This document shows positions 1-62,020 of a DNA stretch of 62,020 bases, piece after piece; positions within the stretch are counted from its first letter, which is position 1; each line of letters opens with the position of its first letter. Under the pieces are notes generated by a model. It had not been told where the DNA came from, did not search any database, and saw only the letters and a program-made list of their open reading frames with translations. Position numbers and translations under genes: made by a program. Origin of the DNA: an uncultured Erysipelotrichaceae bacterium (GTDB taxonomy: Bacteria; Bacillota_I; Bacilli_A; RFN20; CAG-826); assembly GCA_902800355.1 (NCBI GenBank), contig CADCEE010000007.1, forward strand, positions 1 to 62,020, given 5' to 3'.

Positions 1-1080
1 GAAATCTGCCCATTCTGGGAAATCAATAAACGAATTTCTGTTCTTTGTAAAATTTGTATATAAAATATTGTTTCTATGAATTTCAAATTCATCAACCGGA
101 TCAGCATGATGCCAGGCTAATAAATCGGTCATGATACCCATATAACCTTTTTTAGTGGTAGAACTAGTATAACCACTAGAAGCCCAATCACTTAAAGACT
201 GAGATAAAGATAAATTTGGATTAGCTCCGTCAATTCCATCACTATCGCTACCAGATAAATAATTATATCTAGCAACCATATAGAAAATGGCTCTAGCGAT
301 ATCGCCTTTGTCTGAATCTTGTGGCTCAAAAACAGTTGTAGATCCACCTAAAGTTTTAGATTTTCCTGACAAATTACCAGATAGGTTGGAATATTTAGTG
401 CCGCAATTAGTATAGCTTTTTGATGTGTCAACATATCCATAGAAATTATTACTATGGATGTTATTTGCGTGTCCGTTACCTGCCATTAAGTGCATTGGGT
501 CACCACGAGCACCACCACTACCGCCAGAATCAAATCCTTCAGCCTTGGCCCAAACGTGTTCTCTGTTAATTCCCCATTGAGTTTGTTGATGATCATCCCA
601 TGCTCTAACTTGATTGGTCACATTTCTGTTTATATATAATGCATGAAGATAAGGATTAGAACCTTTGCTTGATGTGCTTACTCCATATGTGTATCCAGTA
701 ATCTTATTAGTGCTGGCATTATAGCCAGTAATAGCAGATGCTGGGGATTTATCCCAATCTCGATCAGTAATTTCATACATCTGCCAAATAGCACTACCAC
801 TATCGTAAGAAAAATATTGCTGTCCATTCTTAAGAATGGTTTTTAAATTCTTTAATAAATTATTCCCTTGTCTTTCGCTTGTGGATTTACTGTTCAAACT
901 AGAATAATAAGAACGAATCGTGGATTCACTTGAGTCGTTTAAATCAATCGTGGTTGGCAATGATGAGGTCGAATAACCTTCTGTTTTTTCGGTTTCTTTT
1001 CCAGCACTAAATAACGCCACTGATAAACCAATCGACATTAAAGCCGATAAAGACAGGCAACTAATAATTCTTTTTTTCAT
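1..1080 (-). CDS. Secreted endonuclease I family nuclease (3' end outside window)
   Basis: The reading frame is open from the ATG at 1080 to the left edge (360 codons), so the C-terminus is missing. Residues 1-27 form a signal peptide: basic MKKR, then a hydrophobic core. The body has the hallmarks of the endonuclease I (EndA/Bsn) family: NREHVWAK near residue 173, RGDPMHLMAG and NNIHSNN near 193-208, FEPQDSDKGDIARA near 245, and HHADPVDEFEIHRNN. The family has a His-metal active site and cuts DNA or RNA without sequence specificity, here outside the cell, probably to scavenge nucleotides. A second, broken member of the family lies at 59625-61411. A short hairpin (TCCC-TTT-GGGA) sits just upstream of the start. 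Confidence 0.9.
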   Translation of the reverse strand, partial: MKKRIISCLSLSALMSIGLSVALFSAGKETEKTEGYSTSSLPTTIDLNDSSESTIRSYYSSLNSKSTSERQGNNLLKNLKTILKNGQQYFSYDSGSAIWQMYEITDRDWDKSPASAITGYNASTNKITGYTYGVSTSSKGSNPYLHALYINRNVTNQVRAWDDHQQTQWGINREHVWAKAEGFDSGGSGGARGDPMHLMAGNGHANNIHSNNFYGYVDTSKSYTNCGTKYSNLSGNLSGKSKTLGGSTTVFEPQDSDKGDIARAIFYMVARYNYLSGSDSDGIDGANPNLSLSQSLSDWASSGYTSSTTKKGYMGIMTDLLAWHHADPVDEFEIHRNNILYTNFTKNRNSFIDFPEWADF

Positions 1081-1261
1081 ATGTATATTCCCAAAGGGAA
1101 ATTTTATTATATTACACTATTTATTTTTTTGAAATATATTTTCAAATAAATATTCGATAAAAACATAATAAATTGAGTTTGTAGTCATATTATCTTTACT
1201 TATTTAAAAATAACCTTTAAACTTTTATTTGCGTTTCGTTAACGAAAAGGAAGTATTACAA

Positions 1262-2407
1262 ATGGCAAAGAAACTTAAGAAAGCAAAAAAGGGAATGAAT
1301 CCTAAGGTTAAGTTCACCTTATTCAATTCATTCAAAGGGTTAATTTCTAACCAAGCAGTTATTGATGGCTCTAGAGGATCCAGATGGTGGGTCGCTGCTA
1401 TTTTCTTAGTGTTTTCCGTTATTCTTCCTTTAATTCCTACATTTAGCCAATTAAGCAAAATGTATGGAGCCTCTTTTGTTAGCGTTAATAACTTTGGATT
1501 AGATGTTCAATTATCCAAATTCGCATACGAAGAAAAACTCGCTGGTATCGAATTTAAAGTTGAAGGTGGAAAACTTCACTATTATCAAGGTTATGATTTT
1601 GATAAGCATGAAGGAGTCGAACAAGATTTCATTACTCCAAATGAAGCATATTTTAATAATAGAGACTGTGAATTTTCTGTCATTAACAGTGTAACAAATC
1701 AATATGACGCTAAATTCTATTTCTGGACTGATGCCAATTTAAGTTCTAACGTTGATAAAATTGTTAAACAAACTTACCTTGTCAAAGGTAATAATGGTAG
1801 CGATGGCAGAAAAATTCCAACTCCTGAAATGAAAGATACCAAAGTCTATTTGCCAAATATTATTATCTTCACTCCAACCACAATGGCGGTTGCCTTATAT
1901 AAAGCAGACACCAATACAGGTGTAGGCGCATCCTATGGAGGACTTGACTGGCTCAATACTCGTACTGATATTGGTTTAGTTGAACGATTATTAGGTAAAG
2001 GTTTTGAAGATTCTAAAACTCTAAGCGAAGAAGCTTTTGTTAACAAATATTACAAAGATGTTATGAGCGTTTTTAAAGAAGTTTGTAATGAAACATATTT
2101 AAATCAAAAGAATAAAACCAAATGGACTAACACTGGTATCTACGCTGGTATATATGCAGGTGTTATTGTCTTCTTAGGCTTAATCGTCTTCATCCTCACT
2201 AGAGGAAAGAATAATCCATATAAGTTCTTAAATATTTGGGAATGTCAAAAGATTTCCTGGTGGGGCGCTGCCTCTCCAGCAATTCTTGGAACATTATTAT
2301 CCTTAATCTTTGCAGGTAACACTATTGGTCAAATGGCGTTCATCTTATTAGTCTCACTTAGAATTATGTGGCTATCAATGAAACAATTAAGACCAATGAT
2401 TCAATAA
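1262..2407 (+). CDS. DUF1189-like integral membrane protein
   Basis: A 381 aa protein. I start it at ATG 1262, preceded by AAGGAAG with suitable spacing, rather than the TTG at 1229. It has a lysine-rich cytoplasmic N-terminus, one membrane segment near residues 40-62 (WWVAAIFLVFSVILPLIP), a large soluble middle of about 240 residues, then several membrane segments in the last 90 residues. The layout (one N-terminal segment, a large loop, a C-terminal membrane cluster) resembles the DUF1189 family, whose function is unknown. I saw no catalytic motif. It is divergent from the endonuclease gene and ends at a bidirectional terminator. The family assignment is tentative; that it is a membrane protein is clear. 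Confidence 0.7.
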   Translation: MAKKLKKAKKGMNPKVKFTLFNSFKGLISNQAVIDGSRGSRWWVAAIFLVFSVILPLIPTFSQLSKMYGASFVSVNNFGLDVQLSKFAYEEKLAGIEFKVEGGKLHYYQGYDFDKHEGVEQDFITPNEAYFNNRDCEFSVINSVTNQYDAKFYFWTDANLSSNVDKIVKQTYLVKGNNGSDGRKIPTPEMKDTKVYLPNIIIFTPTTMAVALYKADTNTGVGASYGGLDWLNTRTDIGLVERLLGKGFEDSKTLSEEAFVNKYYKDVMSVFKEVCNETYLNQKNKTKWTNTGIYAGIYAGVIVFLGLIVFILTRGKNNPYKFLNIWECQKISWWGAASPAILGTLLSLIFAGNTIGQMAFILLVSLRIMWLSMKQLRPMIQ

Positions 2408-2410
2408 TCA

Positions 2411-2439
2411 AAAAAGGCTGATATAAATCAGCTTTTTTT
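2411..2439. terminator. Bidirectional terminator
   Basis: GCTGAT-ATAA-ATCAGC hairpin flanked by A- and T-runs between convergent genes. It ends the membrane protein gene on the plus strand and the gdpP-rlmH operon on the minus strand, overlapping the last codons of the latter. Confidence 0.8.
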
Positions 2440-2776
2440 AATCTCCGTAATCACTACCACGACTTTTATCTTCTACGAAGATCTGAAGCGGATTAGTGAT
2501 ATCCGTTATTTCTAAATATATATAATTAGGTACTTCAGTAAAATACGATTCATAGTCCCCAACAAACACAACGTGTTTATTCTTTTTCACGCGATCAATC
2601 ATGGCCTTGATAATGAGATGATATTTATCAGGATGTCTTTCTTTAAAACCTTGAAGTTGAGTGTACACGACTGGTTCAAAATAAAAGTCACATTCTTCAT
2701 CCACTATAACATGAGGAGAAAATGGGTATTCCTTTTCAAACTTAATTTGATAATCTTTAAATTCTTCGTATTTCAT
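2438..2776 (-). CDS. Hypothetical protein, last gene of the gdpP-rlmH operon
   Basis: A 112 aa soluble, acidic protein with many aromatic residues and no membrane segment or signal peptide. I do not recognise the family. Its ATG overlaps the TGA of rlmH (ATGA), so translation is probably coupled, and it closes the operon at the terminator. This position and coupling make it a real gene. No function can be given from motifs. Confidence 0.7.
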   Translation of the reverse strand: MKYEEFKDYQIKFEKEYPFSPHVIVDEECDFYFEPVVYTQLQGFKERHPDKYHLIIKAMIDRVKKNKHVVFVGDYESYFTEVPNYIYLEITDITNPLQIFVEDKSRGSDYGD

Positions 2777-3249
2777 TTGTGATAAGTTTCGTTATTAAGT
2801 ATTTTAAATGCTCGATAAATTTGTTCAAGTAATATTAATCTAGCGAGTTGGTGCGGGAAGGTCATTTTAGATAAGCAAATGGAGTTATTGACTCTTTCTT
2901 TAAGTTCATCACTTAGTCCATATGAACCGCCAATGACAAAAGAGATATTCGCTCCATGCGATTCTAATTCTTTAGAAATAAAAGAAGCAAATTCGATAGA
3001 AGTATATTCTTTCTTATTTAAATCTAAAGAAATGAGATATTCGTTATCTTTCACTAACGCGAGTACTCTTTTACCTTCTATTTCTATCGCTTTTTTAACT
3101 TCTTTTTCACTAGGTTTTTCACTTATCGCTTCATCTTTAAGTTCGATGATTTCAATCTTGCAGTAACTAGAAAGTCTTTTGATATATTCATCAACACCAA
3201 GCTTATAAAAATCTTTGATTTTTCCTATCGCATAAATCTTAATCTTCAT
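2773..3249 (-). CDS. rlmH: 23S rRNA (pseudouridine1915-N3)-methyltransferase RlmH
   Basis: A 158 aa protein of standard length for the SPOUT-class enzyme that methylates pseudouridine 1915 in helix 69 of 23S rRNA, using SAM, on assembled 70S ribosomes. The N-terminus MKIKIYAIGKIK, the knot motif FVIGGSYGLSDEL (near residue 105) and the C-terminal signature SKMTFPHQLARLILLEQIYR followed by YHK are all family hallmarks. It overlaps the end of walJ by 11 bp and the next gene by 4 bp. The walJ-rlmH neighbourhood matches Bacillus. Confidence 0.96.
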   Translation of the reverse strand: MKIKIYAIGKIKDFYKLGVDEYIKRLSSYCKIEIIELKDEAISEKPSEKEVKKAIEIEGKRVLALVKDNEYLISLDLNKKEYTSIEFASFISKELESHGANISFVIGGSYGLSDELKERVNNSICLSKMTFPHQLARLILLEQIYRAFKILNNETYHK

Positions 3250-3991
3250 ATTTACCTCCTATTAGAGGGATATGTTGATTAGCACATCTTAATTTATATT
3301 TATCTAAGTTCACTCTAGCGTATTCAAATACCTTATGATAGGCCGCTAAAGCGAGTTCTGGAGTATTAGCTTCTTCAGAAAGATGAGCCAATACTATTTC
3401 TTTAGTGTCTTCTCCGATGATTTCAATCGCAGCAAAAGCGCTATCTTCATTACATAGGTGACCATAATCAGACATAATTCTTTGAATTAAATCCATTGGT
3501 CTATTGGTGTGTAATAACATTTGAATATCGTGGTTAGATTCAATCACTAAATAAGTAGGATTTTTAATATAAGGGGTATTACTAGATAAATATGTTCCTG
3601 TATCAGTCATATAGACTAATGATTCACTACCTTCTTTTAGAAGAAATCCACAAGGATTGCTCGCGTCGTGACTAGTAGGAAAAGCCATTATCTCTACATC
3701 TAATACCTTAAAAGGTTTATATACTTCAATAACATTACTTAAAGATCCAGGAATAGTACCTTCTAAAGAATACATTTTTTTAGGAGAAAAAGTTTTGATA
3801 TTACGGTAATGATCAGCGTGATTATGAGTAATTAAAACCGCATTAATATCTTTGATAGATTTATTAAATTTCAAAAGTTCTTCTTCGATAACTTTTATCG
3901 GTATACCCATATCAATTAAAATAGTGGTCTCTTTAGTAAATACAAGAGTTGCATTACCTTTAGAACCACTATTGATAATATCAAAAAACAT
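3239..3991 (-). CDS. walJ: Metallo-beta-lactamase fold hydrolase, WalJ/YycJ family
   Basis: A 250 aa cytoplasmic protein starting MFFDIINSGSKGNA, a typical YycJ start. The metal motif THNHADH is near residues 55-61, with further ligands such as SHD near 108 and TDTG near 128. YycJ/WalJ proteins belong to the MBL nuclease-like group and have been linked to mismatch repair and cell-wall homeostasis in Firmicutes. The walRK two-component genes that often lie upstream are not here; dnaB is instead 8 bp upstream. Confidence 0.9.
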   Translation of the reverse strand: MFFDIINSGSKGNATLVFTKETTILIDMGIPIKVIEEELLKFNKSIKDINAVLITHNHADHYRNIKTFSPKKMYSLEGTIPGSLSNVIEVYKPFKVLDVEIMAFPTSHDASNPCGFLLKEGSESLVYMTDTGTYLSSNTPYIKNPTYLVIESNHDIQMLLHTNRPMDLIQRIMSDYGHLCNEDSAFAAIEIIGEDTKEIVLAHLSEEANTPELALAAYHKVFEYARVNLDKYKLRCANQHIPLIGGKYED

Positions 3992-3999
3992 TGTAAATA

Positions 4000-5511
4000 T
4001 TATTCTTCAGCGATCGCGTTCATCGCTGCTTCCCATTCTGGAGTTGGAGCGTCAAATCTGACATAGTCTTTATAAAAGAATAATCTAGCAGTACCGGTTT
4101 GTCCGCTTCTATTTTTAGCAACAATTACTTCGGTATAAGAAGCATTACCAGGAATCTCACTACCTAATTCTTTTTCCTTTTGTTCTTTAGCGAGTTCATA
4201 TTTTTCCGCGCCAGTAAGTTGACCGCCTTTTTTATTAGCAGCCTTGCTGGTCTTTTTATCTGCGTAATAGTCTTCTCTATAAAGAAGAATAACGATATCC
4301 GCATCTTGTTCAATGTTACCAGAATCTCTTAAATCAGACATTACTGGTCTTTGAGAATCACGTTTTTCCACCGCTCTAGATAACTGAGAAACCGCTATTA
4401 CAGGAATCTTTAAGTCTCTCGCTAATGCTTTTAAAGCAAGGGAAATACGTCTAACTTCTTCTTGTCTAGAATCTGGGGCTTTACCTTTAGTGGCAATTTG
4501 CACCAAACCTAAGTAGTCGACAATAATTAAGCCAAGATCAGGTTCATGAGCCTGAAGTTTAGTGGATTTAGTGATAATATCATTAAGTTTAATGGATGGA
4601 GTGTCATCAATATAAATTTTAGAGTTCGCTAAAATCTTAATAGAATTAAGAACTTTCATTTTATCGTTTGCAGAATTAATTCTTCCACGGTTAATGTTTT
4701 TCGCATCCACAGTAGAATCCATCGCCACCAAACGATTAAATAATTGTTCTTTAGACATCTCTAAAGAGAAGATCGCCACAGCTTTTTTGGCTCTAGTAGC
4801 AATTCTATGAGCAAAGTTTAAACACAAAGCAGTTTTTCCAACAGCAGGACGAGCCGCGACAATAATTAATTCTCCAGGTTTAAATCCTTGAGTGATTTGA
4901 TTAAGCCTTTCATATCCAGTAGTGACACCGATAACATCAGATTCATTATCAGCGTCTTGTAGTTTTTCTAAATTTGCTTCAATTTCAGGAGCGATGTCTT
5001 TAGTGGTGATAAACTGCGAGATCTTTCTTTTAGCGATGCTATCTTTAAAGCGATTCTCACTATCTAAGATAAAATCATTAATATTTTCAATTTCTTGGGT
5101 TTTATATTCTGAGTCAATATTTCTAATGGTGGTGAGCATTTTTCTTAATACGGAGTTATCTTGAATAATGCCGATATAGAAAGTTAAAGTAGAGGCTGCC
5201 ACAACAGTATTAGTACATTCCGCTAAATATTTAGCGCCACCAATATTTTCTAATTCTTTTAAATTATCTAATTCTTCAGCAACTGTTAATACGTCAATAG
5301 TAGCGTTTCTTTCAGAAAGCTGATGAATTGCTCTAAAAATTAATTGATGTTTACCAACGAAGAAATCTTCTTCTTCTAAGGATGTTAAAACATCAAGACA
5401 ATAGTCTTTTTTAAGCATAGCACTGCCAAGAACTACTCTTTCAGCGTCTTCGTTATATGGAAGTTCGCTAGATACTTTTTTCACAACTGTTTTTCTGTTA
5501 GCAGTAGCCAT
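4000..5511 (-). CDS. dnaB: Replicative DNA helicase
   Basis: A 503 aa hexameric helicase that unwinds DNA at the replication fork (called DnaC in Bacillus). I use ATG 5511, preceded by AAAGGAAA, rather than the upstream ATG 5544 that lies inside rplI. The N-terminal DnaB domain (ELPYNEDAERVVLGSAML) is followed by the RecA-like motor: Walker A ARPAVGKTALCLN near residue 220, Walker B LGLIIVDYLGLV, then the RDSGNIEQDADIV arginine-finger region. A lysine-rich insertion (KKTSKAANKKGG) lies near the C-terminus. The gene starts 1 bp after rplI, as in Bacillus. Confidence 0.96.
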   Translation of the reverse strand: MATANRKTVVKKVSSELPYNEDAERVVLGSAMLKKDYCLDVLTSLEEEDFFVGKHQLIFRAIHQLSERNATIDVLTVAEELDNLKELENIGGAKYLAECTNTVVAASTLTFYIGIIQDNSVLRKMLTTIRNIDSEYKTQEIENINDFILDSENRFKDSIAKRKISQFITTKDIAPEIEANLEKLQDADNESDVIGVTTGYERLNQITQGFKPGELIIVAARPAVGKTALCLNFAHRIATRAKKAVAIFSLEMSKEQLFNRLVAMDSTVDAKNINRGRINSANDKMKVLNSIKILANSKIYIDDTPSIKLNDIITKSTKLQAHEPDLGLIIVDYLGLVQIATKGKAPDSRQEEVRRISLALKALARDLKIPVIAVSQLSRAVEKRDSQRPVMSDLRDSGNIEQDADIVILLYREDYYADKKTSKAANKKGGQLTGAEKYELAKEQKEKELGSEIPGNASYTEVIVAKNRSGQTGTARLFFYKDYVRFDAPTPEWEAAMNAIAEE

Positions 5512-5512
5512 A

Positions 5513-5962
5513 TTATTTCCTTTCTGTGATATGAACGTTAACAACGCCCACCACGCCTTTATATAATTCGATTCTTAAGCGGTGATACCCTAAATAATCT
5601 AATGGTCCTTTATCTAAGAATTTTCTTTTATCAATTTCAATATTGTGCTTCGCTTTCATCTCTTCTTCTACTTGCTTTAAAGAGATTGAACCAAATAATT
5701 TACTATCTTTTCCAACTTTAGCATCAAACTCTAAGGTAATATTCTTAAGAGCTTCCACAAGTTTAGTAGCCTCTTCTTTTTTTCTAATCTCTTCTTGGCG
5801 AGCGTTTTCTTGTTGAGTTTCTAAAATCTCCACACTTTTTTTAGTAACAGGAACTGCTAATTTTTTCTTAAATAAGAAATTAATAGCAAAACCATCACTG
5901 ACATTAACAGTTTGATTCTTTTTACCAACTTTTTTCACATCCGCTAATAAGATTACTTCCAT
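5513..5962 (-). CDS. rplI: 50S ribosomal protein L9
   Basis: A 149 aa protein with the L9 N-terminal globular domain (MEVILLADVKKVGKK), the signature DGFAINFLFKKKLAVP near residues 23-38, a long connecting helix rich in E/K/Q, and a C-terminal domain (KVGKDSKLFGSIS). It binds 23S rRNA at the base of the L1 stalk. It sits tightly between gdpP (2 bp) and dnaB (1 bp), an arrangement conserved in Firmicutes. Confidence 0.97.
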   Translation of the reverse strand: MEVILLADVKKVGKKNQTVNVSDGFAINFLFKKKLAVPVTKKSVEILETQQENARQEEIRKKEEATKLVEALKNITLEFDAKVGKDSKLFGSISLKQVEEEMKAKHNIEIDKRKFLDKGPLDYLGYHRLRIELYKGVVGVVNVHITERK

Positions 5963-5964
5963 AA

Positions 5965-8001
5965 CTAGTCTTCCTGTACCATTCTTCTTTTAGCGTCTGC
6001 TCTAGCATCTGCTAAGTGTAAATTAATAACATTAACAAGCATATTTTCCACATCTTTTAAATCACTCTTAAGGAAGGTTGCAGCAGCACTAGTAAAGTGA
6101 CCACCACCACCAAGTTTTTCACATAATAAGGAAACATTAATTAAGCCATCACTTCTAGCGGATAATTTAGTTTCTCTAGCGCTAGTTTTACCAATCACAA
6201 AGGCAGCATGGATTCCTTTCATACTTAAGCATGCATTAGCGGCTTTAGCAATCGCCGCGGTATCATAAATCTTATCAGGATCTGCTACTGCATATACTAC
6301 TCCATAGCTTGCGGTAATGACATGTCTAACAATATCAGTAGTCTCCATATATTCTTCAAAGTCATCTTTAAGTAAATCATCGGCAATCGAGTTATCCGCT
6401 CCATATTCTTTTAAAATTGTGGAAGCTTCAAAAGTTCTAATACCGGTATTTTTACTCTTATAGAATGAGCTATCTAAGAAGATACCAGATAACATAATTG
6501 TTGCATATGTTGGATTAAGTTCAATACGAGGAGTAATAGAAGAGAATCTAATAAACTCTGTAATTAATTCAGAAGCACTAGAAGCTGATGGGTCAATATG
6601 ATTGAAAACAGGAGATTCGATATATTCTTCCGCTCTTCTATGGTGGTCGATAACCACGACTTTATTAGTTTTATCTAAAACTGCAGGAGCCATAACCATA
6701 TTAGGAATATGGACATCACAAACTATCACTAATGTATCTGATCCGATTAAATCTAAAGAATCTTTAGATGAGACAATTAGTTCCTCTAATTCATCTTTAT
6801 CAAAACTAGAAGTAATCGCCGCTCTGGTCTTAGCTTCAGTAGCCTTAAGGTCTACAACTAATTTGGCTGGTTTTTCTAATCTTTCACAGATGGCTTTAAC
6901 ACCTAAACAGCTACCTAAAGCATCCATATCCATATTAGTGTGACCCATAATTAAGACATTAGAGGCACTATTAATTAAATTAATTAAAGAGTCAGCAAGA
7001 ACTCTAATTTTCACTCTACTACGTTTTTCTTGAGCTTCGGTTTTACCACCGTAGAATTCCATTTCCTTGCCGTATGGAGAGACAACAACTTGGTCTCCAC
7101 CACGAGACATCGCAATACTTAAAGCGGCAATCGCGAGTTCATTAAGTTTAACAACATCAGGGAAGTCTCTAGCAATACCAATAGAAAGAGTTAACGGGAT
7201 ATCTTCACCCATAGAAACGGCTCTGACTTTATCAATAATGGAGAAATGATCATCTTTGATTTTGCAATACGTATCATAGTTAAAAAGCATAAGATAATCA
7301 CTATCTTTATATTTACGAAGTAAAATGCCATATTTTTGAGCATATTCAAAGATAACATCTTTAGCCTTAGTAATCGTGTCATTATAATCATCATCACCCT
7401 TAATGACTTCGTCATAGTTATCCATAGAAAGAACACCAACAACAGGAGCTTGTTGCTTGTTGTAATAGTAGATAGTTTCGTAGTCTGTAGTGTCTTTAAA
7501 GATATATAATCCCGCATCCGCTAAATATTTAACTTCATAGTTACGGTTATTAATAACCACTTTGATGATATTATCAGGAGTCGGTTTTTCTTTTAAAACT
7601 CTTAATTCATTTTTCCAATCAAAGATATTGCTATCGATGATATCAATATGTCTATCTTTAAATAAGTCGTTATTCCAAATGACTATGTCATTTTCATCAG
7701 TAACCACCAAACCAATCATTGCAAAGTTATAAGCTTCTTGAACGTCGCTACCAATAACTTCCGCAGCCTTTAAATCAGTTTTATGTCTATACATAGAAAT
7801 GCGAATCGCACTAATCCACATGAAAATAATGTTAAGAGCCACCAAAGAAGAAGCACCAATAACCACATATTCTGGTAAAACAACAGACTTCGTATTATAT
7901 AAATCTAAGAAATAAAAAATTACAAAGACACCAATGCCCAGAGTTTCTAAAATGATGGCAAGAAAGGCGAATAATCTTACTCTATTGATTTTCTTTTTCA
8001 T
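5965..8001 (-). CDS. gdpP: Membrane-bound cyclic-di-AMP phosphodiesterase GdpP
   Basis: A 678 aa protein. Two N-terminal membrane helices (about residues 9-30 and 43-65) are followed by a degenerate PAS-like region, a degenerate GGDEF domain (SRGGDQVVV near 308) and a DHH/DHHA1 phosphodiesterase: MGHTNMDMDALG near 354, VIDHHRR near 452 and GGGGHFTSAAA near 630. GdpP hydrolyses c-di-AMP to pApA, controlling potassium, osmotic and cell-wall balance. It heads the operon with rplI and dnaB. All DHH motifs needed for catalysis are present. Confidence 0.95.
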   Translation of the reverse strand: MKKKINRVRLFAFLAIILETLGIGVFVIFYFLDLYNTKSVVLPEYVVIGASSLVALNIIFMWISAIRISMYRHKTDLKAAEVIGSDVQEAYNFAMIGLVVTDENDIVIWNNDLFKDRHIDIIDSNIFDWKNELRVLKEKPTPDNIIKVVINNRNYEVKYLADAGLYIFKDTTDYETIYYYNKQQAPVVGVLSMDNYDEVIKGDDDYNDTITKAKDVIFEYAQKYGILLRKYKDSDYLMLFNYDTYCKIKDDHFSIIDKVRAVSMGEDIPLTLSIGIARDFPDVVKLNELAIAALSIAMSRGGDQVVVSPYGKEMEFYGGKTEAQEKRSRVKIRVLADSLINLINSASNVLIMGHTNMDMDALGSCLGVKAICERLEKPAKLVVDLKATEAKTRAAITSSFDKDELEELIVSSKDSLDLIGSDTLVIVCDVHIPNMVMAPAVLDKTNKVVVIDHHRRAEEYIESPVFNHIDPSASSASELITEFIRFSSITPRIELNPTYATIMLSGIFLDSSFYKSKNTGIRTFEASTILKEYGADNSIADDLLKDDFEEYMETTDIVRHVITASYGVVYAVADPDKIYDTAAIAKAANACLSMKGIHAAFVIGKTSARETKLSARSDGLINVSLLCEKLGGGGHFTSAAATFLKSDLKDVENMLVNVINLHLADARADAKRRMVQED

Positions 8002-8069
8002 AGTAGAAACATTATATTAAATTAATAATTTCATATAAAGAGGAAATGCGAAAAACTTTTATATTGACC

Positions 8070-9287
8070 CTATAGAGGCATCATAAGGGAACGGATAAGT
8101 TTCTCACAGTCACTCGCTTTCATGATTTTTGGAACTGGATAACCAGGATTACCTTCTTTTAATGCACGCTTCACTATAGTTGGGATATCACTTTCCATAA
8201 TAAAATCAAATTTTTCAGGGATATTCATTGCCTTATTCATTCTTCTAATCTCATTAATGAAGGCTATAGCTTTTTCTTCCTTACTCATACTAGGTTTAGA
8301 TATACCAACTAGATCCGCTAGTTTAGCTAATGGTTTATAAACGGATTTACCATACCACTCTAATACATATGGAAGTATCACAGCGTTAGCCAGTCCATGT
8401 GGCGTTCCATACATCCCACCTAAATTATGAGCAATGGCATGGACATAACCAACGAAGGCGCGAGTAAAAGCACTACCAGCGTAAAACGAGGCCATTAGCA
8501 TATTCTCTCTAGCCTTTAAATCTTTGCCGTTAGAATAGGCAACTTCTAAATTTTCAAATATCAATTTAGTAGCCTTTTCAGCGTATTTTATCGTTGATTT
8601 GACGTTACTTTTGCCAATATATGCCTCCACCGCATGAGTTAAAGCATCCATACCAGTAGTAGAAGTAATATGAGGAGGTAGACCTATAGTTAAGTTAGGA
8701 TCAAGCACTGCGTATTTAGGTCGAAGTTTTCCGTCCGCTAAAGCGTATTTTTCATGTGTTTTTGGATCGCTAACTACCGCTGCTAAAGTGGTTTCTGAAC
8801 CTGTTCCTGCTGTAGTTGGAACAGCAAAAAATGGAGGTAATTTCTTTTTAATCTTTAAATAGCCTCGCATTTGTTTAACTGACTTTTTAGGATTAGCGAC
8901 TCTTGCCCCTGCAGCTTTAGCACAATCCATTGGCGAACCTCCACCAAAAGCGATAATGCCTTCACATTGATTTTTGATATAGATGTCTTTACAATCTTCG
9001 ATATTTTGAATCGTTGGATTAGGCTTCACTCCATCAAATACACTATAAGAGATGTTTTCTTTTTCTAGTTCCTTAAATAAATCATCTAATAGATGCAAAC
9101 TCATTAAGCCTTTATCAGTTACTACTAAAACATTATTGATACCTTTATTTTTAATAAAAGACGGGAGTTTTTTAACAGCACCTTCTCCTTTAAATAAAGT
9201 TGGTTCGCTCCAATCCATAAAGCGCATTGCAAACTTTAAAACTTTTTGATTTACACGGTAATAACATTTCTTCATCCAAAACATCAT
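8070..9287 (-). CDS. Iron-containing alcohol dehydrogenase
   Basis: A 405 aa group III NAD(P)-dependent dehydrogenase. The start at 9287 is chosen because AGAGG lies 8 nt upstream; another in-frame ATG exists at 9308. The nucleotide-binding motif AFGGGSPMDCAKA, the PTTAGTGSE loop and metal ligands in GMDALTHAVEAYIG and HAIAHNLGGMYGTPHG identify the family. It interconverts alcohols and aldehydes or ketones, probably in fermentation; the substrate cannot be told from sequence. It lies 68 bp upstream of gdpP on the same strand with no clear terminator between, so read-through is possible. Confidence 0.92.
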   Translation of the reverse strand: MMFWMKKCYYRVNQKVLKFAMRFMDWSEPTLFKGEGAVKKLPSFIKNKGINNVLVVTDKGLMSLHLLDDLFKELEKENISYSVFDGVKPNPTIQNIEDCKDIYIKNQCEGIIAFGGGSPMDCAKAAGARVANPKKSVKQMRGYLKIKKKLPPFFAVPTTAGTGSETTLAAVVSDPKTHEKYALADGKLRPKYAVLDPNLTIGLPPHITSTTGMDALTHAVEAYIGKSNVKSTIKYAEKATKLIFENLEVAYSNGKDLKARENMLMASFYAGSAFTRAFVGYVHAIAHNLGGMYGTPHGLANAVILPYVLEWYGKSVYKPLAKLADLVGISKPSMSKEEKAIAFINEIRRMNKAMNIPEKFDFIMESDIPTIVKRALKEGNPGYPVPKIMKASDCEKLIRSLMMPL

Positions 9288-9387
9288 AATTAAAACCTCT
9301 ATAATCATTTTTGATGATTAGTAGTCAAAGTGCAACATCCTCTTTACTCTTCAATGTCATAATTTTCATATTTTAAAAAATAGATAC

Positions 9388-9412
9388 AAAAAAGATCGCC
9401 CGAGGGCGACCT
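9388..9412 (-). terminator. Intrinsic terminator of the SHOCT membrane protein gene
   Basis: Read on the minus strand, GGTCGCC-CTC-GGCGATC forms a hairpin with one G-U pair followed by a T-run. It separates the membrane protein gene from the alcohol dehydrogenase gene. Confidence 0.75.
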
Positions 9413-9435
9413 AGTTTGTTAACGATTTAAAATAA

Positions 9436-9975
9436 TTATTCTTTTTCTTCGTTTAAGCCAAGAATAGCGACTCTCTTTTGTTCGTATTCTTCTTTAGTGA
9501 TGATGCCATCATCAGCAAGCTTTTTCCATTTGAGGATCTTTTGGATTCTTTCATCTTCATCTGGATTATCTTTGCTAGCTTGTGGTTTGACAACACTAAC
9601 AATGTAAGCGATGAAACGGATGATGCTAGAAACAGCATAAAGGACCACAGCGACGAGACCTAAATAAACGGTCATTCCGGCTCCACCGACATTGACGATA
9701 CCGTGAAGAGCAATAGCAAATGCGCTAACAAAAGCGACAAGTGTGAATCCTTCACCAATTCTGCGTGCTACTTGATTTGGAACAAATCTTAATAATGCAC
9801 CAACAAAAAGGAACACTAAAACGGCACTAGCGGTGCTGAAGAATAAAGCACCTAATGTCATCATGCCGACAGCGCCAGCGCCTTCGTCCATCATGAGAGA
9901 GAGTGCGATTGACATAGCGCCAACGACTACTGCCACAATGAAAACAATTTTTTCAACAAGTCTTAAAACTTTCAT
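9436..9975 (-). CDS. Membrane protein with C-terminal SHOCT-like motif
   Basis: A 179 aa protein with four hydrophobic segments (about residues 8-28, 36-62, 72-92 and 98-125) and a cytoplasmic tail containing KILKWKKLADDGIITKEEYE. This short helical SHOCT motif is common at the ends of small bacterial membrane or secreted proteins and is thought to aid oligomerisation. No enzymatic residues are seen. It has an A/G-rich ribosome site (GGAGG within TTGGAGGTAAAAA) and its own terminator, so it is probably monocistronic. Confidence 0.8.
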   Translation of the reverse strand: MKVLRLVEKIVFIVAVVVGAMSIALSLMMDEGAGAVGMMTLGALFFSTASAVLVFLFVGALLRFVPNQVARRIGEGFTLVAFVSAFAIALHGIVNVGGAGMTVYLGLVAVVLYAVSSIIRFIAYIVSVVKPQASKDNPDEDERIQKILKWKKLADDGIITKEEYEQKRVAILGLNEEKE

Positions 9976-10138
9976 TTTTTACCTCCAAGATTTATTGATA
10001 TAAATATTATAATTATATAGACCGATATATTCAATTTTGTATCTTCCATATACAGATTGATTTATAAATTTTCCTTGATGTAATCTAAAAAAAGAAAAAT
10101 TAAAATTTATACATATTAATCATTAAGAGCATAATAGA

Positions 10139-10966
10139 ATGATGAAAAAAGAATTAAAATTACTAAATAATAACAAAATTCCAACCTTGGCCTATGGTAC
10201 TTGGCTTATCGATAATAAAATTGCGGATCGATGTGTTAAACACGCTTTAGAATCTGGCTATAGACATATTGATACTGCTCAAGCCTATGATAACGAAGTT
10301 GGAGTAGGAAAAGGTATCAAAGAATCAGGTATCAATAGAGTAGATTTATATGTTACTACCAAAGTTATGGCGGAATATAAGTCATATAAAGAAGCTAAAG
10401 ACTCTATTGATGAATCTTTGAAAAGATTAGGACTAGACTATGTTGATCTTATCCTTATCCACTGCCCTCAACCATGGGATGAATATGGTAGTGATAATAG
10501 ATACTTCAAAGAAAACATCGAAGTATGGAAAGCCTTAGAAGAAGCTTATAAAGAAGGAAAAACCAAGGCCATTGGAGTATCCAACTTCTTAGTTGAAGAT
10601 TTAGAAAATATTATTAATAATTCCGAAATTAAGCCAATGGTGAATCAAGTATTATGCCATATCGGTCACACTCCAATTGGATTAATCAATTATTGCAAAA
10701 AACATGATATTGTCTTTGAATCATATAGCCCAATGGGGCACGCTAAAATTCTTGATAATGAAATCATTAATAATATGGCAAAGAAATATCATGTCAGTGT
10801 TGCTCAACTTTGTATTAAATATACTTTACAGTTAGGTACAGTTTCAATTCCTAAAGCCCAATCTCTACCACACATCATAGAAAACACCAAACTTGATTTT
10901 GAAATATCAGATACTGATATGGAAAAACTAAAAAAGTTGGACTTTAAAATCAACTATCTAGGCTAG
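10139..10966 (+). CDS. Aldo/keto reductase
   Basis: A 275 aa NADPH-dependent (alpha/beta)8-barrel oxidoreductase. The catalytic tetrad is visible: Asp and Tyr in HIDTAQAYDNEVGVG, Lys in VTTKV and His in LILIHCPQP. The cofactor-binding end includes SIPKAQSLPHI. The length and closing region fit the bacterial 2,5-diketo-gluconate reductase-like subfamily, but the physiological carbonyl substrate is unknown. It is a lone gene with a following terminator. The ribosome site is weak (TAAGAG). Confidence 0.93.
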   Translation: MMKKELKLLNNNKIPTLAYGTWLIDNKIADRCVKHALESGYRHIDTAQAYDNEVGVGKGIKESGINRVDLYVTTKVMAEYKSYKEAKDSIDESLKRLGLDYVDLILIHCPQPWDEYGSDNRYFKENIEVWKALEEAYKEGKTKAIGVSNFLVEDLENIINNSEIKPMVNQVLCHIGHTPIGLINYCKKHDIVFESYSPMGHAKILDNEIINNMAKKYHVSVAQLCIKYTLQLGTVSIPKAQSLPHIIENTKLDFEISDTDMEKLKKLDFKINYLG

Positions 10967-10970
10967 AATT

Positions 10971-11000
10971 AGACCCAAGCGTTTAACGTAAGGGTCTTTT
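10971..11000 (+). terminator. Intrinsic terminator after the aldo/keto reductase
   Basis: AGACCC pairs with GGGTCT, with an inner CGTT/AACG stem, followed by TTTTAATTT on the plus strand. Confidence 0.75.
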
Positions 11001-11010
11001 AATTTCATAT

Positions 11011-11034
11011 AAAAAGATGGCGGAATTTCCGCCA
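11011..11034 (-). terminator. Terminator of the S41-like lipoprotein gene
   Basis: The palindrome GGCGGAATTTCCGCC is followed on the minus strand by a T-run, just downstream of the stop codon at 11054. Confidence 0.75.
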
Positions 11035-11053
11035 CCTCATTTTTTTAAGTTGA

Positions 11054-12835
11054 TTATCTATCAGTCCAGGCTGCCATTTGTGAACCAAGATAGAGTCTAT
11101 CAAACATGTTTTCTTCACTAACGGCAACATCAGGAGCAACTCCACCATCAATATGATGATAACTACCATCACCAAGTTTAGTTGCTAACATAGTAAGACT
11201 TGATTGAGTATGTCTAGAACCAACTGCGGTAAATGTATTCCTAATAGCGCATGGTCCACCTGCAGTCTTTTCCCCTAAGATAGTGACGTTTTTGTTATTA
11301 TCTTTAGCAAATACCGGCATCGCATTAGCGGAACTAAATGAATATTTAGAATCAAGGAAAACAATTTTATATCCAAGTTCAGATAAAGATTTATCGTTAG
11401 CATCAATCTTTCCATCTGCATTAATATCAGCTTTAAAGTATGTAGTTGAGGCTGCCCCAGTTAAAGGGTTAGTTTGAGAGATATGAACTTCTCCTAGTAA
11501 AGTACATAAAGCGTAAACTACAGAAGAAATTGACCCTCCATCATTAGTGGCTAAATCCACGACAACATATTTGATTTTATCTTTATTTTCCGCGGAAGTG
11601 ATTTTCTTATAAGCATCAGCGAATAAGAGCTGCGTATTTTGATTTACAAGAGTTGGATATTCTTCTGGTCTTAAATCTTCAGGCATATATAATAAGTCTT
11701 CATTTAAATCTGTGAATTCGTTAAATGAGATAAATGCGGTACCTGAGATTGATTCAATTTCAAGACCATCATATATTTTCTTATTCTTTTTTGCTTTTTG
11801 TAATTCGTTACTACCATTATTAAAGTCGACCCAGTCTTTATCAAATTTTTTAGGATCGGCATTCCCGTCTTCATATCCATATAATGGAGTAGTTCCACTT
11901 TTAACAGTGTGGAAATCCACTAAAGTGGATAATGCATAAGCAAAAGAATTGTCTAAAGTATGAACATCAGTAGACTTCATATCTTCTTTATAACCTTTAG
12001 TGGTGAAGTATTGATCAAAATTAGTAATATTTTTAGGGTTTTTCATCCCGTATGTATAATCAAAATTGAATAATATTGACTGATAATTAAATTCCGCATA
12101 AGTCTCACTTATTGTGGTGGATTTTGGTCCACTATAAAACTTTTCACCATAATCGTTAAGATCCTTAAATGGTCCAAGTTCAGTTTCTAGTGGGGATGCA
12201 CTAGTGACAAAGAAGAAGTCTTGCATATTATATGCGAGATCAATACTGCTAGTATTGCTAAGGAATAAACTCGAAAAGACTTGAGCGGGCATATATAATT
12301 CATGTTCATATTGATATATATCAATAAGACTATACTGTTTTAAATCAATGGTGACTTCTTTGCCTTTTTTATATTCTTTTGGGTGCTCTTTACTAAGAGC
12401 GATTGATTTTAAAGAACTTGTATCAAACATAGACAAAGGGGTATCGGTCTTATCATTATGAAAGAAAGCGTCAAAATCAGGGAAATAGATAGTTTGTTTT
12501 TCCACATCTAAAACGCAAGATGCATTTGCATCATTAGTGACAGTGGCCTTTTTATCATTAATCACTGTAGTAACTGTGCTAGATTTACCTTTATTGGTTT
12601 TTCTAATAACTTCAACAATACTAAATCCATATCTAATATTGATATATGGAATGTCACTATTGGCCTTAAAGAAGACTGGCATTGTTTCAGAAGTAATTTT
12701 GTCATTATCGTTATCAAAAGAATAGATAGTTCTATTCACTAATCTATCAACAGTTTTATCTTCTGGAGTAGGTGTTGATCCACATCCAGCAAGAGTCAAA
12801 ACTGAAGCAAGCACTAAGGGCATATATTTTTTCAT
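11054..12835 (-). CDS. S41-family peptidase-like lipoprotein with an EF-hand-like loop
   Basis: A 593 aa lipoprotein: signal peptide MKKYMPLVLASVLTLAGC with lipobox LAGC and Cys18. After about 340 residues of unrecognised beta-rich sequence comes a C-terminal processing protease-like (S41) region: VVDLATNDGGSISS, then YSFSSANAMP near residue 501 with the candidate nucleophile Ser, then GEKTAGGPCA. An insert, DINADGKIDAND, reads as a calcium-binding dockerin-type loop. No PDZ domain is evident and I could not place the usual lysine base, so protease activity is likely but not shown. The start has a good AGGAGA ribosome site; a dyad lies upstream. Confidence 0.8.
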   Translation of the reverse strand: MKKYMPLVLASVLTLAGCGSTPTPEDKTVDRLVNRTIYSFDNDNDKITSETMPVFFKANSDIPYINIRYGFSIVEVIRKTNKGKSSTVTTVINDKKATVTNDANASCVLDVEKQTIYFPDFDAFFHNDKTDTPLSMFDTSSLKSIALSKEHPKEYKKGKEVTIDLKQYSLIDIYQYEHELYMPAQVFSSLFLSNTSSIDLAYNMQDFFFVTSASPLETELGPFKDLNDYGEKFYSGPKSTTISETYAEFNYQSILFNFDYTYGMKNPKNITNFDQYFTTKGYKEDMKSTDVHTLDNSFAYALSTLVDFHTVKSGTTPLYGYEDGNADPKKFDKDWVDFNNGSNELQKAKKNKKIYDGLEIESISGTAFISFNEFTDLNEDLLYMPEDLRPEEYPTLVNQNTQLLFADAYKKITSAENKDKIKYVVVDLATNDGGSISSVVYALCTLLGEVHISQTNPLTGAASTTYFKADINADGKIDANDKSLSELGYKIVFLDSKYSFSSANAMPVFAKDNNKNVTILGEKTAGGPCAIRNTFTAVGSRHTQSSLTMLATKLGDGSYHHIDGGVAPDVAVSEENMFDRLYLGSQMAAWTDR

Positions 12836-12853
12836 ATTTTATTCTCCTTACAA

Positions 12854-12881
12854 TTATCCAGATAACTTTGTTATCGGATAA
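12854..12881 (-). promoter_or_regulatory. Dyad in the leader of the S41-like lipoprotein gene
   Basis: TTATCC, one unpaired A, GATAAC, TTT, GTTATC, GGATAA: a nearly perfect inverted repeat 19-46 nt upstream of the ATG. It could be an operator or an mRNA hairpin; no T-run follows, so it is not a terminator. Confidence 0.5.
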
Positions 12882-13040
12882 TAAAATATATCACAGGCAA
12901 ATTAAAAAGGTAAGAAAAAACTCTTCAATACATCAAAAAAAATTGAAAAATCGATGTAGATTATATAGCGCAAGTATAATTTATTTCATTTTCGTTAAGT
13001 TTGACTACTTTGTGTGTTCAGTGATAGGAGACTTTATATA

Positions 13041-13061
13041 AAAACCGAGCAACGCTCGGTA
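13041..13061 (-). terminator. Terminator of the Nif11-leader-like peptide gene
   Basis: ACCGAGC-GTT-GCTCGGT hairpin followed on the minus strand by TTTTATA. The remaining 170 bp up to 12880 hold no gene that I can support. Confidence 0.8.
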
Positions 13062-13073
13062 ATAATCATTTTT

Positions 13074-13358
13074 TTAATCGTAATTTTCGATTTTGTAGCC
13101 ACAGCCTTGGCAGATATAATAGGTGCCTTTATCTTTTAAGTTGTTGCTACCGCATCTTGGGCAATCGTTTGGATTAATGTAATCTCCGATATCTGAAATA
13201 ACACTACAAGCACCACCACCACTAGCAACAGCTAATTGTTCTTCGGTGAGTTCAACACCTTCTTTTTTAGCAAGCTCCATCAATTCTTCATGGCTTTTAC
13301 ATGCTTTGACTTTAGCGATTTGTTCTTTAGTTAAACCTTTTAATAATTCTTTTTTCAT
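13074..13358 (-). CDS. Nif11-leader-like peptide with zinc ribbon (RiPP-precursor-like)
   Basis: A 94 aa protein. Residues 1-48 resemble Nif11-type leader peptides of ribosomally made natural products: MKKELLKGLTKEQIAKVKAC, then helical ELMELAKKEGVELTEEQLAV ending in the double-glycine motif ASGGG. The remaining 45 residues are not a simple core: they contain one isolated Cys and then CPRC and CQGC, the knuckles of a zinc ribbon. It could be a bacteriocin-like precursor cut after Gly-Gly, or a small zinc protein that borrowed the leader. No modification enzyme or peptidase-transporter is adjacent. It has its own terminator. Confidence 0.75.
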   Translation of the reverse strand: MKKELLKGLTKEQIAKVKACKSHEELMELAKKEGVELTEEQLAVASGGGACSVISDIGDYINPNDCPRCGSNNLKDKGTYYICQGCGYKIENYD

Positions 13359-13446
13359 TATTTATCCCCTTAAAATTTAGTATATTTTATCATATAGTTT
13401 GTCACAGATGTGCCACAAACAAAAGTAACCTTTAGGAACTACTTAA

Positions 13447-14118
13447 TTAGATATTAAACACATCTCCAGGAGAAACGATTCCTAATACAGGTTCATTTCT
13501 TAAACCGTGTTCAGTAATAAATATTAAAGCGCATCTTTTGTGCTCTTTGTTGTAGCCGATAAAATATTGTTTAGCATCAAACGCAAAAGTGTCTTTTGCT
13601 AAGAAAAGGTAATATAAATCTTTGCTATTATTAATATCAAATTTATCTTTTAAATCTTCAATAGTATAGACTTTGTCTTCATCATAATCTTCGTTAGCAA
13701 GAATGGAGAATATTGTTCTAGAAGAAACAACATATCTTACACACCCTTTCTCATCAAAAATTGGAACATTAGTTATGTGATGATGATCCATAAAGCGCAT
13801 AGCGTGTATGACATCAGTGTCAGGTGATAAGGTTTTAATATTTTCTTTTTTAACTCCAACATCATATGCTTTTACCACTAATTTATTTATTATTTCTTCT
13901 AGTGTTTCCAAAACATAATCAGCGACATGAAAAGGAAATTCACCATTAACTTTTGGAGTATGTGTTAAGCAGTTACGGATATGTCTTAAAGCATTGAATT
14001 CGACGTAATGCTTTCTTTTAATCATCTCAAACCGATTAGGGTCATTTTCTTCGATGTATTCAAAAGTTTTATACTCATCTAAAAATTTTTGCGTTATTTC
14101 TGCGTTATATGTAGCCAT
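13447..14118 (-). CDS. HEPN-like domain fused to a CBS domain pair
   Basis: A 223 aa protein. The N-terminal roughly 95 residues are all-helical and include ALRHIRNCLTHTP, which contains an R-x4-H motif (RNCLTH) of the type used as the catalytic site in HEPN ribonucleases. The C-terminal part is a CBS pair: TLSPDTDVIHAMRFMDHHHI and ITNVPIFDEKGCVRYVVSS, then a second, poorer repeat ending in GIVSPGDVF. CBS pairs bind adenine nucleotides or SAM. I infer a nucleotide-sensing HEPN protein; RNase activity is untested and a standalone helical role is possible. No nucleotidyltransferase (MNT) partner lies beside it. Confidence 0.7.
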   Translation of the reverse strand: MATYNAEITQKFLDEYKTFEYIEENDPNRFEMIKRKHYVEFNALRHIRNCLTHTPKVNGEFPFHVADYVLETLEEIINKLVVKAYDVGVKKENIKTLSPDTDVIHAMRFMDHHHITNVPIFDEKGCVRYVVSSRTIFSILANEDYDEDKVYTIEDLKDKFDINNSKDLYYLFLAKDTFAFDAKQYFIGYNKEHKRCALIFITEHGLRNEPVLGIVSPGDVFNI

Positions 14119-14283
14119 AAATCAACATATCCCTTCTTATCTATAAATTTACTTTTTCATAATCTCCTTATTATTATAGCAAAAAGACATCCTTAATGGA
14201 TGACTTTATGTTTTCTAAGCTAAATCACAAACTTGATAAGTATAAACTTTATATATAAAATTTTAAAAGACCAACTAAAACTT

Positions 14284-15456
14284 ATGAACAAAAAATACAT
14301 CACCTTGTTTTCTAGTATTATTATTCCAGTTGCTGCTTTTTCTATGGTTGCAACATATGACACTGAGGCTAGTCAAAAAGCTTTCGCTAATAGTAGCGAG
14401 ATATGGGTACACTATGCTGCAGTTGCACCAACTGAAAACACACATGGTAGCAAAGAGTTTTGGGCTAGTTGTTCAACACATAATTTTTCATTAGTAGAAC
14501 CAACTGGAGCCTCTGTTCAAGAAGGTGATCCATTTAACACAACAATATATTTCAACAATGTATCTTATGGTGACGATAGATTTGTTCCTTCAATAAAAGA
14601 TTCAGAAAACGGTGTCTATCCAATTTTAAATGGCTCCTCTATTTCTTATGGCTTATATCCACAAGAAAGAATTAAAGATAACGCCTTAATATCCACATTG
14701 AATTCTCTTCCATCATCTGCAATCGCATCTAACGGATGGTATTTATATAACAATAGGTACTACACTAAAGTAGTTGCTAATAAATCTGATGTTAATTACA
14801 CATTTAATGATGGGTCAACTATTACAAACGGAACTACATATTGGTTTAAGTGCCAACCAATAGAATGGAAAATCCTTAATAGCAATAATGGAACTTATTC
14901 TTTAATATCTGAAAGTCTTTTAGAAAAGTTTTGCTTCTATCATGAAGATAAAAATAGAAGTACTAACACAATCTATCCTAATAACTACGAGTATTCGGAT
15001 CTTAGAGCGTGGTTAAATGGATATAACGGTACTTCATATAATGTTGATAATTATTCAGGTATAGGTTTCATCAATAAAGCATTCTTGAATCCATCATTTA
15101 TCCAACAGACTTTTGTCGATAATAGCGCCTCTCAGACCACCGCTTCGGCCGCTAAATATGCATGTTCAAACACCAATGATAAAATCTATTGTTTAAGTTA
15201 TTATGAATATTCAACTCTACTTACCAAAGTAGAGAGACAAAAAACTGCTGGAGATTATTCAATCGCGCAAGGCGCAATTTTGAAAAAAATGACTACTGAC
15301 AATAAATATTACGGTATCTACTGGACTCGCTCCCCTTACTCGTACTCTGGAAATACATGGGCAATAGATGGGGACGGTGACTTTTCTCATTTCTTATTGC
15401 AACACTATATAACAGCTAGCTTTAATGTAAGGCCAGCGATGACAATTCATTTATAA
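14284..15456 (+). CDS. Secreted protein with DUF6273-like domain
   Basis: A 390 aa protein from ATG 14284 (a TTG at 14233 is less likely). The N-terminus MNKKYITLFSSIIIPVAAFS is a signal peptide. The C-terminal two thirds read as a DUF6273-type domain: YGLYPQERI, WFKCQPIEWKIL, YEYSDLRAWLNG, YCLSYYEYSTLL, YWTRSPYSYSGNTWAI and NVRPAMTI. The domain is common in secreted proteins of gut Firmicutes, resembles sulfatase-modifying/formylglycine-type folds, and has no proven function. There is no membrane anchor at the C-terminus, so it is probably released or loosely attached. Confidence 0.75.
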   Translation: MNKKYITLFSSIIIPVAAFSMVATYDTEASQKAFANSSEIWVHYAAVAPTENTHGSKEFWASCSTHNFSLVEPTGASVQEGDPFNTTIYFNNVSYGDDRFVPSIKDSENGVYPILNGSSISYGLYPQERIKDNALISTLNSLPSSAIASNGWYLYNNRYYTKVVANKSDVNYTFNDGSTITNGTTYWFKCQPIEWKILNSNNGTYSLISESLLEKFCFYHEDKNRSTNTIYPNNYEYSDLRAWLNGYNGTSYNVDNYSGIGFINKAFLNPSFIQQTFVDNSASQTTASAAKYACSNTNDKIYCLSYYEYSTLLTKVERQKTAGDYSIAQGAILKKMTTDNKYYGIYWTRSPYSYSGNTWAIDGDGDFSHFLLQHYITASFNVRPAMTIHL

Positions 15457-15488
15457 AAAAACTTTCCCTATAGATAGCTAACAAATAA

Positions 15489-15870
15489 TTATTTCAATGT
15501 TTGAATAAGTCTTTTTGTGTCTTCTAGATAACATAAACAAAGATTCTTGGTTTGTTCACTGAGTTTTTCGTTCCAGTTAACTTTTAAAAGGGCCGAATAT
15601 GATGCAATGGCGTCTTCATAATCATTAGAAGAAGAGAATAGTATCCAAAAAAGATACTTTGATCTCTTTTAATGTATTCCAACCTCCCGGCTTCTAGCGA
15701 AAAATAATGATCAGTACTGCAATAAAAATCATCACTTTGTTTTCCTTAGCATGGAAAAGCGATAACAGGGACTCCATAATGCCCATATATTTTGATACGC
15801 ATCTCTCTATTCAAACGTTCACTATACAAAGATACTTCTTCGTATTTTATATTAGTAAAGCTGTAATTAA
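15489..15870 (-). pseudogene. Decayed esterase-like gene remnant
   Basis: Read on the minus strand, the region gives a continuous but broken protein-like trace. One frame reads YEEVSLYSERLNREMRIKIY, then GHYGVPVIAFPC, a TAA stop, GKQSDDFY and EAGRLEYIKRDQSIFFGYYS. A frame change then leads to NDYEDAIASYSALLKVNWNE and a stop at 15489-15491. The phrase IKIYGHYGVPVIAFPC resembles the N-terminus of small esterase D-like hydrolases, from memory only. At least one stop, one frameshift and no start codon remain, and it is far shorter than a full esterase. This is most of the otherwise gene-free stretch 15457-16030. Confidence 0.5.
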
Positions 15871-16030
15871 TTCAAAACACGTGCTCTAATTGATTTTATG
15901 TTTCGTTATTTAAATTCTATCTTTATTACCTGCAAAGTGAAGTAAAAAAATTCATTGTTTGTTTTATATTTACTCTTTTTTAATTATTTAATTAATAGTA
16001 AACTCATAGAAGGTATAACAAAGGAGAATA

Positions 16031-18160
16031 ATGATGAAAAAGAAAATTGTTCTTTTATCTGCTTTATTAGTTACCGCGGTAAGTACAGGTACTGTAGTGG
16101 CTAATTTTACTCTTTTATCAGATAATTTAAAACTTAGTGCCGATAGTGACATAATCAATGGTTCTGTAAAATTTGATAGATCTTCTGGCATATTTCAAGA
16201 TTTAGGAAGTAATATCACTTCAGTTTCTGGGAAAACCGATAGAGGAAGTACATACTATGCTATTTCTCATAATAGTAGCAATATCACTTCTACTAGTTTT
16301 GTGGCTAGTTTATCCGATAGTGAAAACTATGTCTCATTCTCAAATACTGCAAGCGTTAATAGTGATTTCGCTTTCCAAGCATTAACTGGTATTAAAGTTT
16401 TTTCGACTAATAGTGAGGCAATGAATATTAAAGCCTACTATTCAAGTGATGGAGTCAATTTTTCGAACTATGAAACAGTTCAAGCCAGTACATCAGGAAA
16501 TAAATTTGACTTCTCAAATTCATACAAATACTTAAGATTAGGTGGGGTTAGTAGTGTCTTAAATATCACCGCTATTGAATTATTATTCTCATGTAGCCCA
16601 TCAGGGGAAATCGAACCTGAAAAAACCATGTTCAAAGAGATTAATGACAAGATTAATTATGTCACCAAATCATTTGGCAACTTTATTGAAACATCATCCA
16701 AACAAACTAGAGTGGAAAAAAGAAATAATGCCTCTAGACTACTAAATTACAATACAGATGTCACAATTGTAGATGATGAACTCTATTATGGTGGTTATAA
16801 CACACACGTACCATATTTTGATGATGAAATTCCATCAATGGAGTTTGATTATAATACCAACCACTGGCTTGTTAATGGCCAAGACACCGGAATAAGTCCA
16901 TTTGATTACATTAACTATGGTCATTATTATGAACCACCATTCAAACAATATTTAACATGTCCTGTTGAAGAACTATTTAATCACCAACAACAGCTCAAAT
17001 ATATTTTGATTATTTATAATTTCATTCATGAAGCATTATCTAAAGGATCGTATGGTGTTTCTTTAGAATATGGTAAAACCTATGAAGGTGAAGCATTTAT
17101 GGAAACTATTGGTTCTTTAAATACGCCAATACGTGCCTATGGATGGCCAAGCCCAAAACTTAAAGTCAGAATCGAAAAAGAAAATAATACATTAACATTC
17201 GTTTCAAGTTGGGACTATCGTAGCCCACAAATGGAACAATATGTCCCTTATTGGAATATGACTATTCTTTCAACTTCAAAATTCTATTTTGATGACAATA
17301 ATAATTTACTTAAAGCTGCTTCTAATTATAACTTCTATGGCCCATATTCATTCAACAGCGCTACCGCAATGTTCGATTTCGTTGACAACATGTATTACGC
17401 CATTTATATGGGCAATGCTGGCAATGATAGATCTTGTTATCCAGATAGTCCGTTCAGTGCTACAAAGGAAAAAATAATTGAAGACTTTAACGCTGGTAAG
17501 CTAACAAGTGACTATGATTTCATTTGTTCAAGTAAACATGTCCAAAAAGCAAAATTGGGTCTTGACTGTACAACAAATGATATTTCTGCCGCAAGAACCT
17601 GGGTCTCTAGATTAGATTGTGATGAAAGCGAATACGAAGATTGGTCATTCGATGATCACCACAATGAAAATATATTCTGTGAATTATGGGATGAAATCTA
17701 TCCAATTGTTAGTGAACTAAAATTCGTCACCTCATTTGAAGATGATAACAACATCAATGTCGGAAATATGTTTGATCAGGCTTCAAAATATACTTTCTGG
17801 AAATCAGTGTTTGTTTACGATGACGTAGCAAAATACACCAATATCCCATTTATTGAATACAATTCACTTGTGAAATACCTTGCACAATTATCTTCTGCTA
17901 CAAGCGGAGAAGTCAAATCCTCTCTTGATGGTATTTTATCCTTTGTCGTGACAAATAAAGATAAATATATTGGAAGCTATTTCGAAATTAATAGCAAGAC
18001 ATATAGAGTAACTATTTCCAGCGATGATACAAGAAGTCTCTTCTCTGATAACTTATTATCTTATACATGTAGTAATGGATTCTCTTATGTTATCAGCGAC
18101 GAAAACGGTAACAGTCTAGTCAAATTTAGGATTGTTGACGGAAACGCTCAATTGCAATAA
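16031..18160 (+). CDS. Large secreted protein with N-terminal F5/8-type-C-like domain
   Basis: A 709 aa protein with strong ribosome site AAGGAG before ATGATG. It has a signal peptide (KKKIVLLSALLVTAVSTGTV). Residues about 40-195 look like a discoidin or carbohydrate-binding beta-sandwich: YYSSDGVNFSNYETVQ and YKYLRLGGVSSVLNITAIEL are typical strand patterns. The remaining roughly 500 residues are rich in Tyr, Asn, Asp and Phe and match no family I recognise. No C-terminal anchor is seen. It is probably a surface or secreted glycan-interacting protein, by inference. It lies in an accessory stretch beside the DUF6273 protein and a decayed gene. Confidence 0.7.
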   Translation: MMKKKIVLLSALLVTAVSTGTVVANFTLLSDNLKLSADSDIINGSVKFDRSSGIFQDLGSNITSVSGKTDRGSTYYAISHNSSNITSTSFVASLSDSENYVSFSNTASVNSDFAFQALTGIKVFSTNSEAMNIKAYYSSDGVNFSNYETVQASTSGNKFDFSNSYKYLRLGGVSSVLNITAIELLFSCSPSGEIEPEKTMFKEINDKINYVTKSFGNFIETSSKQTRVEKRNNASRLLNYNTDVTIVDDELYYGGYNTHVPYFDDEIPSMEFDYNTNHWLVNGQDTGISPFDYINYGHYYEPPFKQYLTCPVEELFNHQQQLKYILIIYNFIHEALSKGSYGVSLEYGKTYEGEAFMETIGSLNTPIRAYGWPSPKLKVRIEKENNTLTFVSSWDYRSPQMEQYVPYWNMTILSTSKFYFDDNNNLLKAASNYNFYGPYSFNSATAMFDFVDNMYYAIYMGNAGNDRSCYPDSPFSATKEKIIEDFNAGKLTSDYDFICSSKHVQKAKLGLDCTTNDISAARTWVSRLDCDESEYEDWSFDDHHNENIFCELWDEIYPIVSELKFVTSFEDDNNINVGNMFDQASKYTFWKSVFVYDDVAKYTNIPFIEYNSLVKYLAQLSSATSGEVKSSLDGILSFVVTNKDKYIGSYFEINSKTYRVTISSDDTRSLFSDNLLSYTCSNGFSYVISDENGNSLVKFRIVDGNAQLQ

Positions 18161-18174
18161 CAGACAATAAAGTC

Positions 18175-18203
18175 AATTTAAAAGTCGCCCTTTTGGACGA
18201 CTT
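18175..18203 (-). terminator. Terminator ending a minus-strand non-coding transcript
   Basis: On the minus strand GTCGTCC-AAAA-GGGCGAC pairs fully with one G-U pair and is followed by TTTTAAATT. On the plus strand the same site has a C-A mismatch, so minus is the likely working strand. Confidence 0.6.
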
Positions 18204-18436
18204 AATTTACATTGATTTTAGCCCTAGACTTAGGACTTCTTCACATGCTTCGACTAATGCTTTGTGAGGAAAGTCATTTTTAGCCAACTGAGGCAAATCG
18301 CGACTGTCCTGCTACAACATTCTAACTTGCAGTAGGCTCGATTATTCTTGGTGAAGGAACAACTCTTATTCTCCATCCAGGACTACCCCAGGCTATCCTG
18401 CCCAGGACTACCAGCATACGGGTTCGAGGGCCTTTT
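18185..18436 (-). ncRNA. Candidate structured RNA of unknown family
   Basis: The stretch 18161-18565 has no gene, yet it is more G+C-rich than other gaps and highly structured. On the minus strand, GGCCCT (about 18434) can pair with AGGGC (about 18222), closing the whole element. Inside are a long hairpin (CACA/TGTG core with outer GACTT/AAGTC, 18232-18275) and another formed by CTGCAA/TTGTAG with CCT/AGG (18308-18338). GTCCTG (18382) can also pair with CAGGAC (18307). A terminator follows at 18175-18203. The 11-mer CCAGGACTACC occurs twice (18377 and 18402, plus strand). I could not match it to 6S, SRP, tmRNA or RNase P RNA. Confidence 0.4.
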
Positions 18437-18439
18437 TTA

Positions 18440-18470
18440 TATAATAAAAGACGCCTCTTTCGAGACGCCT
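18440..18470 (-). terminator. Terminator of the rpsF-ssb-rpsR operon
   Basis: Minus-strand GGCGTCTC-GAAA-GAGGCGTC hairpin with a GNRA loop and two G-U pairs, followed by TTTTATTATA. The G-U pairs become mismatches on the plus strand, fixing the orientation. It lies about 95 nt after the rpsR stop; that 3' UTR holds a further CCAGGC/GCCTGG stem (18508-18553). Confidence 0.75.
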
Positions 18471-18565
18471 TATAAGTCTTTCTTCGACTAACTACTCTTG
18501 ATTACACCAGGCTACAAAACCTTGCCTTCTCGACGTGATTTGTCCGTGCCTGGGAACAACATCAA

Positions 18566-18793
18566 TTAGTCAGCAACATATGGGAGAAGAGCCATGAATC
18601 TCGCATTTTTAATTGCGACAGCTAATTCTCTTTGATGTTTTGCACATGTACCAGTTGTTCTACGTGGAGAAATTTTTCCATTAGAAGCAATAAACATCTT
18701 TAATGTTTCAACATCTTTATAATCGATGTGGGTAATGTTATTTTTCTTGAAGTAACAGACCTTCTTGTGTGGTCTAACTTTCTTAAACGCCAT
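18566..18793 (-). CDS. rpsR: 30S ribosomal protein S18
   Basis: A 75 aa basic protein of normal S18 length. [20 protein letters not shown], then [32 protein letters not shown] and [13 protein letters not shown] are all conserved S18 elements. It binds the 16S rRNA platform as a heterodimer with S6. It is the third gene of the rpsF operon, with ribosome site AAGGAAG, 18 bp after the out-of-frame end of the ssb tail. Confidence 0.97.
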
Positions 18794-18810
18794 TATTTTA
18801 TCTTCCTTTC

Positions 18811-18858
18811 TTAGAATGGGAGATCGTCATCAGTAATTTCAATACTGTCTAAGCTCTA
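18811..18858 (-). other. ssb: SSB acidic C-terminal tip in the +1 frame
   Basis: In the frame +1 to ssb, the codons after TAG (18856-18858) read [14 protein letters not shown] and then TAA at 18811-18813. DDDLPF is the near-universal SSB tip that recruits partner proteins. The zero frame instead ends LELRQY-TGA at 18839-18841. A +1 slip on CTT-A-GAC (about 18847-18853) would give [16 protein letters not shown]. This is either programmed frameshifting or a one-base error. Confidence 0.85.
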
Positions 18859-19165
18859 AGAATTGAACAGAGTCACATAACACTTCGATGACGCTGGATT
18901 TTGAACCATCTTGACGGATGAAGCTTCTTTGATTAAGACGACCTTCGACTCCAACTAATAAACCCTTACGGGCAAATTTTGAAACTGTTTCCGCGGTGGT
19001 TGTAAAGGCGGTACAAGGAATATAACTTGTTCCTTTACTTCCATCAGGATTTTTCATTCGGTTGTCTAGAGCGACTGTGAATGTACAGACAGAGTTTCCG
19101 GATGTTGTTTTTCTTAATTCTGGGTCTCTAGTTAAGCGACCCACTAAAACGACACGATTAATCAT
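18839..19165 (-). CDS. ssb: Single-stranded DNA-binding protein (tip out of frame)
   Basis: The zero frame gives 108 aa comprising the complete OB fold: MINRVVLVGRLTRDPELR, VCTFTVALDN, YIPCTAF, GLLVGVEGRLNQRSF and VLCDSVQFLE. SSB protects single-stranded DNA and recruits replication and repair proteins through its acidic C-terminal tip. That tip is absent from this frame but present immediately downstream in +1 (see 18811-18858). The protein would therefore be tailless unless a shift occurs. The linker is unusually short either way. It is the middle gene of the rpsF-ssb-rpsR operon, 14 bp after rpsF. Confidence 0.93.
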   Translation of the reverse strand: MINRVVLVGRLTRDPELRKTTSGNSVCTFTVALDNRMKNPDGSKGTSYIPCTAFTTTAETVSKFARKGLLVGVEGRLNQRSFIRQDGSKSSVIEVLCDSVQFLELRQY

Positions 19166-19179
19166 TAAAATGATCCTCC

Positions 19180-19470
19180 TTATTTGTGTTCTACAACAAT
19201 AAGATGACGTAGGACACTTGGGTTAATACGGACTAAACGATTGAATTCATTAATCGCTTTGTTATCCATAGAAACCTTAAGTACAACATAGTAACCCTTA
19301 GATTGTTCCTTAATTGGATAAGCAAGTTCACGTAAGCCCATAGCTTCACTTGTTTCTTCAACTTTACCACCATTATCGGTAATAATTTTGGCAAGCTTTT
19401 CCATGACTTCCTTACGTTGTGCTTCTTCTAAGTCGGCTCTTAAAATGTACATAATTTCGTATTTGCGCAT
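19180..19470 (-). CDS. rpsF: 30S ribosomal protein S6
   Basis: A 96 aa protein with the S6 ferredoxin-like fold: MRKYEIMYILRADLEE, GLRELAYPIKEQSKGYYV and NEFNRLVRINPSVLRHLIV. It pairs with S18 on the 30S platform. The start is preceded by AAGGAGGAAAAGAAA. It is first in the rpsF-ssb-rpsR operon, transcribed from a near-consensus promoter at 19544-19572 and carrying a hairpin leader that may mediate autoregulation. Confidence 0.97.
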   Translation of the reverse strand: MRKYEIMYILRADLEEAQRKEVMEKLAKIITDNGGKVEETSEAMGLRELAYPIKEQSKGYYVVLKVSMDNKAINEFNRLVRINPSVLRHLIVVEHK

Positions 19471-19490
19471 TTTCTTTTCCTCCTTGGTCT

Positions 19491-19520
19491 AACGGCTATT
19501 AAACATGATTAATAGCAGAG
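19491..19520 (-). promoter_or_regulatory. Putative S6:S18 leader hairpin
   Basis: In the minus-strand leader of rpsF, CTCTGCTATTAA-TCATGT-TTAATAGCCG forms an 8-bp perfect stem. It is followed by CCG and preceded by CTG, the arrangement expected of the S6:S18-binding mRNA motif, which mimics helices 22-23 of 16S rRNA and represses rpsF when S6:S18 is in excess. The identification is by pattern only. Confidence 0.5.
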
Positions 19521-19543
19521 TTTTTGCTAACTTTAGCATATGT

Positions 19544-19572
19544 ATTATACATATCGCTCATAGTCTTGTAAA
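19544..19572 (-). promoter_or_regulatory. SigA-type promoter of rpsF-ssb-rpsR
   Basis: On the minus strand, TTTACA (19567-19572), a 17-nt spacer and TATAAT (19544-19549). It is expected to start transcription near 19537, giving a roughly 67-nt leader with the hairpin above. Confidence 0.8.
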
Positions 19573-19586
19573 GAAAGATTTCCTAC

Positions 19587-19654
19587 GTCAATTAGTAGCC
19601 TTATTTACCCATAATGGCGAACTAGATAAATCTAAGGCTACTATTAATGTTGAC
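19587..19654. repeat. Imperfect 68-bp inverted repeat
   Basis: GTCAATTAGTAGCCTTA at the left end pairs with TAAGGCTACTATTAATGTTGAC at the right, read in two arms with a 3-nt bulge and an A/T-rich continuation (TTTA/TAAA). The right end overlaps the -35 box TTGACA of the plus-strand promoter at 19650. No T-run follows on either strand. It may be the processed 3' end of the peptide mRNA at 19704-19790 or a small mobile-element relic. Confidence 0.6.
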
Positions 19655-19678
19655 ATTAGTAACCGCGTGGTCTACATT
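19650..19678 (+). promoter_or_regulatory. Promoter of putative antisense RNA A
   Basis: A perfect -35 TTGACA (19650-19655), a 17-nt spacer and -10 TACATT (19673-19678). A start near 19684 would give a roughly 40-nt RNA ending at the terminator at 19692-19724. Confidence 0.5.
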
Positions 19679-19683
19679 ATAGA

Positions 19684-19724
19684 TGTGTGTTGCCCTCTGG
19701 TTACTACCTAAGGGCTTTTATTAT
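19684..19724 (+). ncRNA. Putative short antisense RNA A with terminator
   Basis: Predicted from the promoter at 19650 and the plus-strand terminator GCCCT-CT-GGT-TACT-ACC-TA-AGGGC followed by TTTTATTATT. The RNA is complementary to the last codons and stop of the small hydrophobic ORF at 19704-19790, as expected for the RNA antitoxin of a type I module. Confidence 0.45.
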
Positions 19725-19790
19725 TACTGTAAATATCGAAATCACTATTTCTAGAATTAAGATAATTACTGTCTTCTTTTCAGTCGACAT
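19704..19790 (-). CDS. Small hydrophobic peptide, type I toxin-like (copy 2)
   Basis: A 28 aa ORF. A polar start (MSTEKK) leads into one membrane-length stretch (TVIILILEIVISIFTVII) with a glutamate in its middle, then the basic end KALR. The ribosome site is AGGTGG 5 nt before the ATG, with AGGTAGGAG further up and a CACCT-GTTT-AGGTG hairpin upstream. The same order (hairpin, AGGTAGGAG, ATG, central Glu) is found at 19966-20046, and the two peptides align without gaps over 13 residues. The 3' end overlaps the plus-strand terminator of RNA A. Size and architecture fit pore-type type I toxins; no family match is claimed. Confidence 0.55.
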   Translation of the reverse strand: MSTEKKTVIILILEIVISIFTVIIKALR

Positions 19791-19919
19791 AATAACCACC
19801 TACTCCTACCTTTGATACACCTAAACAGGTGATTAAAAGTACAAAGAGACCACGAGACAAACTCCTTTTAATAGGTTATTACCCTATCAAAGGATTTAAT
19901 CAAGACTCTATTAGAGAAC

Positions 19920-19948
19920 TTGACTTTTAAGCGTTATTCAGTTATCTT
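19920..19948 (+). promoter_or_regulatory. Promoter of putative antisense RNA B
   Basis: -35 TTGACT (19920-19925), a 17-nt spacer and -10 TATCTT (19943-19948). The distance to the following plus-strand terminator is the same as in module A. Confidence 0.5.
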
Positions 19949-19953
19949 TTAGT

Positions 19954-19993
19954 TGTGGTTCGACCCTAACGCTTGTCCGTTGGGTCTTTTTTT
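19954..19993 (+). ncRNA. Putative short antisense RNA B with terminator
   Basis: About 40 nt, ending in the strong terminator GACCC-T-AACG-CTTGTC-CGTT-GGGTC plus seven T. It is complementary to the final codons (DPTDKR) and stop of the peptide ORF at 19966-20046. Confidence 0.5.
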
Positions 19994-20046
19994 ATAATCA
20001 ATAAGATTATGATGATCTCTATGAGAGCAACAATAATTTCTTTCAT
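19966..20046 (-). CDS. Small hydrophobic peptide, type I toxin-like (copy 1)
   Basis: A 26 aa ORF: MKEIIVALIEIIIILLII, then the polar end KKDPTDKR. It is a single membrane segment with a central Glu at residue 10. The ribosome site AGGAGGGAG lies 7-8 nt before the ATG and is very strong for such a short frame. A CATCTA-TGCG-TTAGATG hairpin stands just upstream. The leader is long (about 140 nt) and structured, as in regulated type I toxin mRNAs. The 3' end overlaps the terminator of RNA B on the other strand. Being a paralogue of copy 2 argues that it is coding. Confidence 0.6.
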   Translation of the reverse strand: MKEIIVALIEIIIILLIIKKDPTDKR

Positions 20047-20061
20047 ATAAAACTCCCTCCT

Positions 20062-20210
20062 ACCTCGACTCATCTAACGCATAGATGAACTAGATAAAAA
20101 GAAACTGAAGAAGAAAGAAAATCACTAGAGTCATCCAAAGTGCGCCTCTTGAATGAGTCTCGGATTATAGAAACTTATAAAAGTCCCTACATTTTATATA
20201 GAGTGAAAAA
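20062..20210 (-). promoter_or_regulatory. Structured leader and promoter-like motif of peptide copy 1
   Basis: On the minus strand, TTGGCG, a 16-nt spacer and TAAAAT (20191-20218) could be the promoter. The stretch CTCTATATAAAATGTAGGGA recurs nearly unchanged before the YhcG-type nuclease gene (48181-48205). Downstream, 20105-20165 folds into AGACTCATTCA/TGGATGACTCT, and 20066-20084 into the hairpin before the ribosome site. Confidence 0.4.
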
Positions 20211-20248
20211 ATCGCCAACCTTGCGAAAAAATATTTAAAAAGTTGATA

Positions 20249-20276
20249 TAAAAAAGAAAACTGGCAAAGCCAGTTA
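20249..20276 (-). terminator. Terminator of mscS
   Basis: AACTGGC-TTT-GCCAGTT followed on the minus strand by TTCTTTTTT; the stem overlaps the stop region of the gene. Confidence 0.85.
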
Positions 20277-21143
20277 TTTCTTAATATTTCTTTCTGTTGA
20301 AAGTGCAATAGAAACGCCTTTTTCTTTAAACGCTAATAAGACTCTTTCGGTTAATTGATTATATAAGGTCCAATAATCTTCAAACTTTGTCCAACATCTA
20401 AGACGGAAATTAACTCCGTATTCCACGAAGCTTTCTGCATAGACATCTGATTTATCAGTGTTAATCACAAGTGGTTCATCTTTAATGACAGACCATAAAG
20501 CCTCTTTTACCACTTTTACATCCGCGTCAATACTAACACGTACATCAAAGTCAATTCTTCTTTCGCCACTTACTGTATAGTTAGTGACTACCGCACTAGC
20601 CATATTCTTATTAGGGATAATAATTCTTTGTCCCTTCACATTTCTTAAAATAGTGATGAAGAAATGAACTCTTTCTACAGTCCCTTCACATTCTCCAAAA
20701 GCGTTTTTTACTGAGATATAATCTCCAGTTCTAATAATCTTTTGATTTAAAATCAAGATTCCAGAAAAGAAAGAACCAATGAGATCTTGTAAGGCTAAGC
20801 CTAAAGCCACGCCAATAGAAGCTACGACTCCGCCTAAACCAGTTAAGTTAATTTTCAAGATGCCACAAACAGCAAAACCTATACCAACCCAAATAAGGAA
20901 TTTGATAACGCTAATAATTAAAAGCTTTGCGGAGGCGTCAACATCTGGTCCTCTTTTAACTTTAAAAGCTTTCTTTAAACCAATAGTGACAAGTTTAAGT
21001 ATTAACCAAGTGAAAACAATTAAAGCAACGGCAATTCCAATTCGCGCTAAATAGTTAAGGCCATCACCGTCAGGAACCCAGAAAAAATCTCCAACTCTTT
21101 TCCAGAAATCAACCCAACCTTGCCAAGCGTCTAATGTTTTCAT
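20274..21143 (-). CDS. mscS: Small-conductance mechanosensitive channel, MscS family
   Basis: A 289 aa protein with three membrane helices (about residues 32-52, 72-95 and 98-125). The pore helix is glycine/alanine-rich: GGVVASIGVALGLALQDLIG. A beta domain follows (GDYISVKNAFGECEGTVERV, then RIIIPNKNMASAVVTNYT) and a cytoplasmic vestibule. MscS channels open under membrane tension to release solutes after osmotic downshift. It has its own terminator and lies after the rbr terminator, so it is probably a separate unit. Confidence 0.93.
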   Translation of the reverse strand: MKTLDAWQGWVDFWKRVGDFFWVPDGDGLNYLARIGIAVALIVFTWLILKLVTIGLKKAFKVKRGPDVDASAKLLIISVIKFLIWVGIGFAVCGILKINLTGLGGVVASIGVALGLALQDLIGSFFSGILILNQKIIRTGDYISVKNAFGECEGTVERVHFFITILRNVKGQRIIIPNKNMASAVVTNYTVSGERRIDFDVRVSIDADVKVVKEALWSVIKDEPLVINTDKSDVYAESFVEYGVNFRLRCWTKFEDYWTLYNQLTERVLLAFKEKGVSIALSTERNIKK

Positions 21144-21182
21144 AATGGAATTATTTTAATAATAATTAGTCATTTAGGCAAT

Positions 21183-21206
21183 AAAAAACGACCCGAAGGC
21201 CGTTTA
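21183..21206 (-). terminator. Terminator of the hypB1-rbr operon
   Basis: AAACGGCC-TTC-GGGTCGTTT with one G-U pair, followed on the minus strand by a T-run. Confidence 0.8.
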
Positions 21207-21211
21207 ATATG

Positions 21212-21751
21212 TTAATAGTTCTTAGCTTGTCTTTCGAAATAGCTCTTTGGATGTTTACATGTTGGGCAAAGCTCTGGAGCTTCTTTTCCAACGTGGATAT
21301 GTCCACAATTTCTACATTTCCAAATCACGACATCTTCAGCGATAAAGACTTTTCCAGATTTCACTTTTTCAAGTAAAGCAAGGTATCTTTCTTCGTGTTC
21401 TTTTTCAATCTTACCAACTAATTCAAATTTACAAGCGATCTCAATGAAGCCTTCTTCTCTAGCAACTCTGGCCATTTCTTTATACATGTCGGTCCATTCA
21501 TAGTTTTCGCCTTCTGCAGCAGCTTTTAAATTTTCTTCTGTAGAAGGAACAGCGCCACCATGAAGATATTTAAACCAAAGTTCAGCGTGTTCTTTTTCAT
21601 TATCAGCGGTTTCTTGGAAGATAGCAGCGATTTGCTCATATCCTTCCTTTTTGGCCTTAGAAGCAAAATAAGTATATTTGTTTCTGGCTTGGCTTTCACC
21701 GGCAAAAGCCATTTCTAAATTTTTTTCAGTACGACTACCTTTTAATTCCAT
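21212..21751 (-). CDS. rbr: Rubrerythrin
   Basis: A 179 aa non-haem di-iron peroxidase of anaerobes that reduces hydrogen peroxide with electrons from NAD(P)H via rubredoxin-type carriers. The ferritin-like domain shows paired carboxylate ligands in [43 protein letters not shown] and EKEHEERY. The C-terminal rubredoxin domain has CRNCGH near residue 147 and CPTCKHP near 163. It is the last gene of the hypB1 operon, 15 bp after galK. It signals an anaerobe facing occasional oxygen. Confidence 0.96.
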
Positions 21752-21766
21752 ATGCTAAGTTCTCCT

Positions 21767-22936
21767 TCACTTATTATAAATAACTTTTGGTCCACTGTCC
21801 CTAATAAATATTTCACAAACGTTATTTTGACCGTAGACATCTTTCATTTTTGTTAAAACTTTTTCTAATTTATTACTTGGCACTAAAGCTATTACGCTTC
21901 CAGCGAATCCACCACCATTAATTTTAACTGCTCCTTCATTATCGCTATATTTTAATAACAAGTCGCAAGCTTCTAATGGTGAACCTTTATAGTGAGATTC
22001 CACCATCATATTCTTTAAATTTTTAGTGGAAGATTTTCTAGATTCATTAATCATTCTTAGGAATGTATCTTGGTCTTTTTCTTGTAAAGCCGTAAAGGCT
22101 ATTTTCACTCTTTGATTTTCACTAAAAAAATGGACTGCTCTTAAATATGCATTAGCAGTGAGTTCTTTTTTATGCTTATTTACTTGCTCAGGTGTACACT
22201 CAATTAAATAATTTTTACCACAAGCTCGAGCGACTTCATACATATCACTTGGAATAGAAGAATATAAATCACTTAACGAAGAATGATCCCCTCCAGTATT
22301 CACTAAGACAAAATGCAAATCCTTAAAAGGAAATTCGACTTGTTTGATTTCTGGACTATCAATATTTTCAAAATCAATTTTTACCACTCCACCATAACAA
22401 ACACCAATTTGGTCTAAAAGACCACTTTTCTTACCGAAATAGATATTTTCAGCATATTTACCGGCTTTGCAGAGTTCTAATTTTGAAATTTTGCCTTCAT
22501 TAAATAGTTCATTAAAAATAAAGCCCACTAATAATTCAAAAGCAGCAGAGCTAGAAACTCCTGCTCCTTTAAATATTGTGGATTCACTATATGCATTAAA
22601 TCCGCCTATTTTGTAGCCATGCTGTTTTAAATAACTAGCAACCCCACGGATTAATCCTTTTGAAGTCGCATATTCACTTTCTTTAGGTGTGAGATCTAAT
22701 AAATCTACTTCATCTAATTCAAATCCCTCAGATTGAAATTTAACTATCTGACTTTCTTTTTTTGAAACTGCCGCGACAATTTCTAAATTACAAGCACTAG
22801 CTAAACATAGGCCGTGGTTATGGTCGGTGTGATTACCTAAAATTTCAAATCTTCCCCCACAAGAAATCACTTTTTGCGCATCTTCAAAAAACGTTTCTTT
22901 ATATTTACTAAGTAAAAAAGCAATTTTATCTTCCAT
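21767..22936 (-). CDS. galK: Galactokinase (GHMP kinase family)
   Basis: A 389 aa protein. The galactokinase signature is present in a variant form (GGRFEILGNHTDHNHG near residues 26-41). The GHMP ATP loop KGAGVSSSAAFE is near 126, and the C-terminal motif NGGGFAGSVIALV near 345. It phosphorylates galactose to galactose 1-phosphate in the Leloir pathway. His-Asp-His replaces the more usual His-Thr-Asp-Tyr pattern, so a related sugar cannot be excluded. No galT or galE lies nearby. Its ATG overlaps the stop of the flavin reductase gene by 1 bp. Confidence 0.85.
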   Translation of the reverse strand: MEDKIAFLLSKYKETFFEDAQKVISCGGRFEILGNHTDHNHGLCLASACNLEIVAAVSKKESQIVKFQSEGFELDEVDLLDLTPKESEYATSKGLIRGVASYLKQHGYKIGGFNAYSESTIFKGAGVSSSAAFELLVGFIFNELFNEGKISKLELCKAGKYAENIYFGKKSGLLDQIGVCYGGVVKIDFENIDSPEIKQVEFPFKDLHFVLVNTGGDHSSLSDLYSSIPSDMYEVARACGKNYLIECTPEQVNKHKKELTANAYLRAVHFFSENQRVKIAFTALQEKDQDTFLRMINESRKSSTKNLKNMMVESHYKGSPLEACDLLLKYSDNEGAVKINGGGFAGSVIALVPSNKLEKVLTKMKDVYGQNNVCEIFIRDSGPKVIYNK

Positions 22937-23493
22937 TATTTAATCTTCTTGCCTTCGAAGAAAGCTTGACCAACTTTTTTACCGATTACATAGTAACCAT
23001 GGTTAAACGGATCATAAGAAATAATTTGCATCTTTTCTAAATCCACTTTTCCATTTTCATCTAGATATTTATCATCCACTAAAAGTTGAACAATATTTCC
23101 AATAATGCCGTAGTCTTCCTTAAAACATTCTAAAGTACATTCTAAAGAATAAGGAAGATCATCAAGAATCGGAGCATCCACTAATTCACTTTTGTGAGTT
23201 TTCCATTTAGTCTTTTCAAACTTATCTTTAACGTTTTTAGCGGAAACAATACCAACATAATCCGCTGGAACCATGTTTTTAACGTCTGCTAATGAAACAG
23301 TAAAGGCTTTTCTTTTTTTAATATTCTCAGTTGTGCGATGAGAATCAGAAATATTTAACTCAATTTGTTTTGTGTCATAAGCACATCCCCACGCTGCATT
23401 CATAACATCAACAGAACCATCATCGTTGTAGGTTGCTATTAATATAACAGGCATTGGGAATATCGCTGGACAGATATTCATTTTCTTCTTCAT
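22936..23493 (-). CDS. Flavin reductase-like FMN-binding protein
   Basis: A 185 aa protein of the split-barrel flavoprotein family. MKKKMNICPAIFPMPVILIA and VMNAAWGCAYDTKQIELN are typical of the FMN site; the C-terminus ends with an Asp/Tyr-rich core (YYVIGKKVGQAFFEGK). It probably uses NAD(P)H to reduce FMN or carries electrons to a partner; the substrate is unknown. It sits between malY/patB (12 bp) and galK (1-bp overlap) in a tightly packed operon. Confidence 0.85.
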   Translation of the reverse strand: MKKKMNICPAIFPMPVILIATYNDDGSVDVMNAAWGCAYDTKQIELNISDSHRTTENIKKRKAFTVSLADVKNMVPADYVGIVSAKNVKDKFEKTKWKTHKSELVDAPILDDLPYSLECTLECFKEDYGIIGNIVQLLVDDKYLDENGKVDLEKMQIISYDPFNHGYYVIGKKVGQAFFEGKKIK

Positions 23494-23505
23494 AGATTAT
23501 TCCTC

Positions 23506-24660
23506 CTATTTTTCGGTTATATATTTCATTAATCTAATACATGCATCTTCAAGATTTTTTCTAGGAGTGGCAATGTTTAATCTCACAAATCCATCTCCAG
23601 ATTTTCCATAAATAATTCCAGGCGCTAAAACTAGTCCTGTACGTTCTTTTAAGTGTTTAACAAACAAATTAGAATCAGATTCATAGCAACTTATATCAAG
23701 CCACACAAGATATGTATAGTTGCTTCCGATAATTTTGATATTTGGCAGGTTTTTGAGCAAGAATTCTTTTAAAAACGCCATATTTTCATTTAGATAAGCA
23801 TTAAGTTGATTTACATATTCATCGCCTTCATTAAAGGCAGTAACAATAGGATCAATAGCGAAATAATTAGGCTCACCGATATCGTCACTATAAAATCCGT
23901 TTTGAATCTCTTCTTTTAACTTAATTTCAGGTATAACCGCTACAGAGGAATGAAGTCCAGCAACATTAAATACCTTACTAGGTGAGATAAGCAAAATGGT
24001 TTTCTCATATCTGACTATAGAAGGGCTTAAAATAGATAAATATCTTTCCTTATTATAATCAAGATCCGCGTGTATCTCGTCAGAAATGATGTAAACATTA
24101 TTCTCTTTACATAGGTTAATAATTTTATTTAGTTCATCCACGCTGAATTTTCGTCCAACAGGGTTATGTGGATTACATAATAAGAAGAATTTAGCGTCTT
24201 TAATTGATTTTTCTAATTTATCCCAGTCAATTTTTATATCATCATTTTCAAAGATAAAATCACATTCTTGTAAAACTAATTGGTTATTTGTAATACAGTT
24301 AAAAAAGACATTATAAACAGGGGTAAACATCACCACTTTATCTTTAGGTTTTCCAACATGTTTAAAAATAGAATCAATTGAAGCGACAACTGATTTTGAG
24401 AAAACAAACCATTCTTTTTCTAATTTTGTGTTATGACGAACTCTCCACCAACGGATATAAGCTTCATAATATTTTTCAGGTACATATGTATAACCATAGC
24501 AAGATTGTGCCGCTCTATTTTTTATTGCCTTTTCGATTTCTGGCATCACCATAAAATCTGTATCCGCGATATTTAAAGGGAGCTCATTTTCTTTAACGTC
24601 CCATCTTGCGCTGTTGGTTTCTCTTCTATTAATAGAAGTATCGAAATTATATCTAGCCAT
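23506..24660 (-). CDS. patB: MalY/PatB family pyridoxal-phosphate C-S lyase
   Basis: A 384 aa fold-type I aminotransferase-like enzyme. The N-terminal NFDTSINRRETNSARWD and LPLNIADTDFMVMPEI are MalY/PatB hallmarks. CNPHNPVGR and SDEIHADLDY surround the cofactor, and SPSKVFNVAGLHS holds the catalytic lysine near residue 229. Family members cleave cystathionine or cysteine to thiol, pyruvate and ammonia. The C-terminal RLNIATPR arginine binds the substrate carboxylate. It overlaps the DUF3737 gene by 8 bp. Confidence 0.92.
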   Translation of the reverse strand: MARYNFDTSINRRETNSARWDVKENELPLNIADTDFMVMPEIEKAIKNRAAQSCYGYTYVPEKYYEAYIRWWRVRHNTKLEKEWFVFSKSVVASIDSIFKHVGKPKDKVVMFTPVYNVFFNCITNNQLVLQECDFIFENDDIKIDWDKLEKSIKDAKFFLLCNPHNPVGRKFSVDELNKIINLCKENNVYIISDEIHADLDYNKERYLSILSPSIVRYEKTILLISPSKVFNVAGLHSSVAVIPEIKLKEEIQNGFYSDDIGEPNYFAIDPIVTAFNEGDEYVNQLNAYLNENMAFLKEFLLKNLPNIKIIGSNYTYLVWLDISCYESDSNLFVKHLKERTGLVLAPGIIYGKSGDGFVRLNIATPRKNLEDACIRLMKYITEK

Positions 24661-25495
24661 TTATAATAATCTCCGTTTTACTTGGATCGATTTTATCACT
24701 TTCCATTATTAACTCTTTAACGCCTTTGCATTCTATTCTTCCGGAAATTGGATTTTTTATTGAATCAATAACGTTATTAACTTTAATGTCTAGACGTGAA
24801 CAAAATTCAAAACATAAATCTGAATCAATTAATTCGCAGTTAATCATCTTTACATTATCCATATAGCATAAGCCTTGATGAGAATATATTTTGCAGTTAA
24901 TAAAAGTGATATTTTTACTATTCCACGCCAAATATTCGCCAATGATTACTGAATCAGTAACAACAACGTTTTCAACATTCCAAAAAGCATCTTTTGTCTT
25001 TAAGACTGAATTATTGATTTTGATGTTTTTAGCCCCGTCAAAGCCATAGTTACCGTCTAAATGTAAATTTTCCACTAAGATATCTTCAGAATTAAAGCCA
25101 AAATAATCGCCCTTAACTTCAACATTAATTAATTTCACATTCTTACATTTCCATAACGTTTCATCAGCGTGAGGTAATTGAACATTTACTAATGAGATTG
25201 ATTCACTTCTTCTAAAAGTTTTAGGAGCTTCAATAATAGAATCCGTGATTTCAATATCTTTTGTGTACCAAATTCCACTTCTTGCGGTCTCTAAAAATTT
25301 AGAGTTCCTTACTTTAACATTTTCTGAATACCAAATTGGGTATTTCCATTGGAAAGTTGATTCAATTACTTGAATATCTTTACTTTCTTTTAATGGGGAC
25401 TCTCCATCATGAAAATAACATTTATGAAAAGTGGCCTCACTAGTCATAAACATCGCTCTTTCTCCAGTAAAAGACTGCTCGTTATAATATTTCAT
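24653..25495 (-). CDS. DUF3737 family right-handed beta-helix-like protein
   Basis: A 280 aa protein from ATG 25495, 1 bp after the hypB1 stop; the ATG at 25525 lies inside hypB1 and is less likely. It starts MKYYNEQSFTGERAMF and continues with short repeats of the type KNIKINNSVLKTKDAFWNVE, each a beta-helix coil ladder. The family is widespread in gut bacteria and has no known role; a polysaccharide- or surface-related function has been guessed from the fold. No signal peptide is present, so it is cytoplasmic. Confidence 0.88.
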   Translation of the reverse strand: MKYYNEQSFTGERAMFMTSEATFHKCYFHDGESPLKESKDIQVIESTFQWKYPIWYSENVKVRNSKFLETARSGIWYTKDIEITDSIIEAPKTFRRSESISLVNVQLPHADETLWKCKNVKLINVEVKGDYFGFNSEDILVENLHLDGNYGFDGAKNIKINNSVLKTKDAFWNVENVVVTDSVIIGEYLAWNSKNITFINCKIYSHQGLCYMDNVKMINCELIDSDLCFEFCSRLDIKVNNVIDSIKNPISGRIECKGVKELIMESDKIDPSKTEIIING

Positions 25496-25496
25496 A

Positions 25497-26180
25497 TTAT
25501 TTACTATTTTGAATAAGACTATCAAGGTAGTTAATTAGGCTATCAACACCTTCATTTTTAATAGATGAAAGAGCAAAGATTTTTGCCTCAGGATTTCGAT
25601 ATAAAATGTTTTCTTTGGCCTTATTTAAATCAAAATCAAAAATAGGAGCAACATCCATTTTAGAAATAACTGCTATTTTACTCACTTGGAACATGAGTGG
25701 GTATTTAAGTGGTTTATCATGTCCTTCAGAAGTTGAAAGTAACATCATATTGATATTGCTACCAGTGTCAAACTCTGCTGGGCACACTAAGTTACCAACA
25801 TTTTCTAGAATAATTAAATCTAGATCATCCACTCCAAACGCTTTTAAAGCATCTTCCACCATTTGAGCGGTTAAATGGCACGCTCCAGATGTATGAACCT
25901 GGATAACTTTAACTCCGGTATTTTTGCTAATTCTTTCCGCGTCCACATCTCCATCGATATCCGCCTCAAGAACACCAATACGATATTTGCCCTTTAACGC
26001 ATTAATTATTCTAGTTAATAAAGTAGTTTTTCCACTTCCAGGGGAAGCCATGACATTAATAAAATAAATTCCTTTTTCTTTTAAAAATTTTCTCAAGGAA
26101 TCTGCCTTTTTATCATTTTCGATTAAAATATCTTCTTTAACTTTTACAATTTGAAAGTCTAAATTACTCATGTTGAACAT
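25497..26180 (-). CDS. hypB: Nickel-insertion GTPase HypB, copy 1
   Basis: A 227 aa SIMIBI-class GTPase that delivers Ni(II) to [NiFe] hydrogenase, usually with HypA. P-loop ASPGSGKTTLL near residue 45, switch EADIDGDVDAERI, G-domain metal site SGACHL (Cys-His near 100) with Cys in LVCPAEFDTG near 130, and ISKMD. There is no His-rich N-terminal store. It heads an operon with DUF3737, patB, a flavin reductase, galK and rbr, an odd setting. A second copy is at 26886-27560. Confidence 0.93.
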   Translation of the reverse strand: MFNMSNLDFQIVKVKEDILIENDKKADSLRKFLKEKGIYFINVMASPGSGKTTLLTRIINALKGKYRIGVLEADIDGDVDAERISKNTGVKVIQVHTSGACHLTAQMVEDALKAFGVDDLDLIILENVGNLVCPAEFDTGSNINMMLLSTSEGHDKPLKYPLMFQVSKIAVISKMDVAPIFDFDLNKAKENILYRNPEAKIFALSSIKNEGVDSLINYLDSLIQNSK

Positions 26181-26249
26181 ATTTTATCACAATAAAAATG
26201 TTTTATCGAAAATAGTTAATCGTATATACTTAATTTAGAGGATTTATAT

Positions 26250-26804
26250 ATGAAATATCGTTGTCCAATTTGTGGCTATGTCTTTTCAAGTAAAATTGAT
26301 AGATGCCCATCCTGTAATAGGAAATTTATTTATCCTGCAGAGGAAGAAAAGCCAGTCGAAGAGGCTGAAGTAAAAGTCGAGGGAGTTAAAGAAGAAATAA
26401 AAGAAGAGGCTGCTCATGCTCCAGTTATTGAAAAAAAGCCAGAACCTCAAGTTATTGAAAAAACTGTCATTAAGGAAGTACCTGCCAAATTTGAGAAAAA
26501 AGGTAAATCCGAATTTACAGGTTTCACTCTTGGATATATTGGTTGGAGAATCGCTGGATTCTTTTTAACCTTATTCACCTTAGGAATCTGCTATCCAGTC
26601 GCGCTTGGTTGGATTTATCGTTGGGAAGTTAATAACACTGTTGTCGACGGCCATAAAATGAGATTTAACGGCCTAGCCAGTTCATTAATTCCAAGATGGA
26701 TTCTTTGGGAATTATTATCGATTATTACAATCGGAATATTTGCCTTAACTCTTCCTGTGAGATTCCAAAAATGGAAAGTCGCTAGAATGGTTATAGTTGA
26801 CTAA
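26250..26804 (+). CDS. Zinc-ribbon membrane protein with DUF898-like domain
   Basis: A 184 aa protein. A short N-terminal zinc ribbon (CPICGY and CPSCNRKF) leads into a charged Glu/Lys/Pro linker (residues 30-92). Two membrane helices follow (about 98-125 and 145-170). The pattern RWEVNNTVVDGHKMRFNG resembles the repeat of DUF898/YjgN-type membrane proteins. The function is unknown. It is divergent from hypB1, has ribosome site AGAGGA and ends at a clear terminator. Confidence 0.75.
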   Translation: MKYRCPICGYVFSSKIDRCPSCNRKFIYPAEEEKPVEEAEVKVEGVKEEIKEEAAHAPVIEKKPEPQVIEKTVIKEVPAKFEKKGKSEFTGFTLGYIGWRIAGFFLTLFTLGICYPVALGWIYRWEVNNTVVDGHKMRFNGLASSLIPRWILWELLSIITIGIFALTLPVRFQKWKVARMVIVD

Positions 26805-26806
26805 AG

Positions 26807-26832
26807 ACGGGGTTATCCCCGTTTTTCTTTTT
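26807..26832 (+). terminator. Terminator after the zinc-ribbon membrane protein
   Basis: ACGGGG-TTAT-CCCCGT followed by TTTTCTTTTT on the plus strand. Confidence 0.85.
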
Positions 26833-26848
26833 AGAAATGATTTTCTCC

Positions 26849-26877
26849 TTACATATATGCGCATACTCGTATATAAT
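26849..26877 (+). promoter_or_regulatory. Promoter of the hypB2 operon
   Basis: -35 TTACAT (26849-26854), a 17-nt spacer and a perfect -10 TATAAT (26872-26877). The ATG at 26886 is only 8 nt after the -10 box, so the mRNA would be leaderless or nearly so; no ribosome site fits in between. Confidence 0.6.
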
Positions 26878-26885
26878 GAGAAAGA

Positions 26886-27560
26886 ATGGAAAACGTTAGA
26901 ACTATTCTATTGAATCGTTCTGCCTATGCAGATAATGATTTAGAAGCAAACGCTCTGAGAGAATATTTAAAAGACCATAATACTTTTGTGGTGAATTTAA
27001 TGTCTTCTCCAGGAGCAGGTAAAACTACCACTCTTATCAAACTTATTAATCTTCTTAAGAAAGATTTCAAAATTGGAGTTATGGAAGCTGACATTGATAG
27101 TGATGTCGATGCCATTAATGTCGCGAAAAATACTGGAGTCACTTCCATTCAACTACACACCAACGGAATGTGTCATCTCGATGCCGGAATGACAAAGTCA
27201 GGGTTAGATGGTATTAATTTTGATGATTTTGATCTTATCTTTTTAGAAAATGTTGGCAACCTTGTCTGTCCTGCGGAATTTGATACAGGTGCTTCTATGG
27301 ATATGATGATTCTATCTGTCCCTGAAGGAGATGATAAGCCAATAAAATATCCTTTAGTGTTTGAAAAGAGTAAACTCGTCTTAATTAATAAGATAGATGC
27401 ACTCCCATATTTTGACTTTAATATGGAGAAATGTATTTCTAATATTAAATATCGTAATAAAGATGCTACAATAATACCAATAAGTGCTAAAACAGGCAAA
27501 AATATTGATTTAGTCGCAAAATATTTCAAAGAAATAGTTTCAAATTGGAGGAATAACTAA
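26886..27560 (+). CDS. hypB: Nickel-insertion GTPase HypB, copy 2
   Basis: A 224 aa paralogue of the protein at 25497-26180. P-loop SSPGAGKTTTL near residue 41, EADIDSDVDA, metal site NGMCHLDAGM near 94, LVCPAEFDTGAS and INKID. All GTPase and nickel-site residues are kept, with no His-rich N-terminus. The stop overlaps the ATG of the next gene (TAATG), so its translation is coupled to the oxidoreductase; hypA closes the operon. The near-leaderless start is noted under its promoter. Confidence 0.93.
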   Translation: MENVRTILLNRSAYADNDLEANALREYLKDHNTFVVNLMSSPGAGKTTTLIKLINLLKKDFKIGVMEADIDSDVDAINVAKNTGVTSIQLHTNGMCHLDAGMTKSGLDGINFDDFDLIFLENVGNLVCPAEFDTGASMDMMILSVPEGDDKPIKYPLVFEKSKLVLINKIDALPYFDFNMEKCISNIKYRNKDATIIPISAKTGKNIDLVAKYFKEIVSNWRNN

Positions 27561-30457
27561 TGCCAGAGAAATGCAAAAAACCAGAAGTCACATCAAAGTA
27601 TGATGGTGAAAAAGAGTTCCATAAGAACTATGCAAAGTTAGGTAAGAAGATTACCGACGTTGTCCCACACAAATTATTTGGAGTAAAAAATACTGATCCA
27701 GAATATTGGGGACTTAGAGAAGTTTTGAGTGAAGACCAAGTTAACTTTTTACTTAAACTCAAACAAAGAAAATGGTATCTCTTAGAAGATTTAATTAAGA
27801 AATTCAAAGGCAAATTTGAACCTGCTAGAGTGCAACAACTATTAGATGAACTTTCTTATATCGGATTTATTGAATATGACTATGGAGATAATTATGCGGA
27901 CGAACATCCAATTGAAGACGCTCCTAAAATTAAAAGATATAGATTATCTTATTTTGTTCCTGGTTCCGCTGAATTAATGAATTCCTCATTAGATAGAATT
28001 GCGAAAAATCCTGCAGTTGCTAACTTCTTTGAAAGAATGACCTTCATTCCTTTAGCAGGTGTTACCGAAATGATTGCTGAAGGTGGTAACGGTATTGGAA
28101 TGCATACTATCCCAGTAGAAAAAGCTATCGAGGGTAATCAAGAAGCCATTTCTGTAGAAAAGATATCTCACTGGTTAAATAAATACGAAGGACATATCTC
28201 CGCTGGTATTTGCTCTTGTAGAGCAAGTAGAGCCTTATTAGGTGACGGCTGTATTGACGATGTCAATGACTGGTGTATTCAACTTGGTGATATGGCAGAT
28301 TACACCGTTGAAACCAAACGTGCCCACTATATTACTAAAGAAAGAGCCTTAGAAATTATTGCCCTTTCTGAAAAGAACGGATTCGTTCACCAAATCACTA
28401 ATATCGATGGTAAAGATCATATCTTTGATATTTGTAACTGTGACGTTAAAATCTGTAACGCATTAAGAACATCAATGTTATTTAACACTCCTAACTTATC
28501 TAGAAGTGCTTATACCGCTAAAGTCACATCCACAAATTGTGTAGCGTGTGGACAATGTGTTGCAAACTGTCCTGCCGGTGCTGTTAAACTTGGACAAAAA
28601 TTATGCAAAGGAAATGGCAAAGAACAACAATATCCAATTCAACCATTACCAGATAAAATCCACTGGGGTAAATATGCCTGGGATGAAAATTATAGGGACA
28701 CCGCTAGAGCAAGTGATACCTATCCAACAGGTACTGCTCCTTGTAAAGTTGCCTGTCCAGCTCATGTCCCAGTTCAAGGTTATTTAAAGATGGCTCATGA
28801 AGGTAGATATAGAGAAGCTTTAGCCTTAATTAAAACTCAAAACCCATTCCCAGCAGTCTGTGGTAGAGTTTGTAATAAACGTTGTGAAGACGAATGTACT
28901 AGAGGAAAAATCGATCAAGCTGTCTCTATTGACGCTGTTAAGAAATTTGTTGCTGATTTAGAAATCGCTTCTAAAGATAGATATATTCCAGAAAAGATTG
29001 TCGCCTCAGTTTATGGCGGATTTGACGAAAAAATCGCTATTATCGGTGCTGGTCCAGCTGGTTTATCAGCAGCTTATTATTTAGCAGTCGCTGGCTTTAA
29101 ACCAACAGTCTTTGAAAAGAATGAAAAACCTGGCGGAATGTTAAGATATGGCATTCCTGCTTATAAATTAGAAAAAGATGTCATCGATGCTGAAATCGAA
29201 GTCATCAAAAAGCTTGGTGTAGAAATCAAGTGTGGCGTTGAAGTTGGTAAAGATGTCACTATCGAATCCTTAAAGAAAGAAGGATATAAAGCTTTCTATA
29301 TCGCTATTGGCTGCCAAGGTGGAAGAAGACCTGGAGTTGCTAATGATACAGCCAAAGGAACAGAAATCGCTGTTTCCTATTTAAGAGAAGCGCTTGATAA
29401 ACAAAAAGAGTTTAAAGGTAAGGTTGTTGTCGTTGGTGGCGGTAACGTCGCTGTTGACTGTGCAAGAACCGCTCATAGATTAAAAGCCTCATCTGTTGAG
29501 ATGTATTGCTTAGAAGATCGTGACCATATGCCTGCGAGTAATGAAGAAATTAGAGAAACCCTCGAAGAAGATATTTCTATCAACAATTCTTGGGGTCCTA
29601 AAGAAGTGCTTGTTAACGAAAAAGGTGAAGTTAAGGGTATTGTCTTTAAGAAGTGTGTTTCCACTCTTGATGAAAAAGGAAAATTCAATCCTCAATATGA
29701 TGAGAACGAAACCATTAGTGTTATGGCCGATAAGATCATCTTTGCTATCGGCCAAGCCATTGAATGGGGTGACTTATTAAAAGGCACCAAAGTTGAATTC
29801 TGGCATGGTAATTATCCATTCGCTGACAAAGTTACATATCAAACTAATGATGATGATATCTTTGTGGGAGGCGATGTCTTTACCGGACCAAAATTTGTTA
29901 TTGATGCAATCGCTGCTGGTCACGCTGTTGCCGACGCTTTAGCAAGACACGTTAGACCAAATGCACATCCAACTATTGCCTTTAATAAGAGAGGATTCAC
30001 TCCACTTAATAAAGAAGATATTACTCTTCCAGGATATGATGATGCCGGAAGACAAGAAAGTGGCATGGATGAATCTATCGACTATAAGAACAGTTTCAAA
30101 GATGCTCATAAGACATTAACTGAAGAACAAGTGAAGATTGAAACTGGTAGATGTTTATCTTGTGGTGCAGCATTTGTTGATCCACACAAATGTATTGGTT
30201 GTGGTATTTGTACCACAAAATGCGAATTCGACGCTATCCACTTAGTAAGAGACCATCCAAAAGCTTCAAGAATGAGATTTGCGGAAGATAAAGTTACTGG
30301 CTTGCTCAAATATGCTGTTCCAAGATGGTTCAAGATTATGTTTAATGCTGGTAGTAAAGACGCCAGAATGATGAGAAAGAAACGTAAAGCATGGAAAAAA
30401 CACTATAAAGTAGCAAAGAAGACCATGCCAGATACAGGTAACGCTATCGATGCATGA
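27560..30457 (+). CDS. Multidomain Fe-S/FAD NAD(P)-dependent oxidoreductase (GltD-like core)
   Basis: A 965 aa protein. Residues about 40-110 look like a winged-helix region (LREVLSEDQVNFLLKLKQRK). Unusual Cys motifs (CSCR near 218, CNCDVKIC near 294) precede a 4Fe-4S ferredoxin motif, CVACGQCVANCP, near 328. A glutamate-synthase small-subunit-like unit follows: CKVACPAHVP near 393, CGRVCNKRCEDECT near 434, FAD motif IIGAGPAGLSAAYY near 493 and NADPH motif VVGGGNVAVDCA near 624. A last ferredoxin motif, CIGCGICTTKCEFDA, is near 880. It should pass electrons between NAD(P)H and ferredoxin-like partners; the partner is unknown. It is coupled to hypB2 and hypA by overlapping codons. Confidence 0.88.
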   Translation: MPEKCKKPEVTSKYDGEKEFHKNYAKLGKKITDVVPHKLFGVKNTDPEYWGLREVLSEDQVNFLLKLKQRKWYLLEDLIKKFKGKFEPARVQQLLDELSYIGFIEYDYGDNYADEHPIEDAPKIKRYRLSYFVPGSAELMNSSLDRIAKNPAVANFFERMTFIPLAGVTEMIAEGGNGIGMHTIPVEKAIEGNQEAISVEKISHWLNKYEGHISAGICSCRASRALLGDGCIDDVNDWCIQLGDMADYTVETKRAHYITKERALEIIALSEKNGFVHQITNIDGKDHIFDICNCDVKICNALRTSMLFNTPNLSRSAYTAKVTSTNCVACGQCVANCPAGAVKLGQKLCKGNGKEQQYPIQPLPDKIHWGKYAWDENYRDTARASDTYPTGTAPCKVACPAHVPVQGYLKMAHEGRYREALALIKTQNPFPAVCGRVCNKRCEDECTRGKIDQAVSIDAVKKFVADLEIASKDRYIPEKIVASVYGGFDEKIAIIGAGPAGLSAAYYLAVAGFKPTVFEKNEKPGGMLRYGIPAYKLEKDVIDAEIEVIKKLGVEIKCGVEVGKDVTIESLKKEGYKAFYIAIGCQGGRRPGVANDTAKGTEIAVSYLREALDKQKEFKGKVVVVGGGNVAVDCARTAHRLKASSVEMYCLEDRDHMPASNEEIRETLEEDISINNSWGPKEVLVNEKGEVKGIVFKKCVSTLDEKGKFNPQYDENETISVMADKIIFAIGQAIEWGDLLKGTKVEFWHGNYPFADKVTYQTNDDDIFVGGDVFTGPKFVIDAIAAGHAVADALARHVRPNAHPTIAFNKRGFTPLNKEDITLPGYDDAGRQESGMDESIDYKNSFKDAHKTLTEEQVKIETGRCLSCGAAFVDPHKCIGCGICTTKCEFDAIHLVRDHPKASRMRFAEDKVTGLLKYAVPRWFKIMFNAGSKDARMMRKKRKAWKKHYKVAKKTMPDTGNAIDA

Positions 30458-30794
30458 GTTAGGTATCGTTGTTCACGTTATTAATCAAATTGAAAAAATT
30501 GCCGAAGAAAATAAAGTTAATAAGGTTGTTGAACTCACTTTAGAAGTGGGCGAAGTTTCTGGGGTAGTTAAAGAATATTTTGTTGATGCCTTTAATTGGT
30601 CAATTAAAAAGACTAAATATATGAAGGAATGTAAACTGAACTTTGTTACCATTAAAGGAATCACATATTGTGAGAATTGTGGTAAGACTTATTCCACTAT
30701 AGAATATGGAAAAGAATGTCCGTATTGTCATTCAGGAAAAACATATCTTATCACTGGCAGAGACGTTTCTATTAAAGACATAAAAGTTATATAA
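30450..30794 (+). CDS. hypA: Nickel/zinc metallochaperone HypA
   Basis: A 114 aa protein of normal length. The N-terminal MHELGIV carries the Ni-binding His2. The zinc site is CENCGKTY and CPYCHSG near residues 74-92. HypA hands nickel to HypB and to [NiFe] hydrogenase, and in some bacteria to urease. Its ATG lies inside the last codons of the oxidoreductase gene (8-bp overlap). No other hyp gene or nickel enzyme is in the window. Confidence 0.94.
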   Translation: MHELGIVVHVINQIEKIAEENKVNKVVELTLEVGEVSGVVKEYFVDAFNWSIKKTKYMKECKLNFVTIKGITYCENCGKTYSTIEYGKECPYCHSGKTYLITGRDVSIKDIKVI

Positions 30795-30799
30795 AATAT

Positions 30800-30826
30800 A
30801 AAAGACGCGATTATCGCGTCTTTTTC
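30800..30826. terminator. Bidirectional terminator between hypA and the HdeD-like gene
   Basis: Perfect AAGACGCGAT/ATCGCGTCTT stem with A- and T-runs; it serves both convergent genes. Confidence 0.9.
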
Positions 30827-30844
30827 GTTGTGTTTCTTTTTTTG

Positions 30845-31405
30845 CTATTCTGCTTTTTTGTTAATAGCTTTAATACCATATACAATTGCAGCCACACCAA
30901 CAGCAACGCCAAGGGCGCCCATGGTGATATAAACAACTTGTTTAAGGGTTTCGCTACCTTCATAGACAAAGGCTAAGATACTTAAGGTAATACCGATCGT
31001 TGCTAATAAGAAATATAAGAAAATCCAACTCTTTTTATATTTGAATTTGATACCAATAATTGCCTTTACAATAAAGATTGCACTTATAGCAACAACAAAC
31101 GCTGCAGAGAAATAAATAAAGAAATCTCCAAGCATAAGTGGGTAAACGATAAAGACAACGCCAAGGGCAATAGCGATACAACCAAGAGCTAAAGCTCCTC
31201 TAAAAAATGACTTTGTATCTTTAATTAAGTTAGCAACAATGTGGAGTAAACCAATAACAAATAATCCACCAGCAATACAGTAACTCACAACTTTAATAGC
31301 AGAACCTAAATCTAAAATACTTAAAATAAGATCAACTAAACCAATAGCGAATAAAATAACGCCATAAACAATAATCATCCATTTTTGTTCTTTGAATGTT
31401 TTCAT
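30845..31405 (-). CDS. HdeD-like DUF308 membrane protein
   Basis: A 186 aa protein with six predicted membrane helices in pairs (starting MIIVYGVILFAIGLVDLIL), the three-repeat layout of the HdeD/DUF308 family. HdeD has been linked to acid stress in enterobacteria; its molecular role is not known. The C-terminus is short and basic (GIKAINKKAE). It is monocistronic, with a shared terminator. Confidence 0.8.
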   Translation of the reverse strand: MKTFKEQKWMIIVYGVILFAIGLVDLILSILDLGSAIKVVSYCIAGGLFVIGLLHIVANLIKDTKSFFRGALALGCIAIALGVVFIVYPLMLGDFFIYFSAAFVVAISAIFIVKAIIGIKFKYKKSWIFLYFLLATIGITLSILAFVYEGSETLKQVVYITMGALGVAVGVAAIVYGIKAINKKAE

Positions 31406-31491
31406 AAATATTTTCTCTCTTTTCTTACCTTATTATTTTTTCTTTTTTTAAAAAGATTTACAATAAGAAAGATTAAAGCGAGGCAAATATC

Positions 31492-32715
31492 ATGGAACTA
31501 GAAAGATTAAAAGAATATGCAGAATTATTAGCTAAAAGAGGAATCAATGTCCAAAAAGGGGAAGAAGTTTGGGTGAACTGTCAAACTCACCAAATGGATT
31601 TTGTTCGTTTAGTTGTTGAAGAGTTATATAAAGCCGGGGCTAAAAAAGTCCGTGTTGATTTATCAGATGACGAAATTACTAAGCTTGGCTATAAATATGC
31701 TTCAACATCTACTTTAAGTAAAGTACCTAATTACACAATTGCAGAATATAAATATTTAGTTAAACATAATCCAAGTATTCTTCATCTAGTAAGTGATGAC
31801 CCAGATGCTTTTAAAAGTATCTCTCCTGCTAAACTAAGTAAGGTAATGTTTTCTTTTAGAAAAAAGGTCAAGCCTTATAGAGATTTAATGGATGGCAAAT
31901 ACAAATGGTGTATCGCTGCTGTTCCTTCTAAAGCATGGGCAGAGAAAGTCTTCCCTAAATTAAAAGGAGAGGAAGCAATTGAAGCTCTTTGGGAATCGAT
32001 TCTATCTTGTTCTAGAGTGGATGGACACGCTGTAGATAACTGGGATAAGCATAATGAAGAATTAATGAAACATAGAAAACAACTCGCTAGTTTAGATCTT
32101 CAATATCTTGAATATAAAGCCTCTAATGGCACTGACTTTAAAGTTGAATTAATGAAAAACGTCTTATGGGGAGGCGGAGTCGAATTTACAGATAAAGGGT
32201 TATCATATAATCCTAATATTCCAAGCGAAGAAGTATTTACTTCTCCTAAAGCTGGATCAATTGAAGGAATTGTGTACTCCTCTAAGCCATTAAGTTATAA
32301 CGGCCAGATTATTGATGAGTTCTGGCTTAAGTTTAAAAACGGAAAAGTTAGTAAAGTAGGCGCTAAAAAGAATCAAAAATTATTAGAGCAAATGGTCGCT
32401 ACTGATGATGGTGCGCGTATGTTAGGAGAAGTAGCATTAGTCCCATATGATTCTCCAATTCAAAATTCAAAAATTTTATTCTATGAAACTTTATTTGATG
32501 AAAATGCAGCCTGCCATTTAGCGTTAGGTCACGGCTTTAAAGAACTCTTCCCAGAAGGTGCTTCTATCTCTAATGAAGAAGCTAAAAGAAGAGGATTAAA
32601 TGATTCAATGATTCATGTTGATTTCATGATTGGTACAAGCGATTTAGAGATTGTTGGTACATCATTTAGTGGAAAGAAAACCACCATCTTTAAAAACGGA
32701 AATTGGGCAATTTAG
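31492..32715 (+). CDS. M29 family aminopeptidase (AmpS/PepS-like)
   Basis: A 407 aa cytosolic metallo-aminopeptidase. The N-terminal MELERLKEYAELLAKRGINV and KGEEVWVNC are typical. The double metal site appears as the glutamate in MLGEVALVP, then FYETLFDENAACHLALGHG, and SMIHVDFMIGTSDLEI near the C-terminus. It removes N-terminal residues from peptides, feeding amino-acid recycling. It is followed 12 bp later by rmuC, so they may be co-transcribed. Confidence 0.93.
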   Translation: MELERLKEYAELLAKRGINVQKGEEVWVNCQTHQMDFVRLVVEELYKAGAKKVRVDLSDDEITKLGYKYASTSTLSKVPNYTIAEYKYLVKHNPSILHLVSDDPDAFKSISPAKLSKVMFSFRKKVKPYRDLMDGKYKWCIAAVPSKAWAEKVFPKLKGEEAIEALWESILSCSRVDGHAVDNWDKHNEELMKHRKQLASLDLQYLEYKASNGTDFKVELMKNVLWGGGVEFTDKGLSYNPNIPSEEVFTSPKAGSIEGIVYSSKPLSYNGQIIDEFWLKFKNGKVSKVGAKKNQKLLEQMVATDDGARMLGEVALVPYDSPIQNSKILFYETLFDENAACHLALGHGFKELFPEGASISNEEAKRRGLNDSMIHVDFMIGTSDLEIVGTSFSGKKTTIFKNGNWAI

Positions 32716-32727
32716 GGGGATTTTGCC

Positions 32728-33918
32728 ATGGAATATGCACTATTATCTGTATTAATTGTAGTTTTTATTGTTTTGGTTGTTTTAACTATTTTCGTTATTA
32801 AATTATCCAAAAAGCCATCACAATTAGATGGGACAATTTCTGAAAAAGAATTAGGAATGTTGTCTCAACAAATTAAATCCTTAGAAGATGTTTTAAAGAA
32901 GGATATTGAAATCTCTCTTGCAAAAGAAATGCTACAAGTTAATGAAGCTAATAATCAAAAATTAGAGAGATTCCAGTCTAACATCATCGAACAGATGACA
33001 AAACGCTTTGAAGCAATAAATCTTCAACTCGGTGAAAAGATGAAAGAAATCAATCAAAAGGTTGAAGATAAATTGAAAGAAGGCTTCCAAGGAACTAGCG
33101 AAACAATGGCCCAAGTTAGAGAAAGACTTAAGGTTATCGATGAGGCTCAAAAGAATATGGAATCTCTTTCTAAAGACGTTGTTTCTTTAAGAAGTATCAT
33201 GGAAGGCAATCAAACTAGAGGAGCATATGGAGAATATCAACTCAATATGGTTCTCCATAATGTTTTTGGCGATACAGTAGGCTGTTATCAAGAACAATAC
33301 ACTATTAAGAAAGTAAAAGACGGAGATGATGTACGCGCTGATGCAGTTGTCTTTATGCCTGAACCTAATAAAATGATCTGTATTGATTCCAAATTCCCAT
33401 TCCAAGATTATGGAAGATTAATGAAGGAAGAGAATGAAGCGAATAAAGAAGAGTATAAAAGAATGTTTGCTGTGGCAGTGAAAAAACACATCACTGTTAT
33501 CAAAGATAAATATATTGTTGATGGTAAGACCGCTCCAGAAGCATTGATGTTTATTCCTAATGATGGGGTGTTTGCCTATATCCATCAAGAATTATTAGAT
33601 GTTGTGGATTATGCTAGAGAAAAAAGAGTAATTCTTACTTCCCCTAGTACGCTTCCTGCAATCCTAGTAACCATAAATATGGTTAGAATTGAAGCTGAGA
33701 GAGCAAAAAACGTCAAAGAAATATCTAAACAACTCGATGTTCTAGGGAAACAATTCAGTATGTTCTCCAATGAATGGGCGCAGCTATCTAGACAATTAGA
33801 TACCGCTACAAAAACTAGAGAAAGATTAGATACAAGAGTAAATCGTATCACCAATAAATTCGATGCGATATCCACTAATAGCGACGTGGAAGAAATCGAA
33901 GAAAAAGAGGCTGACTAA
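32728..33918 (+). CDS. rmuC: RmuC family DNA recombination protein
   Basis: A 396 aa protein. One N-terminal membrane helix (residues 4-26) is followed by a long coiled coil (about 35-165) and then the RmuC nuclease-like domain: RGAYGEYQLNMVLHNVFG, then ADAVVFMPEPNKMICIDSKFPFQDY with PD-(D/E)xK-like acidic and Lys residues, and VLGKQFSMFSNEW. RmuC limits recombination at short inverted repeats in E. coli. Its last codons form one arm of a bidirectional terminator shared with the gene at 33915. Confidence 0.92.
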   Translation: MEYALLSVLIVVFIVLVVLTIFVIKLSKKPSQLDGTISEKELGMLSQQIKSLEDVLKKDIEISLAKEMLQVNEANNQKLERFQSNIIEQMTKRFEAINLQLGEKMKEINQKVEDKLKEGFQGTSETMAQVRERLKVIDEAQKNMESLSKDVVSLRSIMEGNQTRGAYGEYQLNMVLHNVFGDTVGCYQEQYTIKKVKDGDDVRADAVVFMPEPNKMICIDSKFPFQDYGRLMKEENEANKEEYKRMFAVAVKKHITVIKDKYIVDGKTAPEALMFIPNDGVFAYIHQELLDVVDYAREKRVILTSPSTLPAILVTINMVRIEAERAKNVKEISKQLDVLGKQFSMFSNEWAQLSRQLDTATKTRERLDTRVNRITNKFDAISTNSDVEEIEEKEAD

Positions 33919-33930
33919 TCAGCCTCTTTC
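33904..33930. terminator. Bidirectional terminator overlapping two stop codons
   Basis: AAAGAGGCTGA and TCAGCCTCTTT form a perfect stem. Each arm encodes the C-terminal EAD-stop of one of the two convergent genes. Confidence 0.85.
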
Positions 33931-34103
33931 TTTTCTTCTTTATTACCTTTGGCTTTAAATATTAGCCAACGTCTTTTCATTTCTTTTTCGTTTTTTTCCG
34001 CAACCACTTTACCAGTAACTAAAACAGTGATGATTATTCCAACAATAATTAGGACGATAATTCCTACTGTTGCGCTTAGCAAAATGATTGTTCTTAGTTG
34101 CAT
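33915..34103 (-). CDS. Small single-pass membrane protein
   Basis: A 62 aa protein. One strong hydrophobic segment (residues 6-33: ILLSATVGIIVLIIVGIIIT) is followed by a highly charged cytoplasmic tail. No family is recognised. It lies 3 bp after the hydrogenase gene on the same strand, so it is probably in that operon, and its stop overlaps rmuC by 4 bp. Good hydrophobic/charged segregation argues for a real gene. Confidence 0.6.
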   Translation of the reverse strand: MQLRTIILLSATVGIIVLIIVGIIITVLVTGKVVAEKNEKEMKRRWLIFKAKGNKEEKKEAD

Positions 34104-34106
34104 AAT

Positions 34107-35537
34107 CTATTTATTTAATTTCTCTAATGAATCAACAATAGTCTGGCTTTTTGCCTCCATGCCATATTTATCAACGTCCGCTTTATTTCTCACTTCGTGA
34201 GTTAATGAACATGGTCCGCCAATACAACCACCTGGACACGCCATACCTTCAATAAAGTTATTATCTTTATTACCAGCCTTTACTTTAAGTAAAGCAAGAC
34301 GAATATTATCTAAACCATCCACTGCAAGAGGTCGATAGTCAAAGTCTAGTTCTCTTTCTTTTAAAGCTTCTCTAACTGCATCAGTAATGCCGTGGCTTCT
34401 AGCGAAGATTCTTCCAAAGTAAGATGCATTATCAAATGGTGATTCTTCTAGATTAGAAGGATTAATATCTCTAGCGTCAATTAAAGCCTGTAATTCTTCA
34501 AATGTTAAAGTTACATCAACATAAGGTTTAACAGATTCTAATTTTATCTCTTGCTTCTTAGAAATACATGGTCCAATAAAGACAATCCTAGATTGTGGGT
34601 AATGTTCTTTAATCCATTTAGCGATACTCGCCATTGGAGATAAATTAGAAGATATATGTTCCGCTAATGTAGGGAAATTCTTTTTGATATAGGAAACAAA
34701 TGTTGGACAGCAACTAGAAGTTAAAAATCCTTTTTCAGTCAACTCTTTAGCTTCGCTATAAGCAACCATATCCGCACCTAAAGCGGCTTCCACTATTTCT
34801 GAAAAACCTAATTCATGCATTGCAGAAGCAATTTGACCTAAGGTTGCATATTTAAATTGAGTAGAAATAGAAGGAGCGACAATGGCCACTGTTGGATATT
34901 TCTTACCAAAATCACTATCTTTAAAGATATCAATTACTTCTTTAATGTATGATTTATCCATAATAGCACCAAATGGACATTGAGAGACACAAGCGCCACA
35001 TTGGACACACTTTTCATCATCGATTTGTGCAGCATTATCTTCACCCATGCTAATAGCATGAACTTTACATGCTTGTTCACATGGTCTTAAGTAGTTTTGA
35101 ATAGCGTTATATTGACATGCTTTAGCGCACATTCCACAGTTAATACACTTTTCTTTATTAATATGAGCGGTATGAGTAATTTCATCAAAACTAATCGCAT
35201 CTTTATGACATGCCATTTGACATCTATGAGCGATACAGCCCCTACATCTATTAGTGACTTCATATCCCCCTAAAGGACATTCATCACAAGCAATTTTAAT
35301 AACTTCAACGATATTATTTATTTCTTTAGAACCACCTAAAGCTAATTTCATTCTTTCTAAAACAATTGCTCTTTCTTTATAAATGCAACACCTCATTGTT
35401 GGTTTTGGACCAGGAACAATTTTGTTTGGAATAGAATTATAATCTTCTAAAAGGGTGCCATTAAAATAAGATTTTGCAATCTCTTTAAGGACTTTGTGTT
35501 TAAGTTCTTGTACTCTTGTATCAAATATTGGATTCAT
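34107..35537 (-). CDS. Monomeric [FeFe] hydrogenase, group B-like
   Basis: A 476 aa protein. The N-terminal half has several Fe-S motifs, including CRGCIAHRCQMACHK, CINCGMCAKACQYNAI and CVQCGACVSQCPFGAI. The H-cluster domain follows with variant loops: L1 LTSSCCPTFV near residue 270, L2 FIGPCISKKQE near 321 and L3 EGMACPGGCIGGPC near 430. These replacements for the classic TSCCPxW and MPCxxKxxE motifs mark the group B type, whose H2 role (fermentative evolution or sensing) is less certain than group A. The hydEFG maturase genes are not in the window. Confidence 0.9.
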   Translation of the reverse strand: MNPIFDTRVQELKHKVLKEIAKSYFNGTLLEDYNSIPNKIVPGPKPTMRCCIYKERAIVLERMKLALGGSKEINNIVEVIKIACDECPLGGYEVTNRCRGCIAHRCQMACHKDAISFDEITHTAHINKEKCINCGMCAKACQYNAIQNYLRPCEQACKVHAISMGEDNAAQIDDEKCVQCGACVSQCPFGAIMDKSYIKEVIDIFKDSDFGKKYPTVAIVAPSISTQFKYATLGQIASAMHELGFSEIVEAALGADMVAYSEAKELTEKGFLTSSCCPTFVSYIKKNFPTLAEHISSNLSPMASIAKWIKEHYPQSRIVFIGPCISKKQEIKLESVKPYVDVTLTFEELQALIDARDINPSNLEESPFDNASYFGRIFARSHGITDAVREALKERELDFDYRPLAVDGLDNIRLALLKVKAGNKDNNFIEGMACPGGCIGGPCSLTHEVRNKADVDKYGMEAKSQTIVDSLEKLNK

Positions 35538-35575
35538 AACAATAGTATTCTATCTATATTGATAAAATATATCAA

Positions 35576-35599
35576 TAAAAGAAAAGACCTTTCGGTCTA
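35576..35599 (-). terminator. Terminator of the small membrane protein gene at 35612
   Basis: AGACC-GAAA-GGTCT followed on the minus strand by TTTCTTTTAT. Confidence 0.75.
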
Positions 35600-35611
35600 A
35601 TCTGTATTTAT

Positions 35612-35851
35612 TTAATCTTCTTTGAACCAGAAGATGCGGCTATTAAGGATGATCCAGACAAGATCTAAGACCCAACCGACTGTTCCAGCAGCGATAACCC
35701 AAAGGATACCGAGAACCATGTGAAGCCAGTTTTGTTTGCTAGCGGCTCTACCAATTCTATAAACAGCCCAAGTGATATCAAGGATCCAGATACATAAAAT
35801 AATTTTTACTAATCTGGAATGACCATCCATCCATTTAACATAGTTGTCCAT
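35612..35851 (-). CDS. Small membrane protein, two or three segments
   Basis: A 79 aa protein. Hydrophobic stretches are near residues 13-33 and 44-72 (MVLGILWVIAAGTVGWVLDL), with many Trp residues. The layout recalls TM2-type small membrane proteins, but the family is not certain. It has a good ribosome site (AAGGAG) and its own terminator, so a real monocistronic gene is likely. Confidence 0.65.
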   Translation of the reverse strand: MDNYVKWMDGHSRLVKIILCIWILDITWAVYRIGRAASKQNWLHMVLGILWVIAAGTVGWVLDLVWIILNSRIFWFKED

Positions 35852-35907
35852 CGTTAAACTCCTTTTTTCAACAAGATTAGTATAGTATTGTTTATAAACA
35901 ATTCAAC

Positions 35908-35938
35908 AAAAAAATCAGCGAAACCGCTGATTCTTTTT
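35908..35938 (-). terminator. Terminator of secG
   Basis: AATCAGCG-GTTT-CGCTGATT followed on the minus strand by a T-run. Confidence 0.85.
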
Positions 35939-35953
35939 TATGTAACCCTTATA

Positions 35954-36190
35954 TTAGGATGCGTAGATAATTTTAATAATTACAGCAACCAAGAAGAAGA
36001 TTGAAGCAATAATAAGAGTGAGAATAGAGATAACTTTTTCTGCTCCTCTTTCTTTAGTCTTAACAAAGACGTTAAGTCCACCACCAGTAATCGCTCCAGA
36101 AGCACCTTCAGATTTACCACCTTGAAGTAAGCATAAAACAATGATGATTACACTAGTAGCCATTAATACCCAGTCATACCATGCTAACAT
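35954..36190 (-). CDS. secG: Preprotein translocase subunit SecG
   Basis: A 78 aa protein with two membrane helices (residues 5-24 and 54-76) and the conserved cytoplasmic loop LLQGGKSEGASGAITGGG of SecG. It associates with SecYE to ease protein export by SecA. Alone here, with its own terminator; secA is at 42837-45293. Confidence 0.95.
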   Translation of the reverse strand: MLAWYDWVLMATSVIIIVLCLLQGGKSEGASGAITGGGLNVFVKTKERGAEKVISILTLIIASIFFLVAVIIKIIYAS

Positions 36191-36263
36191 ATTGTTTTTC
36201 TCCTTTTTGCTTTTGCCTATATAAGTTTATAGAATAGCAATAAACTATTCAAGATTTAATTTA

Positions 36264-38744
36264 CTAATTAATTTTGCTGATTGTAGGAGTGCCAAACTCA
36301 CTATACATAATAACGCTACCAGAGTAAGAGTAAATATTTGTATATGTATAGGAATATTCACCTACAGTAACTTTAAATGTACCAACAGCTTTTCCTGTTG
36401 ATGAGGTTGCATTTTTCATATTGCTTCCCACAATTAAAGAGCCACCGCCCATTCCTCCAGGGCCTCCGCCTCCACCACCTGGACCATGTCCTCCAGGAGC
36501 ATACCAAGGGCTAGATCCACCTGAGCCACTAGCTTCAATACCACCAACTACAACAAGAGTTCCACCATTTAATGTGACGTCGGTTGTGGTATCTAATGAC
36601 CACGCTCCTCCACCAGCAGGACCTCTAACAATTACAGTTCCACCAGTTTGAGTATATGTTCCGTTAGAGTCGATACCGTCAACATCTCCACTCGCTTTAA
36701 CAGTGACATCAAGTAAACCACCACTAACAGTAATTTTGCCATCGCTTGAGTTGGAGCTAGTTCCACTAGCATTTAAGCCGTCGTCAGTAGCAAAGACAAA
36801 AGTTTCTCCGCCGCTAATTTCTATATCAAATCCTTCGACTCCTTCAGTAGATTTTTTCACATTAACATATCCACCAGAAATCTTAGTTAATTCGTCAGCG
36901 TGAACTCCATCATCACCAGAAGAAACTTCTAATTTGCCTCCGGAAATAGTGACATTGCCTATTGCAGATTCTCCTGTTTCGTATGTGATTAAAGTGTTAT
37001 CAGAATATTTATTTCCGTGAATCGCATCATCATAAGCTTCAATATAAACTTCACCATTATTAATGTTTAAGTCATGGGTGCTCTTTAAACCTTTTTGAGA
37101 GTTTCCTGAATAAAAACTTGTAGTTACTCCATAATTAGAAGGTTTAAAGGATGATAGTGAACCAGTATACACTTCAACAATTGGAGAATATGTAACTGTA
37201 GGATCAGCCTCATCAACACTATTATCAATAACTAAATCATAAGCAGCGTCGATGGCGTCGCCATAAGATTGAATTTCTAACTCTCCACCTAAAATAGAGA
37301 TAGATCCTCTTTGATTACCTTTACTAGAAATGTCAGTAGATGATGTTTTAAGTCCATCGTTTCCACATTCAATTAAAACTTTTGGTGCTTCTTCAAAAGT
37401 AATAGAATCATTACCTTTTATTCCGTTATTAACAGCGTTAACCACTAAGCCAAGATTTTTAACAGTAACATCATCTTTAGCGTGCACCCCATTATTACTT
37501 AATGATTTAAGATATAATTGACCTTTACCTTTAAGTTTTAAATCTCCATCTTCAACATAAATTGCTCCACCATATTGATCATTTTCTTCATCAACTACAG
37601 AGGTAGAACGATTATCATAAATGTAATTTGCCTTGTTCTTTTTAGCAGATATCTCAATTTTGTCACAGCTAATAACATCAATAGGAGAAACTTTGCTATT
37701 AGAAATAGACACTTCATTTAAAGTAAATTCTACTTCTATTTCAGGAGCGTTAACTTGAATTTGTCCTTCGCTTAATTTTCCCTTTAAAGTTAATGCAATT
37801 ACGCCTTTATCAGTTTTTTCTTGAGTATCGTCTACTAAATAAACACCATTAACTGGAGTGATAGCTTCTCCACTAGTGTCATTAATAATTGAGAAATCCT
37901 CAGAAATTGTATCTTCTGGAATATCTACTCCACTAGTACCACCAGATTCAGCTTCAACAATTGTAACCTTATATGTAACAATAAAATCTTTATAAGTAAC
38001 TGTGATAGTAACTTCTCCAGTACTAGAAGAATCAAATCCAGAAATATTAGCATAATCAGAAATATCATGCTCATTTCCATCTGTATCAACCGCGGTAACT
38101 TTAGGTCTAATAAAGGAATCACCAACTTCAAATTCAGTGACTTCCTCTTCAACTTTTATTTCATTTATCGTATAGGAGGCCGCTTCTTTTACTTCATAAG
38201 AGTATGATGTAGAAAAGCTTCCGCTACTAATTGTAACGAGTTTGCTTTCAGCTACTTCACTAGAAGAGAACCCGCTAACTTCGTATTCATCTTCACTTAG
38301 TTCAACTTTACTTCCATCATCATAGATAGCGTAAACTTTACCACCACCAAGAGAAAATTCTTCTCCGACTTCGAAACTAGTTTTTTGTCCTTCAACGCTA
38401 ATAGAGGCGACCTCATTAACTAAAGTAATTTCGTATGAAACTGTAAAACTATAATATTGAATAACTATTGTTTGCTTCCCAACTTTATATGAACTAAATC
38501 CGGTAACTCTACAATAGGCAGTAACATCATATGTTTCACCAGCCATATCAGTGGCAATAATTGTAGGAAGGGCAAAACTATCTCCATAGTGATATGTAGT
38601 TTTCTTATCACCTTGAATTTCAATTTTTACTATCTCACTTGTTGGTTCACCTTGACTTGGTGATTTTCCTCCACAAGAAGTTGCCATACCTAAAATTAGA
38701 GGGATAGACAAAACTGGAAACAAAAATCCTTTACGCTTTTTCAT
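36264..38744 (-). CDS. Lipoprotein with three Ig-like repeats and DUF4353 domain
   Basis: An 826 aa lipoprotein. The signal peptide ends in the lipobox MATSC (Cys near residue 24). Three bacterial Ig-like repeats of the group 3 type follow, each with a variant of FEVGDSFIRPKVTAVDTDG and ISGFDSSSTGEV (residues about 40-265). The rest is a long beta-helical region typical of DUF4353 (carbohydrate-binding domain-containing) proteins: GGAIYVEDGDLKLKGKGQL, NNGVHAKDDVTV, GNDGLKTSS, ISGGYVNVKKSTEGVEGFD. A Gly-rich patch (GGHGPGGGGGGPGGMGGGS) lies near the end. It is probably displayed on the cell surface and binds glycan; the ligand is unknown. Confidence 0.85.
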   Translation of the reverse strand: MKKRKGFLFPVLSIPLILGMATSCGGKSPSQGEPTSEIVKIEIQGDKKTTYHYGDSFALPTIIATDMAGETYDVTAYCRVTGFSSYKVGKQTIVIQYYSFTVSYEITLVNEVASISVEGQKTSFEVGEEFSLGGGKVYAIYDDGSKVELSEDEYEVSGFSSSEVAESKLVTISSGSFSTSYSYEVKEAASYTINEIKVEEEVTEFEVGDSFIRPKVTAVDTDGNEHDISDYANISGFDSSSTGEVTITVTYKDFIVTYKVTIVEAESGGTSGVDIPEDTISEDFSIINDTSGEAITPVNGVYLVDDTQEKTDKGVIALTLKGKLSEGQIQVNAPEIEVEFTLNEVSISNSKVSPIDVISCDKIEISAKKNKANYIYDNRSTSVVDEENDQYGGAIYVEDGDLKLKGKGQLYLKSLSNNGVHAKDDVTVKNLGLVVNAVNNGIKGNDSITFEEAPKVLIECGNDGLKTSSTDISSKGNQRGSISILGGELEIQSYGDAIDAAYDLVIDNSVDEADPTVTYSPIVEVYTGSLSSFKPSNYGVTTSFYSGNSQKGLKSTHDLNINNGEVYIEAYDDAIHGNKYSDNTLITYETGESAIGNVTISGGKLEVSSGDDGVHADELTKISGGYVNVKKSTEGVEGFDIEISGGETFVFATDDGLNASGTSSNSSDGKITVSGGLLDVTVKASGDVDGIDSNGTYTQTGGTVIVRGPAGGGAWSLDTTTDVTLNGGTLVVVGGIEASGSGGSSPWYAPGGHGPGGGGGGPGGMGGGSLIVGSNMKNATSSTGKAVGTFKVTVGEYSYTYTNIYSYSGSVIMYSEFGTPTISKIN

Positions 38745-38824
38745 AAGTGTTCCTCCTAAGGAAACGAATATATCCTTGTGCGTATATATTACATAAATAA
38801 ATAATCTCGTGTAAGTGTTTTTTA

Positions 38825-40816
38825 CTAATTTATAGAAGATTTAAATTCTAAGATGACATCACGCAATTCTGCTGCACGTTCAAAATCATAGTTTTTAGCA
38901 GCTTCGCGCATTTGTTTTTCAAGTTCTTTAATACGTAGTTCAATTTCTTTTCTACTACCTTTTTTCGAAACTTTAATCATTTCAGAGATTTCATCATCAC
39001 TATTATGGATTGGTGGTCTAATCTCTTTAACAATGGTTCTAGGAATAATGCCATTTTCTTCATTATAAGCTTCTTGAATAGCTCGTCTACGATTGGTTTC
39101 ATCTATCGCTGCTTTCATAGAATCAGTCATATTATCCGCATACATAATGACTAAGCCGTTTTGGTTACGTGATGCTCTACCAATAACTTGAATTAAGCTT
39201 CTTGTACTTCTTAAGAAACCTTCTTTGTCGGCGTCTAAAATAGAAATTAAAGATACTTCAGGAATATCTAGACCTTCTCTAAGAAGATTAATACCTACTA
39301 AAACATCATATTTTCCTTTACGGAGTTGATAAATAATCTCACTTCTTTCAAGCGTTTTAGTTTCGTGATGTAAATAAACGACTTTAATACCTCTTTCTTT
39401 TAAATATTGAGTGAGGTCTTCCGCCATTTTCACTGTTAAAGTAACTAACATTACACGTTCATTACGCTCAGTTCTCTTCTTAATCTCAAAAAGAATATCA
39501 TCAATTTGGCCTCTAGTTGGTCTAACTTCAATATGAGGATCAAGTAAACCAGTAGGTCTAATAATTTGTTCAGCTATAGGGGCGTCAGTTTTATTTAATT
39601 CATAATCACCAGGAGTGGCGCTAGTACAAATCACTTGAGGAATGAGCTTTTCAAATTCTTCAAAATTTAATGGTCTATTATCTAAAGCACTTGGAAGTCT
39701 AAATCCATATTCCACAAGAGTCTCTTTACGGCTTCTATCTCCGTTATACATTCCCCTAATTTGAGGAAGGGAAACGTGTGATTCATCCACAAATAAGACA
39801 AAGTCTTCTGGAAAATAATCTAATAAACAAAATGGTCTTTGTCCTGGACTTCTTTTATCGATATGTCTTGAGTAATTTTCAATACCAGGGCACATACCAA
39901 ATTCTTCCATATTTTCAACATCTTGATTAGTTCTCATTTCTAATCTTTCAGCCTCAAGTAGTTTTCCGTTTTCTTTAAAATATGAAAGTCTATCTTTAAG
40001 TTCTTCCTTAATGGTTTTACAAGCTTCTTTGATTCTTTCTCTAGTGGAAGCGTGATCATAAGCAGGGAAAATTGGATAAGTGTGATAAGAATGTTTAATT
40101 TCTCCACTTAATAAATCAACTTCATAAATCTTTTCAATCTCATCGCCAAAAGTATCAATACGAATTACTGTATGATCTTCAGCATTAGCAGGAACAATTT
40201 CAATGACATCTCCTCTCACTCTAAATGATCCCGGAGGTGTATCTAAATTATTTCTTTTATATTGCGCGTCCACTAAGGATTTATAAAACTCATTTCTATT
40301 GATTTCTTCACCAACTCTAATTTCAAAAACCAACCTACGATATTCATCTGGATCAGTCAATCCATATATCGAGGCAACTGAGGCCACTACAATTGTGTCT
40401 CTTCTTTCTAAAATCGAGTTAATCGCGCTTGTTCTAAGCATTTCAATTTCATCATTCATCACCGCATTCTTATCGATATAAGTATCACTTTTAGGAATGT
40501 AAGCTTCTGGTTGATAAAAATCGAAATTAGAAACGAAATATTCAACTCTATTATGTGGAAATAATTCTTTAAATTCTGAATATAGTTGTCCGGCTAAAGT
40601 TTTATTATGAACAAGTACTAAAGCAGGGCGCTGAACAGACTGGATAATATTAGCCATAGTAAAGGTCTTACCGGTACCAGTTGCACCTAGTAATACTTGT
40701 AGCTTCTTTTCTTCATTTAAACCCTTTACTAACTGGGCAATTGCGGCAGGCTGATCACCAGTCGGCTTAAAGTTAGAAACTATCTCAAATTTGTGTGAAT
40801 TGTCGATATTTTTCAC
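38825..40816 (-). CDS. uvrB: Excinuclease ABC subunit B
   Basis: A 663 aa protein of full length. Walker [15 protein letters not shown] is near residue 43, the beta-hairpin region [16 protein letters not shown] near 95, helicase motifs [20 protein letters not shown] and [25 protein letters not shown], and a C-terminal UVR domain ([13 protein letters not shown]). It scans DNA for damage with UvrA and loads UvrC. It is the last gene of the secA-prfB-yitT-uvrB operon. uvrA, often adjacent, is not in the window. Confidence 0.97.
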
Positions 40817-40825
40817 GCAAAACCC

Positions 40826-41740
40826 CTATTTTTTCGATTTATTAATCTTTTTAGAGTGCTTCTTGAACCCTTCTCCAAAGACAGCGTTTGTCTGTGTATA
40901 TGTTACAAAAGCTTTAGGATCAACTGAAGCAATATATCGTTTAATTTTTTCGTATTGTAATTTATCAAATACTACTCGAAGAATAACTCTTTCTTCACCT
41001 TTATATCCGCCTTCAGCACGAATAATTGTAGCACCTCTTTCAAGCTCATCTTGAGCGTATCTAGAAATCTCTTGCCACTTATCAGAAATGATATCAACTT
41101 GATATGCAGTTTGATTTTTAATATAGACAATTTCTATTAATACTGCCGTCATAAAGCTAGACAAAATACCACATAATGATGGAATCCATAATCGCATTGC
41201 GACCATACCAATAAGAATAATTACTCCATCGATCAAAAAGCCGGATAAAGATTCTTTAATTCCTGTATATTTTGATAATAAAATTTGTACTACATCAACT
41301 CCGCCACTGGATCCGCCGCCCAAGAATGTTAAAGCGACGCCTCCTCCAATAAACACACCACCAAAAATACCACATAAAATAAGGTTCCCTGCAAGTTGTT
41401 CACCTGCAAATGTCGTGGCTAGTTCATCAAAGAAAACAACTCTTTTAAATAAAAAGGTAAACCCAATATATAAAGCGGATGATAGAGCGGTTTTTAAAGC
41501 AAAATCTTTTCCTAAGAATATAAGACCAAGTAACCAGAAAAATACAGTTAGGCCTGCTACTAAATAATCATAGATTGCAAGATCCACAAAGTGCTGAATG
41601 ATAATAGCGATACCACTTATACCACCTGCAACAAGTTCAGCCTTGGTTAAGAAAATAACAGATCCAAACGCTAATAAGAAAGTCCCAAGAATAACTGCCA
41701 CATAGTTGGATACTTGTTTCAAAACTAATTTTTTATCCAT
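40826..41740 (-). CDS. yitT: YitT family membrane protein (DUF161 + DUF2179)
   Basis: A 304 aa protein from ATG 41740, preceded by GGAGG at 41751-41755; the upstream ATG at 41794 lies inside prfB. Five or six membrane helices (starting [18 protein letters not shown], with [15 protein letters not shown] between helices) form the DUF161 part. The C-terminal DUF2179 domain ([20 protein letters not shown]) is cytosolic. The family's function is unknown. The start overlaps the end of prfB by 8 bp. Confidence 0.9.
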
Positions 41741-42837
41741 TTTTCTTTGCCTCCATCTGTAAATATGCATATAAGAAGTTATCAATCGCTCCATTCATAA
41801 CAGCTTCAACATCAACTTCTTCATAATTTGTTCGATTATCTTTCACTAATGTGTATGGACAGAAAACATAAGAGCGGATTTGACTTCCCCATTCGATATT
41901 TTTCTTTTCTCCAACAATGGAATTTAATTCATTATTTCTTTTTTCAACTTCTAGTAAATATAATTTGCTCTTCAACATCGCCATTGCTGTTTCTTTATTA
42001 GACAACTGACTTCTTTCAATTTGGCAAGAAACAACAATACCAGTAGGTAAGTGAGTAATTCTAACTGCGGTTTCAACTTTATTAACGTTTTGTCCACCAG
42101 CACCACCAGATCGATATGTATCAATTTTTAAATCCGATTCATTAATTTCAATATTAATTGAGTCATTTTGGAATTCAGGGATAACGTTAACGCTAGCAAA
42201 GCTAGTATGTCTTCTTTTGTTCGCATCAAAAGGAGAAATTCTTACTAATCTATGAACACCTTTTTCTCCTTTTAATAAGCCATAAGCGTGTTTACCATTA
42301 ATTTTAATAGTGACACTTTTTAGACCAGCTTCTTCTCCAGGTTCATAAGAGATAAGTTGCATCTTAAACTTGTGTGTTTCTGCATATAGCACATACATGC
42401 GGTAAAGCATATCCGCCCAGTCTTGAGCTTCCGTTCCGCCAGCACCAGGATGAATTTCTAATATCGCATTTAAGTTATCGAATTCACCATTAAACAAGCG
42501 ATCAACTTCAAATTCGGCAACTTCCTTTTTGAGTTCTTCAAAAGATTCACATATTGATTCATATAATGAATCATCTTCTAAGTCTAAAAGTTCTTCAATG
42601 TCTTTATAAGTTGAAGAAATTGATTTATAAGTTTCAAAAGTAGCACGACTTGAATTAAGTCGATTAATAATTTCTAAAGCACTGGTCCTGTCATTCCAAA
42701 AATCAGGGCTTTCGCTTTTATTAGTTAAATCTGTGATTTCGTTTTCTAATTTAGCGAGGTCAAAGAGAAGACCCGAGTTGACGGATTTTCTCGCCAACAG
42801 CACCAAGTTCTTGTTTAAAAGAAACTAGGTCTTTCAT
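41733..42837 (-). CDS. prfB: Peptide chain release factor 2, with programmed +1 frameshift
   Basis: The true start is ATG 42837, overlapping the secA stop (TAATG). The zero frame reads [20 protein letters not shown], then LGSSL, and hits TGA at 42760-42762 within CTT-TGA-C, the classic RF2 shift site. After a +1 slip, DLAKLENEI continues to the end at 41733, giving 367 aa. RF2 reads UGA and UAA. The GGQ motif ([13 protein letters not shown]) is near residue 247. The shift lets RF2 level control its own synthesis. The annotation will look 5'-truncated if the shift is ignored. Confidence 0.96.
42758..42770 (-). other. prfB: Programmed +1 frameshift site of prfB
   Basis: Minus-strand TCT-TCT-CTT-TGA-CCT, in which CTT TGA C is the known RF2 shift heptamer. 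The upstream Shine-Dalgarno-like element is weak (ACTCGGG). The in-frame TGA also shows that TGA is a stop codon in this genome. Confidence 0.93.
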
Positions 42838-45293
42838 TATTCTTTTTTCTCCTCGACTTCAGCATCGATTACTTCGCCTTTATTTTCAATAGGTGCTTCT
42901 TCAGCAGGTTTCTTTTCAACCTTAACATTTACAAGATTTAAAACAGCGTCAACAGAGGCGATGTTTAAACACTCTCTAAACATTTTATAGCCTTCATTAA
43001 CGTAATCTTGAAGTGGATTGACGTTAGCATAGCTTCTTAAGTGAATTCCTTCTCTTAATCTCGCCATCGCATCGATATGTTTGGTCCAGTTTTGGTCAAT
43101 ACATCTTAAGATGAAGTTTCTTTCGATATTTTGAGCGAGGTCTTCTGGCCATTCCGCTCTTCTTTCAAGATAATAATCTTGAATAGCTTCGCCTAAATCT
43201 GGTCCACATTCTTCTGGATAGGATTCATCAAAAGCAGCAGCGTTTAAAGAGCCTGCTGGTAAGAAACGAGGTTCGACTTCTTTTAATAGAAGTTCACCAC
43301 TAACAAGGTTAGAATTAGAGCCAACTGGAACGGCTTTTTGTGATAAGAATTCACCAGTAGTCTTAAAGACTTCATCAATAATATCTTGAATGTTTTTACC
43401 TTCAATAATACGGTCACGTTTATCATAAACAATTTGTCTTTGTTTGGCTAAAACATCATCATATTCAAGAAGTGATTTACGAGTATCAAAGTTTTGTCCT
43501 TCGATTCTTTTTTGAGCGGAGGTAATAACTCCTGAAACTAATCTAGCCTCTAAAGCTTCTTCTCCGAAATTCTTTTCGATATAGTTACGCATATTATCGG
43601 CAGCGAAACGAATTAATAATTCGTCATCAAAGGAAACGTAGAATCTAGAAAATCCTGGGTCACCTTGACGTCCACTACGGCCACGTAATTGGTTATCAAT
43701 ACGTCTTGATTCGTGTCTTTCAGTACCTAAAACACATAAACCTGAGAAATTGTAATAGCCCTTTTTCGATAATTCTTTTTTCTTTTCTTCTGGGACAGTA
43801 GATTCTAAATTTCTGACTTCGTCATCAATTTTAATGTCGGTACCACGACCTGCCATGTTAGTAGCGAGGGTAATAGAGCCTTTACGACCAGCATCCTTGA
43901 TGATTTCCGCTTCACGAGCATGGTTTTTAGCGTTTAACATTTCATGTTGTAAACCCGCTGCAGTTAATAAAGCAGAAATTTCTTCTGAAGATTCAACAGA
44001 AACGGTACCAATTAAGATTGGTTGACCAATCTCATGTCTAACTTTAACTTCTTCAACTAAAGCTTTTAGTTTTGGTCCTTTATGAGCATAGATATAATCT
44101 AAAGCATCAATACGAGCGATTGGTCTATTTGGTGGAACGCAAACAACTCGCATGTTGTAGATTTTTCTAAATTCTTCTTCTTCGGTTTTAGCAGTGCCGG
44201 TCATACCGGCCATCTTTTTATAAAGACGGAAGAAGTTTTGATAAGTAATAGTCGCTAAAGTTGTGGTCTCTTGTTTAATCTCCACATTTTCTTTAGCCTG
44301 AACAGCTTGATGTAAACCATCACTCCATTCTCTTCCAGGAAGAACACGACCTGTAAATTGGTCAATAATTTGTACTTGTCCTTCAGCATCGACTAAATAG
44401 TCGACATCTCTAAACATAATATAATTTGCTCTGAGAGCGTTATGGATTCTATGAACTAAATCAGCGAATTCTGGATCATATAAATTTTTAATTCCAAACA
44501 TTCTATCTGCTTTAGCGTTACCTTCATCAGTTAAATTAACGGTCTTATCTTTGACGTCAACAACATAATCGACATCTTTCTTTAAGGCTTTAACAAATCT
44601 ATCTGCAACAGTATATTGAGAAGCGCTTGCTCTAGCACCACCAGAAATAATAAGTGGGGTTCTAGATTCATCGATTAAAATGGAATCGGCTTCATCAACA
44701 ATACAGAAGTTGAGTCCTCTTAAAACTCTATTCTGCATTGATGTCGCCATATTGTCTCTTAAGTAGTCAAAACCTAACTCAGAGTTAGTGGTATATGTGA
44801 TGTCACATAAATAAGCTTCTTTTTTCTCTGATGTAGTCTTAGTTCTAAGGTTAACACCAACAGTTAAACCTAAGAATCTATAGATTTGGCCCATCCAGTT
44901 AGCGTCACGTTCAGATAAGTATTCGTTAACTGTAACAACGTGAACACCATTTCCAGCAAGGGCGTTTAAATAAACGGCCATTGTGGCTGTTAAGGTTTTA
45001 CCTTCACCAGTTTTCATTTCGGCTACATCGCCTGCATGTAAAACTAATGAACCAATAATTTGCACTTTATATGGAAATTCCGCAAGAGTACGTCTAGCGG
45101 CTTCTCTAGCAACGGCAAACGCTTCGATTTTAATATCATCTAAGGTCTTTCCATTAGCAAGTAACTCTTTAAAATATGGGGTCTTCGCTCTTAATTCGTC
45201 ATCGCTTAAAGCTTTCATTGACTCTTCTAAGGCAATAACCTTATCAGCGATCTTTGAATATTTTTTAAGAGCCATCTTATCAAATAATCCCAT
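42837..45293 (-). CDS. secA: Preprotein translocase ATPase SecA
   Basis: An 818 aa motor that drives secretory proteins through SecYEG. Walker A MKTGEGKTLTAT is near residue 97, followed by VNEYLSERDANWMG, the DEAD-type FCIVDEADSILIDESRTPL, TGRVLPGREWSDG and GRSGRQGDPG. The C-terminus is short and acidic and lacks the zinc-binding SecB-type tail, as in several Firmicutes. It is the first gene of the secA-prfB-yitT-uvrB operon; its TAA overlaps the prfB ATG. Confidence 0.98.
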   Translation of the reverse strand: MGLFDKMALKKYSKIADKVIALEESMKALSDDELRAKTPYFKELLANGKTLDDIKIEAFAVAREAARRTLAEFPYKVQIIGSLVLHAGDVAEMKTGEGKTLTATMAVYLNALAGNGVHVVTVNEYLSERDANWMGQIYRFLGLTVGVNLRTKTTSEKKEAYLCDITYTTNSELGFDYLRDNMATSMQNRVLRGLNFCIVDEADSILIDESRTPLIISGGARASASQYTVADRFVKALKKDVDYVVDVKDKTVNLTDEGNAKADRMFGIKNLYDPEFADLVHRIHNALRANYIMFRDVDYLVDAEGQVQIIDQFTGRVLPGREWSDGLHQAVQAKENVEIKQETTTLATITYQNFFRLYKKMAGMTGTAKTEEEEFRKIYNMRVVCVPPNRPIARIDALDYIYAHKGPKLKALVEEVKVRHEIGQPILIGTVSVESSEEISALLTAAGLQHEMLNAKNHAREAEIIKDAGRKGSITLATNMAGRGTDIKIDDEVRNLESTVPEEKKKELSKKGYYNFSGLCVLGTERHESRRIDNQLRGRSGRQGDPGFSRFYVSFDDELLIRFAADNMRNYIEKNFGEEALEARLVSGVITSAQKRIEGQNFDTRKSLLEYDDVLAKQRQIVYDKRDRIIEGKNIQDIIDEVFKTTGEFLSQKAVPVGSNSNLVSGELLLKEVEPRFLPAGSLNAAAFDESYPEECGPDLGEAIQDYYLERRAEWPEDLAQNIERNFILRCIDQNWTKHIDAMARLREGIHLRSYANVNPLQDYVNEGYKMFRECLNIASVDAVLNLVNVKVEKKPAEEAPIENKGEVIDAEVEEKKE

Positions 45294-45391
45294 TATAATA
45301 CCTCCTTGTTTTCTTTAATTAATAAAGAATGGATTAAACATTCGCTAATTAATATATCATTTATGTATTAGTCTTGGCTAATACAAATTGT

Positions 45392-46018
45392 TTAATATTC
45401 TTCTTTCTTTTTCTTTTTGGTTTTCGCTATTACTAATATTTCGATAGTTTTTGCTCCTTTGCTTCTTAATAAATCAATTGAAGTTAAAAGTGTGCTTCCT
45501 GTAGTCATAATGTCATCAACAAGTAATATCTTTTTACCCTTCAACGATATATTTTCATCTATTTCAATTACATCATTTATTTTATGTCTACCAAAAGAAG
45601 ACTGATCTGATTGTTTATGCGCTATTTTCTTCTTTAATATTGATAATTCTTTTAACTTTAAACTCTCAAAAATTGCTTTTACATGATTAAATCCTCTTCT
45701 TTCGTCTTCAATGTGATATGAAGGAACATAAACTATATAAAAACCATGATATTTAAGTCTAAAATACATTAGATATCTAAATAGAAATATATCCTTTAGT
45801 TCATAATCATAGCAGCCCTTAAATTTATAAATTAATTCCTTAATAAAATCAGTATATTCGTATATAGATATGCCTTTAACATTACCAATTTTAAATGGTA
45901 TGAATTTAGTGTTCATTTTAGAAAAACATTTCTCACATAAAATATTCTTTCTTTTTATTAGATTAAATAAAGAATTATCCGTTATACTTTTAAAGCAAAT
46001 TTTACAGAAATCATCCAT
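45392..46018 (-). CDS. comFC: Competence protein ComFC, phosphoribosyltransferase-like
   Basis: A 208 aa protein. The N-terminal zinc finger is CKICFKS and CEKCFSK. The C-terminal PRTase-type domain has the PRPP loop motif ILLVDDIMTTGSTLLTS near residue 170. It is required for DNA uptake in competent bacteria, probably helping ComFA at the cytoplasmic face; the exact reaction is unknown. It overlaps comFA by 8 bp. The A/K-rich C-terminus (KTKKKKKEEY) is notable. Confidence 0.9.
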   Translation of the reverse strand: MDDFCKICFKSITDNSLFNLIKRKNILCEKCFSKMNTKFIPFKIGNVKGISIYEYTDFIKELIYKFKGCYDYELKDIFLFRYLMYFRLKYHGFYIVYVPSYHIEDERRGFNHVKAIFESLKLKELSILKKKIAHKQSDQSSFGRHKINDVIEIDENISLKGKKILLVDDIMTTGSTLLTSIDLLRSKGAKTIEILVIAKTKKKKKEEY

Positions 46019-47168
46019 TATCTAATGCCTCATTATTCTTTTTTATTTCTGCTATTGATTCTTTAATATCGAGAGTCACTTTTTCGCATAGGTAAATTAC
46101 TTCTCCTCCTGGCGCATCCGCCTTTCTTCCAACTCGTCCTGCGATTTGAATTAATGTGCCTTTTTCATATATTTTATGGTCAGTTTGACAGATAATTACT
46201 TGCAAATTCTTTACAGTTACCCCTCTTTCTAGTACTGAAGTAGTTACTAAATATGAATATAAGTGATTACGAAATTCTTCGATGATTTCAGATCTACAAT
46301 TCCTCTTAGAATGAACATAATTTCCACCTTTAACAAATAAGGAAATTACTCTATAGATTTTTTCGCATAAATTAATGGTGGGAGCAAAGACAAATACAGG
46401 TTTGTTATTTTTCTTATAGTCCTTTATTTTTCTAATTAAATATAAGTATTGAAATAGCTTATTTCGTTTAACTATTTTGGGTATTGGAAGAGGATGACGA
46501 TGGAAACGAACTTCTAATCTTAATATATCTTTGTTATCACCATGGAAATGATCTATTACTTCTTTAGATGGAGTGGCAGACATCATCACATAATTTCCAC
46601 ATAACGATTGATAGAACATGCTATGTAATGTTGGATCATCTTTAAACGGAAAAGCGTCTATCTCATCTAGGATAATTAAAGAGAAATAATTCTTATATCT
46701 ATATAGTTGATGAGTAGTTAGGACCACTATATCACCTTCTTTATCTTTTGTGTGCCCTCCATATAGGCAAACTACCTTATTATATTTAAATATTTCTCTT
46801 AACCTATTATGTAATTCTATTGCAACATCTCTTCTAGGGAGTGCAAACGCAACTTTATCACCACAATTAATTGCATATTTAATAATGTTGAGGCAAATTT
46901 CAGTCTTTCCTGATCCACATACCGCAAAAACTAAGCTATCAATTTCCTTCTTATAGTTCTCTACTAACTTATTTGATAATTCTTTTTGTTCTGGCGATAA
47001 CTCATATTCTAAATAGATAGGTGCTTTTTTAGGATAAGATGGTTTGTGTTCTACTTCTTCACCACAAAAAGATATGCAACGACGACAGTATGGTTTGCCG
47101 TTTAGGTAACCAATTGAATGAATGTCGTTATTACCACATATTGGACAAACGAAACTATTTATCGACAT
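46011..47168 (-). CDS. comFA: Competence DNA-uptake helicase ComFA
   Basis: A 385 aa DEAD-like ATPase that pulls single-stranded DNA into the cell during transformation. The N-terminal zinc finger is CPICGNND and YCRRC. Walker A AVCGSGKTE is near residue 83, with DEID, MMSATPS, TTSVLERGVTVKN and IQIAGRVGRK. It overlaps the YhcG-type nuclease gene by 14 bp and comFC by 8 bp. Since com genes are present, natural transformation may be possible if the comE and comG genes exist elsewhere. Confidence 0.92.
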   Translation of the reverse strand: MSINSFVCPICGNNDIHSIGYLNGKPYCRRCISFCGEEVEHKPSYPKKAPIYLEYELSPEQKELSNKLVENYKKEIDSLVFAVCGSGKTEICLNIIKYAINCGDKVAFALPRRDVAIELHNRLREIFKYNKVVCLYGGHTKDKEGDIVVLTTHQLYRYKNYFSLIILDEIDAFPFKDDPTLHSMFYQSLCGNYVMMSATPSKEVIDHFHGDNKDILRLEVRFHRHPLPIPKIVKRNKLFQYLYLIRKIKDYKKNNKPVFVFAPTINLCEKIYRVISLFVKGGNYVHSKRNCRSEIIEEFRNHLYSYLVTTSVLERGVTVKNLQVIICQTDHKIYEKGTLIQIAGRVGRKADAPGGEVIYLCEKVTLDIKESIAEIKKNNEALDNG

Positions 47169-48147
47169 TAAGAATCTCCCTTATTTCTTTGATTTTGTTT
47201 TCTAGTAATTTCTTATTTATTAATTTTGTCTCGTATGTACTGATTGCTATCTTTGAATTGTTCTGTGCCACTGAATACTCAACGACTGTTTTATCTTTTG
47301 AAGTGCATAGAATAATTCCTACGCTTTGATTTTCGTTATTCTTCTTTTCTTGCCTATTTAATGCCTCTAAATAAAAGCTCATCTTTGAAATATATTCAGG
47401 TTTAAATTCACCTATTTTTAATTCAAACGCAACGAGGCAAGAATATGTTCTGTTGTAGAACAACAAATCAATATAAAAATCATGCATTCCAACTTGGATT
47501 CTGTATTCCTCTCCAATAAAGGAAAAATCACTGCCAATTTCTAAAATGAAGTCCTTTAAATTTGAGACTATGGACTTTCTTAAATCTTTTTCAGAATATG
47601 TTTTTGGTAAATCTAAAAACTCCAATGAATAATTATCTAAGATTTTCGATTTTGGAATGTCATCCTCATCTACAGCGGGTGTTATGCTTTCTAAAGCTTT
47701 GCCATCTGACAACAAATATCTTTCATAATAGCCACTAGATATTTGTCTATTTAATTCTCTTGATGAATAATTGTGTTTAATACAAAGTCTTAAATAAAAT
47801 TCTTTTTCTTCAATTGTTTTTGTGCTGGATAATATGACAACATTATTAGTCCAACTAATTTGTGTCAGCAGTGATGACACAATTACATTGTGTCCATATG
47901 TTTCATAAAACTGTACCATCCGGTATAGTCCTCTTTTATCGAAACCCCTTAAATTAGGGTATAATTTCATAATTTTTCTAGAAATATTTTCAACTATTTT
48001 TGAACCCCATTTTTCTGTTTTAATTTTTGTAGATAAATACTTACCAATTTCAAAATACATCCCTACCAACTCTTCGTTGATTTTTCGATAAGCCTTATGC
48101 TTATGTGTTTCTATTAAATTAATGATTTCTTTGATTTCATTAACCAT
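47155..48147 (-). CDS. YhcG-type PD-(D/E)xK nuclease (DUF1016)
   Basis: A 330 aa protein. The N-terminal domain is the helical YhcG_N type (YFEIGKYLSTKIKTEKWG, WTNNVVILSSTKTIEEKEFY, YSSRELNRQISSGYYERYLL). The C-terminal domain is the PD-(D/E)xK fold: QVGMHDFYIDLLFYNRTYSC, then LVAFELKIGEFKPEY near residue 240, with the expected Asp, Glu and Lys. Members occur in mobile and defence contexts, with proposed roles in DNA repair or defence; substrates are not known. It overlaps comFA, so it would be expressed as part of the com operon, an unusual position. Confidence 0.88.
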   Translation of the reverse strand: MVNEIKEIINLIETHKHKAYRKINEELVGMYFEIGKYLSTKIKTEKWGSKIVENISRKIMKLYPNLRGFDKRGLYRMVQFYETYGHNVIVSSLLTQISWTNNVVILSSTKTIEEKEFYLRLCIKHNYSSRELNRQISSGYYERYLLSDGKALESITPAVDEDDIPKSKILDNYSLEFLDLPKTYSEKDLRKSIVSNLKDFILEIGSDFSFIGEEYRIQVGMHDFYIDLLFYNRTYSCLVAFELKIGEFKPEYISKMSFYLEALNRQEKKNNENQSVGIILCTSKDKTVVEYSVAQNNSKIAISTYETKLINKKLLENKIKEIREILNVDK

Positions 48148-48177
48148 ATTTAATCTCCTTTTTAAAATTGAATAAGT

Positions 48178-48206
48178 AAAACTCCCTACATTATATAAAG
48201 AGTGGA
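48178..48206 (-). promoter_or_regulatory. Promoter-like motif upstream of the YhcG-type nuclease
   Basis: On the minus strand CTCTTTATATAATGTAGGGA includes TATAAT and lies about 35 nt before the ATG. It differs at only two positions from the motif at the peptide locus (20184-20206). No -35 box is evident. Confidence 0.4.
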
Positions 48207-48253
48207 TTTTTTCATTTTTTTGTGAAAAAAAGTTTACAAATTTTAATAGGTAA

Positions 48254-48277
48254 TAAAAAAAGGCCTAAAGGCCTTTA
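48254..48277 (-). terminator. Terminator of the prfA-prmC-ywlC-rpiB operon
   Basis: AAGGCCT-TT-AGGCCTT followed on the minus strand by a T-run. Confidence 0.8.
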
Positions 48278-48298
48278 TGCTTTAAATAATTTTTAAGA

Positions 48299-48736
48299 TT
48301 ATTTTTCTAAGTCGTTAATCATCTCAACACGAGTTAAGTGTCTGCCACCTTCAAATTCAGTGTTAAGGAAGATATCCACTCTTCTAAGAACATCTTCTAA
48401 GGACATAAATTTTTGACCAAAGGAGATAACGTTTGCGTCATTATGTTGTCTCATTAATCTAGCAACTTCATCGTTATAGGCAATGCCACATCTAACACCT
48501 TTTATTTTATTAGCCGCCATAGAAATACCTTCTCCACTAGTGCAGACAACAACACCAAATTGGCATTCTTTAGAAGCTACTTTTCTAGCTACTTCCGCAC
48601 CATATAAAGGATAATGGCAGCTATCTAAAGAATAAGTACCAACATCAATAACTTCGTGTCCTAATTCTTTTAAATGTTCTGCGATCGCGTTTTTATATTC
48701 TAATCCGCCATGATCACTACCAACTGCAATTTTCAT
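48299..48736 (-). CDS. rpiB: Ribose-5-phosphate isomerase B
   Basis: A 145 aa protein of the RpiB/LacAB family. MKIAVGSDHGGLEYK starts the fold. The active-site region is VVCTSGEGISMAANKIKGVR, with catalytic Cys near residue 66, and RQHNDANVISFG follows. It interconverts ribose 5-phosphate and ribulose 5-phosphate in the pentose phosphate pathway. It is the last gene of an operon with prfA, a common Firmicutes arrangement. Confidence 0.93.
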   Translation of the reverse strand: MKIAVGSDHGGLEYKNAIAEHLKELGHEVIDVGTYSLDSCHYPLYGAEVARKVASKECQFGVVVCTSGEGISMAANKIKGVRCGIAYNDEVARLMRQHNDANVISFGQKFMSLEDVLRRVDIFLNTEFEGGRHLTRVEMINDLEK

Positions 48737-48747
48737 ATTGATACCTC

Positions 48748-49341
48748 CTATAAGACTTTCTCAATATCTTTTAAAGATATAGGTCCCTCTCTAACAATTT
48801 TAACTTGTTCTTCAGTAAGGTCAACTATTGTTGAAGGAACTCCACCTAAAGCAGATCCTTCAAGTATATAGCCTAGTTCATCTTTAAATATCTTTTTTAC
48901 TTCATTAGAAGTAAGCGCAGGTTTACATCCACTTTTATTTGCGGAAGGAACCAATAAAGGAGAACCTACAAATTGAATTAAGTCTTGAACTAGTTTAATA
49001 TCAGGAACTCTAATTCCTATAACCCCTGTATCGTGAGTGACATAAGTAGGAACGTTAACTCTACTTTTAAGTAAAATAGTAATTGCTCCAGGCATAAAAG
49101 CTTTAATAACTTTTAAGTCTCTTTCAGACACATAAGCATATTCTTCGATATCGTTCACCGAGCCTAACATTAAAGTATAAGGTTTATCTTCAGGACGACC
49201 TTTAATCTCATTTAAAAGTTTATAGGCTCTAAAGTCGTTATAGTAAACACCTAAACCCATTACTGTTTCAGTAGGAAAGGCGATGACTTTAGATTCATCA
49301 AGAGCCTTTTTAGCGAGTTCAAATTTCTTAGTTAAGTGCAT
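48748..49341 (-). CDS. ywlC: Threonylcarbamoyl-AMP synthase, Sua5/YrdC/YwlC family
   Basis: A 197 aa protein: VIAFPTETVMGLGV, KGRPEDKPYTLML, VGSPLLVPSANKSG and STIVDLTEEQVKIVREG are hallmarks of the YrdC fold. It makes threonylcarbamoyl-AMP from threonine, bicarbonate and ATP for the t6A37 modification of tRNAs. The length lacks the Sua5 C-terminal extension, so it is of the TsaC type. It overlaps prmC by 14 bp. Confidence 0.92.
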   Translation of the reverse strand: MHLTKKFELAKKALDESKVIAFPTETVMGLGVYYNDFRAYKLLNEIKGRPEDKPYTLMLGSVNDIEEYAYVSERDLKVIKAFMPGAITILLKSRVNVPTYVTHDTGVIGIRVPDIKLVQDLIQFVGSPLLVPSANKSGCKPALTSNEVKKIFKDELGYILEGSALGGVPSTIVDLTEEQVKIVREGPISLKDIEKVL

Positions 49342-50194
49342 CGGTTAATTCCTTGTTATTAATAATATATAAGAATCTAGTCTTCCCATACATATCTTTA
49401 TCAAAACTATATAGTAGGCCACTATAATTCTTCTCTAATAAATCAGTTAATTCTTCTTCCATGTCTTCCCCGATTTCAAAGGCAATTAAAAACTTATTAT
49501 CATTTAATAATTGTTTATCAATAGAGGTTAATATATCTTTATAAAATTCAATAGCAGGTTCTGCGAATAAAGCAAGGTGAGGCTCATATTTTAATGTCTG
49601 TTCAGCAACCGATTCTTTACTTCTAATATAAGGTGGATTAGACACGATTACGGATATATTAGATTCATTTGAAATCGGCTCTAACATATCACCTTCCTTA
49701 AATTCAATTTCAACATGATGATCCTTTGCATTAATCTTAGCGATTTCTAGAGCTTTTGAGGAAATATCAGTGCAAATTACGGTGCTTTTTGGAAAATATT
49801 CTTTTAAATAGATACCTAAAATTCCAGAGCCAGTTCCAATATCCACAATCTTAATTTTAGGATCTCTACCAAATAATTTAACAATCTTTGTCATCGTGGA
49901 AACAGCGAGTTGTTCTGTTTCTTGTCGGGGGATTAATACATCAGGACTAACTTTATAATTGCTGTTAACAAAATAAGCATAACCTAGAATATATTGAAGT
50001 GGCTCTCCAGAGGTTAATCTCTCTAGTTGATTCTTTAGCTTATTTTCATCTTTTATCTGCTCATCAAAATGCTTTAATAAATCAAAAAAATCTACAAATC
50101 CACCATTATCAATTAATAGGGATTTAATAGATGTTTGGTTGAGATATTGATTATCTATTTTTTTAAGTTCAAAAAACTTTTCGCGGTAAGTCAT
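49328..50194 (-). CDS. prmC: Release-factor glutamine methyltransferase PrmC
   Basis: A 288 aa SAM enzyme that methylates the glutamine of the GGQ motif in RF1 and RF2. It shows VLIPRQETEQL, SAM motif VDIGTGSGILGIYL near residue 112, and the hallmark VSNPPYIRS near 188. Its ATG overlaps the prfA stop (TAATG), so it is coupled to its own substrate. It overlaps ywlC at the other end. Confidence 0.95.
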   Translation of the reverse strand: MTYREKFFELKKIDNQYLNQTSIKSLLIDNGGFVDFFDLLKHFDEQIKDENKLKNQLERLTSGEPLQYILGYAYFVNSNYKVSPDVLIPRQETEQLAVSTMTKIVKLFGRDPKIKIVDIGTGSGILGIYLKEYFPKSTVICTDISSKALEIAKINAKDHHVEIEFKEGDMLEPISNESNISVIVSNPPYIRSKESVAEQTLKYEPHLALFAEPAIEFYKDILTSIDKQLLNDNKFLIAFEIGEDMEEELTDLLEKNYSGLLYSFDKDMYGKTRFLYIINNKELTDALN

Positions 50195-51270
50195 TAATTC
50201 TCACCAGCCAATTTTAAAGATTGATCATAATGTATCAATGCTTCAACGATAGAATCTAATTCACCTTCCATAACTCTATCTAATTGTTGGATAGTAAACC
50301 CAATTCTATGATCGGTAACACGGTTTTGAGGATAGTTATAAGTTCTAATCTTTTCACTTCTTTCACCAGTACCAATTTTAAGTCTACGTTCATTGCCAAT
50401 TTCTTCTTGTTGTTTCTCTAACATTGTGGAATACATCTTAGCTCTTAACATTTGCATTGCAATTTCTCTATTTTGGATTTGTGATTTTTCAGTTTGGCAC
50501 GCCACCACTATACCAGTAGGAATATGGGTAATACGAACTGCAGATTCAGTTTTATTAACGTTTTGACCACCTGCACCTTGAGAATGATATGTATCTACTT
50601 GTAAATCATTAGGATTAATCTCAACATCAATTTCTTCTGCCTCAGGCATAACTAAAACAGTAGCGGTAGAAGTATGAATACGTCCACTAGCCTCGGTTCT
50701 AGGAACCCTTTGAACACGATGCGCACCACTTTCAAACTTTAGTTTGGAGTACACCATTTTACCTTTAATCATAAAAGACACTTGAGAAAAGCCACCAGCT
50801 TCAGAAGGATATTCATCTAACATTTGTATCTTCCAACCTTGGGCTTCAGCGTATCTGGTATACATTCTAAATAAATCTCCAGCAAAAATATTTGCTTCGT
50901 CTCCTCCAGCAGCCCCTCTAATTTCAACGATAATATTTTTATCATCATTAGGATCTTTAGGAATAAGCAATAGCTTTAATTCTTCTTCAATTTGTTCGTT
51001 TTCCTTGGTGAGCCTTTTAACTTCTTCTTTTCCCATTTCTGATAGTTCTGGGTCAGAGTCATTAGACATCTCATATGCACCTTCTAGTTCTTCAAGATTC
51101 TTTTTATATTTATTAAAAGCTTCGACTTGAGGTTCTAGATTTGCTCTTTCTTTAGAAATATCTCGAAAATGACGAATGTCTTTCATCGTATTTTCATCTA
51201 ATAATTCTTGATCAATTTCTTCTAAACGTTTGCATGCAACGTTTAGTCTTTGAAACATGCTTTCTTCCAT
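50194..51270 (-). CDS. prfA: Peptide chain release factor 1
   Basis: A 358 aa protein that terminates translation at UAA and UAG. It shows EIRGAAGGDEANIFAGDLFRM, GAHRVQRVPRTEASGRIHTS, the GGQ motif [14 protein letters not shown] near residue 233, and the C-terminal YNYPQNRVTDHRIG. It heads an operon with prmC, ywlC and rpiB. RF1 and RF2 are both in the window. Confidence 0.97.
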   Translation of the reverse strand: MEESMFQRLNVACKRLEEIDQELLDENTMKDIRHFRDISKERANLEPQVEAFNKYKKNLEELEGAYEMSNDSDPELSEMGKEEVKRLTKENEQIEEELKLLLIPKDPNDDKNIIVEIRGAAGGDEANIFAGDLFRMYTRYAEAQGWKIQMLDEYPSEAGGFSQVSFMIKGKMVYSKLKFESGAHRVQRVPRTEASGRIHTSTATVLVMPEAEEIDVEINPNDLQVDTYHSQGAGGQNVNKTESAVRITHIPTGIVVACQTEKSQIQNREIAMQMLRAKMYSTMLEKQQEEIGNERRLKIGTGERSEKIRTYNYPQNRVTDHRIGFTIQQLDRVMEGELDSIVEALIHYDQSLKLAGEN

Positions 51271-51343
51271 AATTTTCTTTACCGCGAGTTATTGTAGCAC
51301 ACTATTTGAAAAACACAAAGATACTTAATATTTATATTAATCC

Positions 51344-51372
51344 TTCAAACTCAAAGATTATTAAGTTATACT
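51344..51372 (+). promoter_or_regulatory. Promoter of the dnaX operon
   Basis: -35 TTCAAA (51344-51349), a 17-nt spacer and -10 TATACT (51367-51372), about 20 nt before the dnaX ATG, with AAAAAGG as ribosome site. Confidence 0.6.
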
Positions 51373-51392
51373 AGAAAAAGGTAATTTATATT

Positions 51393-53096
51393 ATGGCATA
51401 TAAAGCATTATATAGAACATATCGTCCTCAAACATTTGATGAAGTTGCAGGACAAGAACATATCGTTAAAACTTTAAAAAATGCATTAGCGACAGGAAAG
51501 ATTGCTCATGCATATTTATTTGCTGGTCCTAGGGGAACAGGAAAAACAACGATGGCGAAACTATTTGCTAAAGCACTTAACTGTGAAGAAGGAATTGGCC
51601 ATCAATGTAATAGCTGCAAAAACTGTGTTTCTATTATTGAAGGAAATCATCCGGATGTTTTAGAACTTGACGCGGCTAGTAATAACGGTGTTGATGAAAT
51701 TAGAGAATTAATTGATAAAGTCAAATATGGCACGATTCTAGGTAGATACAAAGTATATATTATCGATGAAGTTCATATGCTATCCGCTGGAGCGTTTAAT
51801 GCTTTGCTTAAAACTTTAGAAGAACCACCAGAACACGTCATCTTTATTTTAGCAACTACTGAGCCGCATAAGATTCTTCCTACTATTTTATCTAGATGTC
51901 AAAGATATGATTTTACTAAAGTAAGTGAAGTCGATATTAAAGAAAGACTTAAGGCTATTTTACTTAATGAAGATGTTGAGTATGTAGAAGATGCAGTCGA
52001 ACTAATTGTCTCTTTAGCAGATGGAGGAATGAGGGACGCTTTAAGTATCTTAGAAAAAGTATTGGCGTACTCAAATAATCGTTTAGTGGTCGAAGATGTT
52101 TTAAATATCTTTGCTCTTGAATCTAAAGAAGAAAAAATTAAGCTTTTAAAATCTATTGTTAGTCACGATATGAGTGATGTCTTATCTAGACTAAATAACT
52201 ATGTTACTAAAGGAACAGACATCAAACGTTTAACAGAAGATTTGTTATCTATCTTGAAAGATATTGTTATTTATAACTCCTCTAATATCGGTAACTACCT
52301 TGAATCTTTAAAAGAAGAGGAAGCATCTGATTTAGCAAAATACATTTCTAATGAACAAGCTTTAAAGATGATTGATATTCTCTTATCAGCAATAAAAGAT
52401 TATAAGAATGTCACCTCTATTAATCCTTTATTTGAGATCACCTTAATAAAACTCACATCTCTAGATGGAGCATCTCAAACTAAAGTATTTGAATCACCAA
52501 AAGTAGTAGAAAAAGTGATTGTTAAAGAAATAGTTAATCCAGTCATTGAAAAACCTATTGAGGTAATAGAACCAAAAGTTGAAGTAAAAACTGAAAAAGA
52601 AGAAATTATTAAGCAAGTTGAAGAACCTGCATTTACTAGTAATATCACTCCGATTGAAAGCGTAATTTATCTTAAAGAGGCAGAACAAGAAGATAGTTTT
52701 GCTATTAGTGATGAATTAATGGTTCAAGTTATGGCTATCTCCAAGAAAGAAATTAAATCTGAACTTGTTGATGGCTGGAAAAATATTAAAAAATTATCCA
52801 CTCACGATGTATACGGCAAAGCAGCAACATTATTAATTGATGGACGTCCTTTAGTGGCATCTAATAAAGTTTTAATTTTGGAATATCCTTTAGCTAAATT
52901 AGCAGAAAAAGTTAACGCGAAAGATATACAGTCAGAATTACAAACCGTGATTAATTATGTCTTTAATAAACATATGTTTATCTACGCTGTAAGTAGAGCC
53001 CAATCAATTGACTTACAAGCGTTATATATGAATCTTTTACAAATTGGTAAATTACCAAAAGCAAAAGATGTAAATTTGGAATTTATAGGAGAATAG
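51393..53096 (+). CDS. dnaX: DNA polymerase III gamma/tau subunit
   Basis: A 567 aa clamp-loader ATPase. MAYKALYRTYRPQTFDEVAG, Walker A GPRGTGKTTMAK near residue 47, a zinc site (CEEGIGHQCNSCKNC near 66-80), VYIIDEVHMLSAGAFNALLK and the SRCQRYDF sensor are all standard. A Pro/Glu/Val/Lys linker (about 380-430) leads to the tau C-terminus that contacts the polymerase. No slippery run for a gamma form was seen. It heads the dnaX-ebfC-recR-tmk-holB-ricT-rsmI block. Confidence 0.97.
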   Translation: MAYKALYRTYRPQTFDEVAGQEHIVKTLKNALATGKIAHAYLFAGPRGTGKTTMAKLFAKALNCEEGIGHQCNSCKNCVSIIEGNHPDVLELDAASNNGVDEIRELIDKVKYGTILGRYKVYIIDEVHMLSAGAFNALLKTLEEPPEHVIFILATTEPHKILPTILSRCQRYDFTKVSEVDIKERLKAILLNEDVEYVEDAVELIVSLADGGMRDALSILEKVLAYSNNRLVVEDVLNIFALESKEEKIKLLKSIVSHDMSDVLSRLNNYVTKGTDIKRLTEDLLSILKDIVIYNSSNIGNYLESLKEEEASDLAKYISNEQALKMIDILLSAIKDYKNVTSINPLFEITLIKLTSLDGASQTKVFESPKVVEKVIVKEIVNPVIEKPIEVIEPKVEVKTEKEEIIKQVEEPAFTSNITPIESVIYLKEAEQEDSFAISDELMVQVMAISKKEIKSELVDGWKNIKKLSTHDVYGKAATLLIDGRPLVASNKVLILEYPLAKLAEKVNAKDIQSELQTVINYVFNKHMFIYAVSRAQSIDLQALYMNLLQIGKLPKAKDVNLEFIGE

Positions 53097-53100
53097 TGAT

Positions 53101-53406
53101 ATGAACCCAATGCAACAAATGGTCATGCAAATGCAAAAAGCCCAGAGAGAACTTCAAAAAGCGCACGCTGAACTTGAAGCTAAAGAATTTAAAGTGAATA
53201 AAGCGGGGCTAGTTAATATTACTGTCCTTGGTTCTAAAGAAATTGTCTCTATTGATATTGAAGAAGATGGCTATGAACTCGATAACAAAGAGATGGTCGA
53301 AGAGTTAATTAGAGACGGCTTAAATGAATTATTTGCTCAAATTGATGAATTAGCCGCTCAAATAGATGAAAAGATTGCTGGTAAATCTGGAGGACTAGGT
53401 TTCTAA
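53101..53406 (+). CDS. YbaB/EbfC family nucleoid-associated protein
   Basis: A 101 aa protein: MNPMQQMVMQMQKAQRELQK is the N-terminal helix, followed by VNITVLGSKEIVSIDIEEDG. Family members bind DNA as dimers and are usually encoded between dnaX and recR, as here. The gaps are 4 bp after dnaX and a 1-bp overlap with recR. Confidence 0.94.
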   Translation: MNPMQQMVMQMQKAQRELQKAHAELEAKEFKVNKAGLVNITVLGSKEIVSIDIEEDGYELDNKEMVEELIRDGLNELFAQIDELAAQIDEKIAGKSGGLGF

Positions 53407-54002
53407 TGGAAAATTTAAAATCATTAGAAGCTTTGCAAGAACAACTTTCTAAACTTCCTGGAGTTGGAAAAAAGAGCGCTGAGCGTATGGCGTACGCACT
53501 TTTGGATTTCCCTGATGATGAATTAAAAGATATCGCTAAGGCAATTAGTTCTTTAAAAGAGAAAATCCATTTCTGTCCAATATGCGGAATGATTTCTGAT
53601 ATTGATGGTTGCTATATATGTGATGACTCTACTAGAGATCAATCAACCTTAATGATTGTTTCTTTTCCTAAAGATGTAATGTCATTAGAAAAATCTGGTG
53701 CCTATAACGGCTTATATCATGTGTTAAACGGAGAAATCTCCTTATCCAAAGGATTAGATATTTCTAATTTAAATCTTGAAACTTTATTCAAAAGATTAGA
53801 TGAAGGGAATATTAAAGAAATAATCTTAGCCACTAACCCAACGATAGATGGAGAAACCACATCTGGTTATTTAAATAAAGTATTAGAAAAATACGAAATA
53901 AAAATTACTCGTCTTGCCTATGGCTTACAAATGGGAGGAAATCTTGATTATGTCGACCCTCTTACATTATCTAAGGCCTTAGAGGGAAGACACAAAATCT
54001 AG
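53406..54002 (+). CDS. recR: Recombination mediator protein RecR
   Basis: A 198 aa protein. Helix-hairpin-helix (LSKLPGVGKKSAERMAY), a zinc finger (CPICGM, CYICDD) near residues 57-76, a Toprim domain (LMIVSFPKDVMSLEKSGAYN) and LAYGLQMGGNLDYVDPLTL are all typical. It acts with RecO and RecF to load RecA on gaps. Confidence 0.97.
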   Translation: MENLKSLEALQEQLSKLPGVGKKSAERMAYALLDFPDDELKDIAKAISSLKEKIHFCPICGMISDIDGCYICDDSTRDQSTLMIVSFPKDVMSLEKSGAYNGLYHVLNGEISLSKGLDISNLNLETLFKRLDEGNIKEIILATNPTIDGETTSGYLNKVLEKYEIKITRLAYGLQMGGNLDYVDPLTLSKALEGRHKI

Positions 54003-54014
54003 GAGGAACATTAT

Positions 54015-54635
54015 ATGTTTATTACTTTAGAAGGACCTGAAGGTAGCGGAAAAACCACCGCTGTTGAAGCTGCTGTTAAAGAACTTGAAGCTAGAGGCTA
54101 TCAAATTGTTAGAACTAGAGAACCAGGTGGTACTCCAATTGCAGAACAAATTAGAAATGTGATCTTAGATAAAGAAAACATTAAAATGGACCCTCGTACT
54201 GAGGCATTACTTTACGCTGCTAGTAGAAGACAACATTTAGTGGAAAAAGTTTGGCCAGCTTTAAAAGAAGGCAAAATTGTTATATGTGATCGTTATTTAG
54301 ATTCCTCTTTAGCCTATCAAGGCGGGGCTAGAGGTTTAGGAGTCGATAACATTTTAAATGTGAATATGTTTGCTACTGAAAATACTTTCCCAGATTTAAC
54401 TTTGTTATTTGATATAACTCCAGAAGAAGGCTTAAAAAGAATCGCTGCGAATGCTTCTAGAGAAGTTAACCGCTTAGATTTAGAAAAATTAGAATTCCAC
54501 CACAAAGTCAGAAACACTTTCTTGGAACTAGCCAAAAAGTATCCAGAAAGATATGTCATTATAGATGCTTCTAAAAGTAGAGTAGAAGTAGCTAAAGCTA
54601 CTTTAGAAGCTATCTTAAGTAGATTATGCAAATAG
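54015..54635 (+). CDS. tmk: Thymidylate kinase
   Basis: A 206 aa enzyme that phosphorylates dTMP to dTDP. P-loop [14 protein letters not shown] near residue 5, [14 protein letters not shown] near 35, [19 protein letters not shown] near 92 and the LID arginine region follow. It ends inside the start of holB (10-bp overlap). Confidence 0.97.
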
Positions 54636-55618
54636 ATAATTATCTAAAAAATAGACAACCAATTATTTATCAAACATTTACTAATTCACTTAAGAATAAG
54701 AGTCTTTCTCATGCTTATTTATTAGTGGGTAATCCAGGGACACCTTTATTAGAGACTGCAACATTTTTAGCAAAATCAATATTGTGTGATGATCCTAGTC
54801 CACTAGCCTGCTCTAACTGTATTACCTGTTTAAGAATCGAAAGCGATAATTATCCAGATGTTGTAATTCTAGATGGTAGCAAAGCCACAATTAAAAAAGA
54901 AGATGTTTTAAATATTGAATCTAGATTTGAAAAAACAGCTTTTGAGACCAAAGGCATCATGATATATGTAGTCCACTTAGTGGAAAATATGACTTTAGAG
55001 GCTGTTAACTCTATTCTTAAGTTCTTAGAAGAACCAGAAGGTGAGGTTTACGCTTTCTTAACCACTAACAATTTAAACAATGTCTTACCAACTATTATTT
55101 CTAGATGTCAGGTATTAAATCTAAAAAGTATTGATAGACAAACAATAATTGATGAGGCAATTGATTTATCAATTGAAAAAGAAGATGCAGAACTTCTTTC
55201 GTATTTTTATAACGACAGTGAACTAATTTTTGATTTCTTAAAAAATAAGGAAGAAAGTGATAATTATTTCATTTCTAAAAATGCGATTAAAGGTTTATTA
55301 GATACATTTCAAAGCGGCAATGAAAAAGACGCTACTTATTATGTCCAAAAAGAAATAATCCCACTAATTAAAACTAAAGAAGAAATGAGATTCTTTGTAG
55401 ATCTATTAACTGAAGTATTTGAGGATTTATTAAATCTCAAATGTAATAGAGATATCTATTTAAAAAGTTATGCTACAATATTGACTAGTTTAATTGATAA
55501 ACTTCCGCATATTGAGAAATCACTAACGGAAATTCTTAAACAGAGAAATTTGGTAAACATGAATCTAAATATCTCGTTACAAATCGACCACATTATCTTA
55601 TATATCGTAAAGGAATAA
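54626..55618 (+). CDS. holB: DNA polymerase III delta-prime subunit
   Basis: A 330 aa clamp-loader subunit, AAA+-like but without a working P-loop ([12 protein letters not shown]). It has the zinc site [18 protein letters not shown], then [15 protein letters not shown] and [11 protein letters not shown], matching DnaX paralogues. Weakly conserved elsewhere but secured by position between tmk and ricT. It overlaps tmk by 10 bp. Confidence 0.92.
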
Positions 55619-55623
55619 ACATT

Positions 55624-56469
55624 ATGGAAAATACATTTGATTGTTATGTCGGAATTAAGTTCGTTTATGCGAAACATTGCTACTTTTTTGGAGCAAAAAA
55701 TATAGACTTAAAAATAGGTGATAAAGTCGTAGTTGAAACCACTCATGGACCAGAGCTAGGTGAAGTACAAGTTAAGCCAATTTCAATTGAAGAATATCAC
55801 TCTCAATTAGAACTTAAACCAGTACTTAGAAAGGCCACTGATGTGGATTTAAAATTACACGAAATTAATCTAAAAGATGCCGAAATTGCCCTAGAAATTT
55901 GTAGAAATGAGGTAAAAAAGGCTAATTTAGATATGAATCCACTCTCATGTCAATACACCTTAGATAAGAGTAAAGTTATCTTCACTTATGTCGCTGATGA
56001 AAGAGTGGATTTCCGTGAACTTTTAAAGGCTCTTGCAAGTAAGCTTCATACCCGTATTGAACTACGTCAAATTGGCTCTAGAGATAAAGCTAAAATGATC
56101 GGCGGAATTGGCTTATGCGGCTTACCTCTTTGTTGTGCTTCTTTTGCTTCTGAATTTGATGGCATCTCCATCAATAGAGCGAAGAACCAAATGCTCGCGA
56201 TTAACATCCCAAAATTATCTGGACAATGCGGCAAACTCATGTGCTGTTTAAAATATGAAGATGATGCCTATACTGATTTAAAGAAGGAATTCCCTGAGGT
56301 CGGAACAAAAGTCTTCATTGATAAAGTTCAATATGAAGTCACAAATATTAATGTCATCTCTAAAACTGTAAGAATTGATAATGAAGAAGACACTAAAGTT
56401 TTATCCTTAAAAGAATTCTTTGAACAGACTCACTATCGCTTAAGAAGAAACGAAAATAGAAATGAATAG
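55624..56469 (+). CDS. ricT: PSP1/YaaT family protein RicT
   Basis: A 281 aa protein with the PSP1 domain: VVETTHGPELGEV, FTYVADERVDFRELLKALA, and the Cys-rich motifs GLCGLPLCCASF and SGQCGKLMCCLKYEDDAY near residues 160-205. In Bacillus, RicT with RicA and RicF forms an Fe-S complex that stimulates RNase Y-dependent mRNA processing. RicA and RicF are not in the window. It overlaps rsmI by 8 bp. Confidence 0.9.
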   Translation: MENTFDCYVGIKFVYAKHCYFFGAKNIDLKIGDKVVVETTHGPELGEVQVKPISIEEYHSQLELKPVLRKATDVDLKLHEINLKDAEIALEICRNEVKKANLDMNPLSCQYTLDKSKVIFTYVADERVDFRELLKALASKLHTRIELRQIGSRDKAKMIGGIGLCGLPLCCASFASEFDGISINRAKNQMLAINIPKLSGQCGKLMCCLKYEDDAYTDLKKEFPEVGTKVFIDKVQYEVTNINVISKTVRIDNEEDTKVLSLKEFFEQTHYRLRRNENRNE

Positions 56470-57304
56470 AATTAAGTCTTTTGATAACTCTCATAAAGTT
56501 TTATATCTAATTGCCACTCCAATAGGAAACTTAGGTGAATTTTCTTCTCGTGCTATTGAAGTAATTAATGAAATGGATATAGTGTCTGCTGAAGATACAA
56601 GAAATACTGGCGACTTACTTCATAAGCTTAATATTAAAAAACCACTAGTCTCTTTAAGAGAACATAATGAAGTAGAAGCTAGTTTAAATCTTATTAGTCA
56701 AATTAAATCTGGAAAGAAAGTTTGCTATATGTCTGACGCTGGATATCCAGGAATTTCTGATCCAGGATATATCTTAACTAAACTATGTTTAGAAAATGAT
56801 ATCGCGGTCTCTACTATTTCAGGTAGCTCTGCGTTTATAAATGCTTTAGTGAGATCAGGACTAGAGACATCACATTTCTATTTTCACGGCTTTTTATCCG
56901 CTAAAGAAAACGAAGCTATAGAAGAATTAGAAGCTTTAATAGATAAAAAAGAAACTCTTATTTTTTATGAATCTCCTCATAGAATAATGAAGACTTTAAA
57001 ACTTCTTTTGGAAGTATTAGGAGATAGAAAAGCATCATTACAAAGAGAGCTCACTAAAATAAATGAAGAGAATATCATTGGTACTCTTTCTGAATTAGTA
57101 AATCTAGATGAATCCACCTTAAAAGGTGAAATGGTTATTGTTATTGAAGGAAATAAGAAAGAATCTAGTTCTATAAATGATGAGAAAATAATCGAATTAG
57201 TGAACTCCTTAATCAATAAAGGGCTAAGTAAAAAAGACGCAATAGATTTTATTTCTGAAACCTTCGAAATAAGAAAAAATCACATAAAAGATATTATTAA
57301 ATAA
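56462..57304 (+). CDS. rsmI: 16S rRNA (cytidine1402-2'-O)-methyltransferase RsmI
   Basis: A 280 aa SAM enzyme. LIATPIGNLGEFSSRAIEV near residues 16-34, SAEDTRNTGDLL, MSDAGYPGISDPGYIL, FFYESPHRIMKTL and VVIEGNK are the conserved blocks. It methylates the 2'-OH of C1402 in the 30S decoding centre, together with RsmH. It ends the dnaX block before the terminator. Confidence 0.95.
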   Translation: MNRIKSFDNSHKVLYLIATPIGNLGEFSSRAIEVINEMDIVSAEDTRNTGDLLHKLNIKKPLVSLREHNEVEASLNLISQIKSGKKVCYMSDAGYPGISDPGYILTKLCLENDIAVSTISGSSAFINALVRSGLETSHFYFHGFLSAKENEAIEELEALIDKKETLIFYESPHRIMKTLKLLLEVLGDRKASLQRELTKINEENIIGTLSELVNLDESTLKGEMVIVIEGNKKESSSINDEKIIELVNSLINKGLSKKDAIDFISETFEIRKNHIKDIIK

Positions 57305-57327
57305 TAATTATTCTTGAAATTAGCGAA

Positions 57328-57357
57328 AGTCTTTTCTATTATTGAAAAGATTTTTTG
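57328..57357 (+). terminator. Terminator between rsmI and typA
   Basis: AGTCTTTTC pairs with GAAAAGATT over a 7-nt loop, followed by TTTTTG on the plus strand. Confidence 0.65.
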
Positions 57358-57375
57358 TAATTAGGAGGAATAATT

Positions 57376-59208
57376 ATGGAATTAAGGAACATCGCAATCA
57401 TCGCTCACGTTGACCACGGGAAAACCACCTTAGTCGACCAACTTTTAAAATCCTCCGAAACATTTAGAAGTAATGAAGAATTATCCGATAGAGCTATGGA
57501 CTCTAATGATATTGAGCGAGAAAGAGGTATCACCATCTTAGCGAAAACTACCTCAATTGTTTATAAAGGCACTAAGATTAATATCTTAGACACTCCAGGT
57601 CACGCTGATTTTGGTGGTGAAGTTGAACGTATCATGAATATGGTGGATGGTTGTTTACTTTTAGTGGATGCCTTTGAAGGCACCATGCCTCAAACTAGAT
57701 TCGTTCTTAAAAAAGCGCTTGAGGCCCACGTAAAACCAATTGTGGTTATCAATAAAATTGATAGAGCAAATATTAATATCGAACAAACTTTAGATGAAGT
57801 ATTAACTTTATTTATTGAATTAGGGGCTCCTGATGAATTCTTAGAATTTAAAACTGTCTATGCTTCTGCTTTAAAAGGAACTAGTTCCTTAGATAGCGAC
57901 CCAGCAAGTCAAGTAGAAGGAATGGATGCAGTCCTACAAACTATTATTGATGAAATTCCTGCTCCAAAAACCGACGCTAATGGACCACTTCAAATGCAAG
58001 TTGCATTACTTGACTATAATGACTTTGTTGGAAGAATTGGTATCGGCACTATTAAAAGAGGTACAATTCACGTTAATGATAACTGCACTGTCTCTAGATT
58101 AGATGGTAGCACCACTAACTTTAGAGTCTTAAAACTATTTGGTTTCCAAGGATTAAAAAGATTAGAAGTAAACGAAGCCAGCGCTGGAGATATTGTCGCG
58201 GTTGCCGGACTAGCAGATATTAACGTTGGAGAAACTATCTGTGCATTTAACCAAGTTGATCCACTCCCACTAATTAGATTAGATGAACCAACTCTTCAAA
58301 TGACATTTGGCACTAACTCATCTCCATTTTCTGGAAAAGACGGGAAATTATTAACCGCTAGAAAAATTGAAGAAAGATTATATCGAGAAACTCAAAGAGA
58401 TGTTGCCTTAAGAGTTGAAAGAATTCCTAATACGGAATCTTGGATCGTGTCTGGAAGAGGCGAACTCCATCTTTCTATTTTAATAGAAAATATGAGAAGA
58501 GAAGGATTTGAACTCGAAGTCAGTAAACCTCAAGTTATCATCAAAGAAATTGATGGAGTGAAGTGTGAGCCATATGAAGACTTATTAATTGATGTCCCTA
58601 ACGAATATGTTGGCGATATCATGACCACGATCGGAGAAAGAAGTGGCGAATTAGTCTCTATGGACGCTAAAGAAACAGTCACTATTCTTAAATATGTCAT
58701 CCCATCACGTGGACTATTAGGCTATATGACTAATTTCATGACCTTAACAAAGGGATACGGCATTTTATCTCATACTTATAAAGAATATCGCCCAGTACAA
58801 TCTTCCTCTATTGGAGAAAGAAATATTGGAGTTTTAGTTTCAGTAGAAGCAGGACAAGCCACTCCTTATGCAATCGAACATACCGAAGAAAGAGGAACAA
58901 TGTTTATTCTTCCAGGAACCGAAGTATATGAAGGGATGATTGTGGGTGAACACCGCTACGATTTTGATTTAGCAGTTAACGTCACTCAAAAGAAAAATCT
59001 TACCAACGTTAGAAGTTCTAATAAAGACAATACAGTGGTTTTAAAATCACCTAGAAAGATGTCGCTAGAAGCTTGCTTAGATTATATCAACAGTGATGAA
59101 CTAGTAGAGATCACTCCTACTACATTCCGCATGCGTAAAAAAATCTTAAATACCGCAGAAAGAAAGAAGTATGAGGCTCACGTAAAAAGAGCACAAGAAA
59201 ACGAATAA
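57376..59208 (+). CDS. typA: Translational GTPase TypA/BipA
   Basis: A 610 aa ribosome-associated GTPase. G1 AHVDHGKTT near residue 10, G2 RERGITILAKTTS, G3 DTPGHADFGGE and G4 NKID near 132 are intact; EF-G-like domain III, IV-less, and the C-terminal CTD (GYMTNFMTLTKGYG) complete it. TypA assists 50S assembly and growth at low temperature. Its ribosome site is AGGAGG. It ends at a bidirectional terminator. Confidence 0.97.
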   Translation: MELRNIAIIAHVDHGKTTLVDQLLKSSETFRSNEELSDRAMDSNDIERERGITILAKTTSIVYKGTKINILDTPGHADFGGEVERIMNMVDGCLLLVDAFEGTMPQTRFVLKKALEAHVKPIVVINKIDRANINIEQTLDEVLTLFIELGAPDEFLEFKTVYASALKGTSSLDSDPASQVEGMDAVLQTIIDEIPAPKTDANGPLQMQVALLDYNDFVGRIGIGTIKRGTIHVNDNCTVSRLDGSTTNFRVLKLFGFQGLKRLEVNEASAGDIVAVAGLADINVGETICAFNQVDPLPLIRLDEPTLQMTFGTNSSPFSGKDGKLLTARKIEERLYRETQRDVALRVERIPNTESWIVSGRGELHLSILIENMRREGFELEVSKPQVIIKEIDGVKCEPYEDLLIDVPNEYVGDIMTTIGERSGELVSMDAKETVTILKYVIPSRGLLGYMTNFMTLTKGYGILSHTYKEYRPVQSSSIGERNIGVLVSVEAGQATPYAIEHTEERGTMFILPGTEVYEGMIVGEHRYDFDLAVNVTQKKNLTNVRSSNKDNTVVLKSPRKMSLEACLDYINSDELVEITPTTFRMRKKILNTAERKKYEAHVKRAQENE

Positions 59209-59214
59209 AAACTA

Positions 59215-59243
59215 AAAAAGAGACGCAAATTGCGTCTCTTTTG
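59215..59243. terminator. Bidirectional terminator between typA and the DUF2188 gene
   Basis: AAAAGAGACGCAA and TTGCGTCTCTTTT form a perfect stem with A/T flanks. Confidence 0.9.
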
Positions 59244-59257
59244 ATAATAATGCCTAA

Positions 59258-59602
59258 TTATTTTTTGCTTTTGATACGGCCTTTATTGGCACCTTTAGAG
59301 TTATGCACTAACATACTTCCACCTTGGTTTTTCGCCATAACTTTGGAGTATTCAAGAGCTTCCTTTTGAGTGTCAAATAATTTGATAGCCTTTTGTCCAC
59401 CAGCGAACTTCACTTCCCATTTGCCGTCTTCAGCTCTTTTAACAACGTGGTAGGTTCTGGTTGCTTCTTTTTTTGGTGGTTCTGGTTTGACAACTTTTTT
59501 AGATTCTTCTTTCTTTTTAGCTGCCACTTGTTTCTTGTCAGGAACCGCCTTTTTCACAACTGGTTTCTTTTCTGGTTTAGCTTTTTTACTAAATAATCCC
59601 AT
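59258..59602 (-). CDS. DUF2188 family protein
   Basis: A 114 aa protein. The N-terminal 50 residues are extremely rich in Lys, Pro, Glu and Val (a disordered, basic arm). The C-terminal DUF2188 domain reads YHVVKRAEDGKWEVKFAGGQ, then FDTQKEALEYSKVMAKNQGG. Family function is unknown; members have been compared to small nucleic-acid-binding or toxin-linked domains. It is 22 bp downstream of the broken endonuclease gene, with ribosome site AAGGAG. Confidence 0.85.
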   Translation of the reverse strand: MGLFSKKAKPEKKPVVKKAVPDKKQVAAKKKEESKKVVKPEPPKKEATRTYHVVKRAEDGKWEVKFAGGQKAIKLFDTQKEALEYSKVMAKNQGGSMLVHNSKGANKGRIKSKK

Positions 59603-59624
59603 AATAGTTTTCTCCTTAATGAAT

Positions 59625-61411
59625 TTATTTACTAAACTTTCGTTTAATTAATAATAATCCAATTCCTAGCACACTTAAAGTACTTAAAATAACACTAGTG
59701 GCAACAATGTTTCCTCCACACCCTTGACTAGATGGCTTTGTTTCACTAACTTTAATAGCGCATGTTGCCTTTAAACCGCCATCAACAGTAGTAACTGTGA
59801 TTGTTACTTCGCCAACACTTTTAGCAGATACTAAACCCATAAAAGTCACTGTAGCAATGCTTTCGTCGCTACTAGACCAAACTACTTCTTTATTAATAGC
59901 GTTAGTAGGTAACACAGTGGCTTCTAATCTAACTAGTTCACCAACTTGTAATTCTAAACTTGTCTTATTTAAAGAAACCGATTCAACGTGAACTACTGAT
60001 TCTATAATATTTATATTATAGGAAGCGGTTTTAGTAATGCCACCTTCTGTATAGGAGATATTAACATTTTTATTACCAGTAGAACTCATATCAGGAGCGG
60101 TTAAAGTATATTCATCCGCTGATAAAACTTTATCTTCTCCAAAAGTATATTTAGCAGTAACCACTAATCCTTCACTACTGAAGGAATCTCCTAATTCAAA
60201 AGTTGTTTTATAATTTCCACTTAAAGACAAAGAAGATAATTCTCTTACTGGTTTTTCATTAATCGTTACATTACAGCTAGCATTATATAATTCTCCATCA
60301 ATAGTGACTGATGCAGTTATAGTTGCACTTCCACTTGATAAAGCGGTTAAAGTAATTGGGGAACCAGAACTAGAAGTAGAAGAACTCAAACTAACAACAT
60401 CAGGATTAGAATTTGTCCAAGTAATATTAGATTTGTCCGATGAGTTAGCAGTTAAAGTTGTTGTTTCTTCTTCATATAAGCTTACTGATGATTTAGAAAG
60501 TTCAACACCTGCTTCTTCTACATATTTTGTATATCCAGAAACATTACCCCATAATACATCAGCGTATTCAGGGTGATCAATAAATGGATTCCTATTCTTT
60601 TGAATAGGTGCAATAGCATCATTAACATGTCTTTCCCAATCGCTTACAGGATCTAAATGAGACCAATAAGAGAATAATTTAACAGAATATTCTGTTAATC
60701 CGTGATTAGTACTTTCACTACCAGTAAAGCAAACTCTCGCATTACCTTCACTAGTCCAGTTGTAGGCTTTATATTTAATCGTGCTATAAAAATAAATTCT
60801 AGCAAAATCACCTTTTACAGAATCATCTGGTTCAAATACAGTCCCAGTATAACCCCATAAACTATCCCCTGTTCCAGATTTAGAATTTGAAAATGTTTTA
60901 GAAGCATTTTTAACAAATCCGAAAGGGTTGTTACTTCTAGCGTTATTTACGTAGCCATCAGTAGGAACAACAATAAAAGGATCAGCACCTTGAGTGCCTT
61001 TATTTGTTCCTCCTCCCCACCAAGATTGAGGAATGGAATGTTCACGGTTAAAGCAGTCCCCTTCTTTTTTATAAGAGCCTGCTCGATCTTTATCAGGATC
61101 ATAGTTAGTAAATGCGGAATAATAATCAAATATTTTTCCGTTATCTTTTAAATAAGCAGATTTATAAGTTGTATATAATGCATCATAACTGCCGCTTGTA
61201 CCAGGAGATACAATTGATTTAAGCGCACTAAATAATCCAGCGTTATCTTTTTCGTTATATTCGTTATCACATTGAGTGTAATCATTAATATCTCATTAAT
61301 ATCGATAGCTTTTGCTTCTTTAACAGATTGTTTAATAGAAAAAGCAGAAACCAATCCACCGGCTAGAAAAGAAAATAGTAATGAAGCAGTAATAATTTTC
61401 TTAGATTTCAT
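59625..61411 (-). pseudogene. Secreted endonuclease I with Ig-like domains, broken by 11-bp duplication
   Basis: From ATG 61411: signal peptide (MKSKKIITASLLFSFLAGGL), then the frame is lost at an exact tandem duplication of 11 bp at 61282-61303. Removing one copy restores a single 591-codon frame down to 59625. That frame has CFNREHSIPQSWWGGG, NNARSNNPFGFV, VFEPDDSVKGDFARI, HLDPVSDWERHV and NRNPFIDHPEYAD (endonuclease I), then Ig-like repeats (VSLYEEETTTLTANSSD; VSLNKTSLELQVGELVRLEA). The end, GCGGNIVATSVILSTL..., forms Cys-Gly-Gly, one membrane helix and a basic tail. As read it is not expressed; it may be a recent knockout or phase-variable. Confidence 0.85.
61282..61303. repeat. 11-bp tandem duplication causing frameshift
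   Basis: TCATTAATATC occurs twice back to back, exact, at 61282-61292 and 61293-61303. Being 11 bp, it shifts the frame of the endonuclease gene just after the signal peptide. Confidence 0.95.
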
Positions 61412-61442
61412 GTAAAGATATTATAAAACTATTGTATGCATA

Positions 61443-61470
61443 TTAAAAGGAGTGAAATAATCACTCCTCT
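61443..61470 (-). terminator. Terminator of the surface protein gene at 61499
   Basis: AGGAGTGA-TTATT-TCACTCCT followed on the minus strand by TTTTAATA. Confidence 0.75.
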
Positions 61471-61498
61471 ATATTGATTTAAATGGATCTAGTATCAA

Positions 61499-62020
61499 TT
61501 AAGCCTTCGTGAATGTTAAGGTATTAGCGATTGTTCCATTAGAGCTATAAAGAGATATGGTGACGTTATTATTATCAACAATCACACCGGTAGTGTTAGT
61601 AACAACATCAGATGGATTTGATTTATCTTTATTCCTTGGGAATAAACGATAATTATTAGTGAAGTCAGTATTTTCTCCTTCCTTAAATGTTAATATTAAG
61701 GAAGACCCACTACTAGACCATGTAAACGTTAAAGTTTTAGTGTCACCAGGAACTAAAGTTGGAGTGTATCTTTCTCTAACATAAGATCCAGTACCATCGG
61801 AATTAAAGATTAAGGTATATTTGAAATAATAACCTGGGGTAGACATATTAACAGTGGTACTATATTCACCACCAAAAACATCCTCTCCACCATGTTCATC
61901 CTTCACATAGATTTCGACAACGATATCGCTATCTCCCATAATCGTAGAATATGGGGCATTTGGAAGAACAGTAGTTCCGATTTGTAAGAAGTTAACAGAG
62001 TATCCAGTTTTAGTAGAAAC
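61499..62020 (-). CDS. C-terminal part of a probable surface protein (5' end outside window)
   Basis: The frame is open to the right edge, so at least 173 codons are visible and the start is missing; ATG 61939 is internal. The sequence is beta-rich, with Thr, Ser, Asn and Gly and no Cys: YFKYTLIFNSDGTGSYVRER, LTFTWSSSGSSLILTFKEG, then VIVDNNNVTISLYSSNG. This is the style of a secreted or surface adhesin-like domain; I recognise no named family. No membrane anchor or sorting signal ends it. Confidence 0.7.
   Translation of the reverse strand, partial: VSTKTGYSVNFLQIGTTVLPNAPYSTIMGDSDIVVEIYVKDEHGGEDVFGGEYSTTVNMSTPGYYFKYTLIFNSDGTGSYVRERYTPTLVPGDTKTLTFTWSSSGSSLILTFKEGENTDFTNNYRLFPRNKDKSNPSDVVTNTTGVIVDNNNVTISLYSSNGTIANTLTFTKA

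Follow-up and report, generated by a model that had tools for sequence, protein, structure and literature searches.

Architecture of the locus

The region from 19640 to 20243 of the window (the whole 62,020-nucleotide stretch of DNA analysed here, from an uncultured gut member of the Bacilli) is flanked by the rpsF-ssb genes (19470-18839, minus strand) and by a minus-strand gene at 20274-21143, the product of which we take, on our own reading of the sequence, to be a mechanosensitive-channel-like protein. Two short open reading frames (ORFs) lie between them on the minus strand. Peptide 1 (19966-20046) has 26 residues, MKEIIVALIEIIIILLIIKKDPTDKR, and is supported by the ORF and by homologues in its own genome and in the genus; peptide 2 (19704-19790) has 28 residues, MSTEKKTVIILILEIVISIFTVIIKALR, and is supported by the ORF and by its retention in four relatives. 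Both are putative membrane toxins, and both meet one criterion of a type I toxin, that of a short hydrophobic single-helix peptide encoded behind a ribosome-binding site.

Each ORF is met by a convergent unit on the plus strand. Antisense promoter A (19650-19678) reads TTGACA-17-TACATT and is followed by antisense RNA A (19685-19724, predicted start), which covers the final codons and stop codon of peptide 2; its terminator is a hairpin at 19692-19715 with a T-rich tail, found in the fold of 19670-19730. Antisense promoter B (19920-19948) reads TTGACT-17-TATCTT and precedes antisense RNA B (19955-19993, ~39 nt from the predicted start), which is complementary to the final codons of peptide 1 and to its stop codon and ends in a hairpin (19962-19986) plus T-run. 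A consensus terminator scan lists the second unit only, the terminator of the first being seen by folding. Thus, at the level of sequence and with transcription inferred, the criterion for a type I antitoxin RNA (its own promoter and complementarity to the toxin mRNA) is also met. Seven hydrophobic ORFs of 18-35 codons with a ribosome-binding-like site occur in the 62-kb window, and only for peptides 1 and 2 does the other strand carry TTGAC[AT]-N17-TAnnnT no more than 110 nt from the stop codon.

Upstream of peptide 1 is a leader of ~140 nt (20047-20186, minus strand), in which a run of pyrimidines further upstream forms a hairpin with the ribosome-binding site. This leader is conserved more strongly in relatives than the peptide itself. 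Upstream of the leader is the promoter of the peptide 1 mRNA (20181-20243, minus strand), with a -10 element at ~20193-20198 and a predicted start at ~20186; the sequence within 20243-20181 is TTTTTTCGCAAGGTTGGCGATTTTTTCACTCTATATAAAATG. Peptide 2 has no such promoter of its own and, judging from the sequence alone, is likely to be expressed by read-through from module 1.

Searches with the peptides against Pfam and NCBIfam gave no convincing family match, although such searches have little power with short hydrophobic sequences. No RNA family reached its gathering score at the locus; matches to mir-3914 and IS128 were weak and below threshold, and were treated as chance.

An earlier note, made without database searches, had described this region as two tandem modules resembling type I toxin-antitoxin systems. 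Both ORFs and both convergent units, with promoters and with terminators over the last codons and stop, were found as it had described them. It had not noticed the toxin mRNA promoter, the position of which extends the feature to 20243. Two related kinds of module stand side by side, and no recent tandem duplication is visible, there being no notable repeated DNA between modules 1 and 2. Peptide 2 is closer to another subfamily (..SIIKALTRKD) than to peptide 1. An identical string before both start codons, AGGTAGGAG, had been part of the case for duplication; it is present here, but module 2 of relatives has AGGTAGAAGGAGG instead. The argument from duplication is thus weaker than had been claimed.

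A promoter motif in common with competence genes

With promoter model R2, 20181-20243 scores 63 bits in the window, against noise of at most ~11 bits. The next real site (48180-48243, minus strand) lies upstream of DUF1016-comFA-comFC (48147-45392). In the whole genome, the sequence-only promoter model finds 17 sites at E ≤ 0.001 (~17 motif copies), scoring ~33-63 bits versus less than ~17 for the next matches. In less closely related members of the genus the sites are weaker.

Membership of the regulon was read from genome searches and individual stretches, with genes behind the sites taken from genomes G000, G003, G014, G011 and G001. The motif precedes the genes for RecA, DprA, ComEA-like protein with ComEC, DUF1016-ComFA-ComFC and the operon of a T2SSE ATPase (pilus). 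It also precedes a small pilin-like peptide followed by RadC, a C39 peptidase membrane protein, a thioredoxin-like lipoprotein and an ABC transporter ATPase; the remaining sites are upstream of peptide modules or of genes of unknown function. The name ComFA rests on helicase domains, a zinc-finger-like start and a place before comF. The criterion for a regulon, a promoter motif shared with DNA-uptake and recombination genes, is therefore met. These genes probably constitute a late-competence regulon, co-induction being inferred from the shared promoter, and the modules are placed within it because they carry the same motif. The competence link is strongly supported by the promoter and we consider it likely, in the absence of expression data; the regulator is unidentified and transformation is unproven in this lineage.

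The competence-type promoter is also kept at rpsF loci that have no module (G005, G017 and G006; L197, L202 and L203, respectively). This suggests that it serves ssb too and that the modules come and go. It is probable that ssb belongs to the regulon, as inferred from promoter position, and modules have likely been gained and lost between the promoter and the rpsF-ssb operon.

Several further observations concern genes behind the motif. In the window, a DUF1016/YhcG nuclease, a ComFA-like helicase and a ComF-family protein form an apparent operon (45392-48243, minus strand), and at L095 and L098, too, DUF1016 nucleases lie downstream of the motif. L015:1166-1348 encodes a prepilin-like peptide of 60 aa, the leader of which is of the bacteriocin type (MKYELLTDSEMEQQVSG/EALTLT...), and L004:265-1482 encodes the C39-peptidase membrane protein. 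A bacteriocin regulon, our first idea in view of the C39 peptidase and a double-glycine-like peptide, was dropped because the motif precedes recA, dprA, comEA-comEC and comFA-comFC and because the peptide resembles a small prepilin. A C39-type enzyme may process the competence pilin in this lineage.

Recurrence of the module

A DNA search of the same genome yielded two more copies of module 1, C13 (MRDIILILFEMIIVLVLIRKDPTDKR) and C19 (MRDIILILFEMIVVLVLIRKDPTKR). A further locus, C4, found through the upstream promoter region, encodes a different peptide, MSEIIFVLILLCYLVYIIKRP, with the same antisense build. The same anatomy occurs at many loci in this genus and two other genera, in more than ten further genomes. 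Other peptide forms in the genus are MELIVILVLLCVLINIIKDPKA in G010, MEYIIILALLSILAAIIKGLSR in G008 and G018, and, in a tandem in G016, METGNALVCLILFVIALVALAIIFKR followed by METLLILIILCLLVHIIKAPSDKG; G002 also has a two-module tandem analogous to that in the window. Genus g40 (G162) has several copies of MQYLLVLVIILLVICLLVK-type peptides with an extended -10 antisense promoter, and genus g42 (G182) has LEQSIVMALIILVILLVLVGNKKGSS with TTGTCA-N17-TATTAT.

An intact hydrophobic ORF, starting 194-213 nt past the start of the motif, is present at 19 of the 21 module sites examined. Every one of these 19 has the antisense promoter at a fixed distance; dinucleotide shuffling of 19 homologous modules produced such a promoter in 0.34% of cases (0.003 per module). 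The antisense RNAs, most of them ~35-45 nt long, are dissimilar in sequence, and each folds into a short terminator that covers the stop codon. In the terminator stem, four pairs are changed on both sides, a result that depends in part on the alignment. The spacer of the family-1 antisense promoter (window 19926-19942) contains AAGCG[TC]TA, complementary to TA[AG]CGCTT over the toxin stop codon (19966-19975), and the two vary in concert in several species (alignment A2).

A covariance model of the module-1 antisense unit matches seven of the genus's 19 genomes; the 224 family genomes contain no other match. The exact pattern of this unit is found in 11 stretches of GTDB contigs, from MAGs titled uncultured Bacillales, Bacilli or Erysipelotrichaceae, one of them from goat reticulum. 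A phage origin was rejected: the pattern is absent from viral contigs, and matches to PHROGs are only weak.

The tandem at rpsF, with peptide 2, is retained in G003, G008, G014 and G018, and the peptide 1 frame is broken in G008 and has a shifted start in G018. Antisense units also occur without an intact toxin frame (L028:1502-1584, L033:108-191, L003:1345-1480 and L150). These orphans are possibly immunity-like, or relics. At L028, FIRKDPSDKR is the sole remnant of the peptide ORF.

Selection on the peptides

Peptide 1 (codons 4-18) and the MEII group both have a pN/pS ratio of 0.26, and the METY group has one of 0.36, outside the antisense overlap. The ratio is higher in the RDI group (0.85) and in peptide 2 (1.3), with few changes. 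In a placement test, hydrophobicity was preserved above chance (peptide 1, P = 0.0006; pooled, P = 0.018). An excess of synonymous changes is suggestive only (pooled P = 0.064). Conservation of the reading frames, which the earlier note had proposed as a check, is thus only moderately supported by the substitution pattern. A stronger argument for coding is that a hydrophobic ORF of similar length recurs behind a Shine-Dalgarno sequence (SD) in many dissimilar sequences.

Leader folding and probable antisense action

In the peptide 1 leader, the SD has a mean unpaired probability of 0.10. It is paired in nearly all leaders (mean unpaired 0.03-0.35), the exception being that of G018, where the start is shifted. 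The antisense RNA stops short of the ribosome-binding site. Pairing between antisense RNA and leader is no better than with shuffled leaders, and Fst-like antisense-leader pairing was rejected on this ground. Masking the antisense target in silico causes no consistent change in SD pairing, and refolding around the SD on antisense binding, of the BsrG/SR4 kind, was likewise rejected. Because neither effect is seen, the antisense RNA is likely to act at the 3' end of the toxin mRNA, by analogy with bsrG/SR4, bsrE/SR5, txpA/RatA and yonT/SR6.

Comparison with known systems

The Bacillus subtilis systems bsrG/SR4, bsrE/SR5, txpA/RatA and yonT/SR6-yoyJ have toxins of 30-59 aa, and SR6, which serves a two-toxin mRNA (PMC5848175), is 100 nt long, whereas the modules here encode 19-28 aa with RNAs of ~40 nt. 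The B. subtilis type I systems are prophage-borne or stress-linked; those described here have a competence-type promoter. Toxin sequence homology to the TxpA/BsrG type, a further criterion, is not met, as there is no Pfam or NCBIfam match. In par/Fst and fst-Sm/srSm, the RNAs also converge near the stop codon of a short membrane peptide and the SD lies in a stem-loop (PMC3543317, PMC8309996). Unlike Fst/par, however, the modules lack direct repeats that pair with the leader, and the APxxxGxxx motif of the Fst/par membrane helix is absent from all module peptides compiled.

In Escherichia coli tisB/IstR-1, as proposed here, the antitoxin RNA is constitutive and is overrun by a toxin mRNA that a regulon induces (PMC8309996), but the regulon is SOS rather than competence, and IstR-1 binds the 5' region of its target rather than overlapping the 3' end. 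The Clostridioides difficile modules (CD2517.1-RCd8 and others) resemble ours in having overlapping convergent genes and promoters of cellular programmes (SigB; CRISPR-Cas) (PMC6563280), and differ in their longer toxins and regulon. The nearest precedent for a competence-linked toxin-antitoxin system is toxTA of Haemophilus influenzae (PMC6957337). Its genes lie within the competence regulon, but it is a type II system, with a protein toxin of the ParE/RelE superfamily and a protein antitoxin. A type I system tied to a competence regulon was not found in the open-access literature searched, and neither of two reviews, one on type I systems of Clostridia and one on membrane type I toxins, contains the word 'competence'.

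Proposed competence-induced type I-like modules

The anatomy of the modules, their recurrence and their shared promoter motif are established by sequence. The likeness to type I toxin-antitoxin systems claimed in the earlier note is thereby supported at the level of anatomy, given this recurrence, the constant distances between promoter, leader, ORF, terminator and antisense promoter, and the similar tandems in G016 and G002. We consider it likely that these are competence-induced type I toxin-antitoxin-like modules; transcripts, toxicity, the mechanism of repression and purpose are inferred.

We hypothesize that an unidentified competence regulator acts at 20181-20243 and gives rise to an mRNA carrying peptide 1 and, probably by read-through, peptide 2. 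Each peptide would form a single short membrane helix and probably acts either as a toxin on the membrane or by arresting growth. While cells are not competent, the opposite strand would be transcribed from a constitutive sigma-A-type promoter into an antisense RNA of ~40 nt, directed against the final codons and stop codon of the peptide. Leaky mRNA paired with this RNA at its 3' end would probably be cleaved by RNase III and decay, as for bsrG/SR4, txpA/RatA and yonT/SR6, and the leader hairpin covering the ribosome-binding site would act as a second brake. In competent cells, strong transcription would out-titrate the antisense RNA and the peptide would be made, as TisB is after SOS induction. 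The purpose may be to halt growth while cells transform, or to let part of the population release its DNA.

The gain and loss of modules at one locus, broken frames and orphan antisense units are as expected of toxin loci. Against this reading stand the merely suggestive synonymous excess, the pN/pS above 1 for peptide 2 and an antisense RNA that does not reach the ribosome-binding site.

Alternative explanations

Four rival explanations were considered, all of which we regard as very unlikely. First, the modules could be type I-like while the promoter they share places them in a regulon of DNA damage or general stress instead of competence. In favour of this, recA and radC are also linked to damage, C. 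difficile has type I modules with SigB promoters (PMC6563280) and tisB is driven by SOS (PMC8309996). However, the motif is common to ComEA-ComEC, ComFA-ComFC, DprA and the pilus operon, and no classical excision-repair operon lies behind the sites whose genes were read.

Second, the peptides could be secreted hydrophobic pheromones like streptococcal SHP, acting as competence signals with levels set by the antisense RNA. The peptides appear to resemble SHP precursors in length, hydrophobicity and acidic residues, and their promoter falls within a competence-type regulon. Against this speak their positive or mixed-charge C-terminal tails, which are constrained by the antisense terminator, and the occurrence of several dissimilar peptides per genome; moreover, no Rgg-type regulator gene stands beside the modules read (a genome-wide search was not included).

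Third, the peptides could be structural small membrane proteins of the DNA-uptake apparatus, such as mini-pilin-like or stabilizing helices, with dosage tuned by the antisense RNAs. They share a promoter with pilus genes, and one G016 peptide matches Flp1_like weakly, below threshold (E = 0.0011). That likeness is confined to a single peptide, however, and a structural role is also opposed by a presence and sequence that differ strongly among close species and by frames that are broken or absent in some. Finally, cis-acting leader peptides controlling the transcription or translation of downstream genes (the ssb operon) without protein function would suit the position of the rpsF modules between the competence promoter and rpsF-ssb, but other modules have no nearby downstream gene in the same direction (at C4 the next gene is convergent) and the hydrophobic character is retained across dissimilar sequences.

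Implications

Prophages, plasmids and stress responses account for most of what is known of type I systems, the purpose of which is often unclear. The competence-induced modules proposed here offer a natural series of very short antisense RNAs, the terminators of which are encoded in the final codons of the toxin. With several unlike peptides sharing one build and one apparent programme, DNA uptake, they point to a testable role in competence-linked growth arrest or self-lysis. On a bolder reading, for and against which we find the case evenly balanced, membrane toxins guarded by antisense RNAs have been drawn, in sets, into the competence regulon of an uncultured lineage of Bacilli. Entering competence would then arm several toxins simultaneously, for growth arrest or for sacrifice that releases DNA, orphan antisense units would confer immunity, and these modules would be the first type I systems tied to transformation.
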